A stretch of 64,000 nucleotides of DNA, taken from the NCBI RefSeq assembly GCF_010681825.2, contig NZ_CP066776.1, forward strand, positions 2,170,001 to 2,234,000, given 5' to 3'. This document shows, in pieces, positions 1 to 64,000 of this stretch (within the stretch, counting starts at the first letter, position 1; each line of letters starts with the position of its first letter). The stretch is from Sulfuriroseicoccus oceanibius (GTDB lineage Bacteria; Verrucomicrobiota; Verrucomicrobiia; Verrucomicrobiales; SLCJ01). The translations under genes and the position numbers were made by a program. The notes under the pieces are model-generated. The model was not told the DNA's origin and made no database searches. It worked only from the letters and a program-made list of their open reading frames with translations.

Positions 1-39
1 ATACAGAGGGGTGTTGTTGTTGAGGAGGGAATGAAATTG

Positions 40-58
40 TTAACTCGGTCCGAGTTAA
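40..58. promoter_or_regulatory. Perfect 9-bp inverted repeat, probable repressor operator
   Basis: TTAACTCGG and CCGAGTTAA flank a single T, giving a perfect 19-base palindrome 67 bases before the GTG start of the HEAT/DsbD fusion gene. Size and ACTCG/CGAGT half-sites resemble operators of TetR/AcrR-family repressors. The regulator is not in the window; it could be encoded to the left of base 1. The palindrome is seen directly; the regulator family is inference. Confidence 0.5.
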
Positions 59-124
59 TGCAAACATTCTCGCTTACGCGATCCTCCACTAATTGGAACC
101 AACCCCTGACCACAATCCGCTTCG

Positions 125-3100
125 GTGATTTCGTCTTCGTTTTCCATTTTTCCCGCTGCGCGTGCCGCATTGGTCGGCGCGTGGCTGGGTGTTTCTTCTC
201 TTGGCGCCTTTGCGGTGGATGGCTCCGCATCGCCCGTCGCCCGGATTGCCGCTGGTGAGGGCGAGTTCGCCGACTGGCAGCATGCGGTGAGTCGTCTCGG
301 TGATACGGCATCGCGCGCCGAGCTCAAGCGGGCGATGGCGCGGCTTGAGAGGTTTCCCAAGTCCGAGTTGGTGGCGTTGTTGCAAGACGAACGGCTGGTG
401 GTTCGTCTCGGCGCACTGGAGCTGCTGGAAGAGGCTGCAGGCGCCGACTTTGGATACAACCCATGGATGGCAGCGGGGGAAACGGAAACAACGCCCGCCA
501 ACCGCGAAGCACTGACAAGATGGCAGGCGTGGGCGGAGGACGATTCCCTGGTGCGTATCGGAGGTGCGTCGCTTTCCGACGAGCTGATGCAGGGCTACCT
601 GCGGGACATCGTTTCCGGTGACGGCGAGCGGGCGCGGCGTGCGGTGCGCATGCTTGAGCCGCACGCGATGGCCGGGGTTTCGGCGATCCAACGGTTTCTA
701 ACCGATCACCCGGAGCTTTCATCGGGTGCCGTGCTTGATTTGAAGCAGGCTCAGTATCAACTCGTTTTGTTACGTGTTTCGGCGGGCAATGCAGCGGTCG
801 TGGCCCGGCAATTGTCCAAGGGCAACCGCGACCAGAAGCTCGAGGGGCTTGGAGCGTTGCAAGAGTGCGGTGTGATGGCGATCCCGATCGCACGGGACTT
901 CGTGAATGCGGAGGACGCGTTGATCCGAGAAACCGCGGTCGACGTGATTCTCGCCATTGGTGGCAAGTCGGTGATCCCTCTGGTGGCTCCGATCCTCGAT
1001 CAGGAGACGGATGTGAATGTGATCCACGCGGTGATGCGGCGGTTGCAGAAGATCAAAGGACCGGAGGCGGTGCCGTTGTTGTGCCGTTATCTCACTCACG
1101 AGGACGAGGATGTGATCGTCTCGGCGATGGAGAGTTTGGTGAGTGTTGTGGGTGGTGGAAGTGATCCTTTCAGTAGCTCGAGCTCGCGGCGCGCAGAGCT
1201 TCCTGAGGATGCCTCGACGTCGGTGGTGGCGTTGTTACAAGATCCACGCTGGAGGGTACGCTCGGCGGCGCTCGAGTTGGTCGCTGCAGCTCGCATCGGA
1301 GAGGCTCAGGATGCGGTGATCGGTTTGCTCGTGGACGAGGATGAGTTTGTGCGTTCGTATGCGATCCAGGCGGTGGTCTCGATGCGGATGAGAGATGCGG
1401 CGCCAAAGCTTGAGCAGATGTTACTTAACGACGACGCGCTGGTGGGAACCGTGCTCAAGGCGATGTTGCGGATGCGTTTGCCGATCTCTCAGGAGATGAT
1501 GGATCATGTGAAGAGCCGCGACGCTGATGTGATCGTGAGTGCTTTGCGGATGGTGGGGAGTAGTGAGGATGTGGTGGTGCTCAAGATGCTGGCGGAGTTT
1601 ACCCGCCATGAAAATCTGGACGTGGCCTGTGCCGCGCTGCGGGTGATCGGGGACGACAAAGACAAGCTGCAGCACGATTTTGTAGTGCAGGCGGTACAGG
1701 ATGCGCTCGACTCGGGAGTGAAGGAGAAGTTGCTCGCTGTGATCGGTGACTTGGATCTTGAAAAGCGCAGCCGCTCGTACTCGTCGTCGTTTCAGATGCC
1801 GGTGTACGATCCGAGTGTGAAGACGTCGCTCGACCCGCTTTACGATGCGTTTTTGAAACCGCTGGGTCGCGCCCAAGTTGCACCGGCGGTGGCGCGCAGT
1901 CGTCCGGCATCGTCGGCGGCACTGCAGGCGCTGCGCGACCGGGTGGCTGAGATCGCGACGCACTCCGAGGACGATGAGATCGCGTTCCGCTCGGCGTTGT
2001 TGTTAGCGCGCCATGAAGATGACCGCGGTTATGAGCTTTTGGCGGAGGGCTTCGAGGACTATCCGGTGAGCCGTCGGATTTTGGTGGCCGAGCGGTTGTA
2101 CTCGCCGGATTCTGAGGCGGCGCTGCCGTTGTTCCGTAAGATGTTTGCCGACACCGTTGCGGACGTGCGATCGAAGGCGGTGAGCCGTGCCATCGCTGCG
2201 GATGAGAATCCGCTGCTGGTGAGCGAGGTTCTGGACCAGGTGACGGCGGACGACAAGTTGAGCGCGGAGGATCTCTACGGCTATGACTTTGAGCGGCTCG
2301 GGCGGCTCGGGCGGCAGCAAGGTGGAAAGCTGCGTATGAAGTCGTGGACGCGCGGTGTGTTGCGCTCGGAGTCGAGCCGGCGTGAGCTCACGATTCTCGC
2401 CCTAATTGGGATCCGCCATAGCATGGGAATCGATGGAGTTGAACTGTTGGAGGGCTTCACCCGCGACCCCGATCAATGGGTGCGGCGCGCGGCTTGGTTC
2501 TCACTGGCATCGGCGGACACCCGCTGGACTGCGGCCAATGTAGATCGCTTGCTAAAGGATGAGTCGCCACGGGTGCGGGCCGCGTTGCCGGGAGCCTTGA
2601 TGGAAGGGAAAGGCTGGGTGCATTATTTTTCGGACAATTCCTACCAAACTCATTCTAATTCTTACTCATCGAGGCGCAATCGGCGGGCGCTTGAACCTGA
2701 GCTGGTGTCCGCCCTGAGGAACCTGGCCGCGAACGATCCGGATGAACAGGTGCGCTTTGAGTCGTGGTTCGCGCTGCTCAGCCTGCGGCAATCGGTCGAT
2801 CTTGATGCCATGTTGCGTCTCATTGCCAAGCAACCCAAGGTCGCCGACGTGCCGGACCGATTGGGGGATTTGTTGGAGGATAATTACCGGTCGATGGGCA
2901 AAGGCATGCGCCCGTTGCTGGTATATGCCAACTTGGATCGGATCAGCTCATCGACCTTGCCCAAGGTGATGGCTCATTTTGCTTCTGACGAAGGGACGTC
3001 ATTCAATGACTTTGAGTCGTTGGTGAAAGCGAACGAAGCCGGTGACGAACCGCAGCACATCGAGGTGGCGGATGAGGAGGTAGCGGAGCGTCAGCAGTTG

Positions 3101-4180
3101 CGGGTCGTTGTCTTCTACAAGCCGGGTTGCCGTGAGTGTGAGAAAGCGGAAGCATTGCTCGAGTCGATGAAGGCGGACTTCCCGCTGATGGAGATCGACC
3201 GCCGCAACATCCTCCAGCAGGAGAACACATTGCTCAATCAGGCGCTGTGCAACTCGTTTGAGGTCAGCGGCGCCGGCAAGGCTCCATCGGTCTTTACCCA
3301 GGGCGGTGCGGCAATCGCTCCCGCGGTGAAACCTCAGGATCTGGGGCAACTGTTAGCCCGTACCATGGAGATGCCGGATGACGCGCATTGGTATCAGATT
3401 GGCGACCAAGCCATGGCTGAGGCCAAGGTGGCGATGGACGAGTCGTTCTCCAACCTGACGCTGCCCTTGGTGCTGGGTGCCGGCTTGGTCGATGGCGTGA
3501 ACCCATGCGCCTTCGCCACCATCATCTTTTTCCTGTCGTACCTGCAGGTGGCGCGCCGTTCGCCGCGGGAGATCTTGTTGGTTGGAGGCGCGTTCATCAT
3601 TGCGATCTTCCTCACCTACTTTGCAGTGGGCTTGGTCTTCCACTCGCTGGTGGACTACCTCAACAACCTGGAAAGCTTCCGCTGGATCAAGAGCACGATG
3701 ACGTATGTCTTCGCCGGGTTTGCCTTGCTGGTGGCTGTCATGAGTATGCGCGATGCGATCAAGGCCCGCCGTGGCGCGCTCGATGACATGAGCTTGCAAC
3801 TGCCAGGCTTCCTCAAAAAGCGGATCCGCTCGGTCATCCGAGACCGCGCCCGCGCCCGCAACTACGTGGTGGCTGCATTTGTTTCCGGGATTCTGATTTC
3901 CTTCCTCGAACTGGCCTGTACCGGCCAGGTCTACGCGCCGATCATCTTCCAAATCCAACAGGGACAAGCCGATGCCGTGGCTTATCTGTTGCTCTACAAC
4001 CTGGCCTTTGTGCTGCCGCTGCTGGTGATCTTCGTGCTCGCCTATCGCGGCATGACCAGTGCTTCTCTGATCTCCTTCCAGAAGAACCATACGGCCAAGG
4101 TGAAGTTCGCCATGGCGCTGCTTTTCATGGCGCTAGCGGTTGTGATTCTGTTCGGAGAGAAGCTGTTGACGCATGGGTAG
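125..4180 (+). CDS. HEAT-repeat / thioredoxin-like / DsbD-type membrane fusion protein
   Basis: A 1351-residue protein beginning at GTG; the same frame has a stop shortly upstream and no ATG is available nearby. The N-terminus looks like a signal peptide (about residues 1-30). Residues ~40-950 are HEAT-type alpha-helical repeats. A thioredoxin-like segment follows with a CRECEK active-site pair (C1002, C1005). The last ~240 residues are a multi-helix membrane domain of the DsbD/CcdA type, with NPCAF (C1128) and ACTGQ (C1265) supplying the paired membrane cysteines. Known family role: moving electrons from cytoplasmic thioredoxin across the inner membrane. The exported HEAT array could be a protein-docking platform that receives reducing power, which is inference. 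The order is unusual because DsbD normally carries its thioredoxin domain after the membrane part. Confidence 0.8.
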   Translation: MISSSFSIFPAARAALVGAWLGVSSLGAFAVDGSASPVARIAAGEGEFADWQHAVSRLGDTASRAELKRAMARLERFPKSELVALLQDERLVVRLGALELLEEAAGADFGYNPWMAAGETETTPANREALTRWQAWAEDDSLVRIGGASLSDELMQGYLRDIVSGDGERARRAVRMLEPHAMAGVSAIQRFLTDHPELSSGAVLDLKQAQYQLVLLRVSAGNAAVVARQLSKGNRDQKLEGLGALQECGVMAIPIARDFVNAEDALIRETAVDVILAIGGKSVIPLVAPILDQETDVNVIHAVMRRLQKIKGPEAVPLLCRYLTHEDEDVIVSAMESLVSVVGGGSDPFSSSSSRRAELPEDASTSVVALLQDPRWRVRSAALELVAAARIGEAQDAVIGLLVDEDEFVRSYAIQAVVSMRMRDAAPKLEQMLLNDDALVGTVLKAMLRMRLPISQEMMDHVKSRDADVIVSALRMVGSSEDVVVLKMLAEFTRHENLDVACAALRVIGDDKDKLQHDFVVQAVQDALDSGVKEKLLAVIGDLDLEKRSRSYSSSFQMPVYDPSVKTSLDPLYDAFLKPLGRAQVAPAVARSRPASSAALQALRDRVAEIATHSEDDEIAFRSALLLARHEDDRGYELLAEGFEDYPVSRRILVAERLYSPDSEAALPLFRKMFADTVADVRSKAVSRAIAADENPLLVSEVLDQVTADDKLSAEDLYGYDFERLGRLGRQQGGKLRMKSWTRGVLRSESSRRELTILALIGIRHSMGIDGVELLEGFTRDPDQWVRRAAWFSLASADTRWTAANVDRLLKDESPRVRAALPGALMEGKGWVHYFSDNSYQTHSNSYSSRRNRRALEPELVSALRNLAANDPDEQVRFESWFALLSLRQSVDLDAMLRLIAKQPKVADVPDRLGDLLEDNYRSMGKGMRPLLVYANLDRISSSTLPKVMAHFASDEGTSFNDFESLVKANEAGDEPQHIEVADEEVAERQQLRVVVFYKPGCRECEKAEALLESMKADFPLMEIDRRNILQQENTLLNQALCNSFEVSGAGKAPSVFTQGGAAIAPAVKPQDLGQLLARTMEMPDDAHWYQIGDQAMAEAKVAMDESFSNLTLPLVLGAGLVDGVNPCAFATIIFFLSYLQVARRSPREILLVGGAFIIAIFLTYFAVGLVFHSLVDYLNNLESFRWIKSTMTYVFAGFALLVAVMSMRDAIKARRGALDDMSLQLPGFLKKRIRSVIRDRARARNYVVAAFVSGILISFLELACTGQVYAPIIFQIQQGQADAVAYLLLYNLAFVLPLLVIFVLAYRGMTSASLISFQKNHTAKVKFAMALLFMALAVVILFGEKLLTHG

Positions 4181-4186
4181 AAAATA

Positions 4187-4215
4187 GAGAGCCCTCTGGT
4201 GATCTGGGGGCTCTT
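4187..4215. terminator. Bidirectional hairpin terminator between convergent genes
   Basis: AGAGCCC (4188-4194) pairs with GGGCTCT (4208-4214). Read on the minus strand the stem is followed by CTATTTTCT, so it best serves the minus-strand dnaE2 gene ending at 4344; on the plus strand the T-run is poor. Confidence 0.5.
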
Positions 4216-4343
4216 GCGTGTCTGGCATCTCGGCGGAGTGGGCGGTTTTACGTTGTTACGTGGTTAGGTTTTAGGGGGAGAGTGGTCGCTGCGCTCCGGT
4301 GGTTTTGTTGGCCGGACCGGAGACCGGCGGTCCGGGGGGGGGA

Positions 4344-7300
4344 TCAGTGGAAGTCGTGGGATCTGGGGGCGGTGGTGGTTGGGGCGTCGAGGGGGTGGAG
4401 TTGTTTGGTGAGGATGGTGCGGACATTGCCTTCGCTGATTTGGACGAGGCCACGGGCGAGGAGGAAGCGCTCGCCGGTGATGGTGAGGCGCAGTTGTTGG
4501 AAGGTTTTGGCGGGGATGAAGAGATTGATGATACCGAACTCATCTTCCATCGAGACAAAGCAGTGACCGTTGGCGGTGCCGGGGCGCTGGCGACAGATAA
4601 CCATGCCTGCGGTGGTAACGGGTTGGCCGTGGGGCATGTGTTGGAGCGTGGCGGATGTGGCGACTGGTGGTTGTGAGGTGTTGCGTCGCCAGATGGCCAT
4701 GGGGTGCGGGCCGACGCTGTGGCCCTGGGTTTCGAGGTCGGCGTTGAGGCGGTCGCTGGCGTCCATGGCGGGGAGTGGTGGCGGGCTGGGGGTAGGTTCG
4801 GCGAAGGCGAGCATGCCCTGGGCGAGTGGAAGTTCGACCTGCCATTGGGCGGCGCGGCGGTGGCCGGCGTTGGGTAGTGGGTTGAGTGCGCCGGCTTTGG
4901 CGAGTTGGCGGCGGTCGTTTTTGTGGAGTCCTGTGCGGTTGGCGAAATCCTGCACCGACGTGAATGGGGCTGCGGCGCGGCAGTGGAGGATGCGTTCAAT
5001 GGCATCGCGGCCGAGACTGCGGATGCGGTTGAGGCCGAGGCGGATGGATTGGTGGTCGATGACAGTGGTGAGGGCTTCGCTATCGACGACCGAGGGGGGG
5101 AGCACGCGGAGTCCGTGGTGTTTGGCGTCTTGGATCAGAGTGTTGACGTTGTAAAAGCCCATCGGTTGGTTGTTGATGATCCCGGTGTAGAACTCGGCGG
5201 TGCGGTGGGCTTTGAGCCAGCACGATGCGTAGGCGATGAGGGCGAAGGAAATGGCGTGCGATTCGGGGAATCCGTAGTGGGCGAACGAGCCGATGGAGTC
5301 AATGACTTGCTTTTGCGTGGGCTCGTCGATACCGCGTTCGGTCATGCGGTCGCGCAGCTTTTGCGTGATGGCGATCATGCGGTCATCCGAGTGCTTGAAG
5401 CCCATGGCACGGCGCAAGTGGTCGGCTTCCGAGCCATCGAATCCGGCGACGATCATCGCCATCTTGAGGACTTGTTCCTGGAACAACGGCACCCCGAGCG
5501 TGCGGCGTAGAATGGGTTCGAATTCCGGGTGGACGACGCTGACCGGTTCGTAGCCATTGCGTCGGTTGAGGTAAGGATGGACGAGGTCGCCGACAATCGG
5601 TCCGGGACGGATGATGGCGATCTGGATGGCGAGGTCGTAAAAGCAGGCGGGGCGCAGGACTGGCAGCGTGGCCATCTGCGCGCGGGATTCGACTTGGAAG
5701 GTGCCAACGGTGTCGGCAGCGCAGAGGAGTTGGTAGGTTTTTGGGTCGTCCTTGGGGATGGTGGCGAGGTTGACCGGGCGGCCGCGTTGTTGGCACAGGG
5801 TGAGTGTGTCCTGCATGGCTGCGAGCATGCCGAGGCCGAGCAGGTCGACTTTTACGATGCCTAGGTCTTCGCAGTCGTCTTTGTCCCATTGGACGACCGT
5901 GCGGCCGGGCATGGTGGCGGGCTGGAGCGGGACGATGGAGTCGAGTCCCTGGTCGCAGATGATCATGCCGCCGGAGTGCTGGCCGAGGTGGCGTGGGAGG
6001 CCGTGGATTTGGTCGAGCAGGCGCAGTAGTGCGGGGTGGCGTGGGTGTTCTGGCGGGATGCCGGCGGTGGCGATGGTAGCGACCAAGTGTTCGTGGCGTG
6101 CAGCGGCGAGATCCTCGGCGGTGGGCGGAACGTTGCCGGGCCCCAGATCTTCGGCGCGCGGGGACGATGCCATTTCCGCGAAGCGGTTGGCGATGGATTC
6201 CGGGAACCCGAGCACCTTGCTCATTTCGCGGAATGCGGAGCGGGCGCGGTAAGTGATGACATTGGCGGTCATGGCCGCACCGCGTGGGGCGAAGCGGTTG
6301 AAGACGTGTTGGATGACCGATTCGCGGCGGGCACCCGATGGGAAGTCGATGTCGATATCCGGCCAGGACTGGCGGTTCTCTGATAAGAAGCGCTCAAAAA
6401 GGAGGCCGTTGTTGACGGGGTCGACGCTGGTGATGCCGAGTGCATAACAGACAGCGGAGTTTGCGGCCGAGCCGCGTCCCTGGCACAGAATGCCCTCGCC
6501 GCGGGCAAACTGCACGATCTCGTGGACGATGAGAAAGTAGCCGGAGAACCCGAGCTGGCGGATGAGTTTGAGCTCGTGCTCGATCTGGGATTTGACGCGT
6601 CGCGTCAGCGGCTGGAAGCGCGAGCGCAGGTGGGCGTAGACGCGGCGTCGTAGTTCGGTGGCTTCTTCATTTGGGCTCAGAGGGTTGCCGCGGGCATCGG
6701 GCAGTGAGGGGAAGCGGTAGCCGAGCGATTCGAACCCGAACTCGACGCTGTCGATGATGCGGCGTTGGTTGTCGATGGCGTGCGGGTGGTCGGCAAAGAG
6801 CGCGGCCATTTGTTGCGGAGACTTGATGTGCCGTTGTGAATTGGCGGCAAGCAGACGGCCCGCTTGGTCGAGTGTGGTGTGGTGGCGCAGGCAGGTGAAG
6901 GCATCGCCGAGCAGGCGCTCGGCCGGGCTGGCGAAAAGCGGTGCGTTGCAGGCGACGGTGCGCACGCCCAAGTGGTCTGCCAAATCGGTTAGCAGACGGA
7001 TGGTGCGGTCTTCTCCGCGGATGTGGTGGCGGACGAGTTCGATGAAGAAGTGTTCGCGGCCGAAGTGGTCGCGCAGCTGAGTTGCGAGTTGGAGGGCGCG
7101 CTCCTTGTTGTTAGCTGCGAGGGCGCGTTGGATTGGTCCGTCGGCATCGCCGCTGAGACAAGTGATGCCTTCTGGAGTAAGCGTGGCGAGGTCGTGGTGC
7201 GGGCGGTCCAGAGGGTCGCTCAGATGGTGGCGGCTGAGAAACTGACAAAGCGATTGGTAGCCGGTGCGGGTGCGGGCGATGAGCGGCAGATGGGTGCCGT

Positions 7301-7499
7301 CTGGCAGGGTTACCGAGGTGGCGACGATGGCGCGGATGCCGTGTGCCTTTGCCGCGCGGTGGGCACGGGGCGACCCGAAAAAGCCATCGTGGTCGGCGAT
7401 GGCGATGGCGGGGTGACCGAGCTCCGCGGCGCGGGCGACGAGAGCTTCGGGCTGGCTGGCTCCGCGGAGAAAGGAAAAGGCACTGCGGGTGTGGAGCAT
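4344..7499 (-). CDS. dnaE2: Error-prone DNA polymerase III alpha subunit DnaE2 (ImuC)
   Basis: A 1051-residue C-family polymerase. It starts with the typical N-terminus of this family (SAFSFLRGAS) leading into a PHP domain, carries the palm motif PDIDIDFP near residue 381 with its catalytic aspartates, and ends in an OB-fold region. The length suits DnaE2 rather than the replicative DnaE1 (~1150-1200). It is the last gene of imuA-imuB-dnaE2. Known role: extending past DNA lesions during SOS mutagenesis together with ImuA and ImuB. A 162-base repeat-containing spacer separates it from imuB, so it may be read from the imuA promoter or separately. Its coding strand is strikingly C-rich. Confidence 0.93.
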   Translation of the reverse strand: MLHTRSAFSFLRGASQPEALVARAAELGHPAIAIADHDGFFGSPRAHRAAKAHGIRAIVATSVTLPDGTHLPLIARTRTGYQSLCQFLSRHHLSDPLDRPHHDLATLTPEGITCLSGDADGPIQRALAANNKERALQLATQLRDHFGREHFFIELVRHHIRGEDRTIRLLTDLADHLGVRTVACNAPLFASPAERLLGDAFTCLRHHTTLDQAGRLLAANSQRHIKSPQQMAALFADHPHAIDNQRRIIDSVEFGFESLGYRFPSLPDARGNPLSPNEEATELRRRVYAHLRSRFQPLTRRVKSQIEHELKLIRQLGFSGYFLIVHEIVQFARGEGILCQGRGSAANSAVCYALGITSVDPVNNGLLFERFLSENRQSWPDIDIDFPSGARRESVIQHVFNRFAPRGAAMTANVITYRARSAFREMSKVLGFPESIANRFAEMASSPRAEDLGPGNVPPTAEDLAAARHEHLVATIATAGIPPEHPRHPALLRLLDQIHGLPRHLGQHSGGMIICDQGLDSIVPLQPATMPGRTVVQWDKDDCEDLGIVKVDLLGLGMLAAMQDTLTLCQQRGRPVNLATIPKDDPKTYQLLCAADTVGTFQVESRAQMATLPVLRPACFYDLAIQIAIIRPGPIVGDLVHPYLNRRNGYEPVSVVHPEFEPILRRTLGVPLFQEQVLKMAMIVAGFDGSEADHLRRAMGFKHSDDRMIAITQKLRDRMTERGIDEPTQKQVIDSIGSFAHYGFPESHAISFALIAYASCWLKAHRTAEFYTGIINNQPMGFYNVNTLIQDAKHHGLRVLPPSVVDSEALTTVIDHQSIRLGLNRIRSLGRDAIERILHCRAAAPFTSVQDFANRTGLHKNDRRQLAKAGALNPLPNAGHRRAAQWQVELPLAQGMLAFAEPTPSPPPLPAMDASDRLNADLETQGHSVGPHPMAIWRRNTSQPPVATSATLQHMPHGQPVTTAGMVICRQRPGTANGHCFVSMEDEFGIINLFIPAKTFQQLRLTITGERFLLARGLVQISEGNVRTILTKQLHPLDAPTTTAPRSHDFH

Positions 7500-7661
7500 T
7501 TGGGGTTAAGTTTGCTAGTTTTCAGATTTCAGTTTTCAGTGGGTGGTGGACGGGTGGTTTTAGGTGGTTAGGTTTTATGTTTTAGGTGGGGTAGGCGGGG
7601 ATTTCCGATTTTCTGTAACCGACCCCAGATCCCCAGTAACCAGTAACCAACCTCCAGTCCG
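7500..7661. repeat. Low-complexity repeat spacer between imuB and dnaE2
   Basis: The 162-base spacer contains CAGATTTCAGTTTTCAG (7530-7546), two AGTAACC units near 7637, and GTGGTTAGGTTTTA (7564-7577), which recurs at 4260-4273 on the other side of dnaE2. No open frame or tRNA is visible. Such TTTCAG and GGTTACTGG tracts look like dispersed non-coding repeats rather than regulatory sequence. Confidence 0.5.
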
Positions 7662-9284
7662 TTAGTAGGTGCCGGCGAGGTGCCATTGGTGGTTGTGGTG
7701 TGTGATGCGGACGAGGGATTGGCGTGGGAGTTCGACGTCCCATTCGGTGTGGTGCCAGCGGGAGGTTGGGTCCCACCAGTGGCCGGAGATGAGAGTGGGG
7801 CCGCGGCGGGCGCGGATGGCGCCTGTGACGGGGCCGGATAGGACGGCGGTGGGAACCGGGTGTGGTGAATTGGGCGTGGATTCGGTGGCGACGGTGATAG
7901 GGATGGGCGGACGGAAGCGGCGCAGGGGGATGCCGCAGGTCATTTCGGGGGTGAGCTCGGGTTGTTTCATAGCCGGCTGATGGAGGAACCAGGGGCACGC
8001 GGACGCGGTGTCGGGGCGGTGGCTGTTGTCGGTGACGGGAGCGCCGATGCGGCCTTTACCGAGGAGTGCTTCGAGTTTGGTCAGGGTGATGGCGAAGCGC
8101 GCTGGATCCTTGAGGGCTCGCTCAAAGAGTTGTTGTTGCTTTGCAGAGCGGACAACGGGTGTGGCGTCGAGTGTGACGCCGCTGATCGGAGCAGAGGCGG
8201 TGAAGGATTCGAGGTGGTAATGGAGCGCGTCGAGTAGGTGGCTGCGGTTGGCGGTGGGTTCGGGGAGGTTGATGGTGTGTTCGTATGGCGGGCGTTGGGC
8301 GGACTCGTAGTGCAGTGCCAGGTGGAGTTGGGCAACGTGCTGGTGGGAGGATTCGAGGCGGGCGCAGACGGTGCCGAGCATGCGCCCGAGCAGGAAGAGT
8401 AGAGGTTCTGTGTCGTGGATGGGGAACTCGAGGTCGGTGTGACGGGCTAGGGAGTCCGCCGGATGGAAAAGCTTCAGCAAGCGGCAGTGACGTGCGGTCA
8501 GTGTGTCGTGAAGCCAGGCGGCGGCGCTGCCCAGACGGTCGGCGAGACCGGTGCGTGGGAGGGCGGTGAAGTCACCGATCGTGCGCAGCCCCCATGAGAG
8601 AAAGAGCGAGGTGAGTTCGGCAGCGGTATCGGATGGAATGCCACAGTATTCCAGGAGACCTGGTAGGTGGCTGATGGGAATGGGAGAGAATTCCGAGGGA
8701 TTGGTAACGGCTGCTGCTTGGGGGGTGCGTTGTTGGTATGGATTGTAGGTCGTGGCCAATGGCGGGCCCGCGGTGGCGGCGAGCAGTGCCAGATCCGGTG
8801 TGGTGGCGATGGCCAGGTGGATGGGTAGTCCGAGGCGGGCGAGGACGGAGTCGATGGCGTGGGTGGTCCAATCGCGCGGGGAGCGCAGGGCGTCGGGCAG
8901 GGTGGAGAGGTCGGCAATGACGGAGCCGGTGGTGGTGGATTCCAGGTCGGGAGAAAGATCGTTGGCGGCGGCCAGCAGGGCGAGATGGGTTTCTTTTTCG
9001 AGGTCGGGGCGACGGGTGAAGAGAATGAGTTCGTCGGGACAGCGGGCGAGCGCGCGGGTGGTGGTCATACCGGGCTCGATGCCAAATTGAGTGTGGGCGA
9101 AGTCATTGGCGTGGAGGACGTGGGCGCGGTCGCGTTGGCGCTCGGTGGTGGATTCGGGGTCGTCCAGGTTGAGCAGGACGACTGGTTGGTCGAGGAGCAC
9201 GGGGCGGTGGTGATCGTCCCAATCGGATTCGGTGTGGATCCGGACAACAAGGGGGAGTTGCGGGATATGAATCGCGGCAAACAT
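7662..9284 (-). CDS. imuB: Y-family polymerase-like protein ImuB
   Basis: A 540-residue relative of DinB/UmuC. It begins MFAAIHIPQLPL, where an active Y-family polymerase would have the first catalytic aspartate (I-D-x-D type); the second acidic motif is also altered (IADLSTLPD). Loss of the acidic residues is characteristic of ImuB, which acts as a non-catalytic adaptor linking the beta clamp, ImuA and DnaE2. It lies between imuA and dnaE2 in the canonical order. The protein is rich in H, P and T, reflecting a C-rich coding strand. Function is from family knowledge and gene order. Confidence 0.88.
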   Translation of the reverse strand: MFAAIHIPQLPLVVRIHTESDWDDHHRPVLLDQPVVLLNLDDPESTTERQRDRAHVLHANDFAHTQFGIEPGMTTTRALARCPDELILFTRRPDLEKETHLALLAAANDLSPDLESTTTGSVIADLSTLPDALRSPRDWTTHAIDSVLARLGLPIHLAIATTPDLALLAATAGPPLATTYNPYQQRTPQAAAVTNPSEFSPIPISHLPGLLEYCGIPSDTAAELTSLFLSWGLRTIGDFTALPRTGLADRLGSAAAWLHDTLTARHCRLLKLFHPADSLARHTDLEFPIHDTEPLLFLLGRMLGTVCARLESSHQHVAQLHLALHYESAQRPPYEHTINLPEPTANRSHLLDALHYHLESFTASAPISGVTLDATPVVRSAKQQQLFERALKDPARFAITLTKLEALLGKGRIGAPVTDNSHRPDTASACPWFLHQPAMKQPELTPEMTCGIPLRRFRPPIPITVATESTPNSPHPVPTAVLSGPVTGAIRARRGPTLISGHWWDPTSRWHHTEWDVELPRQSLVRITHHNHQWHLAGTY

Positions 9285-9378
9285 GGGGAGCGGGAGAAAT
9301 GGGAGATTTGAAATGGGGAATCTGAAATGGTGGCTAGGTCGCGGCGATCCTGGGCTGGGATGTCGATTCTGCGTTTGC

Positions 9379-9418
9379 GGGACCGACCCACCAGCGGTGG
9401 CGGATTTCCGCGTGTCCC
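9379..9418. repeat. Nested hairpin element between imuA and imuB
   Basis: GGGAC (9379-9383) and GTCCC (9414-9418) enclose two smaller hairpins, CCACC-AGC-GGTGG (9388-9400) and CGGA-TT-TCCG (9401-9410). It abuts the imuA stop and has no T-run, so it resembles a REP-type palindrome or an mRNA-stability structure rather than a terminator. Confidence 0.45.
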
Positions 9419-9419
9419 A

Positions 9420-10094
9420 TCAGGCGCGGAGAGCGGGTTGGGTGGTGGCGGCTTGGGATTCCAGCCACGGGGTGGTGAGAAGCTCGCTGCGGTGGTGGAG
9501 ATCGTGGTCGATCCCGTGAGGCGGGCTGATGGTCAGGCGTTGGGTGGCAGCGGGGATGAGAGGCTGTGGCGTGAGGGCCACGACGGAGCAGCCTGAGTCA
9601 TCGATGAGTCGGCGCAGGCGGTACCAGAGGGTGATGGGGATCTTGCGCAGTTCGGCAGGCTGGGTGAGGCTGAAGTCGGCGATGACTAGTGGAAGGTTGG
9701 GGTCGCGCAGGACGATGTCGCAGGCGTTGATGGCTTCCGTGGCGGAGTGGCAACGAAGCCACAGAGTGCGTTCAAGTTGAGCCGGTGGATAAGAAGCCGG
9801 GTTGAAATGGTCTGCCGCATCGACAAGAACGGTGTGAGGCAAAGGCGCGGGGACTTGGGTATGTGTGGCGAGCAGCGCGGCGATGGCGAGTCCGTGGCCT
9901 GAAGGGACGGGCGATGTGGCTTTTTGCGCTGCCGTGCTGCATTCGATCAGGCAGCTGGCGGGCAGTTGCTGCGCATTGAGTTCAGCGGTTTTGGTTGGAG
10001 GGGCTGGTGTGTGGTCGACTTGATGGCGTGCCATTGGGAAGCGCTCACCGAGGGTGGAGCGGAGTTGGTCTAAGATGGCGCGCTTTTGCTGCAT
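9420..10094 (-). CDS. imuA: ImuA-type RecA-like accessory protein
   Basis: A 224-residue protein in the first position of the SOS cassette. The middle part, with HTVLVDAADHFNPASYPPAQ, aligns by eye to the RecA/SulA-like fold of ImuA proteins. No clear Walker A loop is visible, which fits ImuA-type proteins that lost ATP binding. The start ATG lies 10 bases from a LexA-type palindrome. Identification rests mainly on size, fold-like pattern and the invariant order imuA-imuB-dnaE2. Confidence 0.75.
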   Translation of the reverse strand: MQQKRAILDQLRSTLGERFPMARHQVDHTPAPPTKTAELNAQQLPASCLIECSTAAQKATSPVPSGHGLAIAALLATHTQVPAPLPHTVLVDAADHFNPASYPPAQLERTLWLRCHSATEAINACDIVLRDPNLPLVIADFSLTQPAELRKIPITLWYRLRRLIDDSGCSVVALTPQPLIPAATQRLTISPPHGIDHDLHHRSELLTTPWLESQAATTQPALRA

Positions 10095-10098
10095 GATT

Positions 10099-10127
10099 TA
10101 AATATGTTCAAATGAACAGTAAATCAA
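10099..10127 (-). promoter_or_regulatory. imuA promoter with LexA box in the spacer
   Basis: On the minus strand TTGATT (10127-10122) and TATTTA (10104-10099) are 17 bases apart. The spacer contains the exact palindrome TGTTC-AAAT-GAACA (10105-10118). TGTTC-N4-GAACA is the LexA box form I recall for Verrucomicrobia, so LexA would sit between -35 and -10 and block polymerase. The -10 lies only four bases from the imuA ATG, so the message may be leaderless or translation may start further in. Confidence 0.75.
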
Positions 10128-10263
10128 AAGCAGCCAGATGGAAATCAGAAAATGGGGGCGAGTCGTTGGGTTGGCTGGTGCCGGTGGCTGACGGGGAGTG
10201 ATTTATGAAGGCACTCCTTAAGATAAGTTGACTAGTCTCAGCGGATTCCCTAGATTTCAGCAC

Positions 10264-10629
10264 ATGGCGAGCAGCAACAGGAGACGAGACAGATCAGGAG
10301 CGATTGGCGGAGTGCGCCGACGTTCCGGAGGTGCTGTATGGGGTTATTTGTGGGGGATTGCCAAGTTTGCGCTGGTGGTGGGATGTATTGCCCTTGGGGT
10401 GGCTCGTTTTTTACCGAAGCGCGAGGCGGACGAGCGCAGCAAGCAGGCGTTGGCCGAAGTGGAGAAGGAATGTGCGGAGTTGCGAGCACAGGCGGCGAAA
10501 GAGAAGCGTGTCACCGAGCGCCTGCGCTATGATGACGGGTATCTCGAAGTGGTGGCTCGTGATCGCTTGAATTTGCAGAAGCCGGGTGAGCAGGTGATTC
10601 GATTCAACGAAGTGCCTCAAGGGGAGTGA
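10264..10629 (+). CDS. FtsB/DivIC-family septum formation initiator-like protein
   Basis: A 121-residue bitopic protein: basic N-terminus, one membrane helix (about residues 27-46), then a coiled coil (EADERSKQALAEVEKECAEL) and a C-terminal segment RLRYDDGYLEVVARDRLNLQ typical of the FtsB/DivIC/FtsL-like family. Members bridge cell-division proteins at the septum. The ATG at 10264 is preferred over an in-frame TTG at 10228, because the extra twelve residues show no family character. It stands alone between the imu cassette and the pilus cluster. Confidence 0.75.
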   Translation: MASSNRRRDRSGAIGGVRRRSGGAVWGYLWGIAKFALVVGCIALGVARFLPKREADERSKQALAEVEKECAELRAQAAKEKRVTERLRYDDGYLEVVARDRLNLQKPGEQVIRFNEVPQGE

Positions 10630-10918
10630 GATTTAGGAGTGGGGAGACTTTCCACGCTCTTGCAGGTATGATCCGTTCGTTGTCACGGGGTTGCCTGTGA
10701 TGTGGCGATCTGTGCTGTATTGCTGATTGATTTTCGGCTGCATTTGGGCGGTGAAAATCTTTCAAAAGATTTTGTTCACAAGGGTTGACATCTTGCCCTG
10801 AGCTAAGCAGTCTCGGGGCTCCCGCGTCGGGTGCTGAGCGATGGAGATCCCCGTGGAGGGCGTATTTCCAAGGCACTCGATCCACGTTCTTGTATACCCT
10901 GAAACAAAAACATTCCCC

Positions 10919-12583
10919 GTGTATTCCAACGACGACTTTTTGATCGACTTGCTCCGTGATTCTGGACGAGTCAGCCAGTTAGATATTGATGAGGCGACGG
11001 CTGCCGCCAAGGGGCGGAACACAGCACTCGACGGATTGATCGAGAAAGGGTTGGTCTCCGAGAAAGAGGTGGCGCAGTTGTGCGCCGAGGAAGCTTCGAT
11101 GCCGTTTGTGGATCTGGCGGAGACGACGATTGACCCGAACGTGGTGCACCTGATGGATACCGAGGTGGCCGAGCGTTACAAAGTGATGCCTCTGGGAGTG
11201 GATTCCGATCGACTGGTAGTTGCGATTCCTGATCCGTTTGATTTCGAGGTGCTTGATTCATTGCCGCACGTGTTGTCCAAGGAGGTGGACTTCTGGTGTG
11301 CCGCGCCGTCTGCGATCAATCAGATGCTGACGGATTTGTTTAATGTAGGTGGTGGCGGTGAGAGCCAGAGCCTTGATCAGTTGATCAGCGGTGAGAGCGA
11401 CGACAGCGACAACGCTCCGGTGATCAAGATGGTCTCCGAGATTTTGGTAGATGCCTTCAAGGTGCGTGCGTCCGATATTCACATCGAGCCACTCGAGCGC
11501 AGCGTGCGTGTGCGTTATCGTATTGATGGTGTGTTGCACGAAGTGGCGAGCCACCCGCGCAAGTTGCTTTCGGCGATGATCAGCCGGATCAAGATCATGA
11601 CCGGCTCCATGAGTATCGCCGAGAAGCGCTTGCCTCAGGACGGCCGGATTCAGCTCAAGATGAGCGAGACCGACCTCGACTTGCGTGTGTCTACCATTCC
11701 GACCAACCACGGTGAGAGTGTGGTGATGCGTATTCTCGACAAGAGCAACCTTTCGATTGGTTTGCCTCAGCTTGGCTTCTTTAGTGATGACCAGGAGGCC
11801 TGGGAGAACTTCATCGGCCTTCCGGACGGGATCTTGCTGGTGACTGGTCCGACCGGTTCCGGTAAGACCACCACGCTTTACGCTTGCTTGAACCACATCA
11901 ACCAGCCGGACCGTAAGATCATCACCGTGGAAGATCCGGTGGAATACCAGCTCTCCGGGATCAACCAGGTGCAGGTGAAGGATGAGGTCGGTATGGACTT
12001 CTCCGCTGCACTACGTTCGATTCTGCGTCAGGCACCGAACATCATCATGATTGGTGAGATTCGTGATGCGGAAACAGCTAACATCGCGATCAACGCCTCG
12101 TTGACCGGTCACTTGGTATTCTCGACTTTGCACACTAACGATGCACCGAGTGCGATTGCCCGATTGGATGACATTGGGGTGAAGCCGTTCCTTATTGCGA
12201 GTTCGTTGCGTGCGGTGCTGGCCCAGCGTCTGGTGCGTAAGCTTTGTGAGCACTGCAAGCAGCCGGCTGTGCTGACGGAGGCTGAGATCCGCGGTCTGGG
12301 CGTGGATGCCGCCCAACTTGCCAGCGCCGACGTGATGGGTGCCTGCGGTTGTGACCGCTGCCGCAATTCAGGTTACAAGGGCCGGATGGGTGCATTTGAG
12401 ATCTTCAAGGTGGACGACCAGGTGCGCCACATGATCAACGAAAACTTGAGCACGCCGCAGTTGCGTCGTCGTGCACGGGAGTTGGGAATGCGCACCATGC
12501 GTGAGGACGGCATCCGTAAGGTGCTTAGTGGAAGAACCACCGCCTCGGAAGTGCTGCACGCCACAATGTCGGACGACCGTTAA
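10919..12583 (+). CDS. Type II secretion / type IV pilus assembly ATPase (GspE/PilB), copy 1
   Basis: A hexameric secretion ATPase of about 554 residues. It has an N-terminal T2SSE_N-like domain, a Walker A GPTGSGKT near residue 310, Asp and His boxes, and a four-cysteine zinc loop (CEHC...CDRC) typical of GspE/PilB and absent from PilT. GTG at 10919 is preferred to ATG at 10841, because the sequence from there (YSNDDFLIDLL) aligns with the start of the second ATPase (NIDYLIDLV). Known role: powering pilin or pseudopilin polymerisation with the PilC/GspF protein. It is followed at 147 bases by a paralogue. Confidence 0.88.
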   Translation: MYSNDDFLIDLLRDSGRVSQLDIDEATAAAKGRNTALDGLIEKGLVSEKEVAQLCAEEASMPFVDLAETTIDPNVVHLMDTEVAERYKVMPLGVDSDRLVVAIPDPFDFEVLDSLPHVLSKEVDFWCAAPSAINQMLTDLFNVGGGGESQSLDQLISGESDDSDNAPVIKMVSEILVDAFKVRASDIHIEPLERSVRVRYRIDGVLHEVASHPRKLLSAMISRIKIMTGSMSIAEKRLPQDGRIQLKMSETDLDLRVSTIPTNHGESVVMRILDKSNLSIGLPQLGFFSDDQEAWENFIGLPDGILLVTGPTGSGKTTTLYACLNHINQPDRKIITVEDPVEYQLSGINQVQVKDEVGMDFSAALRSILRQAPNIIMIGEIRDAETANIAINASLTGHLVFSTLHTNDAPSAIARLDDIGVKPFLIASSLRAVLAQRLVRKLCEHCKQPAVLTEAEIRGLGVDAAQLASADVMGACGCDRCRNSGYKGRMGAFEIFKVDDQVRHMINENLSTPQLRRRARELGMRTMREDGIRKVLSGRTTASEVLHATMSDDR

Positions 12584-12730
12584 GCTACTCGCATTACGTA
12601 AAAATAAGAACCAAGTAGCTGACAAATAACTTTATAGGAAGTTCGTCGGTCGGCGGACGAGGGCTTCCAAGAATTCATCACAGGGTGCAGCGGCACTCAT
12701 AGATCACCGCCGAGGATATACCCCATCATC

Positions 12731-14407
12731 ATGAATATCGACTACCTCATCGACCTGGTTTCGGCACGAGGCATGCTGGACGATCAAGTCGCCTCCGAAA
12801 TCCGCGAAGAGTACAACAGCGGCGGCGGAACGGCCGATCCTGCCGAGATTTTGATCAACTATGGAGTGATCGAAGAACGCGATACGCTCTTTGCATTGAT
12901 TGCCAACGAACTCGGCGTCGAATATGTCGACTTGGAAGGTTTCCAGGTGCCGGAAGCGTTGATTAACCTGATCCCTGCGGGGATGGCCCGTTTGCACGGT
13001 GCGCTGCCGATTGGTGCGTCCGGCGAGGGGTTGAAAGTGGTTTTGACCGACCCGCTCAACCCGCAGGTGGTTGAGGATTTGCGCTTTGCTCTGGGGCAGG
13101 AGATTCAGATTGCCGTGGCCGACCCTGAGTTGGTGGAGAAGCAGCTCGATAGCTGCTACGCCGTGGATGGCGAGAGCATGGACGACGTGCTCAAGGAGAT
13201 CAGCGCCGGTGGCGAAGGCTTGAGTGATGCGGAGTTGGAAGCAGAGGCAAACTCGGCACCAATCATCCGTTACGTGGACCTGGTGTTGTTCAACGCTATC
13301 AAAGAACGTGCATCGGATATTCACTTCGAGCCATTCGAGGATGACTTCAAGATTCGTTACCGCGTGGACGGTGCGTTGTATGAAATGGCGCCACCTCCGT
13401 TGCACTTGGCGTTGCCGATTATTTCCCGCATCAAGGTGATGTCGAACATGAACATCGCCGAGCGCCGTGTACCGCAGGATGGTCGCATCATGAAGACCAT
13501 TGGCGATAAAGAGGTCGACATGCGTGTGTCGAGCTTGCCGACCGTTCACGGTGAGAGTGTGGTGCTTCGTGTGTTGGACCGCTCGTCGGTGAATCTGAAT
13601 CTGGAGAACCTCGGGTTGCCTGATGAGTTGTTCAACTACATTACAGACACGGTGCAGAAGCCGAACGGCATCTTCATTGTGACGGGGCCTACCGGTGCCG
13701 GTAAGACCACTACGCTTTACGCTGCGTTGCGTCGGATCAACACGATCGATAGCAAGCTTCTGACTGCCGAGGATCCGGTGGAATATGACATTGATGGAAT
13801 TGTGCAAGTGCCGGTGAACGAGGGCATTGGTTTGACCTTCCCTCGTGTGTTGCGTGCCTTCCTGCGTCAGGACCCCGACCGAATCATGGTGGGGGAGATG
13901 CGTGACGTGGCCACTGCGCAGATTGCGATCCAGGCATCGCTCACCGGTCACTTGGTGGTGAGTACCCTTCACACCAACGACTCCGCTGGTGCTGTGACGC
14001 GATTGGTGGACATGGGTTGTGAACCATTCCTGGTGGCGGCCACCCTTGAAGGGGTGTTGGCTCAGCGACTGGTGCGAACCATTTGTAAGAAGTGCCGCAC
14101 GCCGTACGAGCCGAATGAGGCAGTGTTGAGTCAGCTCGGCCTGTCACACCACGAGTTGGGTGACAAGCATTTCTACACTGGTAGCGGATGTGATGCTTGT
14201 GGTCAGACCGGCTACAAGGGCCGGAAAGGTCTCTATGAATTGCTCGACATCACCGACCCGCTTCGCGAACTGATCACCGAGCGCGCTCCTACCGTGGTGC
14301 TGCGACAGAAAGCGATCGAGTTGGGAATGCATACGCTGCGTGAGGATGGCCTGCGTAACATTTACGACGGACAGGTCACCATCGATGAGGTGCTGAAGTA
14401 CACCTAG
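12731..14407 (+). CDS. Type II secretion / type IV pilus assembly ATPase (GspE/PilB), copy 2
   Basis: A 558-residue paralogue of the preceding gene, with the same domain order: N-terminal T2SSE_N-like region, Walker A GPTGAGKT near residue 318, a zinc loop (CKKC...CDAC) and a conserved C-terminal helical bundle. Both copies keep the assembly-ATPase zinc loop, so this is not a PilB/PilT pair by sequence. The two ATPases may work as a hetero-oligomer or serve different pilin sets; this is inference. Confidence 0.88.
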   Translation: MNIDYLIDLVSARGMLDDQVASEIREEYNSGGGTADPAEILINYGVIEERDTLFALIANELGVEYVDLEGFQVPEALINLIPAGMARLHGALPIGASGEGLKVVLTDPLNPQVVEDLRFALGQEIQIAVADPELVEKQLDSCYAVDGESMDDVLKEISAGGEGLSDAELEAEANSAPIIRYVDLVLFNAIKERASDIHFEPFEDDFKIRYRVDGALYEMAPPPLHLALPIISRIKVMSNMNIAERRVPQDGRIMKTIGDKEVDMRVSSLPTVHGESVVLRVLDRSSVNLNLENLGLPDELFNYITDTVQKPNGIFIVTGPTGAGKTTTLYAALRRINTIDSKLLTAEDPVEYDIDGIVQVPVNEGIGLTFPRVLRAFLRQDPDRIMVGEMRDVATAQIAIQASLTGHLVVSTLHTNDSAGAVTRLVDMGCEPFLVAATLEGVLAQRLVRTICKKCRTPYEPNEAVLSQLGLSHHELGDKHFYTGSGCDACGQTGYKGRKGLYELLDITDPLRELITERAPTVVLRQKAIELGMHTLREDGLRNIYDGQVTIDEVLKYT

Positions 14408-14490
14408 AAGACCCGGTAAATCGATTTGCTCAATGTGCCGGCCAGTCGGGTGATTTGCGCCTGATTGGCCAGGTTCTGAGATTTCTTAAT

Positions 14491-14518
14491 TTGCAGTTGG
14501 CAAGCATCTTGATATTTA
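14491..14518 (+). promoter_or_regulatory. Candidate promoter for pilC
   Basis: TTGCAG (14491-14496) and TATTTA (14513-14518) are 16 bases apart, 75 bases before the pilC/gspF start. It is plausible but overlaps a region that also holds a weak terminator, so pilC could instead be read through from the ATPase genes. Confidence 0.3.
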
Positions 14519-14535
14519 CAACACTCCGATCCCAT

Positions 14536-14563
14536 CACCGGGTCACCGGCGTGTAATTTTTTC
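14536..14563 (+). terminator. Weak hairpin with T-run after the second ATPase gene
   Basis: CACCGG (14536-14541) pairs with CCGG-c-GTG (14546-14553, one bulged base), followed by TAATTTTTT. The stem is short, so it may attenuate rather than end transcription before pilC. Confidence 0.4.
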
Positions 14564-14592
14564 CCTCTCCCAAAACAACTAGACACCCCCTT

Positions 14593-15861
14593 ATGGCACA
14601 ATTCGAATACACTGCTCTCGACGCGAAGGGCGCCGAGACCACCGGCGTGATTGAAGCCGCGACCGAAGCCGACGCGCTGAATCAGTTGCGTGGCAATGGA
14701 TATTACCCAACCAAGATCGCTGCCGCTGGAGCGGGAGGCGGATCGAAGGGGGCAAAGAAGAAAAAGGGCGGAGCAAAAGCCAAGGGGGCTAAGGCAGGTA
14801 AGACCGGTGGCCGCATCAAGTCGAAGACCTTGATGATTTTCACCCGCCAGCTTGCAACGCTGATTGATTCCGGTTTGCCGTTGATGCGTGGTCTGACCGT
14901 GCTTGGCAACCAGGAGCCGAACCCAGTGCTGCGTGCTACGATTAACAATCTGGCAGACTCGGTGCAGACCGGTGCGACATTCTCCGAGAGTCTGGGTGGC
15001 CATCCCAAGATTTTCAACAAGCTCTATGTGAACATGGTCAAGGCTGGTGAGCTGGGCGGTGTGCTCGAGCTCGTGTTGACCCGTCTGGCCGACTACCAGG
15101 AGAAGGCGGAAAAGCTGAAGAACAAGATTGTTTCCGCGATGATCTATCCGGTGATTGTGATGTTCATTGCGATTGCCATCGTGTTCTTCCTGATGTTGTT
15201 CATCGTGCCGAAGTTCGAGCAGATTTTCGAAGAGATGCTTCCTGGCAAGGAATTGCCAGCACTGACTCAGTGGGTGATGAACTTGAGTCAGGCTACAGTT
15301 GATTACAAGTGGCTGATTCTCGGGGGCGGTGCGCTTGCAGTGGTTGGCTGGAAGGCCTGGTCTGCAAGCAAGGGTGGCCGCGCCACTATCGATGCCGTAA
15401 AGTTGAAGTTGCCGGTCTTTGGTGACGTGCAGCGCAAGAGTGCGATCGCTCGTTTCACCCGTACGCTCGGCACCTTGGTTACCTCCGGTGTGCCGATTCT
15501 CCAGGCGTTGAATATTACCCGCGAGACTGCAGGCAACGTGGTGCTTTCCAATGCAATTTCGAAAGTGCACGACGCGGTGAAGGAGGGTGACTCCATCGTC
15601 CAGCCGCTTGAGGCTTCCAAGGTGTTCCCGCCGATGGTGATCTCGATGGTGGACGTGGGTGAGGAGACTGGTCAGTTGCCTGACATGTTGCTCAAGGTTG
15701 CTGATGTGTATGACGACGAGGTCGACAACGCGGTGGGTGCGATGACCTCCTTGATCGAGCCGATCATGATTGTGGTTCTTGCTTTGATTGTGGGAACGAT
15801 CGTTCTCGCTCTCTTCCTGCCACTGATTGCCATCATCGAAGGTATGGGGCAGGCAGCCTAA
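14593..15861 (+). CDS. Inner-membrane platform protein PilC/GspF
   Basis: A 422-residue type II secretion/type IV pilus platform protein: two T2SSF domains, each followed by hydrophobic helices, ending in the typical LALFLPLIAIIEGMG tail. The N-terminal MAQFEYTALDAKG is typical of the family. Residues ~46-75 form an unusual Gly/Ala/Lys-rich linker (KGAKKKKGGAKAKGAKAG) between the short N-terminal domain and the first T2SSF domain. It presumably works with the two upstream ATPases and the pseudopilin downstream. Confidence 0.9.
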   Translation: MAQFEYTALDAKGAETTGVIEAATEADALNQLRGNGYYPTKIAAAGAGGGSKGAKKKKGGAKAKGAKAGKTGGRIKSKTLMIFTRQLATLIDSGLPLMRGLTVLGNQEPNPVLRATINNLADSVQTGATFSESLGGHPKIFNKLYVNMVKAGELGGVLELVLTRLADYQEKAEKLKNKIVSAMIYPVIVMFIAIAIVFFLMLFIVPKFEQIFEEMLPGKELPALTQWVMNLSQATVDYKWLILGGGALAVVGWKAWSASKGGRATIDAVKLKLPVFGDVQRKSAIARFTRTLGTLVTSGVPILQALNITRETAGNVVLSNAISKVHDAVKEGDSIVQPLEASKVFPPMVISMVDVGEETGQLPDMLLKVADVYDDEVDNAVGAMTSLIEPIMIVVLALIVGTIVLALFLPLIAIIEGMGQAA

Positions 15862-15879
15862 GGGCTTATGTTTTCCAAA

Positions 15880-15926
15880 ATCAGCCGACGCGCCCAACCC
15901 TGGGTTCCGTCGGCTGATTGCTTTTC
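15880..15926 (+). terminator. Strong terminator after pilC/gspF
   Basis: ATCAGCCGACG (15880-15890) and CGTCGGCTGAT (15908-15918) form an 11-bp perfect stem followed by TGCTTTT. It implies that the pseudopilin gene has its own promoter. Confidence 0.85.
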
Positions 15927-16029
15927 AGCGCCAGGGGCTGGCTCGGCCAGGGGATCATTGGTAGAATCCCCCAGTCAGAGTCTCTCTAGGGCCTCCAAAT
16001 AATTCACTACGAATACCCTCCAAAAGTTT

Positions 16030-16611
16030 ATGAAGTCTTATCCATTTGTCTCTTCGCGCCGCCGTCGTGCGGGGTTCTCCATGGCTGAGTTGTTGGTCGT
16101 GATGGCGATTCTCGCCATTTTGATGACTCTCACATTCTCCGGGATCTCTATTGCGAACAAGAAGCAGCGCTCCACAAAAACAGAAGCTCAGATGGCGGTG
16201 TTCAAGGCCGGGCTCGAGAAGTTTAAATCGGATCACGGCGGATACCCGCAGATCACTGATGCGGAGGAGGGCTCCAAGTTGCTCTACGCAGCACTTTCCG
16301 GTGATACGAACTACGATGGTGAGTACGATAAGTCGGACAAGAACCTCGATTGGCTCAATAATGGAAAGAAGAGCAATCGCCGCGCCAAGAGTTATGTTCC
16401 AGAGCTCCTCGCTGGTGGAACGAGCAATCAGGGTTGGGTGGATGAAGATTACTACATCATCGATGCCTTTGGTGAGCGCATTCGTTATGAAGCCGATGTG
16501 AACTCGCGTCAGATGTGGAATGCTCCAACCCACTACGACCTCTGGTCGCTGGGAACCAACAATCTTGAGGAAGAGGAAGAAAACCAGGATAAGTGGATTA
16601 AGAACTGGTAA
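16030..16611 (+). CDS. Type II secretion pseudopilin, GspG-like
   Basis: A 193-residue protein with a class III prepilin leader: a basic N-terminus, cleavage expected at G|FSMAELLVV, then one long hydrophobic helix (about residues 19-42). The C-terminal part has a DAFGERIRYE...YDLWSLGTNN pattern that matches the DPWG...YDLWSLG signature of major pseudopilins. It would be processed by a prepilin peptidase not present here and polymerised by the upstream ATPase/platform proteins. It is longer than the usual ~140-residue GspG, because of an insertion in the middle. Confidence 0.85.
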   Translation: MKSYPFVSSRRRRAGFSMAELLVVMAILAILMTLTFSGISIANKKQRSTKTEAQMAVFKAGLEKFKSDHGGYPQITDAEEGSKLLYAALSGDTNYDGEYDKSDKNLDWLNNGKKSNRRAKSYVPELLAGGTSNQGWVDEDYYIIDAFGERIRYEADVNSRQMWNAPTHYDLWSLGTNNLEEEEENQDKWIKNW

Positions 16612-16627
16612 GAGCTTTTTGTATTAT

Positions 16628-16672
16628 CGGCGCGTGTTGCAGGATATCTGTAACACGCGCCGATTTTTTTTG
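16628..16672 (+). terminator. Strong terminator after the pseudopilin gene
   Basis: CGGCGCGTGTT (16628-16638) pairs perfectly with AACACGCGCCG (16652-16662) and is followed by eight T residues. Confidence 0.92.
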
Positions 16673-16840
16673 TTCGTTGCGAGGGTGCTACTAGATCAGC
16701 GGAGCCCGCGCAGAATGCTGAGCCTTGAACAGGTGGGGCTGGTATAGATCCGGGGGCGTTTCGTGAGGGGGCGTATGTCTTGAGGTGCGGTTATTTGGAG
16801 TGACGGTGTCCCCACCGTCTTGTGGAGAGGGGGGTAGAGC

Positions 16841-16872
16841 AAAAGAAAAGCGACGCTTCGATGCGTCGCTTT
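16841..16872 (-). terminator. Terminator of the parA operon
   Basis: AAAGCGACGC (16847-16856) pairs with GCGTCGCTTT (16863-16872). Read on the minus strand the stem is followed by TCTTTTGC. It lies just beyond the stop of the Pro-rich gene at 16894. Confidence 0.85.
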
Positions 16873-16893
16873 GGTGTATTGTGTGGGCTCGTT

Positions 16894-18330
16894 TTAGTCA
16901 GCAAGCAGGCTTTGAAGCGTCTCGCTCAACATACTTGCGTGTTGGCGGTCGACTGGCTTCGAGGTGATGCCGGCTACGATGAAGATGCCTGCATCGGTTC
17001 GCACAGGGACGACAGCGAGTTGTTTTTCCTGCCATGCAGTGTGCGCCGCGCGATGAGGATACTGCTCAGGTCGTGGCTGCTGATCGGTTGCGATTCCCTC
17101 AGTGGCCCGGAGGAATGCGGTACCCAGGGTGGCGGCGGCTGTGCTCATGGCGAGGTTATTGGCGCGGCCTGTTTGTTGGTTGCCTTGATCGTCAACAAGC
17201 ACAGCGTTTTCCCAGCCAATGTACTCTTCAGTCCACTCAGTGAACCTGCGTAGGCTGCCAACTCTCTGTTCATCAGAGGTGGTCGGTGAGCTTTCTGGCT
17301 GTGGTGGTTCCGGTGTGGTGGCTGTGCCTGGAGTCTCCTTGTCAGCTGGCGCTGGCTTGGAGTCCTGACGATTAGCTGTCGGCTCGCTTTTCGCGGGCAT
17401 CTGAGGCTCAGGCTTCTTTGGCTCGGCAGCTTCAGGCTTCGGTGTCGCAGGTTTTACGGGTGGCTGAACCACCTTGGAGACTGGGAGGGGCTGTGGAGCT
17501 TTTGGAGCCTCCTCGGTTTTCTTTGTGAGTTTCGGCTGGGGTGTAGTGGGGGCTGTTGGTTTGGGCTTCGGCTTGCCAATGAGTTGGATCTTGGGGCCCT
17601 CGGTGGTGGGCTTTGGTCGATCCGAGTTCGAGGTGCTGGCTGCTGGTGCGGGCTTTGGAAGTTTAATTCCGGCGAGCGACTTCTTGCGCGGATCTGAATC
17701 TGGAAGTGATCCTTTGGTTGGCTGTTCCCGCGGTGGCGCAGTTTTTGGCTCAGGCTGCTTGTTCGCTTTTGGTACAGGCGTCGATGCGGGCGCCGACGCG
17801 GGTGTCTGCGCTGATTGCTTCGCGGCTGGTGTCGCAGGGGAGCTCTCGTCTGGCTTGACCTGTGTGGGCTTGTCCGCATCCGGCTTGATCAGTGGTGCGG
17901 TCGGCTTGGTGGTGGTAGCTGTTGGAGTGGCGGCTTGTGGCGCAGTCTCAGACGGGGACTTGAACTTATCGAGTGTGCCGCGCAGGTTGTCGATCACTTC
18001 CTTGGCCAGAGTGTCTCGCTTGAGCGCGATGGGCCGCGCCGGGGCACCAGGGAAGCCCAGGGCAGGCTGCGGGGCCGGTGCCCGCTCAGGTGCGCTTTCT
18101 GCTTGTGGTTTGGAAGCAGCCGCTGCCGGTTTTCCCGCCTCTGACTTCTTCTGTTCTTGGGCTTCCGGGAGAGGTGCGTCGGTGGACGCTGCGGTTTTGC
18201 GGAAGCGCGCCCACCACTCTTCCGAGCTCAGGTCGTCTTCGTGGGGCTTGGATTCACCGATCAGGGATTGCATGCGCTCCCGAGTCTTCGGGTCAATCCA
18301 TGAGCTGAGTGAGTTGTTGTGCTGCGTCAT
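16894..18330 (-). CDS. Pro/Ala/Lys-rich protein with possible C-terminal roadblock/longin-like domain
   Basis: About 478 residues from the ATG at 18330. Residues ~60-350 are a low-complexity P/A/K/S/T-rich linker with little predicted structure. The N-terminal ~50 residues are charged (WIDPKTRERMQSLIGE), and the last ~120 (from RVGSLRRFTEWTEEYIGW) look folded, with an alternating pattern that suggests a roadblock/longin-like fold. The gene overlaps the end of parA by 38 bases, so translation is probably coupled. An upstream ATG at 18381 is in frame but lies deeper inside parA. It may be the partner of the ParA protein (inference). No catalytic motif was recognised. Confidence 0.6.
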   Translation of the reverse strand: MTQHNNSLSSWIDPKTRERMQSLIGESKPHEDDLSSEEWWARFRKTAASTDAPLPEAQEQKKSEAGKPAAAASKPQAESAPERAPAPQPALGFPGAPARPIALKRDTLAKEVIDNLRGTLDKFKSPSETAPQAATPTATTTKPTAPLIKPDADKPTQVKPDESSPATPAAKQSAQTPASAPASTPVPKANKQPEPKTAPPREQPTKGSLPDSDPRKKSLAGIKLPKPAPAASTSNSDRPKPTTEGPKIQLIGKPKPKPTAPTTPQPKLTKKTEEAPKAPQPLPVSKVVQPPVKPATPKPEAAEPKKPEPQMPAKSEPTANRQDSKPAPADKETPGTATTPEPPQPESSPTTSDEQRVGSLRRFTEWTEEYIGWENAVLVDDQGNQQTGRANNLAMSTAAATLGTAFLRATEGIATDQQPRPEQYPHRAAHTAWQEKQLAVVPVRTDAGIFIVAGITSKPVDRQHASMLSETLQSLLAD

Positions 18331-19123
18331 CTGCTTCGGTGAGGTTGAGTGAGGGTTCGAGTTCGGCTGCGAGTTGGTCAAAGACGAGTGCGGCCTGTGG
18401 TGGGTTTTTGCCGATCATTCCGACAGGAATCCCTTTGGCGCTGGCTTCGAGGAATGCTTTGTCGCGTGGGACGATGGTTTGAGTGACGGTGCCTTTAGGG
18501 GTCAGTTCGCGCAGGTCGCGCACAGCGCTGAGGCTTTCTTCGCGATCGTGGCTGACCATGTTGAGTGCGATGCCGCTAAGCTGGAAGCGCGCTCCGCGTT
18601 GACGCAGGCGGTCGAGCGTCTCGATAATGAGCGGGAGGCTGCGCAGTCCGAGTGGTTCGGCCTGTTCGACGACGAGGATGCGGTCGCTGTTGGCAAGCAC
18701 CGAGCGGGTCACGGGACCGACGCCAGCGGGGGTGTCGATGACGATGACGTCGCAGTCGATGGATGAGAGGTTGCGGATGAGCTTGCCGAGCTTTTGCTTA
18801 GTGGCATCGGTGTCGAGGCTTTCTTCAAGATCGAAGTCGCACTGGCCGGTGGTGAGAACGCGTAGTCCGGCGAGGCGTGTGGAGAGGACGAGCTTCTCTG
18901 GCGACTCGTCCTTGCGCAGAGCGTCATAGAGGCCCTTGCATTCCTTGGCTCGGCGTGACAAGGAGAGGCCGATGGACCCTTGGGTGTCGGTGTCGGCGAT
19001 GAGTACTCGCCATCCGCGCTTGGCGAGTGAGTAGGCCAGGTTGATGGCGACGGTGGTTTTTCCCACGCCACCTTTTTGGCTGGTGATGGCTAAGATCAAA
19101 GGCGAGGTCGAGTTCTGGCTCAT
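18293..19123 (-). CDS. ParA/MinD-family ATPase
   Basis: A 276-residue P-loop protein with the deviant Walker A KGGVGKTT, an A' motif (DTDTQGS) and a Walker B-like VIVIDTPAGVG, matching ParA/Soj-type ATPases that dimerise on ATP and position cargo on the nucleoid. No ParB or parS-like site is adjacent; instead the gene overlaps a long Pro-rich protein. That suggests an orphan ParA positioning another complex rather than the chromosome. The family call is firm; the cargo is unknown. Confidence 0.88.
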   Translation of the reverse strand: MSQNSTSPLILAITSQKGGVGKTTVAINLAYSLAKRGWRVLIADTDTQGSIGLSLSRRAKECKGLYDALRKDESPEKLVLSTRLAGLRVLTTGQCDFDLEESLDTDATKQKLGKLIRNLSSIDCDVIVIDTPAGVGPVTRSVLANSDRILVVEQAEPLGLRSLPLIIETLDRLRQRGARFQLSGIALNMVSHDREESLSAVRDLRELTPKGTVTQTIVPRDKAFLEASAKGIPVGMIGKNPPQAALVFDQLAAELEPSLNLTEADDAAQQLTQLMD

Positions 19124-19403
19124 GAATGGATGAGTGGCTGGTCGGTGCGTGTCACTTTTGGGTGAGGGTGGGGGATTTACGGGTGATGTAGTAACGCGAT
19201 CCGCTCACCTTGGCAATGCACGATAGCGTCGGATTGATGGGGTGTGCGGTATTGCATGAGCAGGAGTGGAGGCTGCGACCTAAGCGAGGGTGATTTTTAC
19301 CATTTCTTGAGTTGCCAGAGTGAAGACCCGTTGGCTAGGTTTTCTGATATTTGGAGGCCAAGCGACTCCGTGGTAGAACCTTTTCTCCATCCCATTAGCA
19401 CTC

Positions 19404-20753
19404 ATGACCAGAAACATCTTCAAGAAGCAAATTCCGTTGGCAGCATCGGCCGTGATCCTCATGCTGGGTTCCGCTTGGGCGGACACCGTGATCCTTAACG
19501 ATGGTACGAAGTACGAAGGTAACGTGCTTTCTGAGACGGATGAGAAGGTGGTGATCCAGGTGCGTGTCGGGGGGATTCTTGATGAGAAGCACATCCCTGC
19601 CAGTGAGGTTCAAGGGGTGGTGATGCAAACACCTGAGCAGAAAATGTGGGAGAAGAGCAAAGTTACTTTGCCGACTCCCGACCTGAGGGGTGTGGCTTAT
19701 TACGATGAGTTGATCGACGAGAAGCTGAAGCCGTTCATTGCTGAGTTCCCGACCGGCGTCCACATCCGTGAGGCCAAGTTGCAGCTTGAGACGCTCGAAG
19801 GAGAAAAAGAGAAGGTCCAGCAGGGTGGTGTGAAGATTGATGGTCTCTGGCTTTCTCCTGAGGAGTACGAACAGCGCAAGTACTGGATCGACGCCGAAAA
19901 AGAGCTCCTTGAGATGCGCAATCACGCCGATGAGGGCAATATCGTGAGCGCGCTGCGGACGTTTGATGCATTGGAGAACGAGTACCCGGAAAGTGGTGCG
20001 TTCGCGCAAGCATTGACCGAAGTGCGTCCGGTGCTCGAGCGTTACGATCGCGAGTTGCGTGCGGAGATCGACCGTGGCCTGACTCTTGACGACCGTGTGC
20101 GAGCCGCTACCGGGTCGCTCAGCGGCGCGGAAAAGCGTGTGACCGAGGCGACCATTCGCCGGAAAGCCGAGCTTGCTGAGAAGCGCACCGAGCGCGAGAA
20201 GAAGCAGGATGTGAAGTGGTTGACTCCTAACGAGTATGACAACCGGATGCTCGGAGATATCCGTAAGACGGTGAAGAGTGAGTTGGAGCGCGTGATCGAG
20301 CTGAATCCTGCAGTGATCGAAGAACGTGCCGAGCTGCTTCAGCGTATTGAGAAGACTCTTTATGAGGGACGTCTCGATACCGCAGCCAGCTTGATGGAGC
20401 GCCATGAGGCGAAGTTGGATGATTCGGAGTATCTCGAAGAGCTCGCTAAATTGGAGGAGCGCCTCCGCAATGAGCAGGCGAGCCGTGAGGAGGCCGAGGT
20501 CGTGATGGAGGTGGACAAGGAGAGTATTGCCAAGGCTGCTTCTGAAGCTGTGGAAGCCGAGAAAGATGCCGAAGAGGCTGCTGCCGCTGAGGCAGAGGAA
20601 GAGGTGCAGGAGGTGAGCGGCTGGGGTGACGCTGACGCGCCTAAAGAGGGAGAAGAGGGTGGATTCAGCATGGTGACTGTTGGAATCGTCGTTTTGTTGC
20701 TGGTGCTTGCCGGAGCGGTGTTCGCGAACATCAAAAAGAAGAATGAGGACTAA
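19404..20753 (+). CDS. Exported, C-terminally anchored coiled-coil protein with PTPDL motif
   Basis: A 449-residue protein with a signal peptide (about residues 1-26, cleavage after SAWA), a beta-rich N-terminal segment (TVILNDGTKYEGNVLSE), the motif TLPTPDLRG near residue 92, then long charged helices predicted to coil. The C-terminus has an Ala/Glu-rich stretch and one membrane helix (about 423-443) followed by KKKNED. I recall a family named after the PTPDL motif in Verrucomicrobia, function unknown. It would sit in the periplasm, anchored to the inner membrane. It is followed by a strong terminator. Confidence 0.75.
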   Translation: MTRNIFKKQIPLAASAVILMLGSAWADTVILNDGTKYEGNVLSETDEKVVIQVRVGGILDEKHIPASEVQGVVMQTPEQKMWEKSKVTLPTPDLRGVAYYDELIDEKLKPFIAEFPTGVHIREAKLQLETLEGEKEKVQQGGVKIDGLWLSPEEYEQRKYWIDAEKELLEMRNHADEGNIVSALRTFDALENEYPESGAFAQALTEVRPVLERYDRELRAEIDRGLTLDDRVRAATGSLSGAEKRVTEATIRRKAELAEKRTEREKKQDVKWLTPNEYDNRMLGDIRKTVKSELERVIELNPAVIEERAELLQRIEKTLYEGRLDTAASLMERHEAKLDDSEYLEELAKLEERLRNEQASREEAEVVMEVDKESIAKAASEAVEAEKDAEEAAAAEAEEEVQEVSGWGDADAPKEGEEGGFSMVTVGIVVLLLVLAGAVFANIKKKNED

Positions 20754-20774
20754 CGCGGGGCGTTGATAGATTTG

Positions 20775-20830
20775 AGCCGCTGGTGGATTCGGGATAACTT
20801 CCGGACAAACCGCCAGCGGCTTGTTTTTTG
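20775..20830 (+). terminator. Terminator after the PTPDL-motif gene
   Basis: AGCCGCTGGTGG (20775-20786) pairs with CCGCCAGCGGCT (20810-20821), with one U-G pair, followed by TGTTTTTTG. Confidence 0.85.
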
Positions 20831-20845
20831 TTGGAATCAGGTGCT

Positions 20846-20874
20846 TTGACAAGGCACGTAATTGAGCCGATGAT
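20846..20874 (+). promoter_or_regulatory. Candidate hisB promoter giving an almost leaderless message
   Basis: A perfect TTGACA (20846-20851) lies 17 bases from GATGAT (20869-20874). The hisB ATG is at 20884, so transcription would begin about two or three bases before the start codon. Confidence 0.5.
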
Positions 20875-20883
20875 CGAACCGTT

Positions 20884-21480
20884 ATGGCAAGAACTGCAGA
20901 AATCACACGTGAGACCGCCGAGACCCAGATTCGCCTCAGCGTGAATTTGGACGGCACAGGGAAGAACGAGATTTCCACTGGGATCGGTTTCTTCGATCAC
21001 ATGTTGGATCTGCTTTCGCGTCATTCGTTGATCGATTTGGTGGTCGAGGCCAAGGGTGATCTCGAGGTGGATTTGCACCACACGGTGGAAGACACCGGGA
21101 TCGTGCTGGGACAAGCCATCCGCAAGGCGCTTGGTGATAAAGCGGGCATTCGTCGTTACGGCTGGAGCTACCTGCCGATGGATGAAACCTTGGCACGCGT
21201 GGTCGTGGATCTGGGTGGGCGTCCATTCCAGGTATTCGAATTGCCACAGGGCCAGCAGATTGATCCGATCAATGGTAACTTTCCGATGACCTTGGTGGAG
21301 GAGTTCTTCCGCGCTGTGTCGTTCAATCTGGGAGCGAACGTGCACAGCACCGTGCTTTACGGGCGTGACGCGCACCACATGGCTGAGGCGATCTTCAAAG
21401 GTTTTGCCAAGTGTCTCTACCAGGCTGTGGCTGTTGACCCTCGTATCGAGGGTGTGATGTCGACCAAGGAAACCATCTAA
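20884..21480 (+). CDS. hisB: Imidazoleglycerol-phosphate dehydratase
   Basis: A 198-residue enzyme of histidine synthesis that dehydrates imidazole glycerol phosphate to imidazole acetol phosphate. It has the two-fold family pattern with metal-binding motifs HHTVEDTG and DAHHMAEA, plus [12 protein letters not shown]. Its length suits the monofunctional enzyme, without the phosphatase domain of enterobacterial HisB. hisH starts 14 bases downstream, so the two form an operon. Confidence 0.97.
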
Positions 21481-21494
21481 CCGAAGTCTGACCG

Positions 21495-22109
21495 ATGACT
21501 GGAATTATCGATTACGGTGCAGGCAATCTGTTGAGCGTTGCCAATGCAGTGCGCTCGCTGGGAGTGGAGTCCAAGATTGTGGCGGCTCCAGAGGATTTCG
21601 ACGGGGTGACCCGCTTGATCCTTCCAGGGGTTGGGTCCTTCGGCGATTGCGTGGAGAACCTTAAGCGTCAGCAGTTGTGGCAGCCGATCAAACAGTGGCT
21701 CGCCGATGGAAAGCCGTACTTTGGTATCTGTCTTGGATACCAGGTTTTGTTTGAGTCGAGCGAAGAGACGCCAGGTGTGGAAGGGCTCGGGCATTTTGCC
21801 GGGCAGGTGGTGGAGTTTTCTCCTGAAGCTGGTGACAAGATTCCACATATGGGGTGGAATGAAGTCTCGCTGGTGGATCCGGCGGCTGCAATGTGGAACG
21901 GGCTCGCCGACCGCACCCACGTCTACTTTGTTCATTCATTCTTCCCGCGTCCGGCGGACGGGTCGATTGTGGCGTGCCGCACCGACTATGCGGGTGAGTC
22001 CTTTGCCGCCGCTGTGATGAGCGGGGCCGTGTGGGCGACTCAGTTCCACCCGGAGCGCAGCCAAGCGGCTGGCTTGCAGTTGATGAAGAATTTCATCGAC
22101 GCGAACTAA
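21495..22109 (+). CDS. hisH: Imidazole glycerol phosphate synthase, glutaminase subunit
   Basis: A 204-residue class I glutamine amidotransferase. The nucleophile elbow GICLGYQ and the TQFHPERS motif supply the catalytic Cys and His-Glu; the N-terminal MTGIIDYGAGNLLSV is diagnostic. It supplies ammonia to HisF, which is not in the window. It is co-transcribed with hisB. Confidence 0.97.
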   Translation: MTGIIDYGAGNLLSVANAVRSLGVESKIVAAPEDFDGVTRLILPGVGSFGDCVENLKRQQLWQPIKQWLADGKPYFGICLGYQVLFESSEETPGVEGLGHFAGQVVEFSPEAGDKIPHMGWNEVSLVDPAAAMWNGLADRTHVYFVHSFFPRPADGSIVACRTDYAGESFAAAVMSGAVWATQFHPERSQAAGLQLMKNFIDAN

Positions 22110-22264
22110 CTGACTCTATTGTCTCTCCGTGGGATCTACGGGATCCGGCGGGGATTGATTCAAGGCTCCAGAGCTCGGGGAAGGGAAGTATACGTGCCGC
22201 CGTTCCTTCAGAGTGACCAATTTTCTTGCCATCCGGCTTAGCAATCCCAAGTTTTATATTCGTT

Positions 22265-22528
22265 ATGGACCCTACATCGACGCTTCAAGAATTCCTCGTT
22301 TTCATGCTTAACAACCTTGTCGACTATCCAGATGAGGTGGAGATCTCGTCGGAGGAGATCGATGGCGGGCGTCAGTTTGTGGTGAAGCTGAATGATGACG
22401 ATGTAGGGCGCGTGATTGGTCGCAATGGCTTCACCATTAGCGCGCTGCGCAGCATGTTTGATGCCGCTGGCGAAAAGCACGGGATGCGTGTGCGTCTGAA
22501 GGTGTTTGGCTTCAGTGAAGTGGAGTAA
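22265..22528 (+). CDS. khpA: KH-domain RNA-binding protein KhpA
   Basis: An 87-residue single KH-domain protein (YlqC/KhpA family). The GxxG loop reads IGRNGFT. The start MDPTSTLQEF at 22265 fits the usual length; an in-frame ATG at 22226 only adds an unrelated hydrophobic stretch. Family members pair with KhpB and bind RNA, affecting cell division and envelope homeostasis. No khpB is nearby. Confidence 0.85.
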   Translation: MDPTSTLQEFLVFMLNNLVDYPDEVEISSEEIDGGRQFVVKLNDDDVGRVIGRNGFTISALRSMFDAAGEKHGMRVRLKVFGFSEVE

Positions 22529-22586
22529 CACCATTTAACCTGTCGCCTTGGCTCACTCGAAGAGACTCTCCGCCAATCCGCCAACT

Positions 22587-22606
22587 TGACTGTTCAATTG
22601 GTATAG
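22587..22606. repeat. Short dispersed repeat, copy A
   Basis: TGACTGTTCAATTGGTAT is shared exactly with 27533-27550; a CCGCC lies four bases upstream in both places. Copy A is in the khpA-oxidoreductase spacer and copy B at the outer end of a REP-like hairpin array. It is probably the end of a non-autonomous dispersed element. Confidence 0.5.
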
Positions 22607-22672
22607 GCGTCAGGATCGCATCGTTGTTGATCCGAGGTTGATTGCGGTGGGAATCCGCATCACAGTGCCGGC

Positions 22673-23608
22673 ATGATCCGATTGGGAGTTGTTGGAGTTG
22701 GCGGCATTGGCCGGAACCACGCGCGTATTCTTGCCGAGCTTGATGATGTCGAGGTTGGTGGGATTTACGACGCGGACCAGGAGCGCTGCAAAGCGGTGGC
22801 CGCCGAGTTTGGCGTGCCTGCGTTGGATTCGCTTGAAGCGTTGATCGAGTCGGTCGATGCGGCGAGCGTTGCGACCCCGACAATTTACCATCGTGAGGTG
22901 GGTGAGGCCCTGCTCAATGCGGGCAAACACGTGCTGATTGAAAAGCCGATTGCACCGACACTCGACGACTCACGCGCCTTGGTCGATCTGGCCAAAGAGA
23001 AAAATCTGATCCTTCAGGTGGGGCACATCGAGCGCTTCAACCCGGTGATGGGAGAACTTGAGCGCAAGCTGAGCGATGCCAAGTTCATCGAGGCGCACCG
23101 CTTGTCGCCATTCCCTAACCGAAGTGTGGATATCGGAGTGATCCTCGATTTGATGATCCACGATATTGAGATTGTACTCCACTTGGTGAAGTCGCCAGTG
23201 GTTAGCATCGATGCAGTGGGCGTTCCTGTCTTGACCCAGCGTGAGGATATCGCCAACGCACGCCTTCGCTTTGAGAATGGGTGTGTGGCGAACATTACCG
23301 CGAGCCGGATCAGCCCAGAGCGTCTGCGTAAGATCCGCGTGTTCCAAGGGGACGGCTATTTGTCGCTCGACTACCAGGCACAGGCAGGTGAGATCTATTC
23401 CAAGGACGGAATGGAGATCACGCGCGAGTCGGTGGCGGTTGAGAAAGACGAGCCTCTGAAGCTGGAGTTGGCGCACTTTGCGGATTGTGCGCGTCACGGG
23501 CGCCAGCCAAAAGTGACCGGCCAGGAAGGAATGGCAGCGCTTGATCTCGCGTTGGAGATTACCGAAATGGTGCAGAACGGCGGCGGGCAGCGGATTCTGC
23601 AGGCGTAG
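22673..23608 (+). CDS. Gfo/Idh/MocA-family oxidoreductase (GnnA-like candidate)
   Basis: A 311-residue NAD(P)-dependent sugar-type dehydrogenase: Rossmann start GVVGVGGIGRNHARIL, the family EKP motif (LIEKPIAPT) and the segment VGHIERFNP. It is followed by lpxB at 69 bases. VGHIERFNP and the link to lipid A synthesis recall GnnA, which oxidises UDP-GlcNAc at C3 so that GnnB can aminate it for amide-linked lipid A. No gnnB is present here, so the substrate is inference. The family assignment is secure. Confidence 0.85.
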   Translation: MIRLGVVGVGGIGRNHARILAELDDVEVGGIYDADQERCKAVAAEFGVPALDSLEALIESVDAASVATPTIYHREVGEALLNAGKHVLIEKPIAPTLDDSRALVDLAKEKNLILQVGHIERFNPVMGELERKLSDAKFIEAHRLSPFPNRSVDIGVILDLMIHDIEIVLHLVKSPVVSIDAVGVPVLTQREDIANARLRFENGCVANITASRISPERLRKIRVFQGDGYLSLDYQAQAGEIYSKDGMEITRESVAVEKDEPLKLELAHFADCARHGRQPKVTGQEGMAALDLALEITEMVQNGGGQRILQA

Positions 23609-23677
23609 CGAGGTGTGTTTGTGTCATTGTCGGGCGGTCGCTCTCAGGCTGCCGGCTGTGGTTGATCGAATCGTTTT

Positions 23678-24817
23678 ATGGCATCGCCTCTGAAAGTCTA
23701 TTTGCTAGTTGGTGAGCGCAGTGGGGACACTCACGGCGCTGATCTCGTGCATGCGCTGCAAAAGCGGGTTCCGGACGTGGAGATCCGTGGTATGGGTGGG
23801 CCCAAGTTGGTAGATGCGGTCGGTGGCGACGGCATTGAGGATTGGGTTGAGGAGGCGGGAGTAGTCGGCTTGGCCGAGGTACTTAAAAAGTACGGCTACT
23901 TCAAGGCGAAGATGAGCCAGGTTGTGGACGATGTGATGGCTTGGCAGCCCGACGTGGTGGTGCCGGTTGACTACCCGGGTTTCAACCTGCGGTTGGCAAA
24001 GGCACTGCGGAAACGCGGCTTTGACGGCAAGATCGTTTATTACATCAGCCCACAGGTTTGGGCGTGGAACCAGGGACGTATCCCCAAAATGGCGAAGATG
24101 CTCGACCGCATGTTGTGCATCTTCCCGTTCGAGAAGGCGCTGTACGAGAAGTCCGGATTGGCAACGGATTTTGTGGGGCATCCACTGGTGGACAAGTTGG
24201 AGGAGATCGCGGCTGCGCCGGTCGAGAGAGACGAGCGCATGCTAGGGCTCTTTCCAGGAAGCCGGATGCGTGAAGTCGATGCTTTGTTCGGCGACATGGT
24301 TGGAGCGGTCGAGCGGATGCGTAAAAAGCTGGAGCGCGATGATTGGCGCGTGGTGGCTGCCGCAGCATCCGAAAAAGTGGCTGCGCCAATGCGCGCGATT
24401 GTCAGTGAGCGTGGGTTGCAGGACTTGATTGACGTGCAAGTGGGGACGTCGCGCGAGCTCATGCAGCGCTCGACGCTTGGCGCGGTGGCGTCTGGTACGG
24501 CGACGCTTGAGGCGGCGGTGTTTGGGATGCCTTATTGTTTGGTCTACCGGGTCGCTCCTTTGACCTTCCTTGCTGCGAAGCTTTTGATGAAGGTGCCGTA
24601 TCTTGGGATTGTGAACATATTGGCCGATCGGCAGATCGTAGCCGAGTTGTTACAAGGCGACCTGTCCGCCGATTCACTGGCGGGGTGGTTTGAAGAAATG
24701 GTCGATCAGCCGCAAAAACGTGAGGAACTGCAGCGTGAACTGCGCGCTGTGATCGATAAGCTCGGGACGGGCGGTGCCGCCGAGCGCGCGGCCGATGCGA
24801 TCGTTGCAGAATCCTAA
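23678..24817 (+). CDS. lpxB: Lipid-A-disaccharide synthase
   Basis: A 379-residue GT19 glycosyltransferase joining UDP-diacylglucosamine and lipid X in lipid A synthesis at the inner membrane. Diagnostic segments are LVGERSGDTHGADL at the N-terminus, YYISPQVWAWNQGRI, and SGTATLEAAVFGMP near the C-terminus. It shows that the organism makes lipopolysaccharide. The next gene starts 14 bases downstream. Confidence 0.96.
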   Translation: MASPLKVYLLVGERSGDTHGADLVHALQKRVPDVEIRGMGGPKLVDAVGGDGIEDWVEEAGVVGLAEVLKKYGYFKAKMSQVVDDVMAWQPDVVVPVDYPGFNLRLAKALRKRGFDGKIVYYISPQVWAWNQGRIPKMAKMLDRMLCIFPFEKALYEKSGLATDFVGHPLVDKLEEIAAAPVERDERMLGLFPGSRMREVDALFGDMVGAVERMRKKLERDDWRVVAAAASEKVAAPMRAIVSERGLQDLIDVQVGTSRELMQRSTLGAVASGTATLEAAVFGMPYCLVYRVAPLTFLAAKLLMKVPYLGIVNILADRQIVAELLQGDLSADSLAGWFEEMVDQPQKREELQRELRAVIDKLGTGGAAERAADAIVAES

Positions 24818-24831
24818 TCAAGCGAAGAGAT

Positions 24832-25617
24832 ATGAGTGAGAATTCATCTGATAACGGAGCGAAGCCGGTTAAAGCGGGATGGTTGATGAAGTTCTTGGTC
24901 GGCGGTTTGCCGTTCGGGCTTTTCATCGGGGTCGTGGTGGCGACCTTGTTATACGTGCGCAACGAAGGCACAGAGGGGACGGCTACCGGCGAAGTGACCG
25001 GGGTGGGCTACACTCGGGATATGACGGTGAGTTCGTTGCAGGACCGTTACGAAAAGTTTGAGTACCGCGTTGGTCGACGCAATTTCCAGGATGCCGATGG
25101 GATCGATGGAGTGGCGAACGCGGCAGCCCTCGTGCGGGGGAGTTTGAGCCGCACGAACATGGGCTTCAGCAAGGTCGATCGGCTGGATAAAATGCGCGGC
25201 GAGCGGGAGTTCTCTGCATTTTGGGTAGATGTGGTCGGTATGCGCAACCCATCCGAAATTATTGAGATTCGCGTGCCTTATGACCAGCCGGTGGATGAGC
25301 GCAGCGATGTGCGCATCTCGTCGCTGTCGCTGGCGGTGGCGCTTGAAGTTGCCAATGCGGTAACGGGGACTGAAAACCGTCGGACAATTCGTTTTGCCTT
25401 TGTTCCCGATGGCTTTGACGGCGGGCCGGTTGCAGTAGCTTACGACGCCATTTACCAGAACCGTCAGCTGCGCGTGATCGCGGGCTTCGAAGTGGAGAAG
25501 CGTGACGACTTGAACCCGACCACCTTGAGTTTGGCGGATGGATCGCTTGATTGGTCGGCGGTGCTTGAGGTAGCAAAGGCGTTGAAGGCGGATGTTTTGG
25601 ATGCCGCGAACCGTTAA
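24832..25617 (+). CDS. Membrane-anchored degenerate M28 peptidase-like protein
   Basis: A 261-residue protein with one N-terminal membrane helix (about residues 21-43) and a periplasmic domain. The stretch EIIEIRVPYDQP...SLSLAVALEVANAVTG...RRTIRFAFVPDG follows the M28 aminopeptidase pattern (VVVGAHYDS...ALLELARAL...RTIRFVFF), but the metal ligands expected in HYD, NDN and GEE are missing. I infer a catalytically dead M28-like fold with a binding role. It sits between lpxB and an MscS channel in an apparent envelope operon. Confidence 0.55.
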   Translation: MSENSSDNGAKPVKAGWLMKFLVGGLPFGLFIGVVVATLLYVRNEGTEGTATGEVTGVGYTRDMTVSSLQDRYEKFEYRVGRRNFQDADGIDGVANAAALVRGSLSRTNMGFSKVDRLDKMRGEREFSAFWVDVVGMRNPSEIIEIRVPYDQPVDERSDVRISSLSLAVALEVANAVTGTENRRTIRFAFVPDGFDGGPVAVAYDAIYQNRQLRVIAGFEVEKRDDLNPTTLSLADGSLDWSAVLEVAKALKADVLDAANR

Positions 25618-25645
25618 TTTTAAAAATATTTTGAGTGCGAACAAC

Positions 25646-26980
25646 ATGGCGGATATCGCCAAGCAGTTTCAGGAAAGGGTTGAGTCCGCAGGTGCGGCCG
25701 CTCCTCAATCTCCGTTGATTGAGACGATTCGCAGCTGGTTGGAGTCTGCTGGAGTGGTGGAGAACCTGGATCGCTGGTCCCATCTCGGAGCGCTGTCTGC
25801 GATTTTGTTGATTGCCGTGGTGGCGCACTTTATCGGGCGGGTCGTGGTTTTGCGCTTGGTGAAGGCATTTGCGATCAAGTCGCCGGGTGGCTGGGACGAT
25901 GAAATGTTCAAAGCTGGGGTATTTCGCTGGCTGGTGCATTTGTTGCCTGCGGTGATTATCCAGCGGATGTCGGCCAATGTGGATTTCCGTTGGGGTGCGG
26001 TGGAAGGTGCACTGGATATTGCTGTGCAGCTTTACATCGTGGTGATCTCATTAATGGCTGTGCTCGCCGTTTTGCGCGGTGCGCATGCGATCATCCGGAG
26101 CTACAAGCGCTTCCGCAATGTACCGCTGCGGGGGGTGTTCCAGATTCTTGGGGTTCTGTGCTCCGTGGCGGCTCTTATCATTGCCTTGGGAATCGTGTTA
26201 GATCGCTCGCCGACGGTGCTGCTCTCCGGTTTGGGTGCGGCCACGGCGATTATCATGTTGGTTTTCAAGGATTCCCTGCTTGGTTTTACCGCGGGGATCC
26301 AGCTCGCGGGGAACCGGATGGTTTCTGTCGGCGATTGGATTGAGATGCCGAAGTACGGCGCGGACGGTAACGTGCTCGATGTCGCGTTGACCTCGGTGAA
26401 AGTGCAGAACTGGGACAAGACGATCACCACCGTTCCGACCTACGCGTTGATCAGCGACGCATTCAAAAACTGGCGCGGGATGGAAGAAGCGGGCGGGCGT
26501 CGCGTGAAGCGCTCGCTTTATCTCGATATGGGAACCATCGCGATGGCGACACGCGAGGATGTCGAGCGGTTCCGCAAAGTGCACCTGATCAAAGATTACA
26601 TCGGGCGCAAGGAGAAGGAGATCGGTGAGTGGAATGAGAGGCTTGGCATTGGTCCTGATGACATGTTGGTCAATGGCCGCCGAATCACCAATGTCGGAAC
26701 CTTCCGGGCTTATGCGAAAGCGTATCTGGAGAACCATCCGCAGGTGAACCTGGAGATGACGTTGATTGTGCGTCAGCTCCAGCCGACAGATCTTGGCTTG
26801 CCGATCGAGCTCTATTTCTTCATCAAGGACAAGCGCTGGGCGCACTTCGAGGACATTCAGTCTGATGTGTTTGACCATCTGCTAGCGGTGGCCCCGGAGT
26901 TCGGTCTGCGTGTGTTCCAGCGTCCGTCTGGCGGCGACCTGCGTAATGCGGTGGGCGGCCGTGAGATGGGTGTCGCTTGA
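25646..26980 (+). CDS. YbdG-like mechanosensitive channel (MscS family)
   Basis: About 444 residues from the ATG at 25646; upstream in-frame ATGs overlap the previous gene. It has five hydrophobic helices, then an MscS pore/beta domain (KDSLLGFTAGIQL, VGDWIEMPKYGADGNV) and the long C-terminal segment of the YbdG branch (RRVKRSLYLD, TNVGTFRAYAKAYL, VRQLQPTDLGLPIELY). Members open on membrane tension, and YbdG contributes to osmotic adaptation. It is 28 bases from the M28-like gene and 20 from the thioesterase. Confidence 0.9.
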   Translation: MADIAKQFQERVESAGAAAPQSPLIETIRSWLESAGVVENLDRWSHLGALSAILLIAVVAHFIGRVVVLRLVKAFAIKSPGGWDDEMFKAGVFRWLVHLLPAVIIQRMSANVDFRWGAVEGALDIAVQLYIVVISLMAVLAVLRGAHAIIRSYKRFRNVPLRGVFQILGVLCSVAALIIALGIVLDRSPTVLLSGLGAATAIIMLVFKDSLLGFTAGIQLAGNRMVSVGDWIEMPKYGADGNVLDVALTSVKVQNWDKTITTVPTYALISDAFKNWRGMEEAGGRRVKRSLYLDMGTIAMATREDVERFRKVHLIKDYIGRKEKEIGEWNERLGIGPDDMLVNGRRITNVGTFRAYAKAYLENHPQVNLEMTLIVRQLQPTDLGLPIELYFFIKDKRWAHFEDIQSDVFDHLLAVAPEFGLRVFQRPSGGDLRNAVGGREMGVA

Positions 26981-27000
26981 TACTCTAGCATCCGATTCCG

Positions 27001-27348
27001 ATGGAAAACTTCAAACTGGTCCTGCCCGAGCACCTCAACCATTTGGGGAAATTGTTTGGTGGCCAGTTGTTGCGCTGGGTGGATGAGTCCGCCTACATTG
27101 CCGCGCGGATGGAGTATCCGGGCTGCAATTTTGTGACGATTGGCCTGAGCCAGGTCGAGTTCCGGCAGCAAGTGGTTGCCGGTGCGGTGCTACGCTTTGT
27201 GGTGACCAAGGTTAAACAGGGGAACACATCAGTGTGTTATGAGGTTGACGTGAATGAGATCGACGACTGTCATGCGAAGTCGGTTTTCGCCACCACGGTG
27301 ACCTTTGTGAATATTGGTCCGGATGGCAACAAGGTGCCAGTGGTTTGA
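27001..27348 (+). CDS. Acyl-CoA thioesterase, YciA/hotdog family
   Basis: A 115-residue single hotdog domain. HLNHLGKLFGGQLLRWVDE is the family's helix-and-active-site region, with the catalytic Asp in WVDE. It hydrolyses acyl-CoA; the chain-length preference cannot be read from the sequence. It is the last gene of the lpxB-linked run. Confidence 0.85.
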   Translation: MENFKLVLPEHLNHLGKLFGGQLLRWVDESAYIAARMEYPGCNFVTIGLSQVEFRQQVVAGAVLRFVVTKVKQGNTSVCYEVDVNEIDDCHAKSVFATTVTFVNIGPDGNKVPVV

Positions 27349-27373
27349 GGCGGTGATCCCATCCCCTTTAGAC

Positions 27374-27456
27374 CGTCCCTTCGGGACGCTTCATTCTTGG
27401 ACTCAGTTCCGGAGGTTGAAACCTCCGGCTAGCCGGCGAAACTGTCGCTTCGCGAC
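27374..27456. repeat. REP-like array of three hairpins
   Basis: Three tight palindromes follow one another between the convergent thioesterase and lgt genes: CGTCCC-TTC-GGGACG (27374-27388), CCGGAGGTT-GA-AACCTCCGG (27409-27428) and GTCGC-TTC-GCGAC (27444-27456). None has a T-run. The pattern resembles REP/BIME elements spread by RAYT transposases. A short sequence shared with 22587-22604 lies at its right edge (27533-27550). Confidence 0.65.
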
Positions 27457-27532
27457 GACTTTGATCACCTGGGTGTACCAGCGAGCGACGATATCCGTTA
27501 CGAGCGCTCAATCCCCATCGGGTCCGCCGAGG

Positions 27533-27550
27533 TGACTGTTCAATTGGTAT
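27533..27550. repeat. Short dispersed repeat, copy B
   Basis: Exact copy of TGACTGTTCAATTGGTAT found at 22587-22604. Here it overlaps the stop codon of lgt and closes the REP-like region, which suggests that the element inserted at or formed the 3' end of lgt. Confidence 0.5.
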
Positions 27551-28523
27551 TACCTTGCGTGGCTGCCTTGCGCTGGGTGAATGAAAATACGAGGAAGCCG
27601 AGGCCGACGAGGAGCATTGGGACCGAGTAGAACTGTCCGCGGGTGAGGCCCATGATGAGCTCGGCATCGGGTACGCGGAAGTGTTCCACGATGATCCGGA
27701 AGATGGCGTAGCAGATGAAAAAGAGCGAGGTCAGTAGGCCATTCGGGGCGTTGCGCCAGATCACGCGCACCGCGAAGAGAATACCGAAAAGCACCAGTCC
27801 TTCCAGCGCGCCTTCGTAGAGTTGGGATGGGTGGCGCGGGGTGAGGAACTCGCCGACCGCTTGGCGGAAGGCGTCGTTGGTGTGCATTTGGTCGAGAAAG
27901 GCCGGGATGTCGATCCGGCGATCCGGAGTGAAGATCTGCGGCGCCATGCTGTTGGCTACGTCAAAGATGCCGCGTGTGGCGACCGGACCAAGTTCGCCGT
28001 TGATGAACTCAGCCGGAAACTTGACCGCCCAGCTGACGGTGGTCGGGTGGCCGTAAAGTTCGCCATTGATGAAGTTGGCGATCCGGCCGAAGAGAATTCC
28101 GATCGGCGCGACGACGACCAGATTATCGCCGAGGGCTGTCCACGAGATGTTTTTCATCCGGCTGTAGACGAAGGTGAAGATCATCAAGCCGATGACGCCG
28201 CCGTGGCTCGCCATGCCGCCATCCCATACTTTGAAAATGCCGAGCGGGTCCTCTGTGAGGATGTCGGGGCGGTAGAAAAGTACGTAGCCGATGCGACCGC
28301 CGAGCATCACGCCAAACAAAGCGGCACCGAAAATGAAGTCGCCGACCTGGCTCTGCTCGAGTGGGCCGATCTTGCGCTTCGCCATCCACACCATCAGGAG
28401 ATAGGCGCAGAAGAAGCCGGCAACGTAGGCCAGGCCGTACCACTTCGGTCCGAACGTGTCGGTGATCTTGAAAATCTCCGGCTGCAGGTTGTGGATGTAG
28501 TGGGCGAGGGGCAATGCGGTCAT
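27540..28523 (-). CDS. lgt: Prolipoprotein diacylglyceryl transferase
   Basis: About 327 residues from the ATG at 28523; another in-frame ATG at 28565 adds a Ser-rich stretch that is less family-like. It is a polytopic inner-membrane enzyme moving diacylglycerol from phosphatidylglycerol to the lipobox cysteine. The signature GRIANFINGELYG is close to the Lgt consensus, and HGGVIGL is also conserved. Its substrates here would include the lipoproteins at 37462 and 42457. Confidence 0.95.
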   Translation of the reverse strand: MTALPLAHYIHNLQPEIFKITDTFGPKWYGLAYVAGFFCAYLLMVWMAKRKIGPLEQSQVGDFIFGAALFGVMLGGRIGYVLFYRPDILTEDPLGIFKVWDGGMASHGGVIGLMIFTFVYSRMKNISWTALGDNLVVVAPIGILFGRIANFINGELYGHPTTVSWAVKFPAEFINGELGPVATRGIFDVANSMAPQIFTPDRRIDIPAFLDQMHTNDAFRQAVGEFLTPRHPSQLYEGALEGLVLFGILFAVRVIWRNAPNGLLTSLFFICYAIFRIIVEHFRVPDAELIMGLTRGQFYSVPMLLVGLGFLVFSFTQRKAATQGNTN

Positions 28524-28571
28524 CGCTGCGAAAGTGGAGCGAGATGGTGACGAGTGCGAGGACAAAATGAT

Positions 28572-28635
28572 GATTGGCGGTGGCTCCCCAAGGTGCGCGT
28601 TTGATTCGCGTCCCTTGAAAAGCGCACCGCCAATC
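28572..28635 (-). terminator. Hairpin terminator between the DUF6263-like gene and lgt
   Basis: GATTGGCGGTG (28572-28582) pairs perfectly with CACCGCCAATC (28625-28635). Read on the minus strand it is followed by ATCATTTTG, so it would end the upstream DUF6263-like transcript before lgt. Confidence 0.55.
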
Positions 28636-28660
28636 GATGAGCTGAGCTTTGTCTGAACTA

Positions 28661-29611
28661 CTATTTGATCTCGGTAGTCACTGACTGTGAGGTGGTCGAT
28701 GGGATGATCATTGGTGGGCCTTCACCCATAGGGTTCGGGATTGTGGTGTTCATCTTCATGTCCATTTCGTAGCTCTTCGGGTAGTCGTTCTTCATGTCCC
28801 AGACGATGGCACCCTCGAAAAGAGAAACTTCAATCTTCATATCGGCGAGCGCGGCCGCGGCTTCGGGAACCTCCGCGGCGGCTTCTTTCATTGCCTCTCC
28901 GAGATCCATGTCCATGGTCCCGACGAACGAGATCACCGCGCACGGAATGCCGTCGAGTTCGGTGGTGCCTTCGAGCTTGTAGGTTCCGTTGATTGTGCCC
29001 TGGCCCATGGCCCCGCCTGGCATTGCCTGTTCGAAGTCCCAAGTGTCGCCGGCTTTCACAGGCTTGCCTGGGAGCAGACCGCTCACATCAAAGCCGTTGA
29101 CTTGGTTCATGGTGTCCTTGTTGATGACTGTGGTGCCCATGGCCCCCATGTCCTTGAGCATTTCATCAAGCCCCGTGACTTCGACAACTTCGTGGTTTTC
29201 GTCCACGACCACGGTGAACGGCTTGTTCACCATTTTGAGCATAGGGGCGAACATAGGGTTGGCTTCGTCCGGAACATCGCTATCGAACTCGATGACGGTG
29301 CCCATGACCTCTGTACGCATGGCGACGCGGGTGAACGAGGTCTCCAACTGCTGGTTCTTCGAATCATCGACATCAGAGACCTTCATCTGCGTGGTCATGT
29401 CCATGGTCATGCGCTGGTCCATGACCTGTTCGCCCATTGGGACGCTCGTGTTTGAGCGCATGCTGGAGAGCATGGTGTAGGTCTTGCCGGATTGGTATTT
29501 GAGCTCCAGTTCGATGGGCTCGTGATCCTTGTTGATCTGCGGGGTGGCGACGACGGCCGGAGCGGTCAGTGTGAGCGCCAGCGCGGTGGCTAGCGAGGTG
29601 GTCGATTTCAT
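28661..29611 (-). CDS. Exported Met-rich protein, DUF6263-like
   Basis: A 316-residue protein with a signal peptide (about residues 1-22, ending VVATP). The rest is beta-rich and notably rich in Met and Thr (e.g. MDQRMTMDMTTQMKVSD). The segment VNKPFTVVVDENHEVVEVTGLDEML and the later GDTWDFEQAMPGG match the layout I associate with DUF6263 proteins. It is likely periplasmic or surface exposed. Function is unknown; the Met-rich surface might bind metal, but that is speculation. Confidence 0.65.
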   Translation of the reverse strand: MKSTTSLATALALTLTAPAVVATPQINKDHEPIELELKYQSGKTYTMLSSMRSNTSVPMGEQVMDQRMTMDMTTQMKVSDVDDSKNQQLETSFTRVAMRTEVMGTVIEFDSDVPDEANPMFAPMLKMVNKPFTVVVDENHEVVEVTGLDEMLKDMGAMGTTVINKDTMNQVNGFDVSGLLPGKPVKAGDTWDFEQAMPGGAMGQGTINGTYKLEGTTELDGIPCAVISFVGTMDMDLGEAMKEAAAEVPEAAAALADMKIEVSLFEGAIVWDMKNDYPKSYEMDMKMNTTIPNPMGEGPPMIIPSTTSQSVTTEIK

Positions 29612-29874
29612 GCGATGTTGTTAATCGATGACCGTGCCATCGGACAAGAATGAAGATGGCAAATTGGAAAGATCCGCAGCGCTGAGGTGGAGTATTTCAT
29701 TAACCAACCTGAACTAAAATGCACGGATTCACGCTTGTTCGGGAAAATTCCGTTTGCGAACACCGCATCGGTCGCCTAAGTTCGCGCTCCCGTATGCCTG
29801 GTGTGCTGATGGTTGAATCTGTCGCAGTTCACGCGAAGGTGAAGGGATCAGAAGCTTTTACCACGGAGAGAACC

Positions 29875-30111
29875 ATGAAAGAGAACATTCACCCAAACTA
29901 CGTCGATACGACCATCACCTGCTCGTGCGGTGCGGTTTACAACACCCGCTCGACCTCGAAAGACATCAAGATCGGCATCTGCGCCGCATGCCACCCGTTC
30001 TACACCGGTGAGCAGCGTCTTGTGGACACCGCAGGCCGCGTGGACAAGTTCGCCAAGCGTTACGGTGCATCTTCGCTCCGCCGCTCGAAGCCGAAGCTTT
30101 CCGCAAAATAA
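29875..30111 (+). CDS. rpmE: Ribosomal protein bL31 (zinc-binding form)
   Basis: A 78-residue ribosomal protein. It has MKENIHPNY at the start and four zinc-site cysteines (C16, C18, C36, C39; motifs CSCG and CAACHPFYTG), so it is the C+ form that is replaced under zinc starvation in some bacteria. The start at 29875 follows a GGAGAG ribosome-binding site at 29865-29870. An upstream extension to 29719 is not family-like. Confidence 0.95.
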   Translation: MKENIHPNYVDTTITCSCGAVYNTRSTSKDIKIGICAACHPFYTGEQRLVDTAGRVDKFAKRYGASSLRRSKPKLSAK

Positions 30112-30259
30112 TTCCTTTTGCATTGCGGCCATGCGCCGTATTGCCAGATTCAATGGCGGCGCGGGATCTGATTCCCGCGCCGCCATTCTTGTTTCCCCCT
30201 GGTGGAGCAGGCTGCTATGTTCCACCGAGCCTTCAATTTGTCTGACCCTGTAGATTCCC

Positions 30260-31339
30260 ATGGATTTTGCTCCACTAGTTGAAAAACGCCGATCCCGCTT
30301 GTCTGAACTCGAGGCCGCCATGGGTGAGCCTGATTTCTTCGATGATCAGCGCAAGGCAACCGAAATGACCCGCGAGCACACGCGAATCAAGGAGTTGCTG
30401 AGCATGTGGGACGAGCAGACCGAGGTGCAGAAGCAGATCGCGGAGAACCGTGAGCTACTGAGCGAAGATGACCCGGAAATCGTCGAGATGGCGGAGATGG
30501 AGATTCCTGAGCTTGAAAAGCGCCTGGAGCAACTGGAGTCGAACATTCAGTACTCGCTGTTGCCGCGCGACCCGACCGAAGATCGCGACGCGATTTTCGA
30601 GATCCGTGCCGGTACCGGTGGTGACGAGGCGTCGCTTTTCGCGGGGGACTTGTTGCGGATGTACCAGCGTCATGCGGAAACCCGTGGCTGGAAATTCGAG
30701 ACGCTGGAGAGCGCGCCGTCGGATGTGGGTGGCTTCAAGGAAGTGACTGTGAAGATTTCCGGCGAGGAAGTGTTCCGCTACCTGAAATACGAGAGCGGCG
30801 TGCACCGTGTGCAGCGCGTGCCGAACACGGAGACGCAGGGACGAATCCACACATCCACCGCAACTGTGGCAGTGATGCCTGAGGCGGAGGACGTGGACGT
30901 TCAACTCAAGCCGGAAGACCTGCGAATTGAGGTCTGTCGTGCGGGTGGTGCTGGTGGTCAGCACGTGAACCGAACCGAATCCGCAGTGCAGGTCTTCCAC
31001 TTGCCGACCGGTGTGATGGTGCGTTGTGAAGACGGCCGCAGCCAGACCAAGAACAAAGAGAAGGCATTGATGATTCTGCGCTCCAAATTGCTCGAGCGTC
31101 AGCAGCAAGAGCAGGCAGCGGAATACTCCGAGAAACGTCGTAACTTGATCGGTAGCGGCGGCCGCGAGGAGAAGATCCGTACCTACAATTTCCCGCAGAA
31201 CCGGATCACCGATCACCGTATCGGCTTGACCGTGTACAACCTGGATCAGGTGCTGGAAGGGCAGATCAACGAACTGACTGAGAACCTTCAGGCCGCGGAG
31301 ATTGCGGATCGACTCGAGGAACTTGAGGCGAACGCGTAA
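30260..31339 (+). CDS. prfA: Peptide chain release factor 1
   Basis: A 359-residue class I release factor reading UAA and UAG. The GGQ catalytic loop is at 232-234. The codon-recognition tripeptide aligned to the PxT position (188-190) reads P-N-T instead of the common P-A-T or P-V-T. It lies upstream of prmC, whose product methylates the GGQ glutamine, a common arrangement. Confidence 0.97.
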   Translation: MDFAPLVEKRRSRLSELEAAMGEPDFFDDQRKATEMTREHTRIKELLSMWDEQTEVQKQIAENRELLSEDDPEIVEMAEMEIPELEKRLEQLESNIQYSLLPRDPTEDRDAIFEIRAGTGGDEASLFAGDLLRMYQRHAETRGWKFETLESAPSDVGGFKEVTVKISGEEVFRYLKYESGVHRVQRVPNTETQGRIHTSTATVAVMPEAEDVDVQLKPEDLRIEVCRAGGAGGQHVNRTESAVQVFHLPTGVMVRCEDGRSQTKNKEKALMILRSKLLERQQQEQAAEYSEKRRNLIGSGGREEKIRTYNFPQNRITDHRIGLTVYNLDQVLEGQINELTENLQAAEIADRLEELEANA

Positions 31340-31363
31340 ATTCCAACCACTTCGGGTGACCCT

Positions 31364-32233
31364 GTGAAGTCAGTTCTCGAGACAATTCAATCCGGCACAC
31401 AGTACCTTGAGGCGCGCGATGTGCCCGAGGCGCGGTTGTCGATGGAGCACATGCTGGCCTCCGTGCTGGAGTGCAAACGGTTGGACCTCTATATGATGTT
31501 CGACCGTCCGCTCGGCGAGGCCGAGTTGGCGCCATTGCGTGAGATGCTGAAGCGTCGGGGCAAGCGTGAGCCACTCCAGCACGTGCTGGGGACGGTGGAC
31601 TTTCTTGGATATGAGTTCGCCAGCGATGCCCGCGGTCTCGTTGCACGACCTGAAACGGAGGAGTTGGTAGAAGAGGGACTGAAGCTGGCACGTGGGTTTG
31701 ATGGTCCGTTGCGTGTGCTGGATGTGGGAACCGGGAGCGGTGTGATCGGCTTGACCATGGCGCTTGAGCTCGGTGACCGCTTGGAGCGCTCGGTGATGGT
31801 CGACCTGTCCATTGATGCGCGATCGCTGGCGGCGGAGAACTACGCGCGACACGAACTCGACGGTGAGCGTGTGATTATCGGTGAGTCCGACTTGGTATCC
31901 GGTGCGGTGGTGGCGGAGCACGCTCCGTATCACGTAATTCTGGCGAATTTGCCTTACATTCCATCCGGCGAGATTCCTGGGTTGGATGCGGAAGTTCAGT
32001 TCGACCCGAAGATGGCGCTTGATGGTGGTGACGACGGATTGGATCTTGTGCGTCGATTGCTAACTGATGCCCGCAAGCATCTCGTGGCAGGCGGCTGGAT
32101 CGGCCTCGAATTGGGTATCGGTCAGACCGAGTCGGTCGTAGCATTTGCTGAATCGCAAGGTTACCTCGATGTGCGAGCTGAAGAGGATATGGCGGGGATC
32201 GCCAGGTTTGTCTACGCTCGCATGTCAGAGTGA
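31364..32233 (+). CDS. prmC: Release factor glutamine methyltransferase
   Basis: A 289-residue SAM-dependent methyltransferase starting at GTG, 24 bases after prfA. It has an N-terminal helical domain, the SAM-binding VLDVGTGSGVIGL and an NLPYI motif corresponding to NPPYI of PrmC/HemK. It modifies the GGQ glutamine of RF1 and RF2. The L in place of the first P of NPPY is common enough outside enterobacteria not to suggest loss of function. Confidence 0.94.
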   Translation: MKSVLETIQSGTQYLEARDVPEARLSMEHMLASVLECKRLDLYMMFDRPLGEAELAPLREMLKRRGKREPLQHVLGTVDFLGYEFASDARGLVARPETEELVEEGLKLARGFDGPLRVLDVGTGSGVIGLTMALELGDRLERSVMVDLSIDARSLAAENYARHELDGERVIIGESDLVSGAVVAEHAPYHVILANLPYIPSGEIPGLDAEVQFDPKMALDGGDDGLDLVRRLLTDARKHLVAGGWIGLELGIGQTESVVAFAESQGYLDVRAEEDMAGIARFVYARMSE

Positions 32234-32357
32234 ATCTCTGGGCGGATCTGATTGCCAATAGGGGCGATCTTGTATTTTACTAATCTACTCTCTCTTTATT
32301 TTTTCGCGTGATGGTTGCCTGCTGATAGGAACTCACGCACTCCCCAGTATTTCGACT

Positions 32358-33626
32358 ATGGATAAATTTTTTGTACGCGGCGGAAGTGAATTGAATGGCA
32401 CGGTGAATGTGAGCGGATCGAAGAATTCCTCGCTTCCAATTCTGGCGGCAACACTCCTAACCGATGAGCCATGCATCATCCGCCGGGTGCCTGACGTGTC
32501 CGACGCGAACTACATGGTGCAGATTTTGCAGAACCTGGGCGCGCACGTGGAGCGCTCGAGCGGGATTGTCCGAGTCGAGGCTGAGAAGATCCACCCGAAT
32601 GCTCCGTACGATTTGGTGCGCCGAATGCGTGCGTCGATCTGCGTGATGGGACCGTTGGTTGCGCGCCTCGGTCAGGCTTCGGTGTCGCTACCAGGCGGGT
32701 GTGTTATCGGCGACCGTCCGGTGGACTTGCACTTGCGCGGTTTGAAGGGAATTGGAGCGAAGGTCGAGGTCGAGGGTGGCAACATGTTGATCGATGCAAG
32801 CGAGGGTTTGGTAGGCGACCGGGTTAACCTGCGCGGCAAGCACGGCCCAACCGTTCTGGGCACCGACAACCTGATGATGGCGGCAGTGCTCGCCAAGGGA
32901 ACGACCGTGATCGAAGGCGCTGCAGCCGAGCCGGAAGTGGCGGATCTGGCCGATTTCCTCAACAAAATGGGTGCCAAGATTGAGGGTGCCGGCACGACGA
33001 CAATTGTAATCGAAGGTGTGGAGAAACTCCACGGTGCAGAGCACACTGTGATTCCCGACCGGATTGAGGCGGGGACTTATATGGTTGCGGGCGCGTTGGC
33101 TGGAGGCAAGGTCACGGTGAACCGTGCCAATGCCGAGCACCTGGGGGCTGTGATTGATGTGCTGCGTGAATGCGGGCACGGAGTGGAAGTCGATGGCGAG
33201 CGCATCACCGTGACGCGCAACCCGAATGGTACCGGAGCGGATATTACCACTGCGCCATACCCGGGCTTCCCAACCGACATGCAGGCGCAGATGAGTGCGT
33301 TGTTTGCGATTACTCCGGGGCTCTCGGTGGTGACGGACACCATCTTTCCCGAGCGCTTCATGCACATTGCCGAGATGGCGCGCATGGGCGGCGATTTCAA
33401 GAAGGGGAATGGCAACGTGGTGATCAAAGGCGTCGGTGCCGATGGTTTGAGTGCGGCGCCGGTGATGGCGTCTGACTTGCGTGCCTCGGCGGCACTGGTG
33501 CTGGCAGCGTTGGCTGCAGACGGAGAAACCGAGATCAACCGTGTGTACCATATCGACCGCGGCTACGAACACATCGATGAAAAGCTGCAGACGCTTGGCG
33601 CGCAGATTCATCGCGTTCGGGTTTAG
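32358..33626 (+). CDS. murA: UDP-N-acetylglucosamine 1-carboxyvinyltransferase
   Basis: A 422-residue enzyme of the first committed step of peptidoglycan synthesis. The PEP-reactive cysteine is present ([12 protein letters not shown]115, the same number as in E. coli), so the protein should be fosfomycin sensitive. The start [20 protein letters not shown] is typical. It lies 124 bases after prmC and may have its own promoter. Confidence 0.97.
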
Positions 33627-33678
33627 ATCCTGAACGTGTGAGCATTCCGCACAATGTGATCCTTGCTGCGGATTGCAA

Positions 33679-33707
33679 TTGACTCGTTAGTATAGATCTT
33701 TTCTGAT
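33679..33707 (+). promoter_or_regulatory. Promoter of the first SEL1-like gene
   Basis: TTGACT (33679-33684), 17 bases, TCTGAT (33702-33707). The same arrangement recurs before the second paralogue at the same spacing, although the spacer sequence differs; that conservation supports both as real promoters. Confidence 0.6.
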
Positions 33708-33744
33708 GCGACTTCGGGCTGCCTAACTGCAGCCTGGAGTCGCT

Positions 33745-35226
33745 ATGAAAGTTCTTCTCTATGGATTGATTGCACTGCTGTGCAGTCATGCGATGGCGCA
33801 TGACGGGGCGTGGAATGGCAAGCGCTGGGAGCGCGAGCGCTTGTTTGCCGGTGTTGCCGCTGGTGATCCGGATGCGTTGGCGGAATGGGCGTATTGCTCG
33901 AGGAAGGTGCTACTCGGCATTGCCTTCGACGACCAGTTGATCTACTCACGAGCCAAGGAGGCTGCGGACAAGGGATCTTTGTTTGGGAGAAGTCTCGTAG
34001 GGGTCTGTTATTACGATGGAATTGCGGTTGATTGTGACTATGATTTCGCGTTTGAGGTTCTAAGTGATGCCGCATCGCAGGGGTGCGCTTAAGGTGCTGC
34101 CCGGCTTGCATTGGCCTACTCCCATGGCCAGGGGTGCATGTCAGATCCTGAGATGGCACACGAGGTGATCATGTTGGACGTGGGGCCGGAAGCGAGGCTG
34201 AGACGGGCTGTGCTCTCCTCCATTCATCATAAACGTAGCTCGCAGTTCTTCAGTCTTCTGCAAACGACGGACTGTTGGTTGGAAAGTTTTAGCAGAGACG
34301 GGGACATTAATGACGCTGCCTGTCTCTCTTACGCTGGGCGGAGGGTTGGCCGTTATTGGAGTGGGGAGCTAGACAAGCATGTGTTACAACGAGCCCGAGT
34401 TCGGGTTGCTGAGGGGGCGGTTCTAGGGCAGTGGAGAAGCATTAAGGAGGTTATGGAGGTTGGTGGTGATCCTGGGATGAAAAGGTATTTCGAACTGCTC
34501 ACTCTCAGTTCAGGAATGGCTGGGCAAGGATATGCAATGACCGCACTGGCAGAAGCCGGGTCAAGGGATCCGAGCTCGTGGAGTTGGTTCGTGACGAGAA
34601 ACAGCGATGTCGATGCGCTTTGGGGGCGAGCGTTCAGGAGGGCAAGTGGCACTAACGCGATGGCAAGGGTGGCTCGTGATTGGTACGACACTCGGAAGCC
34701 CGTTTCACCGAGGCGTGAATATGCTGCACAGTTGTTGCGGCAGGCAATCAATCGTGACGATGGAGACGGCCACGGTGAGTTTGGGTATTGCCTTTTGTAT
34801 GTTCATTGCTTTCATCAGCACAACCCGGTCGAACTCGACAAAGAACGTGGCATTGCACACTTAATCTATGATTCCGCGACCTCGCCTTACTGCGAGTACC
34901 TCTTGGCATGGTATTTTTTTCGAGGCGGCATAGACGATCGTTGTTTTGATCTTGTTCGTGCAATGGCACTAACCCGGGCGACGGTGAATCGAAAGGGGCA
35001 TGGTAAAGATCGAGAGGTGTTAGCAAGGTGGATCAAGAAATTTGATCAAATGTTAAGTGCCGAGCAAAAGCAGGAGGTCGAGGATTTGCTTAAGCGCGGG
35101 TATCCTCGTAGTGATGAGTTTCGGCGACCGGCATTTGAGTTGCTGAAAAAGGTCGGCGACTTGCCCCCTAACGCGAAATTTGTATCAGCAAAGCCACTGG
35201 CAGAGGACGAGATGTGGGATCGGTAA
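33745..35226 (+). pseudogene. SEL1-repeat exported protein, interrupted by one in-frame stop
   Basis: This is a single reading frame of about 494 codons with one TAA at 34090-34092. Both halves are in the same frame, and the next gene, its paralogue, reads TAT (Tyr) at the aligned position (QGC-G-Y-A versus QGC-A-stop-G). The product would have a signal peptide (ending CSHAMA), SEL1-like helical repeats (SRAKEAADKGSLFGRSLVG) and a conserved C-terminus (RPAFELLKKVGDLPPNAKF). The frame after the stop shows no other lesion and keeps protein-level similarity, so the mutation is recent, read through, or a sequencing error. The first 115 residues alone could be made as a secreted fragment. Confidence 0.8.
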
Positions 35227-35294
35227 AGGCGTTCGCGCGTGGCGTGTGGTTTCGTTGTCGATTTGTGCGCGTCACCTTGTGTAACAGATTGTCA

Positions 35295-35323
35295 TTGACG
35301 GTTCTGGGTGGATTATCTCTGAT
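35295..35323 (+). promoter_or_regulatory. Promoter of the second SEL1-like gene
   Basis: TTGACG (35295-35300), 17 bases, TCTGAT (35318-35323). The -35, spacing and -10 match the promoter of the first copy, and GCCTAACTGC is shared further downstream in both leaders. Confidence 0.6.
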
Positions 35324-35360
35324 GTGATCTCGAGTCGCCTAACTGCGGCTTATATTTGCT

Positions 35361-36860
35361 ATGAAATGGTTTCTTTATGGGGTGATTGCGCTGCTGTGTA
35401 GTCATGCGATGGCGCATGACGGCGCGTGGAATGGCAAGCGCTGGGAGCGTGAACGCTTGTTTGCTGGTGTGGCCGAGGGTGATCCGGATGCACTGGCGGA
35501 ATGGGCGTATTGCTCGAGCAAGGTGTTGCTTGGCATTGCGTACGACGAGCAGTTGATCTACTCACGTGCCAAGGAGGCCGCTGAGAGAGGTTCGCTGTTT
35601 GGTCGAAGCCTGGTGGGGATGTGCTATCAAAATGGAATCGCTGTTGAGATCGATTATGAGTTCTCGGCGCGTGTTCTCAATGAAACCATGGATCAAGGCT
35701 GTGGTTATGCAGCTGGATGGGTCGGGTTCTTGTTTAGCAAAGGTCGCGGCGTGATGCGGGATTTTGACCAAGTCTACGAAATAGCAATGACCAGGGTTCC
35801 CGAGTATGCGCGGTTGCGAGAAACACTGCTTGCCAGCGTCCAGGATGATTCCACTTCATCGTTCTTTAGTCCTGCGTGTACCACCGACAGGTGGATGGAA
35901 AGCTTCGGCAGAACCGGAGATGTCAATGATGCGCTGTGCTCGCTTTATGCTGATGCTTACAGCACTCGGTACTACCCAGGTGGAATCAAGCTGGGCGTGA
36001 AGGATCGTATGGGCGTGCGGATGTGGGATGCCGCAATGCTTGGTCACATTGTTTCAGTGAACCAAGTGGCCTGGACTCGGATTAATGCGGGTGGGCATCG
36101 GTACGGATCCTTATTGGCTTTGAATGCCGGCACTGCGGGGCAAAAGGAAGCTCTGCGCAATTTGGCTGTGGTTTCCTCCAGACCTTACAGCCGACTCGAT
36201 GACCGCTCTCGTGAAGTTCTATTCATCACGAGTGAGGAGAGTGGTGACGATCTTTGGGAACGTGCATGTCGCGCTGGGTTTGTGGACTCTTACTACACTG
36301 GGAACATTGCTCAGAAGTTGTACGATCTTCATATCCCCAAGTCACCGCGGCGTGATTATGCGACTCAGTTGATGAAGCGCATGATTAATCGGGGCGATCC
36401 TGAGGGACATCGCAACCTTGGCTACTGTTTGATGTATGTGCACGGATGGCACCGCTATCATCCGGTGGAGCTTAACAAGAAGCGCGGAATTGCGCATTTG
36501 ATTTATGGGAGCGCAGAGAGTCACGATTGCGAGTGCACGTTGGCGTGGTGTTATTTCAAGGGCGGGATCAACGATCGCTTTCTTGACCGTGTCCGCGGTG
36601 TGGCGTTGGCGCGGGCGACGATCAACCGACGCGGTCATGGGGGATGTGAGACTAAGCTGCGCCAGTGGATTAAAGACGAAGGCGCGAAGCTAAGTGCCGA
36701 GGAGAAGAAACAGGTCGAGGACTTGCTGAAGCGTGGGTTTCCACGCAGCGACGAGTTCCGGCGTCCGGCATTTGAGTTGTTAAAAGAGGTCGGAGATTTG
36801 CCTCCGAACGCAAAGTTTGTTTCAGCGAAACCTTTAAGAGAGGACGAAAAATGGGATTAA
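35361..36860 (+). CDS. SEL1-repeat exported protein (intact paralogue)
   Basis: A 499-residue protein with a signal peptide (about residues 1-18, CSHAMA) and SEL1-like repeats, i.e. TPR-type helical pairs for protein contact. It is paralogous to the preceding frame. The first ~90 residues and last ~55 are almost identical between the two, while the middle has diverged strongly. Cysteines are frequent, as expected for a periplasmic protein with disulfides. A PDZ-protein gene overlaps its last ten bases. Exact function is unknown. Confidence 0.75.
   Translation: MKWFLYGVIALLCSHAMAHDGAWNGKRWERERLFAGVAEGDPDALAEWAYCSSKVLLGIAYDEQLIYSRAKEAAERGSLFGRSLVGMCYQNGIAVEIDYEFSARVLNETMDQGCGYAAGWVGFLFSKGRGVMRDFDQVYEIAMTRVPEYARLRETLLASVQDDSTSSFFSPACTTDRWMESFGRTGDVNDALCSLYADAYSTRYYPGGIKLGVKDRMGVRMWDAAMLGHIVSVNQVAWTRINAGGHRYGSLLALNAGTAGQKEALRNLAVVSSRPYSRLDDRSREVLFITSEESGDDLWERACRAGFVDSYYTGNIAQKLYDLHIPKSPRRDYATQLMKRMINRGDPEGHRNLGYCLMYVHGWHRYHPVELNKKRGIAHLIYGSAESHDCECTLAWCYFKGGINDRFLDRVRGVALARATINRRGHGGCETKLRQWIKDEGAKLSAEEKKQVEDLLKRGFPRSDEFRRPAFELLKEVGDLPPNAKFVSAKPLREDEKWD
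36838..36844 (+). promoter_or_regulatory. Ribosome-binding site inside the SEL1-like gene
   Basis: GAGAGGA lies six bases before the ATG at 36851 and supports that start over the ATG at 36863, which has no good site. Confidence 0.55.
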
Positions 36861-37462
36861 GGATGAAGTGTTTTAGTATGGTTGTTTGCGGGGCTTGCCT
36901 TCTCGCACTCGGGCACGCGAGCGAGAGCTCCGACGTTCAGCAGATTGTGCGGGGCGTGGTGAACGTGGAGGATCCATCTGTCGAGCAGCGCGAGGCATTT
37001 GCATTGGCTGTGGTACGCGATCTCGATGCTCTGAAGCTACGTCTGATCGACCTGAAACTCGGCGACGATGCCGCGCTTGCGCAATCGGCAGCGCAGCTTT
37101 TGCAGCGCTTTGATGGTGCCTGGTCGCCGGACGCCGGGGAACATCGTCTCGGCCTCAAGCTACGGTGGTGGGTCGAGCTCCACGGCGATGAATTAGTTTA
37201 CACTCCACTGGTAGCGGAGGTGCAAATTGGTTCACTGGCGGAAAACAATGGCATCCGTGTAGGCGATGTCATCGAATTGGTAAACGACCTGCCACTGAAG
37301 GGGGATGTCGCCCCTCTTCGTTTTCTGACCATGGCAGCAATGTGGCCGCAGGATCGCCCGATGTATCTGTCAGTTCGACGTCAGGTCGAGGGCGGGACGG
37401 AGCGGCTCAACACAACGCCACGCGGCGATGAAACACTTTTGAAGATTAACTTTGACCAGTAA
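36851..37462 (+). CDS. Exported PDZ-domain protein
   Basis: A 203-residue protein whose start overlaps the stop of the SEL1-like gene. It has a signal peptide (about residues 1-23, ending GHASE), a helical region, and a PDZ-like domain (about 115-185) recognisable from VQIGSLAENNGIRVGDVIELVNDLPL. No protease domain is attached, so it probably binds C-terminal peptides in the periplasm. Its stop overlaps the next start (TAATG), so the SEL1, PDZ and TPR proteins should be made together. Confidence 0.7.
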   Translation: MGLRMKCFSMVVCGACLLALGHASESSDVQQIVRGVVNVEDPSVEQREAFALAVVRDLDALKLRLIDLKLGDDAALAQSAAQLLQRFDGAWSPDAGEHRLGLKLRWWVELHGDELVYTPLVAEVQIGSLAENNGIRVGDVIELVNDLPLKGDVAPLRFLTMAAMWPQDRPMYLSVRRQVEGGTERLNTTPRGDETLLKINFDQ

Positions 37463-39600
37463 TGAGGCACTCGGAATCCCCTGCGAGAGGAAAACAAGCA
37501 ACGGCAGCATGTTTGCTGATATCACTGATGGCTGCGGGTTGTTCGGAGGCGCCTGACGCGGCCCCGCAAGCGGAGGCATCTGCGGATCGCGAGTCGCCTG
37601 CTGTGGTATCGCCTGAGCCATCGGTAGTAGCGCCGCGCCCTGTGGTCGCAGATGAGGAAAAATCCGAGTTTGCGCAGATTGAACGTGTGGTGCGCGCCTC
37701 GGCACAGCGTTCCGGGTATCTGGAAAAAACCGCGCCCTTGGTGAATTTGGCGCGGCTTTGCGATCGCTTCGGGTTGCGAGCTGAGGCGGATGGTTGCTGT
37801 CAGCGTCTGTGGCAGTCCGCAGTGTTGGACTCGAACGATCGCTATGCGCGTCGTCTACTGATCGGCTTCCTGTTGGAGTCGGGGAGGGAGGATCAACTTC
37901 AAGCCTGGGTGAGCGACATTGGTTCCATTCGGCGCACGATCGATGTATTGAGCGATCTTGGGGGATTGATGGAGTTTGAAGATGACGATGAAGTGAGTCC
38001 GGCAGTTCGTGTGTTTGCCAAGGCCTTGGAGTGTGCGTTGGTGGCGGAAAGCGTGCCACTGCGCGATGCGCTGGCGCGCTCGGTCCTGTGCGATGCAGCG
38101 GACAGCGGCTACTTCGTCTTTGCTCTCACGAACTTGAGTCGGATTGGCGACGACGCGACGCGTGATGTCGCGGTGACTTACGTGATTGAAGCCTGCGTGA
38201 AGGCGCATGAACAAGAGCGGATGGCACCTCCGGTGTCGTATGTGTTAGGGCAGGTCCCCGATGTTTCGGATGGTACTTTGCATCAGATTGCTAAAATTGT
38301 AGCGCAGTCCAAGAACCCGAACGACGTGGTGACGATTGCCGAGCGCATTGAGGCTTCTTACGAAAAGGCGGTCGCGCTTGTTTTGGCGGCAGAGGGGTAC
38401 ATCAAGCGCGGGGAAAACGAAAAGGCGGTGAAATTACTAGAGAAGGCGCATGCCTTGGCTCCATCGGGCACAGGAACCGAGCCTCTGGGATTTGAAAATG
38501 CGCTGAGCTTACGCCACGACATGGCCGAGGCCTACGGCGACGCAGGAATGGCAGCAAAAGCCGCCAAACTGAGCGATGAAATCTATACCATTGTCACCGC
38601 CGATAGCGTCTACAGTGGGATCATTGAGACCAAAGTGGTGGATGCCGTGGTCGAACATTACGTAGCGGCTGGGAAAACCGGTAAAGCGAGCGGCTTCCTC
38701 AAGCACTTCTCCAGTAACATCGATGCGTTCGGGCACACAGTGGCCTTCGGTGAGGCATTGATTGAGGCCGGTGAGAGCGATGAGGCGTTAGGCGTCTATT
38801 CCAGATGCCTCGATCTGATTGGCAAGGATTCGCCGCGTGCGGTCTATGCGAGTGGGGTGGTGCACGGTTTCGTGGCGCTCGATCGTCTCGACCTCGTGGA
38901 CCAGACTCTCGAAGCTGTGGCTCCCCGCTTCCGATCGACTGCGGTGATTCGCTGTGCGGATCAGCTGCTGGAGGAGGGCGCGTTGGATCACATTGATGCG
39001 CTCACCGAGCGGCTTCCAAACATCTGCGACCGTGTGGACTTGTGGGCTCGCTTGGCGACGGCCTACCAGAAACATGACCAGCCTGAGGAGGCCCGGGGGT
39101 ATTTAGAGAAAGCGCTGGTCGAAGTAGAGCAGGGGGCGTTGCAGAAGGCGGATGAGAACCTGTCAGCACTGCGTGCGATGAACGCATTGAACGAAGCGAC
39201 ACTGGCTGTCGGCAGCGAGACGGAACGCGCTTTGTGGCTGCGCGCCATGTACGAAATGCCCAATCAGGAGGTCTTTTGCCGTTGGTTCCTGAACGTGGCG
39301 CCCGACCTTCTGAGCGCGGGGCGTTTCGATGAGGTGGTCAATTGGTACCGCATGTTTGGTGCGGAGCGTGTGTTTAGTTACGAGTTCATGTTGCGCTCGT
39401 TGGTGAAATCGGCACTGGAGCAGGGACGTCCGGACGTGGCGCAGGAGGCTGGGATTTGGTTGATGAAGCGATCCGAGGATGTTGTGGATTCCGCGTTGTT
39501 TTTGTGCACGACCTACCTTGAGTTCGGGCAAGACCTGCCAAGTACACTTGGCGATGCGGTTTTCATGAGGATCGAGTCAAAAGCGATCGCAGTTCGTTGA
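37462..39600 (+). CDS. TPR-repeat lipoprotein
   Basis: A 712-residue protein with a lipoprotein signal (LLISLMAAGC, lipidated Cys at 27), a Pro/Ala linker (~30-65), and then helical TPR-like repeats to the end, for example AEGYIKRGENEKAVKLLEKA near residue 320. It would sit on the periplasmic face of a membrane, lipidated by Lgt. It is translationally coupled to the PDZ gene through TAATG. No enzymatic motif was seen. It is the likely membrane anchor of an exported SEL1-PDZ-TPR assembly (inference). Confidence 0.75.
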   Translation: MRHSESPARGKQATAACLLISLMAAGCSEAPDAAPQAEASADRESPAVVSPEPSVVAPRPVVADEEKSEFAQIERVVRASAQRSGYLEKTAPLVNLARLCDRFGLRAEADGCCQRLWQSAVLDSNDRYARRLLIGFLLESGREDQLQAWVSDIGSIRRTIDVLSDLGGLMEFEDDDEVSPAVRVFAKALECALVAESVPLRDALARSVLCDAADSGYFVFALTNLSRIGDDATRDVAVTYVIEACVKAHEQERMAPPVSYVLGQVPDVSDGTLHQIAKIVAQSKNPNDVVTIAERIEASYEKAVALVLAAEGYIKRGENEKAVKLLEKAHALAPSGTGTEPLGFENALSLRHDMAEAYGDAGMAAKAAKLSDEIYTIVTADSVYSGIIETKVVDAVVEHYVAAGKTGKASGFLKHFSSNIDAFGHTVAFGEALIEAGESDEALGVYSRCLDLIGKDSPRAVYASGVVHGFVALDRLDLVDQTLEAVAPRFRSTAVIRCADQLLEEGALDHIDALTERLPNICDRVDLWARLATAYQKHDQPEEARGYLEKALVEVEQGALQKADENLSALRAMNALNEATLAVGSETERALWLRAMYEMPNQEVFCRWFLNVAPDLLSAGRFDEVVNWYRMFGAERVFSYEFMLRSLVKSALEQGRPDVAQEAGIWLMKRSEDVVDSALFLCTTYLEFGQDLPSTLGDAVFMRIESKAIAVR

Positions 39601-39934
39601 TAATCAGCGAAAGCGCCTTGGGCTTCTCGGTGGGTGTTGCCGGTCTTTTCCCTATTTGAGGCGATATCCCCGAGGGATTTCCAAAGGTGCGAGCTCAGGT
39701 TACATCACTGATCGGGTGATTTTGCCTCGTTGGGGATGCTTTACCGCCGGTTTTTGAGTGCTTTTAGAGGCACGCGCATCGCGTAAAAATAAATGTATGG
39801 CGTTCCTGATTAGAGGTTGATCCGTTTATGGCCCCTAGGGGACGAGGAGTCTCCGATTCCCTCCATTTATGAGGGGTTCAATTCGCTGGATGACTAGTTG
39901 ACCTGCGGGCTCTGATGGCTACCGATATAGCCTC
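39601..39934. other. Gene-free spacer before htpG
   Basis: 334 bases with no convincing ORF. A small inverted repeat ATCAC...GTGAT lies near 39705-39720. A TTGACC at 39898 could be the htpG -35, but no -10 is well placed. No CIRCE-type repeat was seen. Confidence 0.4.
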
Positions 39935-41788
39935 ATGACTACTGAATCCCATCCTCAAGCATTCCAGGCGGAAGTCCGCCAGTTGTTGGACATCGTGGTC
40001 CACTCGCTCTACACCGATCGTGAGATCTTCATCCGTGAATTGGTGAGCAATGCGTCGGACTCGATGGAGAAACTTCAGCACGTTCAGGCGACTGAAAAAG
40101 ACATCTTTGACCCGAAGGCTGAGCTCAAGGTGGACATCACCACCGACGAAGATGCCGGCACACTGACCATTCAAGACTATGGTATCGGGATGACTCACGA
40201 GGAGCTCGTGGAGAACCTCGGCACCATCGCACACTCTGGCACCAAGGCGTTCCTCGAAGCTGCAAAAGACCAAGGCAACGACGCCAGCGCGTTGATCGGC
40301 CGTTTTGGTGTGGGCTTCTACTCCGTCTTCATGGCGGCTGAGTCCGTCGAGGTGTTCACGCACTCGTGGCGTCAGGGCGAGCAGAACCTGGTGTGGAAGA
40401 GCGACGGTGTGACCGGTTACTCGATCGAAGAAGTCGACGAGCAAAACCGCGGCTGCAAACTGGTGATCAAGCTCAAGGAAGAGCACAAAGAGTTCGCCAA
40501 AGAAGAGCGCGTGAAGGGGATCCTCAAGCGCTACTCGAACTTTGTGCAGTTCCCGATTCTGGTGAACGGCACCCGTGTTAACGAAGTGGAGGCACTGTGG
40601 CTCAAGAACAAGTCGGAGATCACCGATGAGCAGTACAACGAGTTCTACAAGTTTGCCGCCAATGCGTTCGACGAGCCTCGTTACCGCATGCACTTCTCCG
40701 CTGATGCCCCATTGGCTCTGAATGCGCTCGTCTTTGCTCCGGACGACAACATGGAGCGCATGGGCTTCGGTCAGACCGAGCCAGGCGTGGCGCTTTACTG
40801 CCGCCGGGTGTTGATCGACGAAAAGCCGGAAGGCTTGCTTCCAGACTGGTTGCGTTTCCTGCGCGGTGTGATCGATTCGGCGGACCTGCCGCTGAACATT
40901 TCGCGTGAGAGCATGCAGGACAGCGCGCTGGTTAAGAAGATCGGCGACGTGGTGACCAAGCGCTTCCTCAAGCATCTCGACAAAGAGTCGACCAAGGACG
41001 CGGCGAAGTACAAAGAGTTCTACGAGCGCTTCTCCCGCTTCATCAAGGAAGGTCTGGTCACCGATTACACCCATAAGGATGCGTTGGCCAAACTGCTGCG
41101 CGCCGAGTCGTCGATGCACGATGCTGGCGAGCTCACCTCGTTGGCGGACTACGTTACCCGCATGAAGGACGGGCAGGAGGAGATTTACTACCAGAATGGC
41201 ACATCTCGTGATGTGATCGAGGCTGGCCCATATGTGGAAGGTTTCAAAGCACGGGGTGTCGAGGTGCTCTACTTCTACGAGCCGATCGACGAGTACGTGC
41301 TCAACCAGCTCACCGAGTTCGACGGCAAGAAGCTGGTTTCCGTCGCACGCGCCGATGCGAAGGTTGATGACATCGATCCGACCACGGCCGACGAACGCGA
41401 AGCTTTGAGTGATGAGGATTTGAAGTCGCTCAGCGAGTGGCTCAAGGAGACTCTTGGCGACAAGGTGACCGAAGTGCGCGGAGGAAAGCGTCTCGTCAAT
41501 AGTCCAGCCGCGGCCATGAGTCCGCAGGATGAAATCAGTCCGCAAATGCGCCAGATGTTCAAAGCCATGGGGCAGGATGCTCCAGAGGGCGGCAAGGTTG
41601 AGCTCGAGCTCAACCCTCGACACGATCTGGTCAAGAAGCTCAACGCGGCACGCGATGCGAAGCCAGAGCTCGCCAAGCTCCTCGGTGAGCAACTGCTCGA
41701 CCAGTCCCTGCTCTCTGCTGGCTTGCTCGAAGACCAGCGCGCCCTGGTGGAGCGCGGCCTGAAGATCATGGAAGCCGCACTCGACTAA
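39935..41788 (+). CDS. htpG: Chaperone protein HtpG (Hsp90)
   Basis: A 617-residue Hsp90-family chaperone. It has the GHKL ATPase fold with RELVSNASDSMEKL, IQDYGIGMT and GRFGVGFYS, a middle domain with LPLNISRES, and a C-terminal dimerisation domain. Length and domain order are normal for bacterial HtpG. It is followed by a strong terminator and appears monocistronic. Its coding strand is richer in C than its neighbours, as expected for high expression. Confidence 0.97.
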   Translation: MTTESHPQAFQAEVRQLLDIVVHSLYTDREIFIRELVSNASDSMEKLQHVQATEKDIFDPKAELKVDITTDEDAGTLTIQDYGIGMTHEELVENLGTIAHSGTKAFLEAAKDQGNDASALIGRFGVGFYSVFMAAESVEVFTHSWRQGEQNLVWKSDGVTGYSIEEVDEQNRGCKLVIKLKEEHKEFAKEERVKGILKRYSNFVQFPILVNGTRVNEVEALWLKNKSEITDEQYNEFYKFAANAFDEPRYRMHFSADAPLALNALVFAPDDNMERMGFGQTEPGVALYCRRVLIDEKPEGLLPDWLRFLRGVIDSADLPLNISRESMQDSALVKKIGDVVTKRFLKHLDKESTKDAAKYKEFYERFSRFIKEGLVTDYTHKDALAKLLRAESSMHDAGELTSLADYVTRMKDGQEEIYYQNGTSRDVIEAGPYVEGFKARGVEVLYFYEPIDEYVLNQLTEFDGKKLVSVARADAKVDDIDPTTADEREALSDEDLKSLSEWLKETLGDKVTEVRGGKRLVNSPAAAMSPQDEISPQMRQMFKAMGQDAPEGGKVELELNPRHDLVKKLNAARDAKPELAKLLGEQLLDQSLLSAGLLEDQRALVERGLKIMEAALD

Positions 41789-41818
41789 GCCGACCGGCTA
41801 TCGTGTGAACGATTATCA

Positions 41819-41862
41819 ATCCGCCCGCGCCGTGATTCCTCACGGGGCGGGCGGATTTTTTG
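41819..41862 (+). terminator. Strong terminator after htpG
   Basis: CCGCCCGCGCCGTGA (41821-41835) pairs with TCACGGGGCGGGCGG (41840-41854), with a single mismatch, followed by ATTTTTTG. Confidence 0.9.
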
Positions 41863-41941
41863 TGGTCGAGTGGCACGATCTTCCGTGATCGCTCAATGCC
41901 GTCAGGGAAGCGGACGGGGCAAATAGCGCCCTGAGCGGACG

Positions 41942-42457
41942 CTAGAGCACCGCGTCGGCGGGACGTTGACGGGCGGTGTTGATATTGAAGAAGATATCGA
42001 CGTAGTCGGTGACTCCGAAAGGATTGTTCATATTGGCGAGGCGCCAGTATCCGCGACGTGTGTTGGCGAGGAAACGTTGTGGGCCGCTGCGGGTGAACGG
42101 TTTCCCGTCGTTGATGTGATAGACCTTGGTCGTGATGTCGCCGACGAAGGTGAACCCAGTGGCGTCAATCTGGCTAATGCGCCCGTTGATTTTCAGAAAG
42201 TCTCCGTTGATACGGGACTGCTGACGTCCGCTGATCCAATAGGTTTTGTTAATGTTCCGGACCTCGGCAACGCCGAAGTGATCCCAACTGATCCACTGCA
42301 GGGCCATCGGTCGCTTTCCTTCGAGGGCGCGAGCGGCCTCCTTGTGGGCAACCACGGTTGGCGGCCCGCTCGGGCGGGATCCGGTGGACGAGCAGGACGC
42401 AGCGATCAGGATGAGCGCGGCACTGGCGGTAATGCGGGTGATGTGACGGAGAAGCAT
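41942..42457 (-). CDS. Lipoprotein of unknown function
   Basis: About 171 residues from the ATG at 42457, which places a lipobox (ILIAASC, Cys 22) right after the hydrophobic core; earlier in-frame ATGs at 42490, 42505 and 42532 give overlong leaders. The mature part contains WISWDHFGVAEVRNINKTYW and GFTFVGDITTKVYHIN, a beta-rich pattern I do not recognise. It diverges from the glutaredoxin gene. Export and lipidation are supported; function is not. Confidence 0.6.
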   Translation of the reverse strand: MLLRHITRITASAALILIAASCSSTGSRPSGPPTVVAHKEAARALEGKRPMALQWISWDHFGVAEVRNINKTYWISGRQQSRINGDFLKINGRISQIDATGFTFVGDITTKVYHINDGKPFTRSGPQRFLANTRRGYWRLANMNNPFGVTDYVDIFFNINTARQRPADAVL

Positions 42458-42582
42458 GTAGTGGAGGACGTGTATCGACGCTTGATTCATGAGCGTGAAG
42501 CGCATAGATTGCCGCCGTAATCCGGTTGCCACGGAGACGGGTGAACCGACTCCATCAAAACCGGCAATCCACGCGAAAACTC

Positions 42583-42963
42583 ATGAGTGAAAAGAATCCC
42601 AAAATCGTTTGTTATTTGAAAACCTTCTGCGGATGGAGTGAAGGCGTGCGCGCGATTATGCGCAAGTACGATCTTCAGTACGAAGAGAAGGATATTATTA
42701 AGAACCCGGCCCTGCGTTGGGAGATGGAGCAAAAGAGTGGTCAGCCGTTGAGCCCATGTGTGGAAGTCGATGGCAACATGCTTGCCGACGTCAGCGGCGA
42801 AGAGGTGGAGGCGTGGATGATCGAAAATGGCTATCTTCAGAAGAGCGAAGAGAAGCCGGACGCGCCAATCGACAGTGCTTGCACCGACGAGCAGCACGCA
42901 GCGATGGAGCGCGGCGAACTGCCACCATTACCAAAAGGTGGGTCGATCAAGTTCATCGATTAA
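42583..42963 (+). CDS. Glutaredoxin-like monothiol protein with C-terminal tail
   Basis: About 126 residues from the ATG at 42583. The thioredoxin fold starts IVCYLKTFCGWSEG; the active site is CGWS, with one thiol (C16) instead of CxxC. PCVEVDGNMLADVSGEEVEAWM covers the cis-Pro/glutathione side. The extra ~40 residues (SACTDEQHAAMERGELPPLP) are not part of standard glutaredoxin. Monothiol members work in glutathione chemistry or Fe-S handling; which one applies here is unknown. Confidence 0.8.
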   Translation: MSEKNPKIVCYLKTFCGWSEGVRAIMRKYDLQYEEKDIIKNPALRWEMEQKSGQPLSPCVEVDGNMLADVSGEEVEAWMIENGYLQKSEEKPDAPIDSACTDEQHAAMERGELPPLPKGGSIKFID

Positions 42964-43009
42964 TCGCGGTTTGCGGCCCCGTGTGAGCGGGGCAATCCGT
43001 TGAGAAATC

Positions 43010-43059
43010 AATCACCCCGTCATGGTTGCGCGATGCGTCCGTGGCGGGGTGATTTTTTT
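43010..43059 (+). terminator. Terminator after the glutaredoxin-like gene
   Basis: ATCACCCC (43011-43018) pairs with GGGGTGAT (43046-43053), with further pairing inside, followed by seven T residues. It separates this gene from the convergent glnD. Confidence 0.75.
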
Positions 43060-43136
43060 GGGCGGTGAGGTTACCATTATCGCGATCGGCACCCAGTCGG
43101 AGAGAATCGATTCCAATCGCACGGAGGAGCGAAGTC

Positions 43137-45926
43137 TTACACCTCGTGAGGGATGTCGAGCTTCTCCTCCAGGCGGTTCTGGACGTCGCGCAGTTTGGTT
43201 TCGTTGGTGATTTTGTCGCCGTTAGGTTCAGTGATGTAGAACGTATCGATCGCGGCACCGCGGGTGGTGTTGATGCGGGCGTGGGCGACTTCGCATTTCA
43301 TCTCACCAAAGACGGTGAAGATATCCGTGAGCAGAGCCAGTCGGTCGAGCGCTTGGATTTCCACGAAAGTCGTGTTGGGGTCCACCTTGTTCGAGATCAG
43401 GACGCGTTGAGGGAATTGCGGTAGGTCCTGCTTTCGTTTGAGTTGCCGTTGCTCGCCGAGCGCAATGAACTTCGCCATGTCGATCTGATCGGCAGAGAAG
43501 ACCTGGTTCATCAACTTCTCGAACTCCTTGAGTGTTCTCTCATTGGTCACCGGGCCGAGGTTGGTGGTGCACACCCGGAAGAGATCGAGCGCCAGTCCGT
43601 CTTTGCGGGTGTAGATGTCCGCGGCTAGAATGTTGAGGTTGAGCGCGGAGAGGCAGGCTGCGATTCGGGCCAGAAGGTTTTCCCGGTTCCAGCTGCAGAC
43701 GATGACTTTTGATGACCCCTGATCCTCGCGGTGCTGCCAGGTGAAGGCTGGATTGAGGGCGGATCCATCCGATCTGTGGAGCTTTTCGAAAAACTTGCGG
43801 AAGACCCGGATGTGCTCGGCGATGGTGCTGACCTTGCGCGACTGGAGGTAACGCGTCGGCATGTTTTCGATGTGGGCGTCCACCTCTTCGGCGTAGCCCG
43901 GTGAGAGCTTGCGCAACACCTGCTCGCGGAGCTTGGGGTCGATAATGGCGAGACGCTCTTCGAAGGCCTTGGTGTTTTCGAAGTAATTGATCGTGTATTT
44001 GAAAAGCTGCGCCATCAACGTCGCCTTCCAGCTATTCCACGACTCGCTCGACGTGCCGTTCGAGTCGGCGTAGGTGAGGAGGTAGAGATAGCGCAGGTAT
44101 TCGGACGAGCGGATGACTTTCGCGAAGTCGGCGATCGTGTTCGGGTCTTCGAGGTTCTTGGTGGTGGCGGTTTTCCAGAGTGTCAGGTGGTGGTCGACGA
44201 GGAAAATAAGCAAGCGGCGGCGGCCAGATTTGATCTGGAGGCGGTTGCAGACCTTGGAAGAGAGCAGGGCGGACGCGTCCTCGTGGTGGCGGGCATTCTC
44301 CGCGCGCCCGGTATCGTGCAGCAGCATCGAGAGGTAGAGCACGGCGGGGTCTTCCAAGCGGTTGAAGATTTCAGCGAAGCGTTTTTGTTCCTCATTCTGA
44401 GGCTCTGAGAGGCTGTCGAGCATGTCGATACAGCGCAGCGTGTGCTCGTCCGCGGTGTAGCGGTGGAAGAACTCGTGCTGGACCATGCAGTCGAGCGCGC
44501 CGAATTCCGGGATGTATTTCCCGAGGAACCCGACCCGGTGCATCTGGCGCAGCGTGCGAGAAACGTCGCCGCGCCGTGACAGGATAGCGAGGAATGTTTC
44601 CCGATGCGCTTTGTTGTAGCGGAATGGACGATCAATCAGATCCAGACTGGCCGCGATCAGGTCCTTCAGGTTCGGGCTCAGTCGCAGGTGACGCAGTTGG
44701 GTGTGCTGGAACATGCGGATCAAACGCGCCGGATCCTCACGGAAGATGTCATCGTGCTCCGCGAAGAGGCGCTCACCTTCCGAGAAGAAGCCATCGAACG
44801 ATTCGCGTTCTTCCTTGCGGCGGGCCAGAAATGAAATGATGCCCGTGTGCTTCTTGCGCTCTGACTCGATCTGGAAGCCCTCCATCACCTGGGACGTAAT
44901 TTCGCGGATGCTGCGCGTTTGATGGTAGTAGTCGCGCATGAACGCCTCACAGCGACGCAGGATACTGCGCTGCGGGTAGTTGAAATGAGTGGCGACCACG
45001 CCTTGGAGGAAAAGCGTGAGTACGTCGCGCGACCGACCTTCTTCGTAGTGCAGGTCATTGCGAACACGCAGCAGGAAATCGTGGCCTTCGTTGAGGATGT
45101 CCAGCGATTCGGCGGTGAGCAGTCCTTTGTTCACCAACTCATTGAGGTCGAGTGTCTGGTGTTTGACGTAGTTGATCCAGATGATGTTATGGATGTCGCG
45201 TAACGCACCGACGCCAGACTTGAGGTTGGGCTCCTGCACATAGAGCGTGCCGAACGAGCGCTCGTGGCGGGTATCGAGATCCTCGAAACGGTTAGCCAGA
45301 TAGGCGTCTTCGCGTCCGTTGATGCATTGGTTGCGCACCTTCTCAGTGAACAGATCAAACAACGCGGGGTCACCTGCGATGAGCCGCGACTCGATGAAGC
45401 ACGAAAGTGTTTGGAAGTCCTCAAGTCCGATCTGGACGCAGCCCTTTACCGAGCGGGTGGCGTGGCCGACCTTGAGGCCTATATCCCACAAGAGATAGAG
45501 AACGGATTCGACAGCGTCCTGGGAAGGGGCGTCGAGTTGTTTGATCTTATCGGAGTGGAGGAAGAGGATATCAATATCCGAGAATGGGTTGAGCATGCCA
45601 CGGCCGTAGCCACCGGTTGCAACCAAGGTCAGGTTGGTTTTGCTCTGCGGGTCGATGTCGACCATGGCGTCGTCGAAAACACGGCGGAGGATCAAGTCGA
45701 TCATGCACGAGCGCAGCTTGCAGACCTCCATCCCTGGCGCGCCTTCAAGGTGGATGCGTTTGATGACTTCCTCGCCGGTTTTAAGGACTTGTTTGAGAAG
45801 CGCGACGCGATCGTTATGATTGGCTAGTTGCTCCGGGCTCGCAGCGGCCAGTTGTTGTTCAACCCAGGCGCAAGGATCTTGAATCGCGGTGCTGTCTGTG
45901 TTGTCTGAGGAGTCGGCTGCGGTCAT
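43137..45926 (-). CDS. glnD: [Protein-PII] uridylyltransferase / uridylyl-removing enzyme
   Basis: A 929-residue bifunctional nitrogen sensor. An N-terminal nucleotidyltransferase carries GGYGRGMLNPFSDIDI with its catalytic aspartates. A GlnD-specific helical region and an HD hydrolase domain follow (LLHDTGRAENARHHEDAS), then two C-terminal ACT domains that bind glutamine. It modifies PII proteins according to glutamine level; no glnB or glnK is in the window. Length is close to the family norm (~890). Confidence 0.96.
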   Translation of the reverse strand: MTAADSSDNTDSTAIQDPCAWVEQQLAAASPEQLANHNDRVALLKQVLKTGEEVIKRIHLEGAPGMEVCKLRSCMIDLILRRVFDDAMVDIDPQSKTNLTLVATGGYGRGMLNPFSDIDILFLHSDKIKQLDAPSQDAVESVLYLLWDIGLKVGHATRSVKGCVQIGLEDFQTLSCFIESRLIAGDPALFDLFTEKVRNQCINGREDAYLANRFEDLDTRHERSFGTLYVQEPNLKSGVGALRDIHNIIWINYVKHQTLDLNELVNKGLLTAESLDILNEGHDFLLRVRNDLHYEEGRSRDVLTLFLQGVVATHFNYPQRSILRRCEAFMRDYYHQTRSIREITSQVMEGFQIESERKKHTGIISFLARRKEERESFDGFFSEGERLFAEHDDIFREDPARLIRMFQHTQLRHLRLSPNLKDLIAASLDLIDRPFRYNKAHRETFLAILSRRGDVSRTLRQMHRVGFLGKYIPEFGALDCMVQHEFFHRYTADEHTLRCIDMLDSLSEPQNEEQKRFAEIFNRLEDPAVLYLSMLLHDTGRAENARHHEDASALLSSKVCNRLQIKSGRRRLLIFLVDHHLTLWKTATTKNLEDPNTIADFAKVIRSSEYLRYLYLLTYADSNGTSSESWNSWKATLMAQLFKYTINYFENTKAFEERLAIIDPKLREQVLRKLSPGYAEEVDAHIENMPTRYLQSRKVSTIAEHIRVFRKFFEKLHRSDGSALNPAFTWQHREDQGSSKVIVCSWNRENLLARIAACLSALNLNILAADIYTRKDGLALDLFRVCTTNLGPVTNERTLKEFEKLMNQVFSADQIDMAKFIALGEQRQLKRKQDLPQFPQRVLISNKVDPNTTFVEIQALDRLALLTDIFTVFGEMKCEVAHARINTTRGAAIDTFYITEPNGDKITNETKLRDVQNRLEEKLDIPHEV

Positions 45927-46065
45927 GGTGGAAATTGGTCAGGGTGGCCAAAGAGGTAGCATGGCACATGCCCCCCGACCACCGCAAGGTGGGGAATTGA
46001 TGAGCAGGCGCCGGCAACGGCGAGAATTATCGTGAAAGTCGGGCTTGCAGCCACCCGTCGATTGC

Positions 46066-49000
46066 ATGTCTGATGAGGAACCCACGAATCATTCGTTCAT
46101 GGCTCGCAAACAACCACCATCACCCAGAGAGACTGATCCTGCAGCGTCGCGCGACGAGCAGGGAGCGTCACGTCGCGGTTCGCGCCGGCTGGATGAGAGC
46201 TTGATGCCGGGAGGTTTGCGCTTCGGGCGGCGGTTGTGGAACCGAATGCGCCGTCGAATGAAGGGTGAGCGCGAACCTTTGCTTCAGAGTAACCTGCCGC
46301 TGCTGATCCGTGTGTTCGCGGGCTTCACCCAGATGGACGGGGAAGTGGCGGAAGAAGAGGTCGACTCCATTCTTGGCTTCTTGCGCTACGACTACCCGGA
46401 GACTCTCTACGGCGAGCTGCGCGGGCTCTATGTGCAAGCGCTGAACGAGCGGCAGGATCTGCCAACGATGGCCGAAGAGTTGGCAGGCTTGATGACCGAT
46501 GAAGCGAAGCTGCTGCTCGGCGTGCAGCTTTACACATTGGTCTCAAGAGCCGGCTTCAAGGGCGAGAGCCTCGTTACGTTCTATCTTTTCATGACCAACC
46601 TCGGAATCGCATCCGAGGCGGTGGACATCGTCTACCAGCTCAGCGGCGAGCACCATCGCGATGTCGCGGCTCCGATCGACGGCATGCACACGCCACTCGA
46701 GTCTATCACCATGGGCGGGAGCGACAGCTGTGATGTGTTTCTCGACGGCGTGGCGGAGACGACCCGATTGGCGGCATTTCGTTTGGAACGCTTGATTTTG
46801 CTCAAGAACGTGGGGTCGGATCCTGTGTTTGCTCGAGGCCACCGGCTCAAGGAAGGGGACTTTTGCCGATTGTACGAGGCACAGCAGGTGGTGATGGGGG
46901 AAACCGTGGTGACCACCGCGGACTTGGAGTTTTACTTCAACGCGAGCAAAGACATCAGCGCGAACCGCTTGTTCCTGCATGCCGGGCGTGAGGGACAGCT
47001 GATCGTAGAGAAGAAGCAATCGCGGCAGACAGAGATTGTCGTGACCTTTGGATTACGGGTGCAGGTGACGGCGATTGCGCCGACAGGGATCACGCTTGGC
47101 GGTGAGATTTTGGTGAGAGGTGAGGCGGTTCAGGCGACATTGCGGGACCGGTTGATCCTACCCAATGCGACCCAGGTTCTGATCGACGACCTGCGCAGGC
47201 GGTCGCGCGAGATGGGCGGGCGCTTCGAGCTTGAGGCGGACAAGACCGAGTACCTCGTGTCCAACAATCCGGATCGGTTGGGAGCGGGGGATATTCTGTT
47301 GTCACCCGGGGCGCCTGGGGAGATTTTGCTACGGATCAGCTGTGACTATTCCGCCCGCACAGGGGAGTTGGAGATTCTGGAGTCGCCGCTCCCGATCTCG
47401 GTGGAAGGGGTTCCCGCCAAGCAAACCACAAAGCTCTATGACGGTGACGCGATCACCTTGGGCGAGGGTCAGTTTTTGCGCTGTCAGTTCAGCGATCGCA
47501 TCATCGAGGAAGAGCGTAATATCATCTCCGACTTGGAGATGCGTGAGATAACCCACGGATTCCGTAAAAACGAAACCGCGCTGGATGCGGTGTCGTTTGC
47601 AGCGCGGCGCGGGGAAATGATCTGCGTGATGGGACCGAGCGGCTGTGGAAAGTCGACCTTGCTGCGGATCCTCGCCGGCCACCTCCGACCGCAGGAAGGC
47701 CGGGTGCTCCTCAATGGCATCGATTTGTTTGATGAGGAGGAGACGCTGCGCCACTACATCAGCTTCATGCCGCAGGACGATGCGTTTGATCCGTTGCTAA
47801 CGGTTGAAGAAAACGTGGCGTGTGCAGCGGCATTCAGGGCGCCTCACCATTCCTCCTCCGAGCGCAGACGGAGAGTGGACGCCAAGTTGGCGGAACTCGG
47901 GTTGCGCGAACGCCGCAGTCGATTGGCCGGATCCGCGGAGTCCAAGAGCTTGTCGGGCGGTGAGCGCAAGCGACTCAATATCGGCATGGACGTGATCGGC
48001 ATTTCGGACGTCTATCTTTTCGATGAACCGACGTCTGGGCTTTCGTCCAAAGATTCGGAGTACGTTTTGGACATCATCCGTGGGATGGCGCACAACAAGA
48101 TCATTCTGGTGTCGATTCACCAGCCGAGTGCTCGATTATTCTACCGTTTCCATAAGGCACTGCTGCTCGACCACGGGGGCAAGATGGCGTTCTTCGGCAC
48201 GCCACGACAGATGTTGACCTACTTCCAGCGGGCCGAGGCGGAAGAACGTGCGCGCTTGCCGGTGGGGGTGCGCGGGCAGAGCTTGAGCACGGATCCGTTG
48301 TCGATTGATCCGTCCAACTCAGTACCCAACGCGCAGCAGAACCAGCCCGACTTTATTTTCGACGTACTGGAGACGCCACTGCGGGATCCGGATGGTGAGG
48401 TCATCTACGAAGAGGACAACCGCGGACGGGTGAAGCCCGCGCGGCGATTCCCTCCATCGTTCTGGGGTGACCGCTTCCAGTCGTTCCGGATCCTCAAGGA
48501 TGTGGGCGAGATCCCGGACCCAATCGATGCCTCGTTAGTAAGCAGCAGAGCGGAGCGCGCGCTTCCAGTGAAGCCGAAGCTTCGGGTGCGCGATGAGTTC
48601 GTGCTCTTCGCCACGCACTTAAAGCGTTCGTTTTTGAGCAAGCTTCGCAACCGGGGGAACCTGGTGACGACCTTGCTTGAGGCTCCGGCACTGGCTTTGT
48701 TGGTGGCGACCACGATGCGCTATTCCGAGGAAGGAGACTACACCTTTGGTTCCGCATTCCACCTGCCGACCTATCTTTTCCTGTCGCTGGTTGTGGCGAT
48801 GTTCCTCGGGCTGACCAACAGCGCGGACGAGATCATCCGCGACCGAGGGATCCTGCGACGTGAGCGCAACCATTTCGCACGCCACTTGTATTATGTGAGC
48901 GGCAAGTATTTGAGCCTTGGTGTGTTCTCGGTGGTCCAATGTTTGATCTACCTGTGGATCGGAAATGCGGTCTTGGAGATCCGCGACATGTTGGGGTGGC

Positions 49001-49806
49001 AGTTGATATGGATGCTTTCCGCGAATCTGATCGGCGTGATGATCGGGTTGTTTGTGTCGAGCTTGGTGAAGGACGCCAAGACGGCCCTTAACATTGTTCC
49101 GGTAGTTCTTGTGCCGCAGATTATCCTGGGCGGAGCATTGATCAAATACGAGGAGATGAACCGCAGCTTCAGCAATGCACCGTTCTTCCGCACCGCTGAG
49201 AGCGTGGCCAACGACGAAGACCCGTCGAGCCGACTCGAGGTACCATTGATCTGCGAATTCATGCCATTGCGCTGGGTTTACGAGGGGATGATCGTTTCGA
49301 TGGCCGACCACAACCCATTGAGCGCCGCGATTCACGAGGTCGACGCGAAGGACGCCTATTATAAAGAGACGTATCCAAAGGGGACGCTGACGCGGGATCA
49401 GTTGGACGACTGGCGCCGTTGGAAGAGTTCGCGCCCAATCCTGATGGGATTGGCGGCACAAGAGCCCGACGAAGTGCGGGATCGAATTGAAGATGTGTTG
49501 GTAGACCTGCGCAATGGCACCTTTGATGACTTGGCGTACCTCGATGAGGAGTTCGATGAGAGCTGGACCGAAGCGAGCGATCTGTATTGGAATGAGAAGA
49601 CTCGATTACTCTTCACCAACGCGGAGGTCGAGCGGTTGGATATCTACCGCGAGAAGATGCCGAACGTGTTCTTCGGTTCGAAGAAGCTCTACCTCGGCCA
49701 AAAGTGGGATACACGCTGGGTCAATCTATTGGTGGTCGGTGTCTCGCTGCTTGGTGGGTTCCTCTTCAGTGTGGCTCGTGTGCGCTACATGGTGAACCGC
49801 AATTAG
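46066..49806 (+). CDS. TerB-like / FHA-like / ABCG-type transporter fusion
   Basis: About 1246 residues from the ATG at 46066 (an in-frame TTG at 46045 is weaker). Residues ~60-170 are TerB-like helices (FAGFTQMDGEVAEEE). Next come two beta-rich stretches with FHA-like spacing (ESITMGGSDSCDVFLDG; TKLYDGDAITLGEGQFLRC). An ABC ATPase follows: Walker A GPSGCGKST near 523, signature LSGGERKR near 630, Walker B VYLFDEPTSGL. The C-terminus is an ABC-2 membrane domain of the White/ABCG half-transporter type. Substrate unknown. The N-terminal modules suggest control by binding phosphoproteins or by metal or membrane stress (inference). Confidence 0.8.
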   Translation: MSDEEPTNHSFMARKQPPSPRETDPAASRDEQGASRRGSRRLDESLMPGGLRFGRRLWNRMRRRMKGEREPLLQSNLPLLIRVFAGFTQMDGEVAEEEVDSILGFLRYDYPETLYGELRGLYVQALNERQDLPTMAEELAGLMTDEAKLLLGVQLYTLVSRAGFKGESLVTFYLFMTNLGIASEAVDIVYQLSGEHHRDVAAPIDGMHTPLESITMGGSDSCDVFLDGVAETTRLAAFRLERLILLKNVGSDPVFARGHRLKEGDFCRLYEAQQVVMGETVVTTADLEFYFNASKDISANRLFLHAGREGQLIVEKKQSRQTEIVVTFGLRVQVTAIAPTGITLGGEILVRGEAVQATLRDRLILPNATQVLIDDLRRRSREMGGRFELEADKTEYLVSNNPDRLGAGDILLSPGAPGEILLRISCDYSARTGELEILESPLPISVEGVPAKQTTKLYDGDAITLGEGQFLRCQFSDRIIEEERNIISDLEMREITHGFRKNETALDAVSFAARRGEMICVMGPSGCGKSTLLRILAGHLRPQEGRVLLNGIDLFDEEETLRHYISFMPQDDAFDPLLTVEENVACAAAFRAPHHSSSERRRRVDAKLAELGLRERRSRLAGSAESKSLSGGERKRLNIGMDVIGISDVYLFDEPTSGLSSKDSEYVLDIIRGMAHNKIILVSIHQPSARLFYRFHKALLLDHGGKMAFFGTPRQMLTYFQRAEAEERARLPVGVRGQSLSTDPLSIDPSNSVPNAQQNQPDFIFDVLETPLRDPDGEVIYEEDNRGRVKPARRFPPSFWGDRFQSFRILKDVGEIPDPIDASLVSSRAERALPVKPKLRVRDEFVLFATHLKRSFLSKLRNRGNLVTTLLEAPALALLVATTMRYSEEGDYTFGSAFHLPTYLFLSLVVAMFLGLTNSADEIIRDRGILRRERNHFARHLYYVSGKYLSLGVFSVVQCLIYLWIGNAVLEIRDMLGWQLIWMLSANLIGVMIGLFVSSLVKDAKTALNIVPVVLVPQIILGGALIKYEEMNRSFSNAPFFRTAESVANDEDPSSRLEVPLICEFMPLRWVYEGMIVSMADHNPLSAAIHEVDAKDAYYKETYPKGTLTRDQLDDWRRWKSSRPILMGLAAQEPDEVRDRIEDVLVDLRNGTFDDLAYLDEEFDESWTEASDLYWNEKTRLLFTNAEVERLDIYREKMPNVFFGSKKLYLGQKWDTRWVNLLVVGVSLLGGFLFSVARVRYMVNRN

Positions 49807-49895
49807 ACGAGACAATGCCGGTGCAAATCACCACGTAGAGTCAGTGAGCCACAATCATCGGGATATCGTGGTTGCGTAACCGCTAACCTGAATGA

Positions 49896-50783
49896 ATGGT
49901 GCGGGGTATGGCGAACGAGGGTCAATCGGTTGGACAGAGCAACGCGTCGGAAGGCGACCACGAGTCCCGTGACGCGCTGGCGATCACACGTCGAGCCAAG
50001 TCGAATCTGGCATTTGCCTTGGCGAGAATGCCCAAAGTGCGGCGCCAGGACATGATCACATTCTACGCATTCTGTCGGGTGATCGACGACATTGCCGACG
50101 ACGAAGGAATCGCGACCGATGATCGCCGCCGGCAGCTCAGCCGCTGGATGAATGCGGTTGCGCAGCCCACAGCCGAACTCCCCGAGGAGTCGCTTGAGCA
50201 TGCGGTAGCAGACCTGCGTGACCGCTACGATATTACAACCGAGCAGCTGCAAGGTGTGGTCGAAGGGGTTTCAATGGACCTGGAGCCACTGCGCTTCGAG
50301 ACCGCCGGGGATTTGGAGCATTACTGCTACCATGTGGCGTCACTGGTCGGCTTGGTGAGTATTGAGGTTTTTGGATATACGGATCGTCGCTGCCATGAGT
50401 TCGCCGTTCAGTTAGGCTATGCTCTACAGTGGACCAACATCATCCGCGACGTGGCAACCGACGTGCGCAATGGCGGACGAATCTATCTACCAATGGCAGA
50501 CTTGCGGCAGTTTGGAGTAACCCCAGAGGGATTGGAGAACGAATCGCCGGAAGCTGGTTTTGCTGCATTGATGGAGCATCAATACCAGCGGGCGGTTGGG
50601 TATTATGATGCGGCGATGCGCGCGTTGCCGGAGGCGGACAGGCGATCAATGCGCCCGGCATTGGTGATGGCGCGCATTTATCGTGAATTGCTCGAGAAGA
50701 TCCGCAATGATGGCTTTCGTGTGTTTTCGACCGATTACCGTTTGAGTCGATGGCGCAAGCTGTGGTTGTTGCTGACGACCTAG
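49896..50783 (+). CDS. Squalene/phytoene synthase family protein
   Basis: A 295-residue head-to-head prenyl synthase. Both aspartate-rich motifs are present: FCRVIDDIADD and NIIRDVATDVRNGGRIYLP, where Mg-diphosphate binds. Two in-frame ATGs (49896, 49908) cannot be separated. Whether the product is squalene for hopanoids or phytoene for carotenoids cannot be decided, because no desaturase, cyclase or second hpn gene is adjacent. Confidence 0.88.
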   Translation: MVRGMANEGQSVGQSNASEGDHESRDALAITRRAKSNLAFALARMPKVRRQDMITFYAFCRVIDDIADDEGIATDDRRRQLSRWMNAVAQPTAELPEESLEHAVADLRDRYDITTEQLQGVVEGVSMDLEPLRFETAGDLEHYCYHVASLVGLVSIEVFGYTDRRCHEFAVQLGYALQWTNIIRDVATDVRNGGRIYLPMADLRQFGVTPEGLENESPEAGFAALMEHQYQRAVGYYDAAMRALPEADRRSMRPALVMARIYRELLEKIRNDGFRVFSTDYRLSRWRKLWLLLTT

Positions 50784-50894
50784 GCGGGCGTCTCGGGTGG
50801 GACGATTGGACGGATTCCATCCGCAGCGTCGCTGACGCCTCGCACGAGGTTCGCCAGCGGACCGATCAATAGATTTACCCTCAGAGATGCGGCT

Positions 50895-52604
50895 ATGTCT
50901 GCCGCAGATGAAACCTTCCACCAAGACGTAGCGATGAGCGACGAAAAGAAACCCGAAGACCAGCCAGACAAGACCAAGAAGGACGAGCCACAGATGCCTC
51001 CGGGTATGCCGAGTCCGGAAGAGATCGCCAAGCAGCTTGAGGAGGTGATGAAAAATGGTTTCGGAGGAGGTGGCTTCATGCCATTTGGCGGAGGCCCTCA
51101 GACTCAGACAGTCGAGCCAGAGGAATCCGATGAGGTGGATGCGGTGGATCCGTTCCAAGATGTCTTTGATTTCAATCTGCTGCCGCGCGACATCAAAGCG
51201 CATCTTGACCGGTTTGTGATCCGTCAGGATGACGCCAAGCGGGCATTGGGGATTGCGGTATGCGACCACTACAACCACGCGAAGTTTTTGCGTTCGCTTG
51301 AGGAGGAAGATCCCGAGGCTGCAAAAGAGGTCGAGTTCATGAAGCAGAACGTCATGATCATCGGTCCGACAGGTGTGGGTAAGACTTATCTGGTGAAACA
51401 CATTGCCGACCTGATTGGGGTGCCGTTTGTCAAAGCGGACGCCACCAAGTTCTCCGAGACGGGCTATGTCGGTGGTGACGTCGATGACTTGGTGCGCGAG
51501 CTCGTGCGCAAGGCGGACGGCGACGTCGATCTGGCCGAGTACGGCATTATTTACATCGACGAAATCGACAAGCTGGCGAGCCGCGGAGGCAACACGATGG
51601 GGCGTGATGTGTCGGGCCGCGGGGTGCAGACGACCTTGCTCAAACTGATGGAGGAGACAGAAGTCCCGCTGCGCAACCCAATGGACATGCAAAGCCAGAT
51701 GGCGGCGATGATGGAGATGCAGAGCGGCGGCAAGAAGCGCAAGCAGTCGATCAACACCCGACACATTTTGTTCATCGTCAGCGGTGCTTTCTCCGGGCTT
51801 GATACCGTGATCAACCGCAGGGTGCGTCAGGGGCAGATTGGATTCGGTGCTGAGCGGGTGGTTCAGTCGGATGACGACAACGAAGTTCTCAAGCAGGCAA
51901 CGACCCAGGATTTCATTGAATACGGATTCGAGGCGGAGTTTATCGGTCGATTGCCGGTGCGCGTGGTGTGCAGCCCACTCCCGGCAGACGCACTCTTCAG
52001 CATCATGAAAGAGTCCGAGGGGAGTTTGATCCGTCAATACGAGCGCGAGTTCGAAGCCTACGGAATCAGCGTGCGCTTCACTGACGATGCGTTGCGCTTG
52101 ATTGCCGAGCAAGCTGCGGCGGAGAAGACCGGGGCGCGAGGACTGCTGACGGTGGGTGAGCGATTGCTCCGTGGGTTCAAGTTCTCGCTGCCGGGCAGCG
52201 ACGTCAGCGAGTTGGTGATCGACGAGGAATGTGTGCGCGATCCCGAGAAAGTGTTGGCAGGTTATGTCGAGCGCAGCAAGGCGGTGAGCTTGGGCAAGCT
52301 GAGCGAGGATGCTGCGGTTTTCTGCCGCAGTTTCGAAGAGAAGGCGGGAATCGAGCTCGTGTTCGACGAGTCGGCATTGGCTGCCATTGCCGACCTGGTG
52401 GAAGAGGAGACCAAGACGCCACAGCAGATTCTGCGCACGCGTTTGAAGGACTTCCACTTCGCGCTCAAGCTGATCGAGGGCAACACAGGGCGCTCGTCAT
52501 TCGTGGTGAACCGTCAGGCGATTGACGATCCTGACAAATATCTCAGTGAGCTCGTGGTGAAGTCGTATCGCGATGGATCGTCCGAGGCGGGTGCCGGAGC
52601 TTGA
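50895..52604 (+). CDS. ClpX-like AAA+ unfoldase lacking the N-terminal zinc finger
   Basis: A 569-residue Hsp100 ATPase. The N-terminal ~95 residues are acidic and Gly/Pro-rich, with no four-cysteine zinc domain. The AAA+ core has Walker A GPTGVGKTYL near 157 and Walker B IIYIDEIDK. The ClpP-docking loop IGFGA (315-319) is kept, as is EFIGRLPV. The protein is longer than ClpX (~420), with about 100 extra C-terminal residues resembling a further helical domain. It probably feeds ClpP a distinct set of substrates. Start could also be ATG 50934. It leads a likely operon with the cyclase-like gene and recR. Confidence 0.82.
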   Translation: MSAADETFHQDVAMSDEKKPEDQPDKTKKDEPQMPPGMPSPEEIAKQLEEVMKNGFGGGGFMPFGGGPQTQTVEPEESDEVDAVDPFQDVFDFNLLPRDIKAHLDRFVIRQDDAKRALGIAVCDHYNHAKFLRSLEEEDPEAAKEVEFMKQNVMIIGPTGVGKTYLVKHIADLIGVPFVKADATKFSETGYVGGDVDDLVRELVRKADGDVDLAEYGIIYIDEIDKLASRGGNTMGRDVSGRGVQTTLLKLMEETEVPLRNPMDMQSQMAAMMEMQSGGKKRKQSINTRHILFIVSGAFSGLDTVINRRVRQGQIGFGAERVVQSDDDNEVLKQATTQDFIEYGFEAEFIGRLPVRVVCSPLPADALFSIMKESEGSLIRQYEREFEAYGISVRFTDDALRLIAEQAAAEKTGARGLLTVGERLLRGFKFSLPGSDVSELVIDEECVRDPEKVLAGYVERSKAVSLGKLSEDAAVFCRSFEEKAGIELVFDESALAAIADLVEEETKTPQQILRTRLKDFHFALKLIEGNTGRSSFVVNRQAIDDPDKYLSELVVKSYRDGSSEAGAGA

Positions 52605-52672
52605 CGGCGTGCTGATTATCGGCGTTTATGCCACCTTCCCAAGTTTTCTAATACCCCTCTCCGGAAATTTCT

Positions 52673-53866
52673 ATGCGTCGCATTCTCTCTTGTCTGATCG
52701 TTGGCCTGATCTCCCTGGTGGTGATCCTATTACTCAAGCGCAACGGTCAACTCGGGGTGCTCTCCGAGGATTTGCTCAAGCTGTGGGTGCCTGACGCGGC
52801 GAGCCGTGCGGCCGCTACGGAGCGTTCGATGCCGTTGCCGGCACCCTTGTTTGATCTTCTTGGCGGGTTGATGGCGGCTGGTGCAGCGTGGGTTTGTCTG
52901 GATGTGCGATCCGCCGCTCGACAACTGATGATCTTTACCATCGGAGCGTTGGTGGTAATCAGCGCCCCGGCAGTCTGGTTGCGTACTGGCGTTTTGTTTG
53001 AATCCGCGCCGATGGTGATTGGTTTGGTGGTGGGGATTGTAGGTGGCCAAGTTGCTGCCGGACTCGCGTGGAGCGAGACCCAAGTCGCCAAGTTCCGTGA
53101 GATGATGCAAAACCGCTGCGAGGACTGGGTGTGCGAACGCCTGGCCGAGTACGACGGCGCGCTGTCTGACGGCGAGGAGTTTCCGGCTGTGGTCGTGGCA
53201 ATCCGCCCGCGCGGCAAGGTAGCTCTGCCCGAGCGCTTGCACTACCGCCTTCAGGCGCAGATGAAGAAATCGGGAGCGATTGTCGACGACTCGCAGTTGC
53301 AGGATCTGGTCGCTGTTTTCCCAACTGTGCACAGTCCGTCCGAAGTGGCGCGATTGGTGATCAAGGCAATTGATGAAGCGAAGAAGACTTGTGAGAAGTT
53401 TTCCGCTGAGATTGGCAAGAAGGAGAACCTGCCAAATGCGTTCTGTGTGGTGGCTCGTCTGGGCGACATGAACGTGCGCTCGATCCGCCGTCTCAACGGA
53501 CAGCGTGATTTGGCGGTGAGCGGTCGTGCATTGTACGGCGCCATGGAGTGGCTATTCGCCCAGCGTCCATGGGTGGCGGCTGATGATAAATGGAGCGTGT
53601 CGCTCGACAACGAATTCACCTCTATTGACGCTCAGATCACCGAAGTGCGCGAGCAGGTTGGGGAGATCTCAGGCAAGCCTGTTTATGTATTGTCTGCTGA
53701 GCCGGACCCAGTGCCAAAGGCCGTCGTGGTGGCACCAACCGCGAAAGCAAAGGCTCGCGTGATCAAGCAGGACGCGGATCACGGAGACGTGGAGGAAAAG
53801 GTGGTGAGCGTGAAGCCCCGCCGGGTGCGACTTAAAGTCGAGTCGAAGGCGGAAGGCGACGCGTAA
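52673..53866 (+). CDS. Membrane protein with a degenerate class III cyclase-like domain
   Basis: A 397-residue protein with about four membrane helices in the first 140 residues. A cytoplasmic domain follows in which FPAVVVAIRPRG...LPERLHYRLQAQMKKSGAIVDD...LVAVFP and ARLGDMNVRSIRRLNGQRDLAVSGRALYGAMEWL follow the order of adenylate cyclase segments (VTVLFADIRGFT...GGTIDKFIGDAVMAVFG; GEVVVGNIG...YTVIGDAVNLAARLE). The metal-binding aspartates are absent, so catalysis is unlikely. The C-terminus is a charged V/K-rich tail. recR begins six bases later. The cyclase reading is my own alignment by eye. Confidence 0.5.
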   Translation: MRRILSCLIVGLISLVVILLLKRNGQLGVLSEDLLKLWVPDAASRAAATERSMPLPAPLFDLLGGLMAAGAAWVCLDVRSAARQLMIFTIGALVVISAPAVWLRTGVLFESAPMVIGLVVGIVGGQVAAGLAWSETQVAKFREMMQNRCEDWVCERLAEYDGALSDGEEFPAVVVAIRPRGKVALPERLHYRLQAQMKKSGAIVDDSQLQDLVAVFPTVHSPSEVARLVIKAIDEAKKTCEKFSAEIGKKENLPNAFCVVARLGDMNVRSIRRLNGQRDLAVSGRALYGAMEWLFAQRPWVAADDKWSVSLDNEFTSIDAQITEVREQVGEISGKPVYVLSAEPDPVPKAVVVAPTAKAKARVIKQDADHGDVEEKVVSVKPRRVRLKVESKAEGDA

Positions 53867-53872
53867 GCTCCG

Positions 53873-54484
53873 ATGGCCATGGCGATTGATTTTCCCGACT
53901 CCGTGCGAGAACTGGTGACCCGGCTCAAAAAGCTGCCGGGGGTGGGACCGCGCAGTGCCGAACGTATCGCCGTTTGGTTGATCAACCAGCGCAGTGGCGA
54001 AGCGGGCCTGCTTTCCGGTGCGTTGGCGAAAGTCGACCAGGCGGTCAGCTTGTGCCGCCGCTGCGGTTTTTTCATGGATGAAGGGGCGTGCGCAGCATGT
54101 GCCGCTGCCGATCGCGACCGAACAGTGATGTGCGTGGTCGCCCAGCCGACGGACGTGCTGTCCATCGAGCGCACCGGACAGTTCAAAGGGCGCTATCATG
54201 TGCTTGGCGGGACATTGTCACCTTTGGACAATGTGACCCCGGAGGATCTGAACATCGACGAGTTGTGTCGTCGCTGCGGAGAGGGGTCAGACGTGACCGA
54301 GGTTGTGCTTGCTTTGGGCTCGGATGTTGAAGGTGAAGCAACGAGTCATTACCTGGTCGAGCGCCTGGTGCGCGACGGGCTACAAGTCACGCGTTTGGCA
54401 CACGGTTTGCCAGCAGGTGGAGGGATCGATCACGCTGACCCTCTGACATTGATGCGCGCGTTCACCGACCGGCGTTCGGTTTGA
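53873..54484 (+). CDS. recR: Recombination mediator RecR
   Basis: A 203-residue RecR: an N-terminal helix-hairpin-helix (LKKLPGVGPRSAERIA), a four-cysteine zinc finger (CRRCGFFMDEGACAAC), a Toprim domain (LALGSDVEGEATSHYL) and the C-terminal LAHGLPAGGGIDHADPLTL. It acts with RecO and RecF to load RecA at gaps. It is closely spaced after the cyclase-like gene. Confidence 0.97.
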   Translation: MAMAIDFPDSVRELVTRLKKLPGVGPRSAERIAVWLINQRSGEAGLLSGALAKVDQAVSLCRRCGFFMDEGACAACAAADRDRTVMCVVAQPTDVLSIERTGQFKGRYHVLGGTLSPLDNVTPEDLNIDELCRRCGEGSDVTEVVLALGSDVEGEATSHYLVERLVRDGLQVTRLAHGLPAGGGIDHADPLTLMRAFTDRRSV

Positions 54485-54548
54485 CCTGAGCACGGAAGAG
54501 TCGGGGGATGCCAGCCAATGCGCGGGAGTTGTTTGATCTTCTCGCAAT

Positions 54549-54568
54549 TTGATTAAAGAGGGCTTGAT
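54549..54568. repeat. Direct repeat left of the GH20 gene
   Basis: TTGATTAAAGAGGGCTTGAT matches TTGATTAGAGAGGGCTTAAT at 56833-56852 in 18 of 20 positions, flanking the hexosaminidase gene. Confidence 0.35.
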
Positions 54569-54682
54569 CCGAGCTCGTATCTGGGGCGCAATTGGCAGCG
54601 CTGATTGCAACGTGGATGTGAACTGACTTTCGTTACATCCGGCGAACACCGTCACGTTGGAATAACCCCAAAAGCCTCAAGA

Positions 54683-56743
54683 ATGATTAACAATAGATTC
54701 ACTCTCGTATTGGCGGCCGCCAGTACGCTATCGCTCACATCGTCCATGCTAGCTTCCACGCCTCCCAGCATCATCCCGAAACCATCCACACTGACCCTGG
54801 CTGAGAACGCCTCTGGATTCACCCTGGGTGCCGACACAACCATCGTTCACTCACCAGAGTTGAAGGCGGAGGCTGCATTACTGGCCGACTATTTGAAACC
54901 TGCCACTGGGTTTGAACTCAAGACGGTAGGTTCAGCTGCAGGTGAGGGCGGCGTGATCGAGCTCGCGATGGACCCGTCGATGAGCGACAACACCGGCGCC
55001 TACAGCCTGGCGGCGAAGGACGGAAAAGTGACCATCACCGGCACCACGCCAGCTGCGGTTTTCTACGGCATCCAGTCGCTGCGCCAGATCCTGCCAGTAG
55101 AGATTTTGTCGGATGAGAAAGTCGACGGAGTCGAGTGGTCTGTGCCAGCTGTGGAGGTCAAAGACGAGCCCCGCTTCGGCTGGCGTGGGATGCACTTGGA
55201 CGTCGGCCGCCACATGTTCGAGGTCGACGACATCAAGAAGTTCATCGATTTGCTCGCGTTGCACAAGTTGAGCAACTTCCATTGGCACCTGACGGAAGAT
55301 CAGGGGTGGCGGGTTGAGATCAAGAAGTATCCGAAGCTGACCGAAGTTGGCGCCTGGCGCAAGAGCACCCCTCCATACGGAGATCGCAGCGCGAGCGACG
55401 GCAAGCGCTATGGCGGTTTCTACACCCAGGAGCAGATTAAGGAGATCGTGGCTTATGCGGCAGAGCGCCACATCACGATCGTTCCAGAGATCGATATGCC
55501 GGGTCACATGGCGGCGGCGATTGCATCGTACCCTGAGTTCGGGAACACCGACGTGCCGAACTACGCACCGGAAGTCTGCACGTCGTGGGGAGTGCACCCT
55601 TACGTGTTGTCTCCAACCGAGGAAACATTCCAGTTCGTCGATGACGTTCTCGGTGAGATTTGCGAATTGTTCCCGTCAGAGTACATCCACATCGGTGGGG
55701 ATGAAGCACCGAAGACGCAATGGCAACAGTCGAAGATCGCGCAGGACGTGATCAAGCGCGAGGGGCTCAAGGATGAGCACGAGCTGCAAAGCTACTTTAT
55801 CCGCCGCGTCGAGAAGATGCTCAACAAGCGTGGGCGTCGACTGATCGGATGGGATGAGATTCGTGAAGGCGGGCTTTCACCAAGCGCTACCGTCATGTCG
55901 TGGCGCGGAGTTGGTCCGGGGATTGCTTCCGCCAAAGAGGGTAATGACGTGGTCATGGCTCCGAACAGTCACACGTATTTCGACCACTATCAGGCTCCAA
56001 GCGCCCAAGAGTTGGCGAAAGGGGTCGAGTTTGAAGCTATCGGCGGCTACCTCCCGATCACCAAGCTCTACGATTTCGATCCGGTGCTCCCAGGCCAGCT
56101 GACTGAAGAGGAGAACGACCATGTACTCGGCGTCCAGGCCCAGCTTTGGACTGAGTACATGAAGACCTGGGACAAGGTCGAATACATGGCATTCCCTCGT
56201 GTGGCAGCACTTTCGGAGATTGCCTGGACCCAGCCGTCGCAGAAGGACTTCAAGGACTTCGCAGGACGCCTTGAGACGATGATGAAGCGCTACGAGGCGC
56301 TCGGAGTAAACGCGTACAGTGACCCGATTCCACTGCCGCCGCAGTCGCTCCCTGGCACATCGGTGGACACCTCGCTGCCATCGCATGGTGAATACCACGC
56401 GGTGCAGGCGCACGACGGCAAGCCGGACACTGTCTTCTGGTCGTCCCGAGGTCCACAGGTCAATGATCACCTGACCGTGCGCTTCGATGAGCCAAGCAAA
56501 GGCGGCAATATCCGCGTGTTCACCGGTGGTGACGGCAAACACGCAGGGGACACACTGCGCAATGGCGTGGTGGAAGTGACCAGCGACGACAGCAAGTGGG
56601 TCGAGGTTGCAAAGTTCGACAACGGCATGGCGACCGGTGAGGTTCCTGCGGGGACGCTCGCTGTACGCATGCGCGCTACTGGCAACCAGGAGAACTGGCT
56701 GATTGTCAAGGAGGTGGTGATCGAAGAGGTTCGCCGCGACTAA
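54683..56743 (+). CDS. Exported beta-N-acetylhexosaminidase (GH20)
   Basis: About 686 residues from the ATG at 54683, which begins a clear signal peptide (to about residue 26). The GH20b-like domain is followed by the catalytic barrel: the paired catalytic residues are in HIGGDEAPKTQW (D340, E341), with GWRGMHLDVGRHMF and EIDMPGHMAAAIA also diagnostic. The last ~130 residues look like a discoidin/F5-8-type carbohydrate-binding domain. It removes terminal GlcNAc or GalNAc from chitin oligomers, glycans or peptidoglycan fragments outside the cytoplasm. Confidence 0.93.
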   Translation: MINNRFTLVLAAASTLSLTSSMLASTPPSIIPKPSTLTLAENASGFTLGADTTIVHSPELKAEAALLADYLKPATGFELKTVGSAAGEGGVIELAMDPSMSDNTGAYSLAAKDGKVTITGTTPAAVFYGIQSLRQILPVEILSDEKVDGVEWSVPAVEVKDEPRFGWRGMHLDVGRHMFEVDDIKKFIDLLALHKLSNFHWHLTEDQGWRVEIKKYPKLTEVGAWRKSTPPYGDRSASDGKRYGGFYTQEQIKEIVAYAAERHITIVPEIDMPGHMAAAIASYPEFGNTDVPNYAPEVCTSWGVHPYVLSPTEETFQFVDDVLGEICELFPSEYIHIGGDEAPKTQWQQSKIAQDVIKREGLKDEHELQSYFIRRVEKMLNKRGRRLIGWDEIREGGLSPSATVMSWRGVGPGIASAKEGNDVVMAPNSHTYFDHYQAPSAQELAKGVEFEAIGGYLPITKLYDFDPVLPGQLTEEENDHVLGVQAQLWTEYMKTWDKVEYMAFPRVAALSEIAWTQPSQKDFKDFAGRLETMMKRYEALGVNAYSDPIPLPPQSLPGTSVDTSLPSHGEYHAVQAHDGKPDTVFWSSRGPQVNDHLTVRFDEPSKGGNIRVFTGGDGKHAGDTLRNGVVEVTSDDSKWVEVAKFDNGMATGEVPAGTLAVRMRATGNQENWLIVKEVVIEEVRRD

Positions 56744-56758
56744 TGCATTAGTCCGACC

Positions 56759-56789
56759 AAAGAGTGATCAAAGAGTGATCAAAGTGATC
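56759..56789. repeat. Short tandem repeat after the GH20 gene
   Basis: AAAGAGTGATC occurs twice in a row (56759-56780), followed by a shortened AAAGTGATC. It runs straight into a terminator stem. Confidence 0.5.
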
Positions 56790-56828
56790 CGGCGGTTCGC
56801 GCACTTGCGTGGGCCGCCGGATTTTTTG
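56788..56828 (+). terminator. Terminator after the GH20 gene
   Basis: TCCGGCGG (56788-56795) pairs with CCGCCGGA (56814-56821), followed by six T residues. Confidence 0.85.
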
Positions 56829-56832
56829 TCGC

Positions 56833-56852
56833 TTGATTAGAGAGGGCTTAAT
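56833..56852. repeat. Direct repeat right of the GH20 gene
   Basis: Partner of 54549-54568 (18 of 20 bases). It covers the 3' end of sixA. Confidence 0.35.
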
Positions 56853-57327
56853 GATGGGACATCAGCGCGCTGGGCAGAGCGAAGTTCAGAGTTCCGCCGC
56901 CGGTGCGGAATGCGTAGAGCTCAAACTGAATGAGCGATGCCTTTTTGACGCGAATCGCGCCGGCCCGGGCATCGAGCAGGCAGTTTGCCAGCTCTGAAAA
57001 GTCCGGATTGTGGCCGACGATCACGATGTGATCGAAAGCCTCGTACGCCTGCAGTTCCTCCAGCATGTCTTGCGGTCTTGCTCCAGCTGAGAGCCACTGA
57101 CAAACCGACGGTGGCTCCAACTGCAAGTCCTCACAGAAGATCGCGGCCGTTTGGTGCGCGCGCACCAGCGGGCTGGTCAGAACCAAGTCCGGCTTCATTC
57201 CATGCGTAGAAGCGAAGGCGGCGGCTTGATGCGATTGACGAATACCTTTGTCGATCAACTTGCGCTCAGAATCCGGGCACTCATGGTGGTCTTGGGCTGT
57301 GGCGTGACGGAGTAGCGTGAGCTTCAT
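56848..57327 (-). CDS. sixA: Phosphohistidine phosphatase SixA
   Basis: A 159-residue histidine phosphatase. The nucleophile motif is LRHATA (H8), and IVIVGHNPDFSELA supplies the second catalytic histidine. SixA removes phosphate from phosphohistidine in phosphotransfer and PTS-type proteins. It diverges from the secreted protein gene at 57447. Confidence 0.9.
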   Translation of the reverse strand: MKLTLLRHATAQDHHECPDSERKLIDKGIRQSHQAAAFASTHGMKPDLVLTSPLVRAHQTAAIFCEDLQLEPPSVCQWLSAGARPQDMLEELQAYEAFDHIVIVGHNPDFSELANCLLDARAGAIRVKKASLIQFELYAFRTGGGTLNFALPSALMSHH

Positions 57328-57446
57328 AATAGGGAATCGGTTCGCGGAGTGTCGCGGATTGCGCTAGACTGTAATGCTGGTGGTGGGGTGTCGGGCGACT
57401 TGACCCAGCTTGGGAAATCGGCAGACTACCACAACTTCTTTCCGTC

Positions 57447-58535
57447 ATGATTCGTCCATTGCATTCCTCACTGACCAAAGTTCCTGTCGCAGCTCTCGCC
57501 ATGGCGATCCCATCCGCAGTGATGGCCGAGCAGCAAGACGAGGCTGCCACCGCAGGTACGCCGGAATCGCAGGTGAAAGATGCATCCGAGCATGCCCAGA
57601 TGGCCGCAGCGGTTCCTGTAGAGCTTTTTCTCGGGCAGAAGATCGAGTTGCTGCCACTGCTCCCAGAGGGTGAAAGGCGCAATGAGTCACCCGTGACCAT
57701 GCGTGTTGAGGCCGACGAGCAAGGTCTGTATGTCGTGTTCGATCTGGTCGACGTGGTGCTTGCGGAACTCGACACTACCGGTTCGCCGTTCTACATCGAC
57801 TTGTCGCTCGATCTGCGAGGTGACGACGTCCGCGGCAAGAACGGCAAAGCAATGGTGGTACGGCTGGTCGGACGGCTCGATGCCGGTCAGATGGCGGTTC
57901 AGTTTTCCGAGGTACCCGAAAGCGATGACGCGCCATTGAAGGTGACCTCAACCAAGGCGGCGAAAGCCCGGCTTTCGATGATGCGGGAGGGGTACCCTCG
58001 CGTGTCTCTCTTTGTGCCAAAGTCTGCATTCCGCGGCCATCCGTGGGATCTCACGGCCCAAGACTCGACCGTGCCAATGTGCGGTATTCTCCGACTCGCC
58101 AAACTCAACCCAGCCGTGGTCTCAAGCATTGAGATGGACGGGGAGGGCCTGGAGCACCCGGTGCAAGCTCAGAACGAGCCTGGTCAGCCGGTCTATCCGG
58201 ACTGGAATGCTTTCGTGATCAACCGCTCGGCCGAGCATACTGACCGCGACGGCTGGCTCTCCGCCTGCGGGTTGAACACACTACACCTAAAGAAAATCGA
58301 CGCGGCTTCACTGGCCGACGCTCTGCATGGCGCAGGCAGCGCGCCTGATGCGGATGATAGGGTTCGTCGGGCCCGGGCAATCGCATTTGCAGCCGTACTG
58401 GATCCAGAACTGCGAGGCGCGATCGTGATGGCCACCGAGCACAGCTCGAAAGCGGTGCAGGAGGGTGCGCGCCTGGTCATGGAGCAGGAGTCCTTTGAGC
58501 AACTGGCAGACGCCCCTCAGGCACCGGAAGTGTAA
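57447..58535 (+). CDS. Exported protein of unknown function
   Basis: A 362-residue protein with a signal peptide (about residues 1-27, cleavage after AVMA). The mature part alternates short beta strands (VTMRVEADEQGLYVVFDLVDVVL) and ends in a helical segment with ARAIAFAAVLDPELRG. The first half resembles carbohydrate-binding or CBM9-like sandwiches, but I cannot identify a family. It is 23 bases upstream of the DUF423 gene, so the two may share a transcript. Confidence 0.6.
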   Translation: MIRPLHSSLTKVPVAALAMAIPSAVMAEQQDEAATAGTPESQVKDASEHAQMAAAVPVELFLGQKIELLPLLPEGERRNESPVTMRVEADEQGLYVVFDLVDVVLAELDTTGSPFYIDLSLDLRGDDVRGKNGKAMVVRLVGRLDAGQMAVQFSEVPESDDAPLKVTSTKAAKARLSMMREGYPRVSLFVPKSAFRGHPWDLTAQDSTVPMCGILRLAKLNPAVVSSIEMDGEGLEHPVQAQNEPGQPVYPDWNAFVINRSAEHTDRDGWLSACGLNTLHLKKIDAASLADALHGAGSAPDADDRVRRARAIAFAAVLDPELRGAIVMATEHSSKAVQEGARLVMEQESFEQLADAPQAPEV

Positions 58536-58558
58536 AGTTCAACGCGACCTTCACCACC

Positions 58559-58933
58559 ATGGCTCGGTTCATCATCGCTGGCATTAATGGCGCAATCGCT
58601 GTGGCCGCCGGAGCATCTGGCGCTCACGGGAAATGGGCGGAGCACCTGGATGAGATCGGTCGCCTTGATCAATGGCAGACCGGAGTCCACTACCAGATGG
58701 TGCACGCCGTCGTGCTGCTGGTGCTCGCGCTGGCCATCCGGGTGATGCCGGATTCGCGAGCGGCCCGCATCGCGTTCGCGTTGATTTTTGCCGGAGTGTT
58801 TTTGTTCTCTGGCAGCTTGTATGTCCTCTGCATGACCGACGTCTCGAAGTGGGGGGCGGTTACTCCTTTCGGCGGACTCTCCATGATCGCAGGATGGATC
58901 GCATGCTGCTTCTGCAGCAAGCGGCAAAAGTGA
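58559..58933 (+). CDS. DUF423 small membrane protein
   Basis: A 124-residue protein with four membrane helices. It shows the DUF423 pattern: an N-terminal GASGAHG, the segment WQTGVHYQMVHAVVLL, and a C-terminal WGAVTPFGGLSMIAGW. Members (YgdD/YwdK type) are widespread inner-membrane proteins of unknown function. Confidence 0.9.
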   Translation: MARFIIAGINGAIAVAAGASGAHGKWAEHLDEIGRLDQWQTGVHYQMVHAVVLLVLALAIRVMPDSRAARIAFALIFAGVFLFSGSLYVLCMTDVSKWGAVTPFGGLSMIAGWIACCFCSKRQK

Positions 58934-59386
58934 TGGAGCGCAGGCGGGAATCTCCACGATAATTATTGCATACATGCTGTTAGATTAGTCACTCAGCGCT
59001 GCATCAAGCGGGGTGTATCTGGCGAATATCTACGAGCGGATTTATTGGGTCGCTCAAGCCGTTCAGAAGCGAACTAGGTGTCCTTAAGAGGAGAGGGGAA
59101 ACCTTCTAGAAATGCGCCCGAAACAGGTCGCTTCCCCGGGTGTTGTTGAACGCGGCCCTTGCACTTAAGTGTGCCACTATGTCGCACGCAAGTCGACCGC
59201 CAAGCGGACTCCGGCGCCGTTGATTCGTTTCGAATTTCGGAGCGTGGAACATTTACAGCATCAAAGATCGGGTGGGGCTGAGGATGTGACGGACACGCTC
59301 CCACACGACTGTAGCGTTCCTTCCGGCCCGACGTAAGGGGTGGGGCGTCGCGCCGTGCACCCAGGAAGGGTGAAAATGGGCCAATT

Positions 59387-59407
59387 TTATCCACATTGTG
59401 TGAATAA
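59387..59407. promoter_or_regulatory. Head-to-head DnaA-box pair
   Basis: TTATCCACA and, on the other strand, TTATTCACA, separated by TTG, making an almost perfect palindrome next to an AT-rich stretch (59401-59430). Confidence 0.5.
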
Positions 59408-59731
59408 GTGTTTTTAAAGCGTTATTAATCCACTGTAACTAGCGCATCTCGTGCGCATTGCGGTAGTCCGCACGCAATCCACGTAAAAAGCAATCATGAA
59501 GACAACTCGCGAATAAACCCTGAAGTAGGTGCGGAGAACTTGGGGATTCAGGGTGAAATCGGTGACGCTCAGAGGGATTGATGACGACAATGGGCCTCTG
59601 CGACAGCGTCCATAATGCAGGTTTCGACGGCGGTCCCGGTGCGCGCAGAATGCGGATATAGGAAGTGCAGCGCATGAGCTTGTCCATTCCATGTATACTG
59701 ACGGCCTGGTCTCAGAGGTAACTCTAAAGAC

Positions 59732-59754
59732 TGTTGATAACTGGTTTATCCACA
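59732..59754. promoter_or_regulatory. DnaA-box pair (one exact, one near match)
   Basis: TTATCAACA (minus strand, 59732-59740) and TTATCCACA (plus, 59746-59754) face each other across five bases. The exact box is followed by TTGCGTGA, echoing TTGTGTGA after the box at 59387. Confidence 0.45.
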
Positions 59755-60117
59755 TTGCGTGACCAGCGCTGCAGATTAGCTGTCTACGGGCTGGGTTGGC
59801 CTGATTGGAGCGGCTTCGAATTGGTGCTAAAAACGGCGTGCAGTCCGAGGTTTGAGCTTGGGAGATCTCGATCCGAAGTGAAGTCGTGAAGACCGATTTT
59901 GTGACTCAAATTCCAGCGCTTATTTGTGGGTGTTTACTCTCGTGAATTTACCGCGTAATGCGGTCGCTGGCAGCAGCGCAACTCGAGCCACCTGAAGTCT
60001 TCCTTAGCTGCGGTTATGCGCGCGGGGCAATCGACTGGACCGAGCGTTAGCCACACGTTTCACATCGTTGGTGAGTGACTCACAGGTGGCGTGTCGAGCG
60101 ATGTCGATTCACTCAAC

Positions 60118-60198
60118 AGGCAGGGCCTACCCCCATATCAGGCTTACCATTACATGTATTATGTGCATAACGAGGTAAGCCGGAAAGGAGCCCTGCCT
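60118..60198. repeat. Nested inverted repeats around the dif-like site
   Basis: Outer arms AGGCAGGGC (60118-60126) and GCCCTGCCT (60190-60198); inner arms GGCTTACC (60141-60148) and GGTAAGCC (60174-60181). Both pairs are perfect. The structure centres on the dif-like 28-mer. Confidence 0.7.
60142..60169 (-). other. Candidate dif (XerC/XerD recombination) site
   Basis: Read on the minus strand, the 11-6-11 layout is TATGCACATAA / TACATG / TAATGGTAAGC. It matches the E. coli dif 28-mer at 18 of 28 positions, with the XerC-side core (TGCxCATAA) and XerD-side core (ATGxTAA) best preserved. Gene orientation and the apparent change in strand composition near here support a terminus. No Xer gene is in the window. 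Confidence 0.5.
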
Positions 60199-60280
60199 AG
60201 CGGGTTTCTTTCGATCTTCTATGCCTGCGCGCTCTACTGCATCGCCAGGTTCAGCAATGACACCTCAGCGTCGCCCCCCT

Positions 60281-60377
60281 GAAAAAAGAGAGACTCCGCC
60301 CACCGGTCTGATTTAGACGCCTGCTCGAAATTGTTGAGCTTGCGCCTGAATCTGGTGATGACCGTCGAGCGGAGTCT
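60281..60377 (-). terminator. Long-range hairpin terminator after leuB
   Basis: AGACTCCGC (60291-60299) pairs with GCGGAGTCT (60369-60377). Read on the minus strand the stem is followed by CTCTTTTTTC. The loop is long (69 bases), so the call is moderate. Confidence 0.5.
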
Positions 60378-60402
60378 GTGAGGTAGATTATGTCGCGGAG
60401 AA

Positions 60403-61515
60403 TTACGCGCTGATCCGGCTGAGGATTGCCTCACCCATTTCTTTGGTGCCGACCTGGCGAAGCGACGCATCGTCGGTCATGATGTCGCCGGTGCGGAATC
60501 CGTCCGCGATGGCGGCGGCCACTGCGTTCTCAATCATCTTGGCCTCGGTCTCGAGTCCGAACGAGAAGCGCAGCATGAGTGCCGCCGACAAGATTTGTGC
60601 GATTGGATTCGCGACACCTTGACCGGCGAGATCTGGAGCGGATCCGCCACTTGGCTCGAACATACCGAAGTACAGTCCGTTGCCGGACGTCTGGCCCAGG
60701 CTCGCGCTGGCAAGCATTCCGAGCGATCCGGCAATCATCGCCATCTCATCACTCAGGATGTCGCCGAACAGGTTTTCGGTCAGCAGAACATCGAAGTTTG
60801 GCGCGTCGCGAATCAACTGCATCGCCGCGTTGTCGACGTAAAGATGGTTCACTGTCACCTCTGGGTATTGCTTGGCGATTTCGTTCACGGTCTCACGCCA
60901 CAGGATGCTGTTCTCCAGGACATTCGCCTTATCAACCGATGTGAGGCGCTTGTCGCGAGTCATGGCAGCCTGGAAGCCAACGTGAGCGATACGTTCGATC
61001 TCACTCTTGCGGTAGACCATGGTGTCGACTGCGAGGATGTCCCCCTCCTCTTCCTTGCGGAACTTAGGCTGACCGAAGTACAAGCCGCCCGTGAGTTCGC
61101 GCACGCAGAGCACATCGAAGCCGTCTTTGATCAAGTCCGGGCGGACCGGCGATGCGTGGGTCAATGCAGGCAGGCAGATGGATGGACGCAAGTTGGCGAA
61201 CAATCCGAACTTTTTGCGTAGAGGCAGCAACGCGCCGCGCTCCGGCTGGTCATTAGGCGGCAAGTGCTCCCACTTCGGGCCACCTACGGAGCCGAAAAGG
61301 ATTGCTCCGGCAGCCTCGCAGGCCGCGACTGTAGCGTCAGGCAATGGGCATCCGGCCGCGTCAATTGCGGCACCGCCGACCAGCTGGTGGTCGAACTCAA
61401 AACTGAGGTTACGCAGCTCGGCCACGCGCTCGAGGACGCGGATCGCTTCGGTCATGACTTCTGGGCCGATGCCGTCACCGGCAAGCACCGCTACTTTGAT
61501 CGCTTGATCGCTCAT
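60403..61515 (-). CDS. leuB: 3-isopropylmalate dehydrogenase
   Basis: A 370-residue NAD-dependent enzyme of leucine synthesis. Diagnostic segments: VLAGDGIGPEV at the N-terminus, LCVRELTGGLYFG, and NLFGDILSDEMAM carrying metal-binding aspartates. Length is normal. It follows trpF by 28 bases, so a tryptophan and a leucine gene share a transcript. Confidence 0.97.
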   Translation of the reverse strand: MSDQAIKVAVLAGDGIGPEVMTEAIRVLERVAELRNLSFEFDHQLVGGAAIDAAGCPLPDATVAACEAAGAILFGSVGGPKWEHLPPNDQPERGALLPLRKKFGLFANLRPSICLPALTHASPVRPDLIKDGFDVLCVRELTGGLYFGQPKFRKEEEGDILAVDTMVYRKSEIERIAHVGFQAAMTRDKRLTSVDKANVLENSILWRETVNEIAKQYPEVTVNHLYVDNAAMQLIRDAPNFDVLLTENLFGDILSDEMAMIAGSLGMLASASLGQTSGNGLYFGMFEPSGGSAPDLAGQGVANPIAQILSAALMLRFSFGLETEAKMIENAVAAAIADGFRTGDIMTDDASLRQVGTKEMGEAILSRISA

Positions 61516-61543
61516 GGAGTGTGTGTTCAGGTTTTTGGTTTTC

Positions 61544-62239
61544 TTAATGCGCCTTTTGAATGGCAGTTACGAAAGTTTTTACGCGGTTTGCATCCTTTAC
61601 GCCTGGGGCGGACTCCACCCCGCTTGCCACGTCCACCATCGCCGGATGCACGCATAGAACCGCTTCAGCAATATTCTCAGGCTTGAGCCCACCGCTGAGC
61701 ACCAGCCGATGACTCGGGTGTGAGTCCCCCCAGTTCGTCAGCAATGACCAATCGACGGTTTCGCCGGTCCCGCCCCACTCACCCGGCGCGAATGCATCCA
61801 CCAAATGGTACGCTGTTGGGTGCTGGGTCATGGCATTGATATCCGCGGCGTTGCGGATGCCATGGGCTTTGATCACAGGGATACCACGGGCTGTGAGCGC
61901 GCTGACCTCATCAGCTGACTCCGTGCCGTGAAGTTGGGCCACGTCAATCACTCCGGAGGTGAAGAGCTCGATAATTTGGCGCTGCTCTGCGTTTACAAAC
62001 ACACCAACCGTCACCACGCCGTCGGCTTTGCGATCCCACGCCGACGTCCACTCACGCGCCGTGGCAGGTGTGACGTAGCGTTTGGACTTCGGGAAAAAGT
62101 TGAGCCCGATCGCGTTTACACCGTCAATGGCCGCAATCTCGCGCAAATTAGCCAGATCCGTGAAGCCACAGATCTTCACCGCAGGCAAATTGGAGTTGCC
62201 AACGGGCGCTTGGTCGAGCAGAGCAATAGATGCGGCCAT
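61544..62239 (-). CDS. trpF: Phosphoribosylanthranilate isomerase
   Basis: About 231 residues from the ATG at 62239; an upstream in-frame ATG at 62296 adds an unrelated stretch. TIM-barrel enzyme of tryptophan synthesis. VKICGFTD holds the catalytic Cys, and the C-terminal LVLSGGLKPENIAEAV and DVASGVESAPGVKD bind phosphate. It diverges from uvrA across 63 bases. Confidence 0.94.
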   Translation of the reverse strand: MAASIALLDQAPVGNSNLPAVKICGFTDLANLREIAAIDGVNAIGLNFFPKSKRYVTPATAREWTSAWDRKADGVVTVGVFVNAEQRQIIELFTSGVIDVAQLHGTESADEVSALTARGIPVIKAHGIRNAADINAMTQHPTAYHLVDAFAPGEWGGTGETVDWSLLTNWGDSHPSHRLVLSGGLKPENIAEAVLCVHPAMVDVASGVESAPGVKDANRVKTFVTAIQKAH

Positions 62240-62302
62240 AGTAGGTCTACCGATGGCCGCGACTCCGCGCCGAATCAAGCCCGCATATCCCAGCATCGAA
62301 TC

Positions 62303-64000
62303 ATGCCGCCCTCAGCCCCCTCATTTCCTTCCGCCTCGGACCGCCTGGTGATCGTCGGCGCCAAGACCCACAACCTGCGAGGGATCGACGTGGATTTGCC
62401 CAAGCATCGGATGGTGGTGATCACCGGCGTTTCCGGGTCGGGTAAGTCATCGTTGGCGTTTGATACGCTTTTCGCTGAAGGCCAGCGACGGTATGTCGAG
62501 TCGCTCTCGACCTATGCGCGGCAATTCTTGGATCGGATGGAAAAGCCGGATGTTGAACGCATCGATGGCCTGACTCCAGCCATTGCGATCGAACAACGAA
62601 GCGCCGCCCCCAACCCGCGCTCAACGATTTCCACCATCACCGAAATTCACGACCACCTGCGCGTGTTGTACGCGGCAATAGGGATTCCACACGACCCGAA
62701 AACCGGCAGGCCGCTTGAGAAGTTGAGTCCCGGTGAGATTACCGAACGGCTGATGGCGGAGCCTGAGCGCACGAAAGTCGTCTTGCTTGCGCCGGTGGAC
62801 TTGGCGGGCGAGCCCGTTCCTGCGGACTTGTCTGCATCTGAGTTGGCAAGAGCTCGGATCGAGTCATTGCGGCGTCAGGGGTTTGTGCGCGCTCGGATCA
62901 ACGGGCAGTTGATTGAGCTGGACGGACCCGAAGTGGAAGGTGTCACCAAGATTGAGTCGCTGGACATCGTCGTAGACCGCTTGGTCATTCGCGATGGTGC
63001 CCAGTCGCGTCTGGCCGACTCCGTGGAAACCGCCTGTGCAAGGGCGCGCTTCCGGATCAGCGCACTGGTCATGACGCCGGAAGACGATGATTTCCGCGAG
63101 GTGTTCTTTCCTCTGAGTTTTACCAACCCGGAGACAGGCTTTTCACTGATCGAGCTGTCACCTCGCTTGTTTTCATTCAACTCCCCGCAAGGTGCATGTC
63201 CTGCGTGTCATGGAGTGGGCTCGGTTCCCCGTCCTTCGGATGAGTTACTGTTGCCTGATCGGCGCCTCAGTTTGGCAGAAGGTGCTGTGAAGTGCTGGTG
63301 GCGGGACAAAGCGCCCAAATCCGTAGCGCTATGGAAACGCCAGCTGTCAGCGGTTGCTGAGCATCACGGTGTAGCGGATGACCTCCCGCTCAACCGCGCA
63401 CCTGCGGAGTTCTTCCACACGCTTTTCCACGGCACCAGTGATTCGATCTCTGGGATTGACGGGGTGTTCGACGGCCTGCTGGCGCAGCTTCAGCGTCTGC
63501 GCGATGGAGCGAAGTCTGAGGCTGCCCGCCGTCGGTTCGAGAAGTTTTTTGCGCGCAGTGAATGTCCGTCGTGCCATGGAGCGCGCCTACGCCCACACTT
63601 GCTGGCTGTAAAGCTTCCCGGAGAGGCTGACTCATTGGGGATTCATGAATGGTGCGCGTTGTCAGTGGATGCGGCACACGAATGGATGCAGCAAATGCCT
63701 GTGAGTGAACGTCAGTCATTGGCGGTACAACCCATTATCGATGAACTGCGGAACCGCCTGAGCTTCCTCAAAGAGGTCGGGCTCGGATACCTGACCCTCG
63801 ACCGCCAAACATCCAGCCTGTCGGGTGGTGAATATCAACGCGTCCGTCTCGCCACACAGCTAGGGTCACGATTGTCAGGCGTCACCTATGTGCTTGATGA
63901 GCCGTCGATTGGGCTTCACCCCGCCGATAACGCGCGCCTGATTCAGGCCATCCATCGCCTCCGCGATCTGGGGAATACAGTCGTCGTGGTCGAACACGAT
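62303..64000 (+). CDS. uvrA: Excinuclease ABC subunit A, N-terminal part
   Basis: 566 codons are present and the gene continues past the window (complete UvrA is ~940 residues). The first ABC half is present: GVSGSGKSSLAFDT, EGQRRYVESLSTYARQFL, the UvrB-binding region, FSFNSPQGACPACHG, LSGGEYQRVRLATQLGS and YVLDEPSIGLHP. In the first zinc site the usual FACPxCG reads FTNPETG, so one CxxC pair is missing while the other (CPAC) remains. CPSCHGARLRP, near residue 427, is intact. No LexA box is visible in the 63-base divergent spacer. Confidence 0.95.
   Translation, partial: MPPSAPSFPSASDRLVIVGAKTHNLRGIDVDLPKHRMVVITGVSGSGKSSLAFDTLFAEGQRRYVESLSTYARQFLDRMEKPDVERIDGLTPAIAIEQRSAAPNPRSTISTITEIHDHLRVLYAAIGIPHDPKTGRPLEKLSPGEITERLMAEPERTKVVLLAPVDLAGEPVPADLSASELARARIESLRRQGFVRARINGQLIELDGPEVEGVTKIESLDIVVDRLVIRDGAQSRLADSVETACARARFRISALVMTPEDDDFREVFFPLSFTNPETGFSLIELSPRLFSFNSPQGACPACHGVGSVPRPSDELLLPDRRLSLAEGAVKCWWRDKAPKSVALWKRQLSAVAEHHGVADDLPLNRAPAEFFHTLFHGTSDSISGIDGVFDGLLAQLQRLRDGAKSEAARRRFEKFFARSECPSCHGARLRPHLLAVKLPGEADSLGIHEWCALSVDAAHEWMQQMPVSERQSLAVQPIIDELRNRLSFLKEVGLGYLTLDRQTSSLSGGEYQRVRLATQLGSRLSGVTYVLDEPSIGLHPADNARLIQAIHRLRDLGNTVVVVEHD

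Follow-up and report, generated by a model that had tools for sequence, protein, structure and literature searches.

An exported SEL1-repeat protein and its PDZ partner, encoded side by side or as a fusion, in Sulfuriroseicoccus oceanibius and related genomes

Introduction

NlpI-Prc and LbcA-CtpA are pairs of a TPR lipoprotein and a PDZ protease. A different type of envelope regulator is represented by the periplasmic SEL1 protein IltA (PA3978), which binds and inhibits MltF and is itself countered by an outer-membrane lipoprotein (PMC10746161). Periplasmic SEL1 regulators (IltA, ExoR) and the TPR-lipoprotein/PDZ-protease pairs are the closest functional analogues of the locus described here. 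Like IltA/LiiA and ExoR, this locus encodes an exported SEL1-repeat protein without an enzyme domain, and the dedicated partner of IltA is a lipoprotein (PMC10746161). But IltA has a mass of 17 kDa and three repeats, and it lacks a PDZ partner. Unlike IltA and ExoR, the protein studied here comprises 499 amino acids, with repeats only at residues ~60-190, conserved ends marked by the motifs DGxWNGKPW and GYP..R..A, and a PDZ protein as constant neighbor or fusion partner.

The locus resembles NlpI-Prc and LbcA-CtpA in combining a TPR lipoprotein with an exported PDZ protein, both with a presumed role in the envelope. In contrast to those systems, the PDZ protein lacks a protease domain and has a SEL1 partner, and the TPR gene is not conserved together with this pair. 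The PDZ family profile aligns with the PDZ domains of DegP/DegQ and RseP (1.5e-17 to PDZ1 of DegP/DegP-like protease), but the PDZ domain described here stands alone behind a helical N-terminal part, with no catalytic domain attached. As in SEL1L/Hrd3 and other SEL1-repeat adaptors, which are matched by the profile, the SEL1 solenoid may serve as a substrate-binding adaptor. SEL1L and Hrd3 are, however, eukaryotic ERAD components without a PDZ partner, and the resemblance is restricted to the repeat level.

Results

One intact and one interrupted SEL1-like gene precede pdz and tpr

The window, i.e., the whole stretch of 64,000 nucleotides that was analyzed, covers positions 2,170,001-2,234,000 of a genome consisting of one contig of 3,496,488 bases. 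The gene order is prfA-prmC-murA, sel1a, sel1b, pdz, tpr, htpG:

32358-33626: murA, 5' of the four genes
33745..35226, forward strand: sel1a, interrupted SEL1-like paralogue, predicted product 115 aa; shares 57% identity with sel1b and contains a single in-frame TAA
35361..36860, forward strand: sel1b, intact SEL1-like gene; exported product of 499 aa whose mature form begins with HDGAWNGKRW, matched by the family profile over its full length (5.5e-187)
36851..37462, forward strand: pdz, exported helical and PDZ protein, 203 aa, PDZ domain at about residues 97-180
37460..37464, forward strand: TAATG in which the pdz stop and the tpr start overlap
37462..39600, forward strand: tpr, encoding a putative TPR lipoprotein of 712 aa with the lipobox LMAAGC (Cys27); a neighbor specific to this genome
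39935-41788: htpG, 3' of the four genes

All four neighboring genes named in the original prediction are present on the forward strand in the interval between murA and htpG, but of its two SEL1 paralogues only one is intact. Both overlaps that had been described are real: the pdz start codon (ATG at 36851) creates a 10-nt overlap with the end of sel1b (36851-36860; sel1b stop codon 36858-36860), and pdz and tpr share the TAATG at 37460-37464. Overlaps are ordinary in this window, where they occur at 4 of 24 same-strand gaps. A link to the flanking genes was rejected, since neither murA nor htpG keeps its neighborhood in the same-genus genome G001, where the two lie apart with different neighbors. 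Other genes follow murA in G002, and the murA adjacency is unique to the window genome. A second gene pair with the same product lengths as pdz and tpr (203 and 712 aa; 53873-56743) was dismissed as a coincidence: it encodes RecR (53873-54484) and a GH20 enzyme (54605-56743).

The interruption of sel1a is a single in-frame stop codon:

34090..34092, forward strand: in-frame TAA at codon 116 of sel1a, followed by 377 more open codons

By base composition, a frame staying open over these 377 codons has a probability of ~1e-8, and the sequence beyond the TAA matches the SEL1 family profile. Therefore, either a nonsense mutation arose here recently or the stop codon is an error of sequencing. Beyond the first ~100 codons, silent changes between sel1a and sel1b have reached saturation. 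Amino-acid-changing differences are few at the two ends (dN ~0.09) and numerous in the central part (0.58). The opening ~250-300 bases of the two copies (33745-34045 versus 35361-35661) are much more alike than the remainder; dS along the copies runs from 0.5 to 1.4 and then to saturation, a sign of gene conversion. On this pattern of dS and dN, sel1a reads as an old duplicate that was long retained by selection, carries traces of gene conversion at its 5' end and was recently stopped, unless the stop is a sequencing error.

Both SEL1 copies are preceded by the same promoter-like element

The leaders of the two SEL1 copies contain the following elements:

33679..33708, forward strand: TTGAC-N18-TCTGATG promoter-like element of sel1a, exactly 66 nt before the ATG
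33708..33743, forward strand: leader hairpin of sel1a, an inverted repeat of 15 bp around the loop CTAACT, -29.7 kcal/mol, z -5.9
35295..35324, forward strand: TTGAC-N18-TCTGATG promoter-like element of sel1b-pdz-tpr, exactly 66 nt before the ATG
35332..35351, forward strand: leader hairpin of sel1b, 7 bp around the loop CTAACT, weak alone, z -1.2

The motif TTGAC-N18-TCTGATG matches twice in the whole window, with 0 matches expected, and each match precedes a SEL1 ATG. Because the element is kept at 66 nt in each copy, sel1a and sel1b-pdz-tpr appear to be transcribed separately, as two units. The hairpins are candidates for an operator or a translational hairpin. Their CTAACT loop is common to both copies; the sel1b stem still pairs, with two compensatory changes relative to the sel1a copy, and the sel1a hairpin spans the GGAG and reaches the ATG. 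A known riboswitch or leader RNA was also considered, but the SEL1 leaders gave no Rfam match.

The products carry export signals and no enzyme domain

In agreement with the original prediction, N-terminal export signals were identified by inspection on all four genes. Both SEL1 proteins start with MK(W/V)..LCSHAMA ahead of HD, the PDZ protein starts with MKCFSMVVCGACLLALGHA ahead of SE, and the TPR protein has the lipobox LMAAGC with putative lipidation at Cys27. Across the family, signal peptides were recognized by eye on every SEL1 and on nearly every stand-alone PDZ protein. The statement that no enzyme domain is present also holds, as neither Pfam nor further domain and structure searches matched one in the window proteins.

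SEL1 repeats are recognizable by sequence, although Sel1 stays below the Pfam threshold in the window protein (0.16); across the family, Pfam matches it in 5 of the 15 members. Among solved proteins, phmmer detected 8sxq (2.4e-8), and the family profile reached 1.6e-51 with 6ok3. The similarity is confined to residues ~60-190 of 499, and the rest is helical by prediction. The window PDZ protein matches PDZ_6 slightly below the Pfam cut-off (1.6e-5) and has the glycine of the carboxylate-binding loop (RLGLKL). NlpI and LbcA work with a PDZ-containing protease; in the PDZ protein coupled to tpr, Pfam and PDB searches found no protease domain. The TPR protein combines its lipobox with a TPR array (TPR_7, 5.7e-10, above the Pfam cut-offs). 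AlphaFold models of SEL1b (two-sequence alignment) and of PDZ alone had pLDDT values of 44 and 37, too low to be used.

SEL1 and PDZ are linked in other genomes

A sample of 388 genomes of the phylum was searched separately with the SEL1 and the PDZ single sequences. In G274, both queries matched the same open frames of 716 and 728 codons, and in G415 they matched adjacent genes at two loci. SEL1 and PDZ profiles derived from these matches were run over 337 genomes of the order and recovered, besides the window locus, 14 full-length SEL1 family loci in ten genomes (three in G274, two each in G415 and G497, and one each in G597, G661, G532, G629, G669, G553, and G220). A PDZ lies directly at the SEL1 3' end at all 14 of them. 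It is fused to SEL1 in a single protein of ~710 aa at five loci (two in G274, one each in G497, G661, and G532), encoded by a co-directional downstream gene within 10-35 nt at three (G497, G629, G669), and by a convergent neighbor at six (two in G415, one each in G597, G553, G220, and G274). Nine of the 14 linked loci played no part in building the PDZ profile, and with uniform placement the chance of such complete linkage is ~1e-40. Because the two lie side by side or fused in ten related genomes, SEL1 and PDZ are, as far as genome comparison can tell, a genuine and undescribed partner pair.

The phylogenies of the two proteins agree. In the SEL1 tree, members with a fused or co-directional PDZ split from those with a convergent PDZ (83/92, moderate), and in the PDZ tree the fused and co-directional PDZs form one clade (97/94). 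The G220, G553, and G274C47 members show an identical sub-topology in both trees. Since inner branches are often weak, we treat this agreement as supporting evidence.

The distribution of the pair is patchy: counting the window genome, 11 of the 337 genomes of the order carry it. A full-length SEL1 homologue is missing from the genomes of the same genus and family, which shows that the module can be dispensed with; the 57 nearest genomes contain generic SEL1-repeat fragments only. No full-length SEL1 member was found outside the order in a sample of 78 phylum genomes, and scans of genome contigs queried with the SEL1 pair or with TPR, as well as a viral-contig scan and a plasmid scan, gave no match. 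At one G415 locus, a tyrosine recombinase gene (L070 404-1897; Phage_integrase 3.5e-33) lies directly upstream of the SEL1 gene.

One way to read this patchy distribution is that SEL1 and PDZ are co-transcribed neighbors in accessory islands whose products act apart, and that their linkage reflects joint horizontal transfer. The varied neighbors, the recombinase beside one locus and the several copies per genome are in line with such an origin, but it does not account well for five in-frame fusions, an exclusive pairing at 14 of 14 loci and congruent trees. Furthermore, the pair has no regular companion: at these loci no gene family recurs beyond SEL1 and PDZ, a client gene included. We therefore consider joint transfer improbable as an explanation and retain a partnership of the two proteins.

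The TPR lipoprotein is not part of the conserved unit

The original prediction had proposed a three-gene SEL1-PDZ-TPR module. Linkage in other genomes strongly bore this out for SEL1 and PDZ, with 14 of 14 loci linked and five fused, but not for TPR. No TPR homologue occurs at SEL1-PDZ loci elsewhere, a search of 289 phylum genomes at 1e-6 detected none, and relatives gave a single weak repeat-level match. TPR was rejected as a conserved third member, because it never co-occurs with SEL1 and PDZ in other genomes. Since SEL1 and PDZ are linked and TPR is not, the real unit consists of two genes, and TPR, judged by its distribution, is a lineage-specific local addition.

This result bears on the possibility that SEL1-PDZ is an inhibitor/anti-inhibitor or cell-wall-hydrolase adaptor comparable to IltA/LiiA, NlpI-Prc, and LbcA-CtpA, with TPR as a true third subunit in this genome. 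The pdz/tpr overlap would fit such an arrangement, as would the pairing of TPR lipoproteins with PDZ proteases in NlpI-Prc and LbcA-CtpA. A SEL1 inhibitor with a lipoprotein has a precedent in Pseudomonas (PMC10746161). But a PDZ protein lacking a protease domain, a TPR protein missing at every other locus and in the 289 phylum genomes, and neighbors that are not hydrolases, with murA adjacent in the window genome only, make this reading rather unlikely compared with a two-protein unit.

Conserved ends, a variable middle and a lost glycine

The SEL1 family has a signature that starts with DGxWNGKPW and ends with GYP..R..A. Mean identity is 0.43 and 0.39 at the two ends and 0.15-0.19 in most of the middle; pairs of paralogues are likewise conserved at their ends and diverged in between. 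The C-termini of the SEL1 proteins are not conserved, which makes it unlikely that PDZ binds the tail in the canonical way. In the linkers of three fusions, a hydrophobic stretch occupies the place of the partner's signal peptide, which suggests that the fusions arose from once-separate exported proteins.

The glycine of the PDZ carboxylate loop is present in 16 of 16 stand-alone PDZs and lost in four of five fused ones (Fisher p 0.0008, uncorrected for kinship). This loss would fit a groove docking made unnecessary by fusion. Fusion loci, however, also tend to have a second PDZ, which confounds the pattern, and the only case against this confounder is G669, with a second PDZ, no fusion, and the glycine kept. 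The second stand-alone PDZ belongs to a separate clade, carries a C-terminal F..WL motif and lies beside five SEL1-PDZ loci:

L068 11641-12360: second-class PDZ gene
L131 9463-10341: second-class PDZ gene
L135 3922-4599: second-class PDZ gene
L134 6527-7249: second-class PDZ gene
L138 7022-7696: second-class PDZ gene

The order has many related HEAT-like/PDZ proteins that occur without SEL1.

In G274, a trio of genes upstream of the SEL1-PDZ fusions (L068 1177-3783) weakly matched the PADLOC models for PycC, an E2-like protein, and PycTM, and is a candidate hybrid Pycsar/E2 defence operon. A defence-island reading of SEL1-PDZ was rejected, as a single locus lies near defence-like genes.

A variable middle might also track an external partner, as in immunity-like or surface-recognition factors of competition or defence. 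Tandem copies, one inactivated copy, the patchy distribution and the Pycsar/E2-like trio near one locus would suit this explanation. But the three window proteins (SEL1, PDZ, TPR) have no PADLOC match and no PHROG function, the defence-like genes are limited to that locus, and nothing toxin-like recurs beside the pair. A role in competition or defence thus appears quite improbable to us. The divergent middle could also reflect relaxed constraint rather than client recognition.

Discussion

We favor a model in which sel1b and pdz encode two halves of an exported accessory adaptor that would work as one unit and bind an envelope client, and we give it about even chances. The SEL1 solenoid, with its conserved ends and variable middle, would form one adaptor together with the helical (HEAT-like)/PDZ arm; in the window genome the overlapping sel1b and pdz genes are probably expressed from one transcript. 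The conserved ends of the solenoid (~50-100 N-terminal and 50 C-terminal residues) may be where the PDZ partner or a shared anchor is held, and the diverged middle may bind the client, for example a hydrolase, a sensor, or a surface protein. The resulting complex, with its presumed location in the envelope, would then sequester the client or hand it on. The TPR lipoprotein may tether the pair to a membrane, a role that NlpI and LbcA play for their PDZ proteases. The periplasmic scaffold or quality-control complex envisaged in the original prediction, with this lipoprotein as its anchor, is likewise conjectural. A bolder version, which we regard as unlikely, is that these proteins represent a new kind of envelope adaptor with a client-binding middle, whose PDZ arm would dock when the genes are separate and is covalently attached when they are fused.

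The domains themselves are of known kinds, but there seems to be no earlier description of their pairing, of the family signature or of the fusions; in the part of the literature that our search covered, we found no description of a bacterial SEL1 and PDZ pair.

Four unannotated genes have hereby been turned into a defined and testable protein pair with the signature DGxWNGKPW ... GYP..R..A, for which natural fusions tell which proteins belong together. The same fusions provide a natural experiment on the decay of docking surfaces after partner fusion. The SEL1-PDZ pair may offer a route to an uncharacterized envelope function in its lineage.
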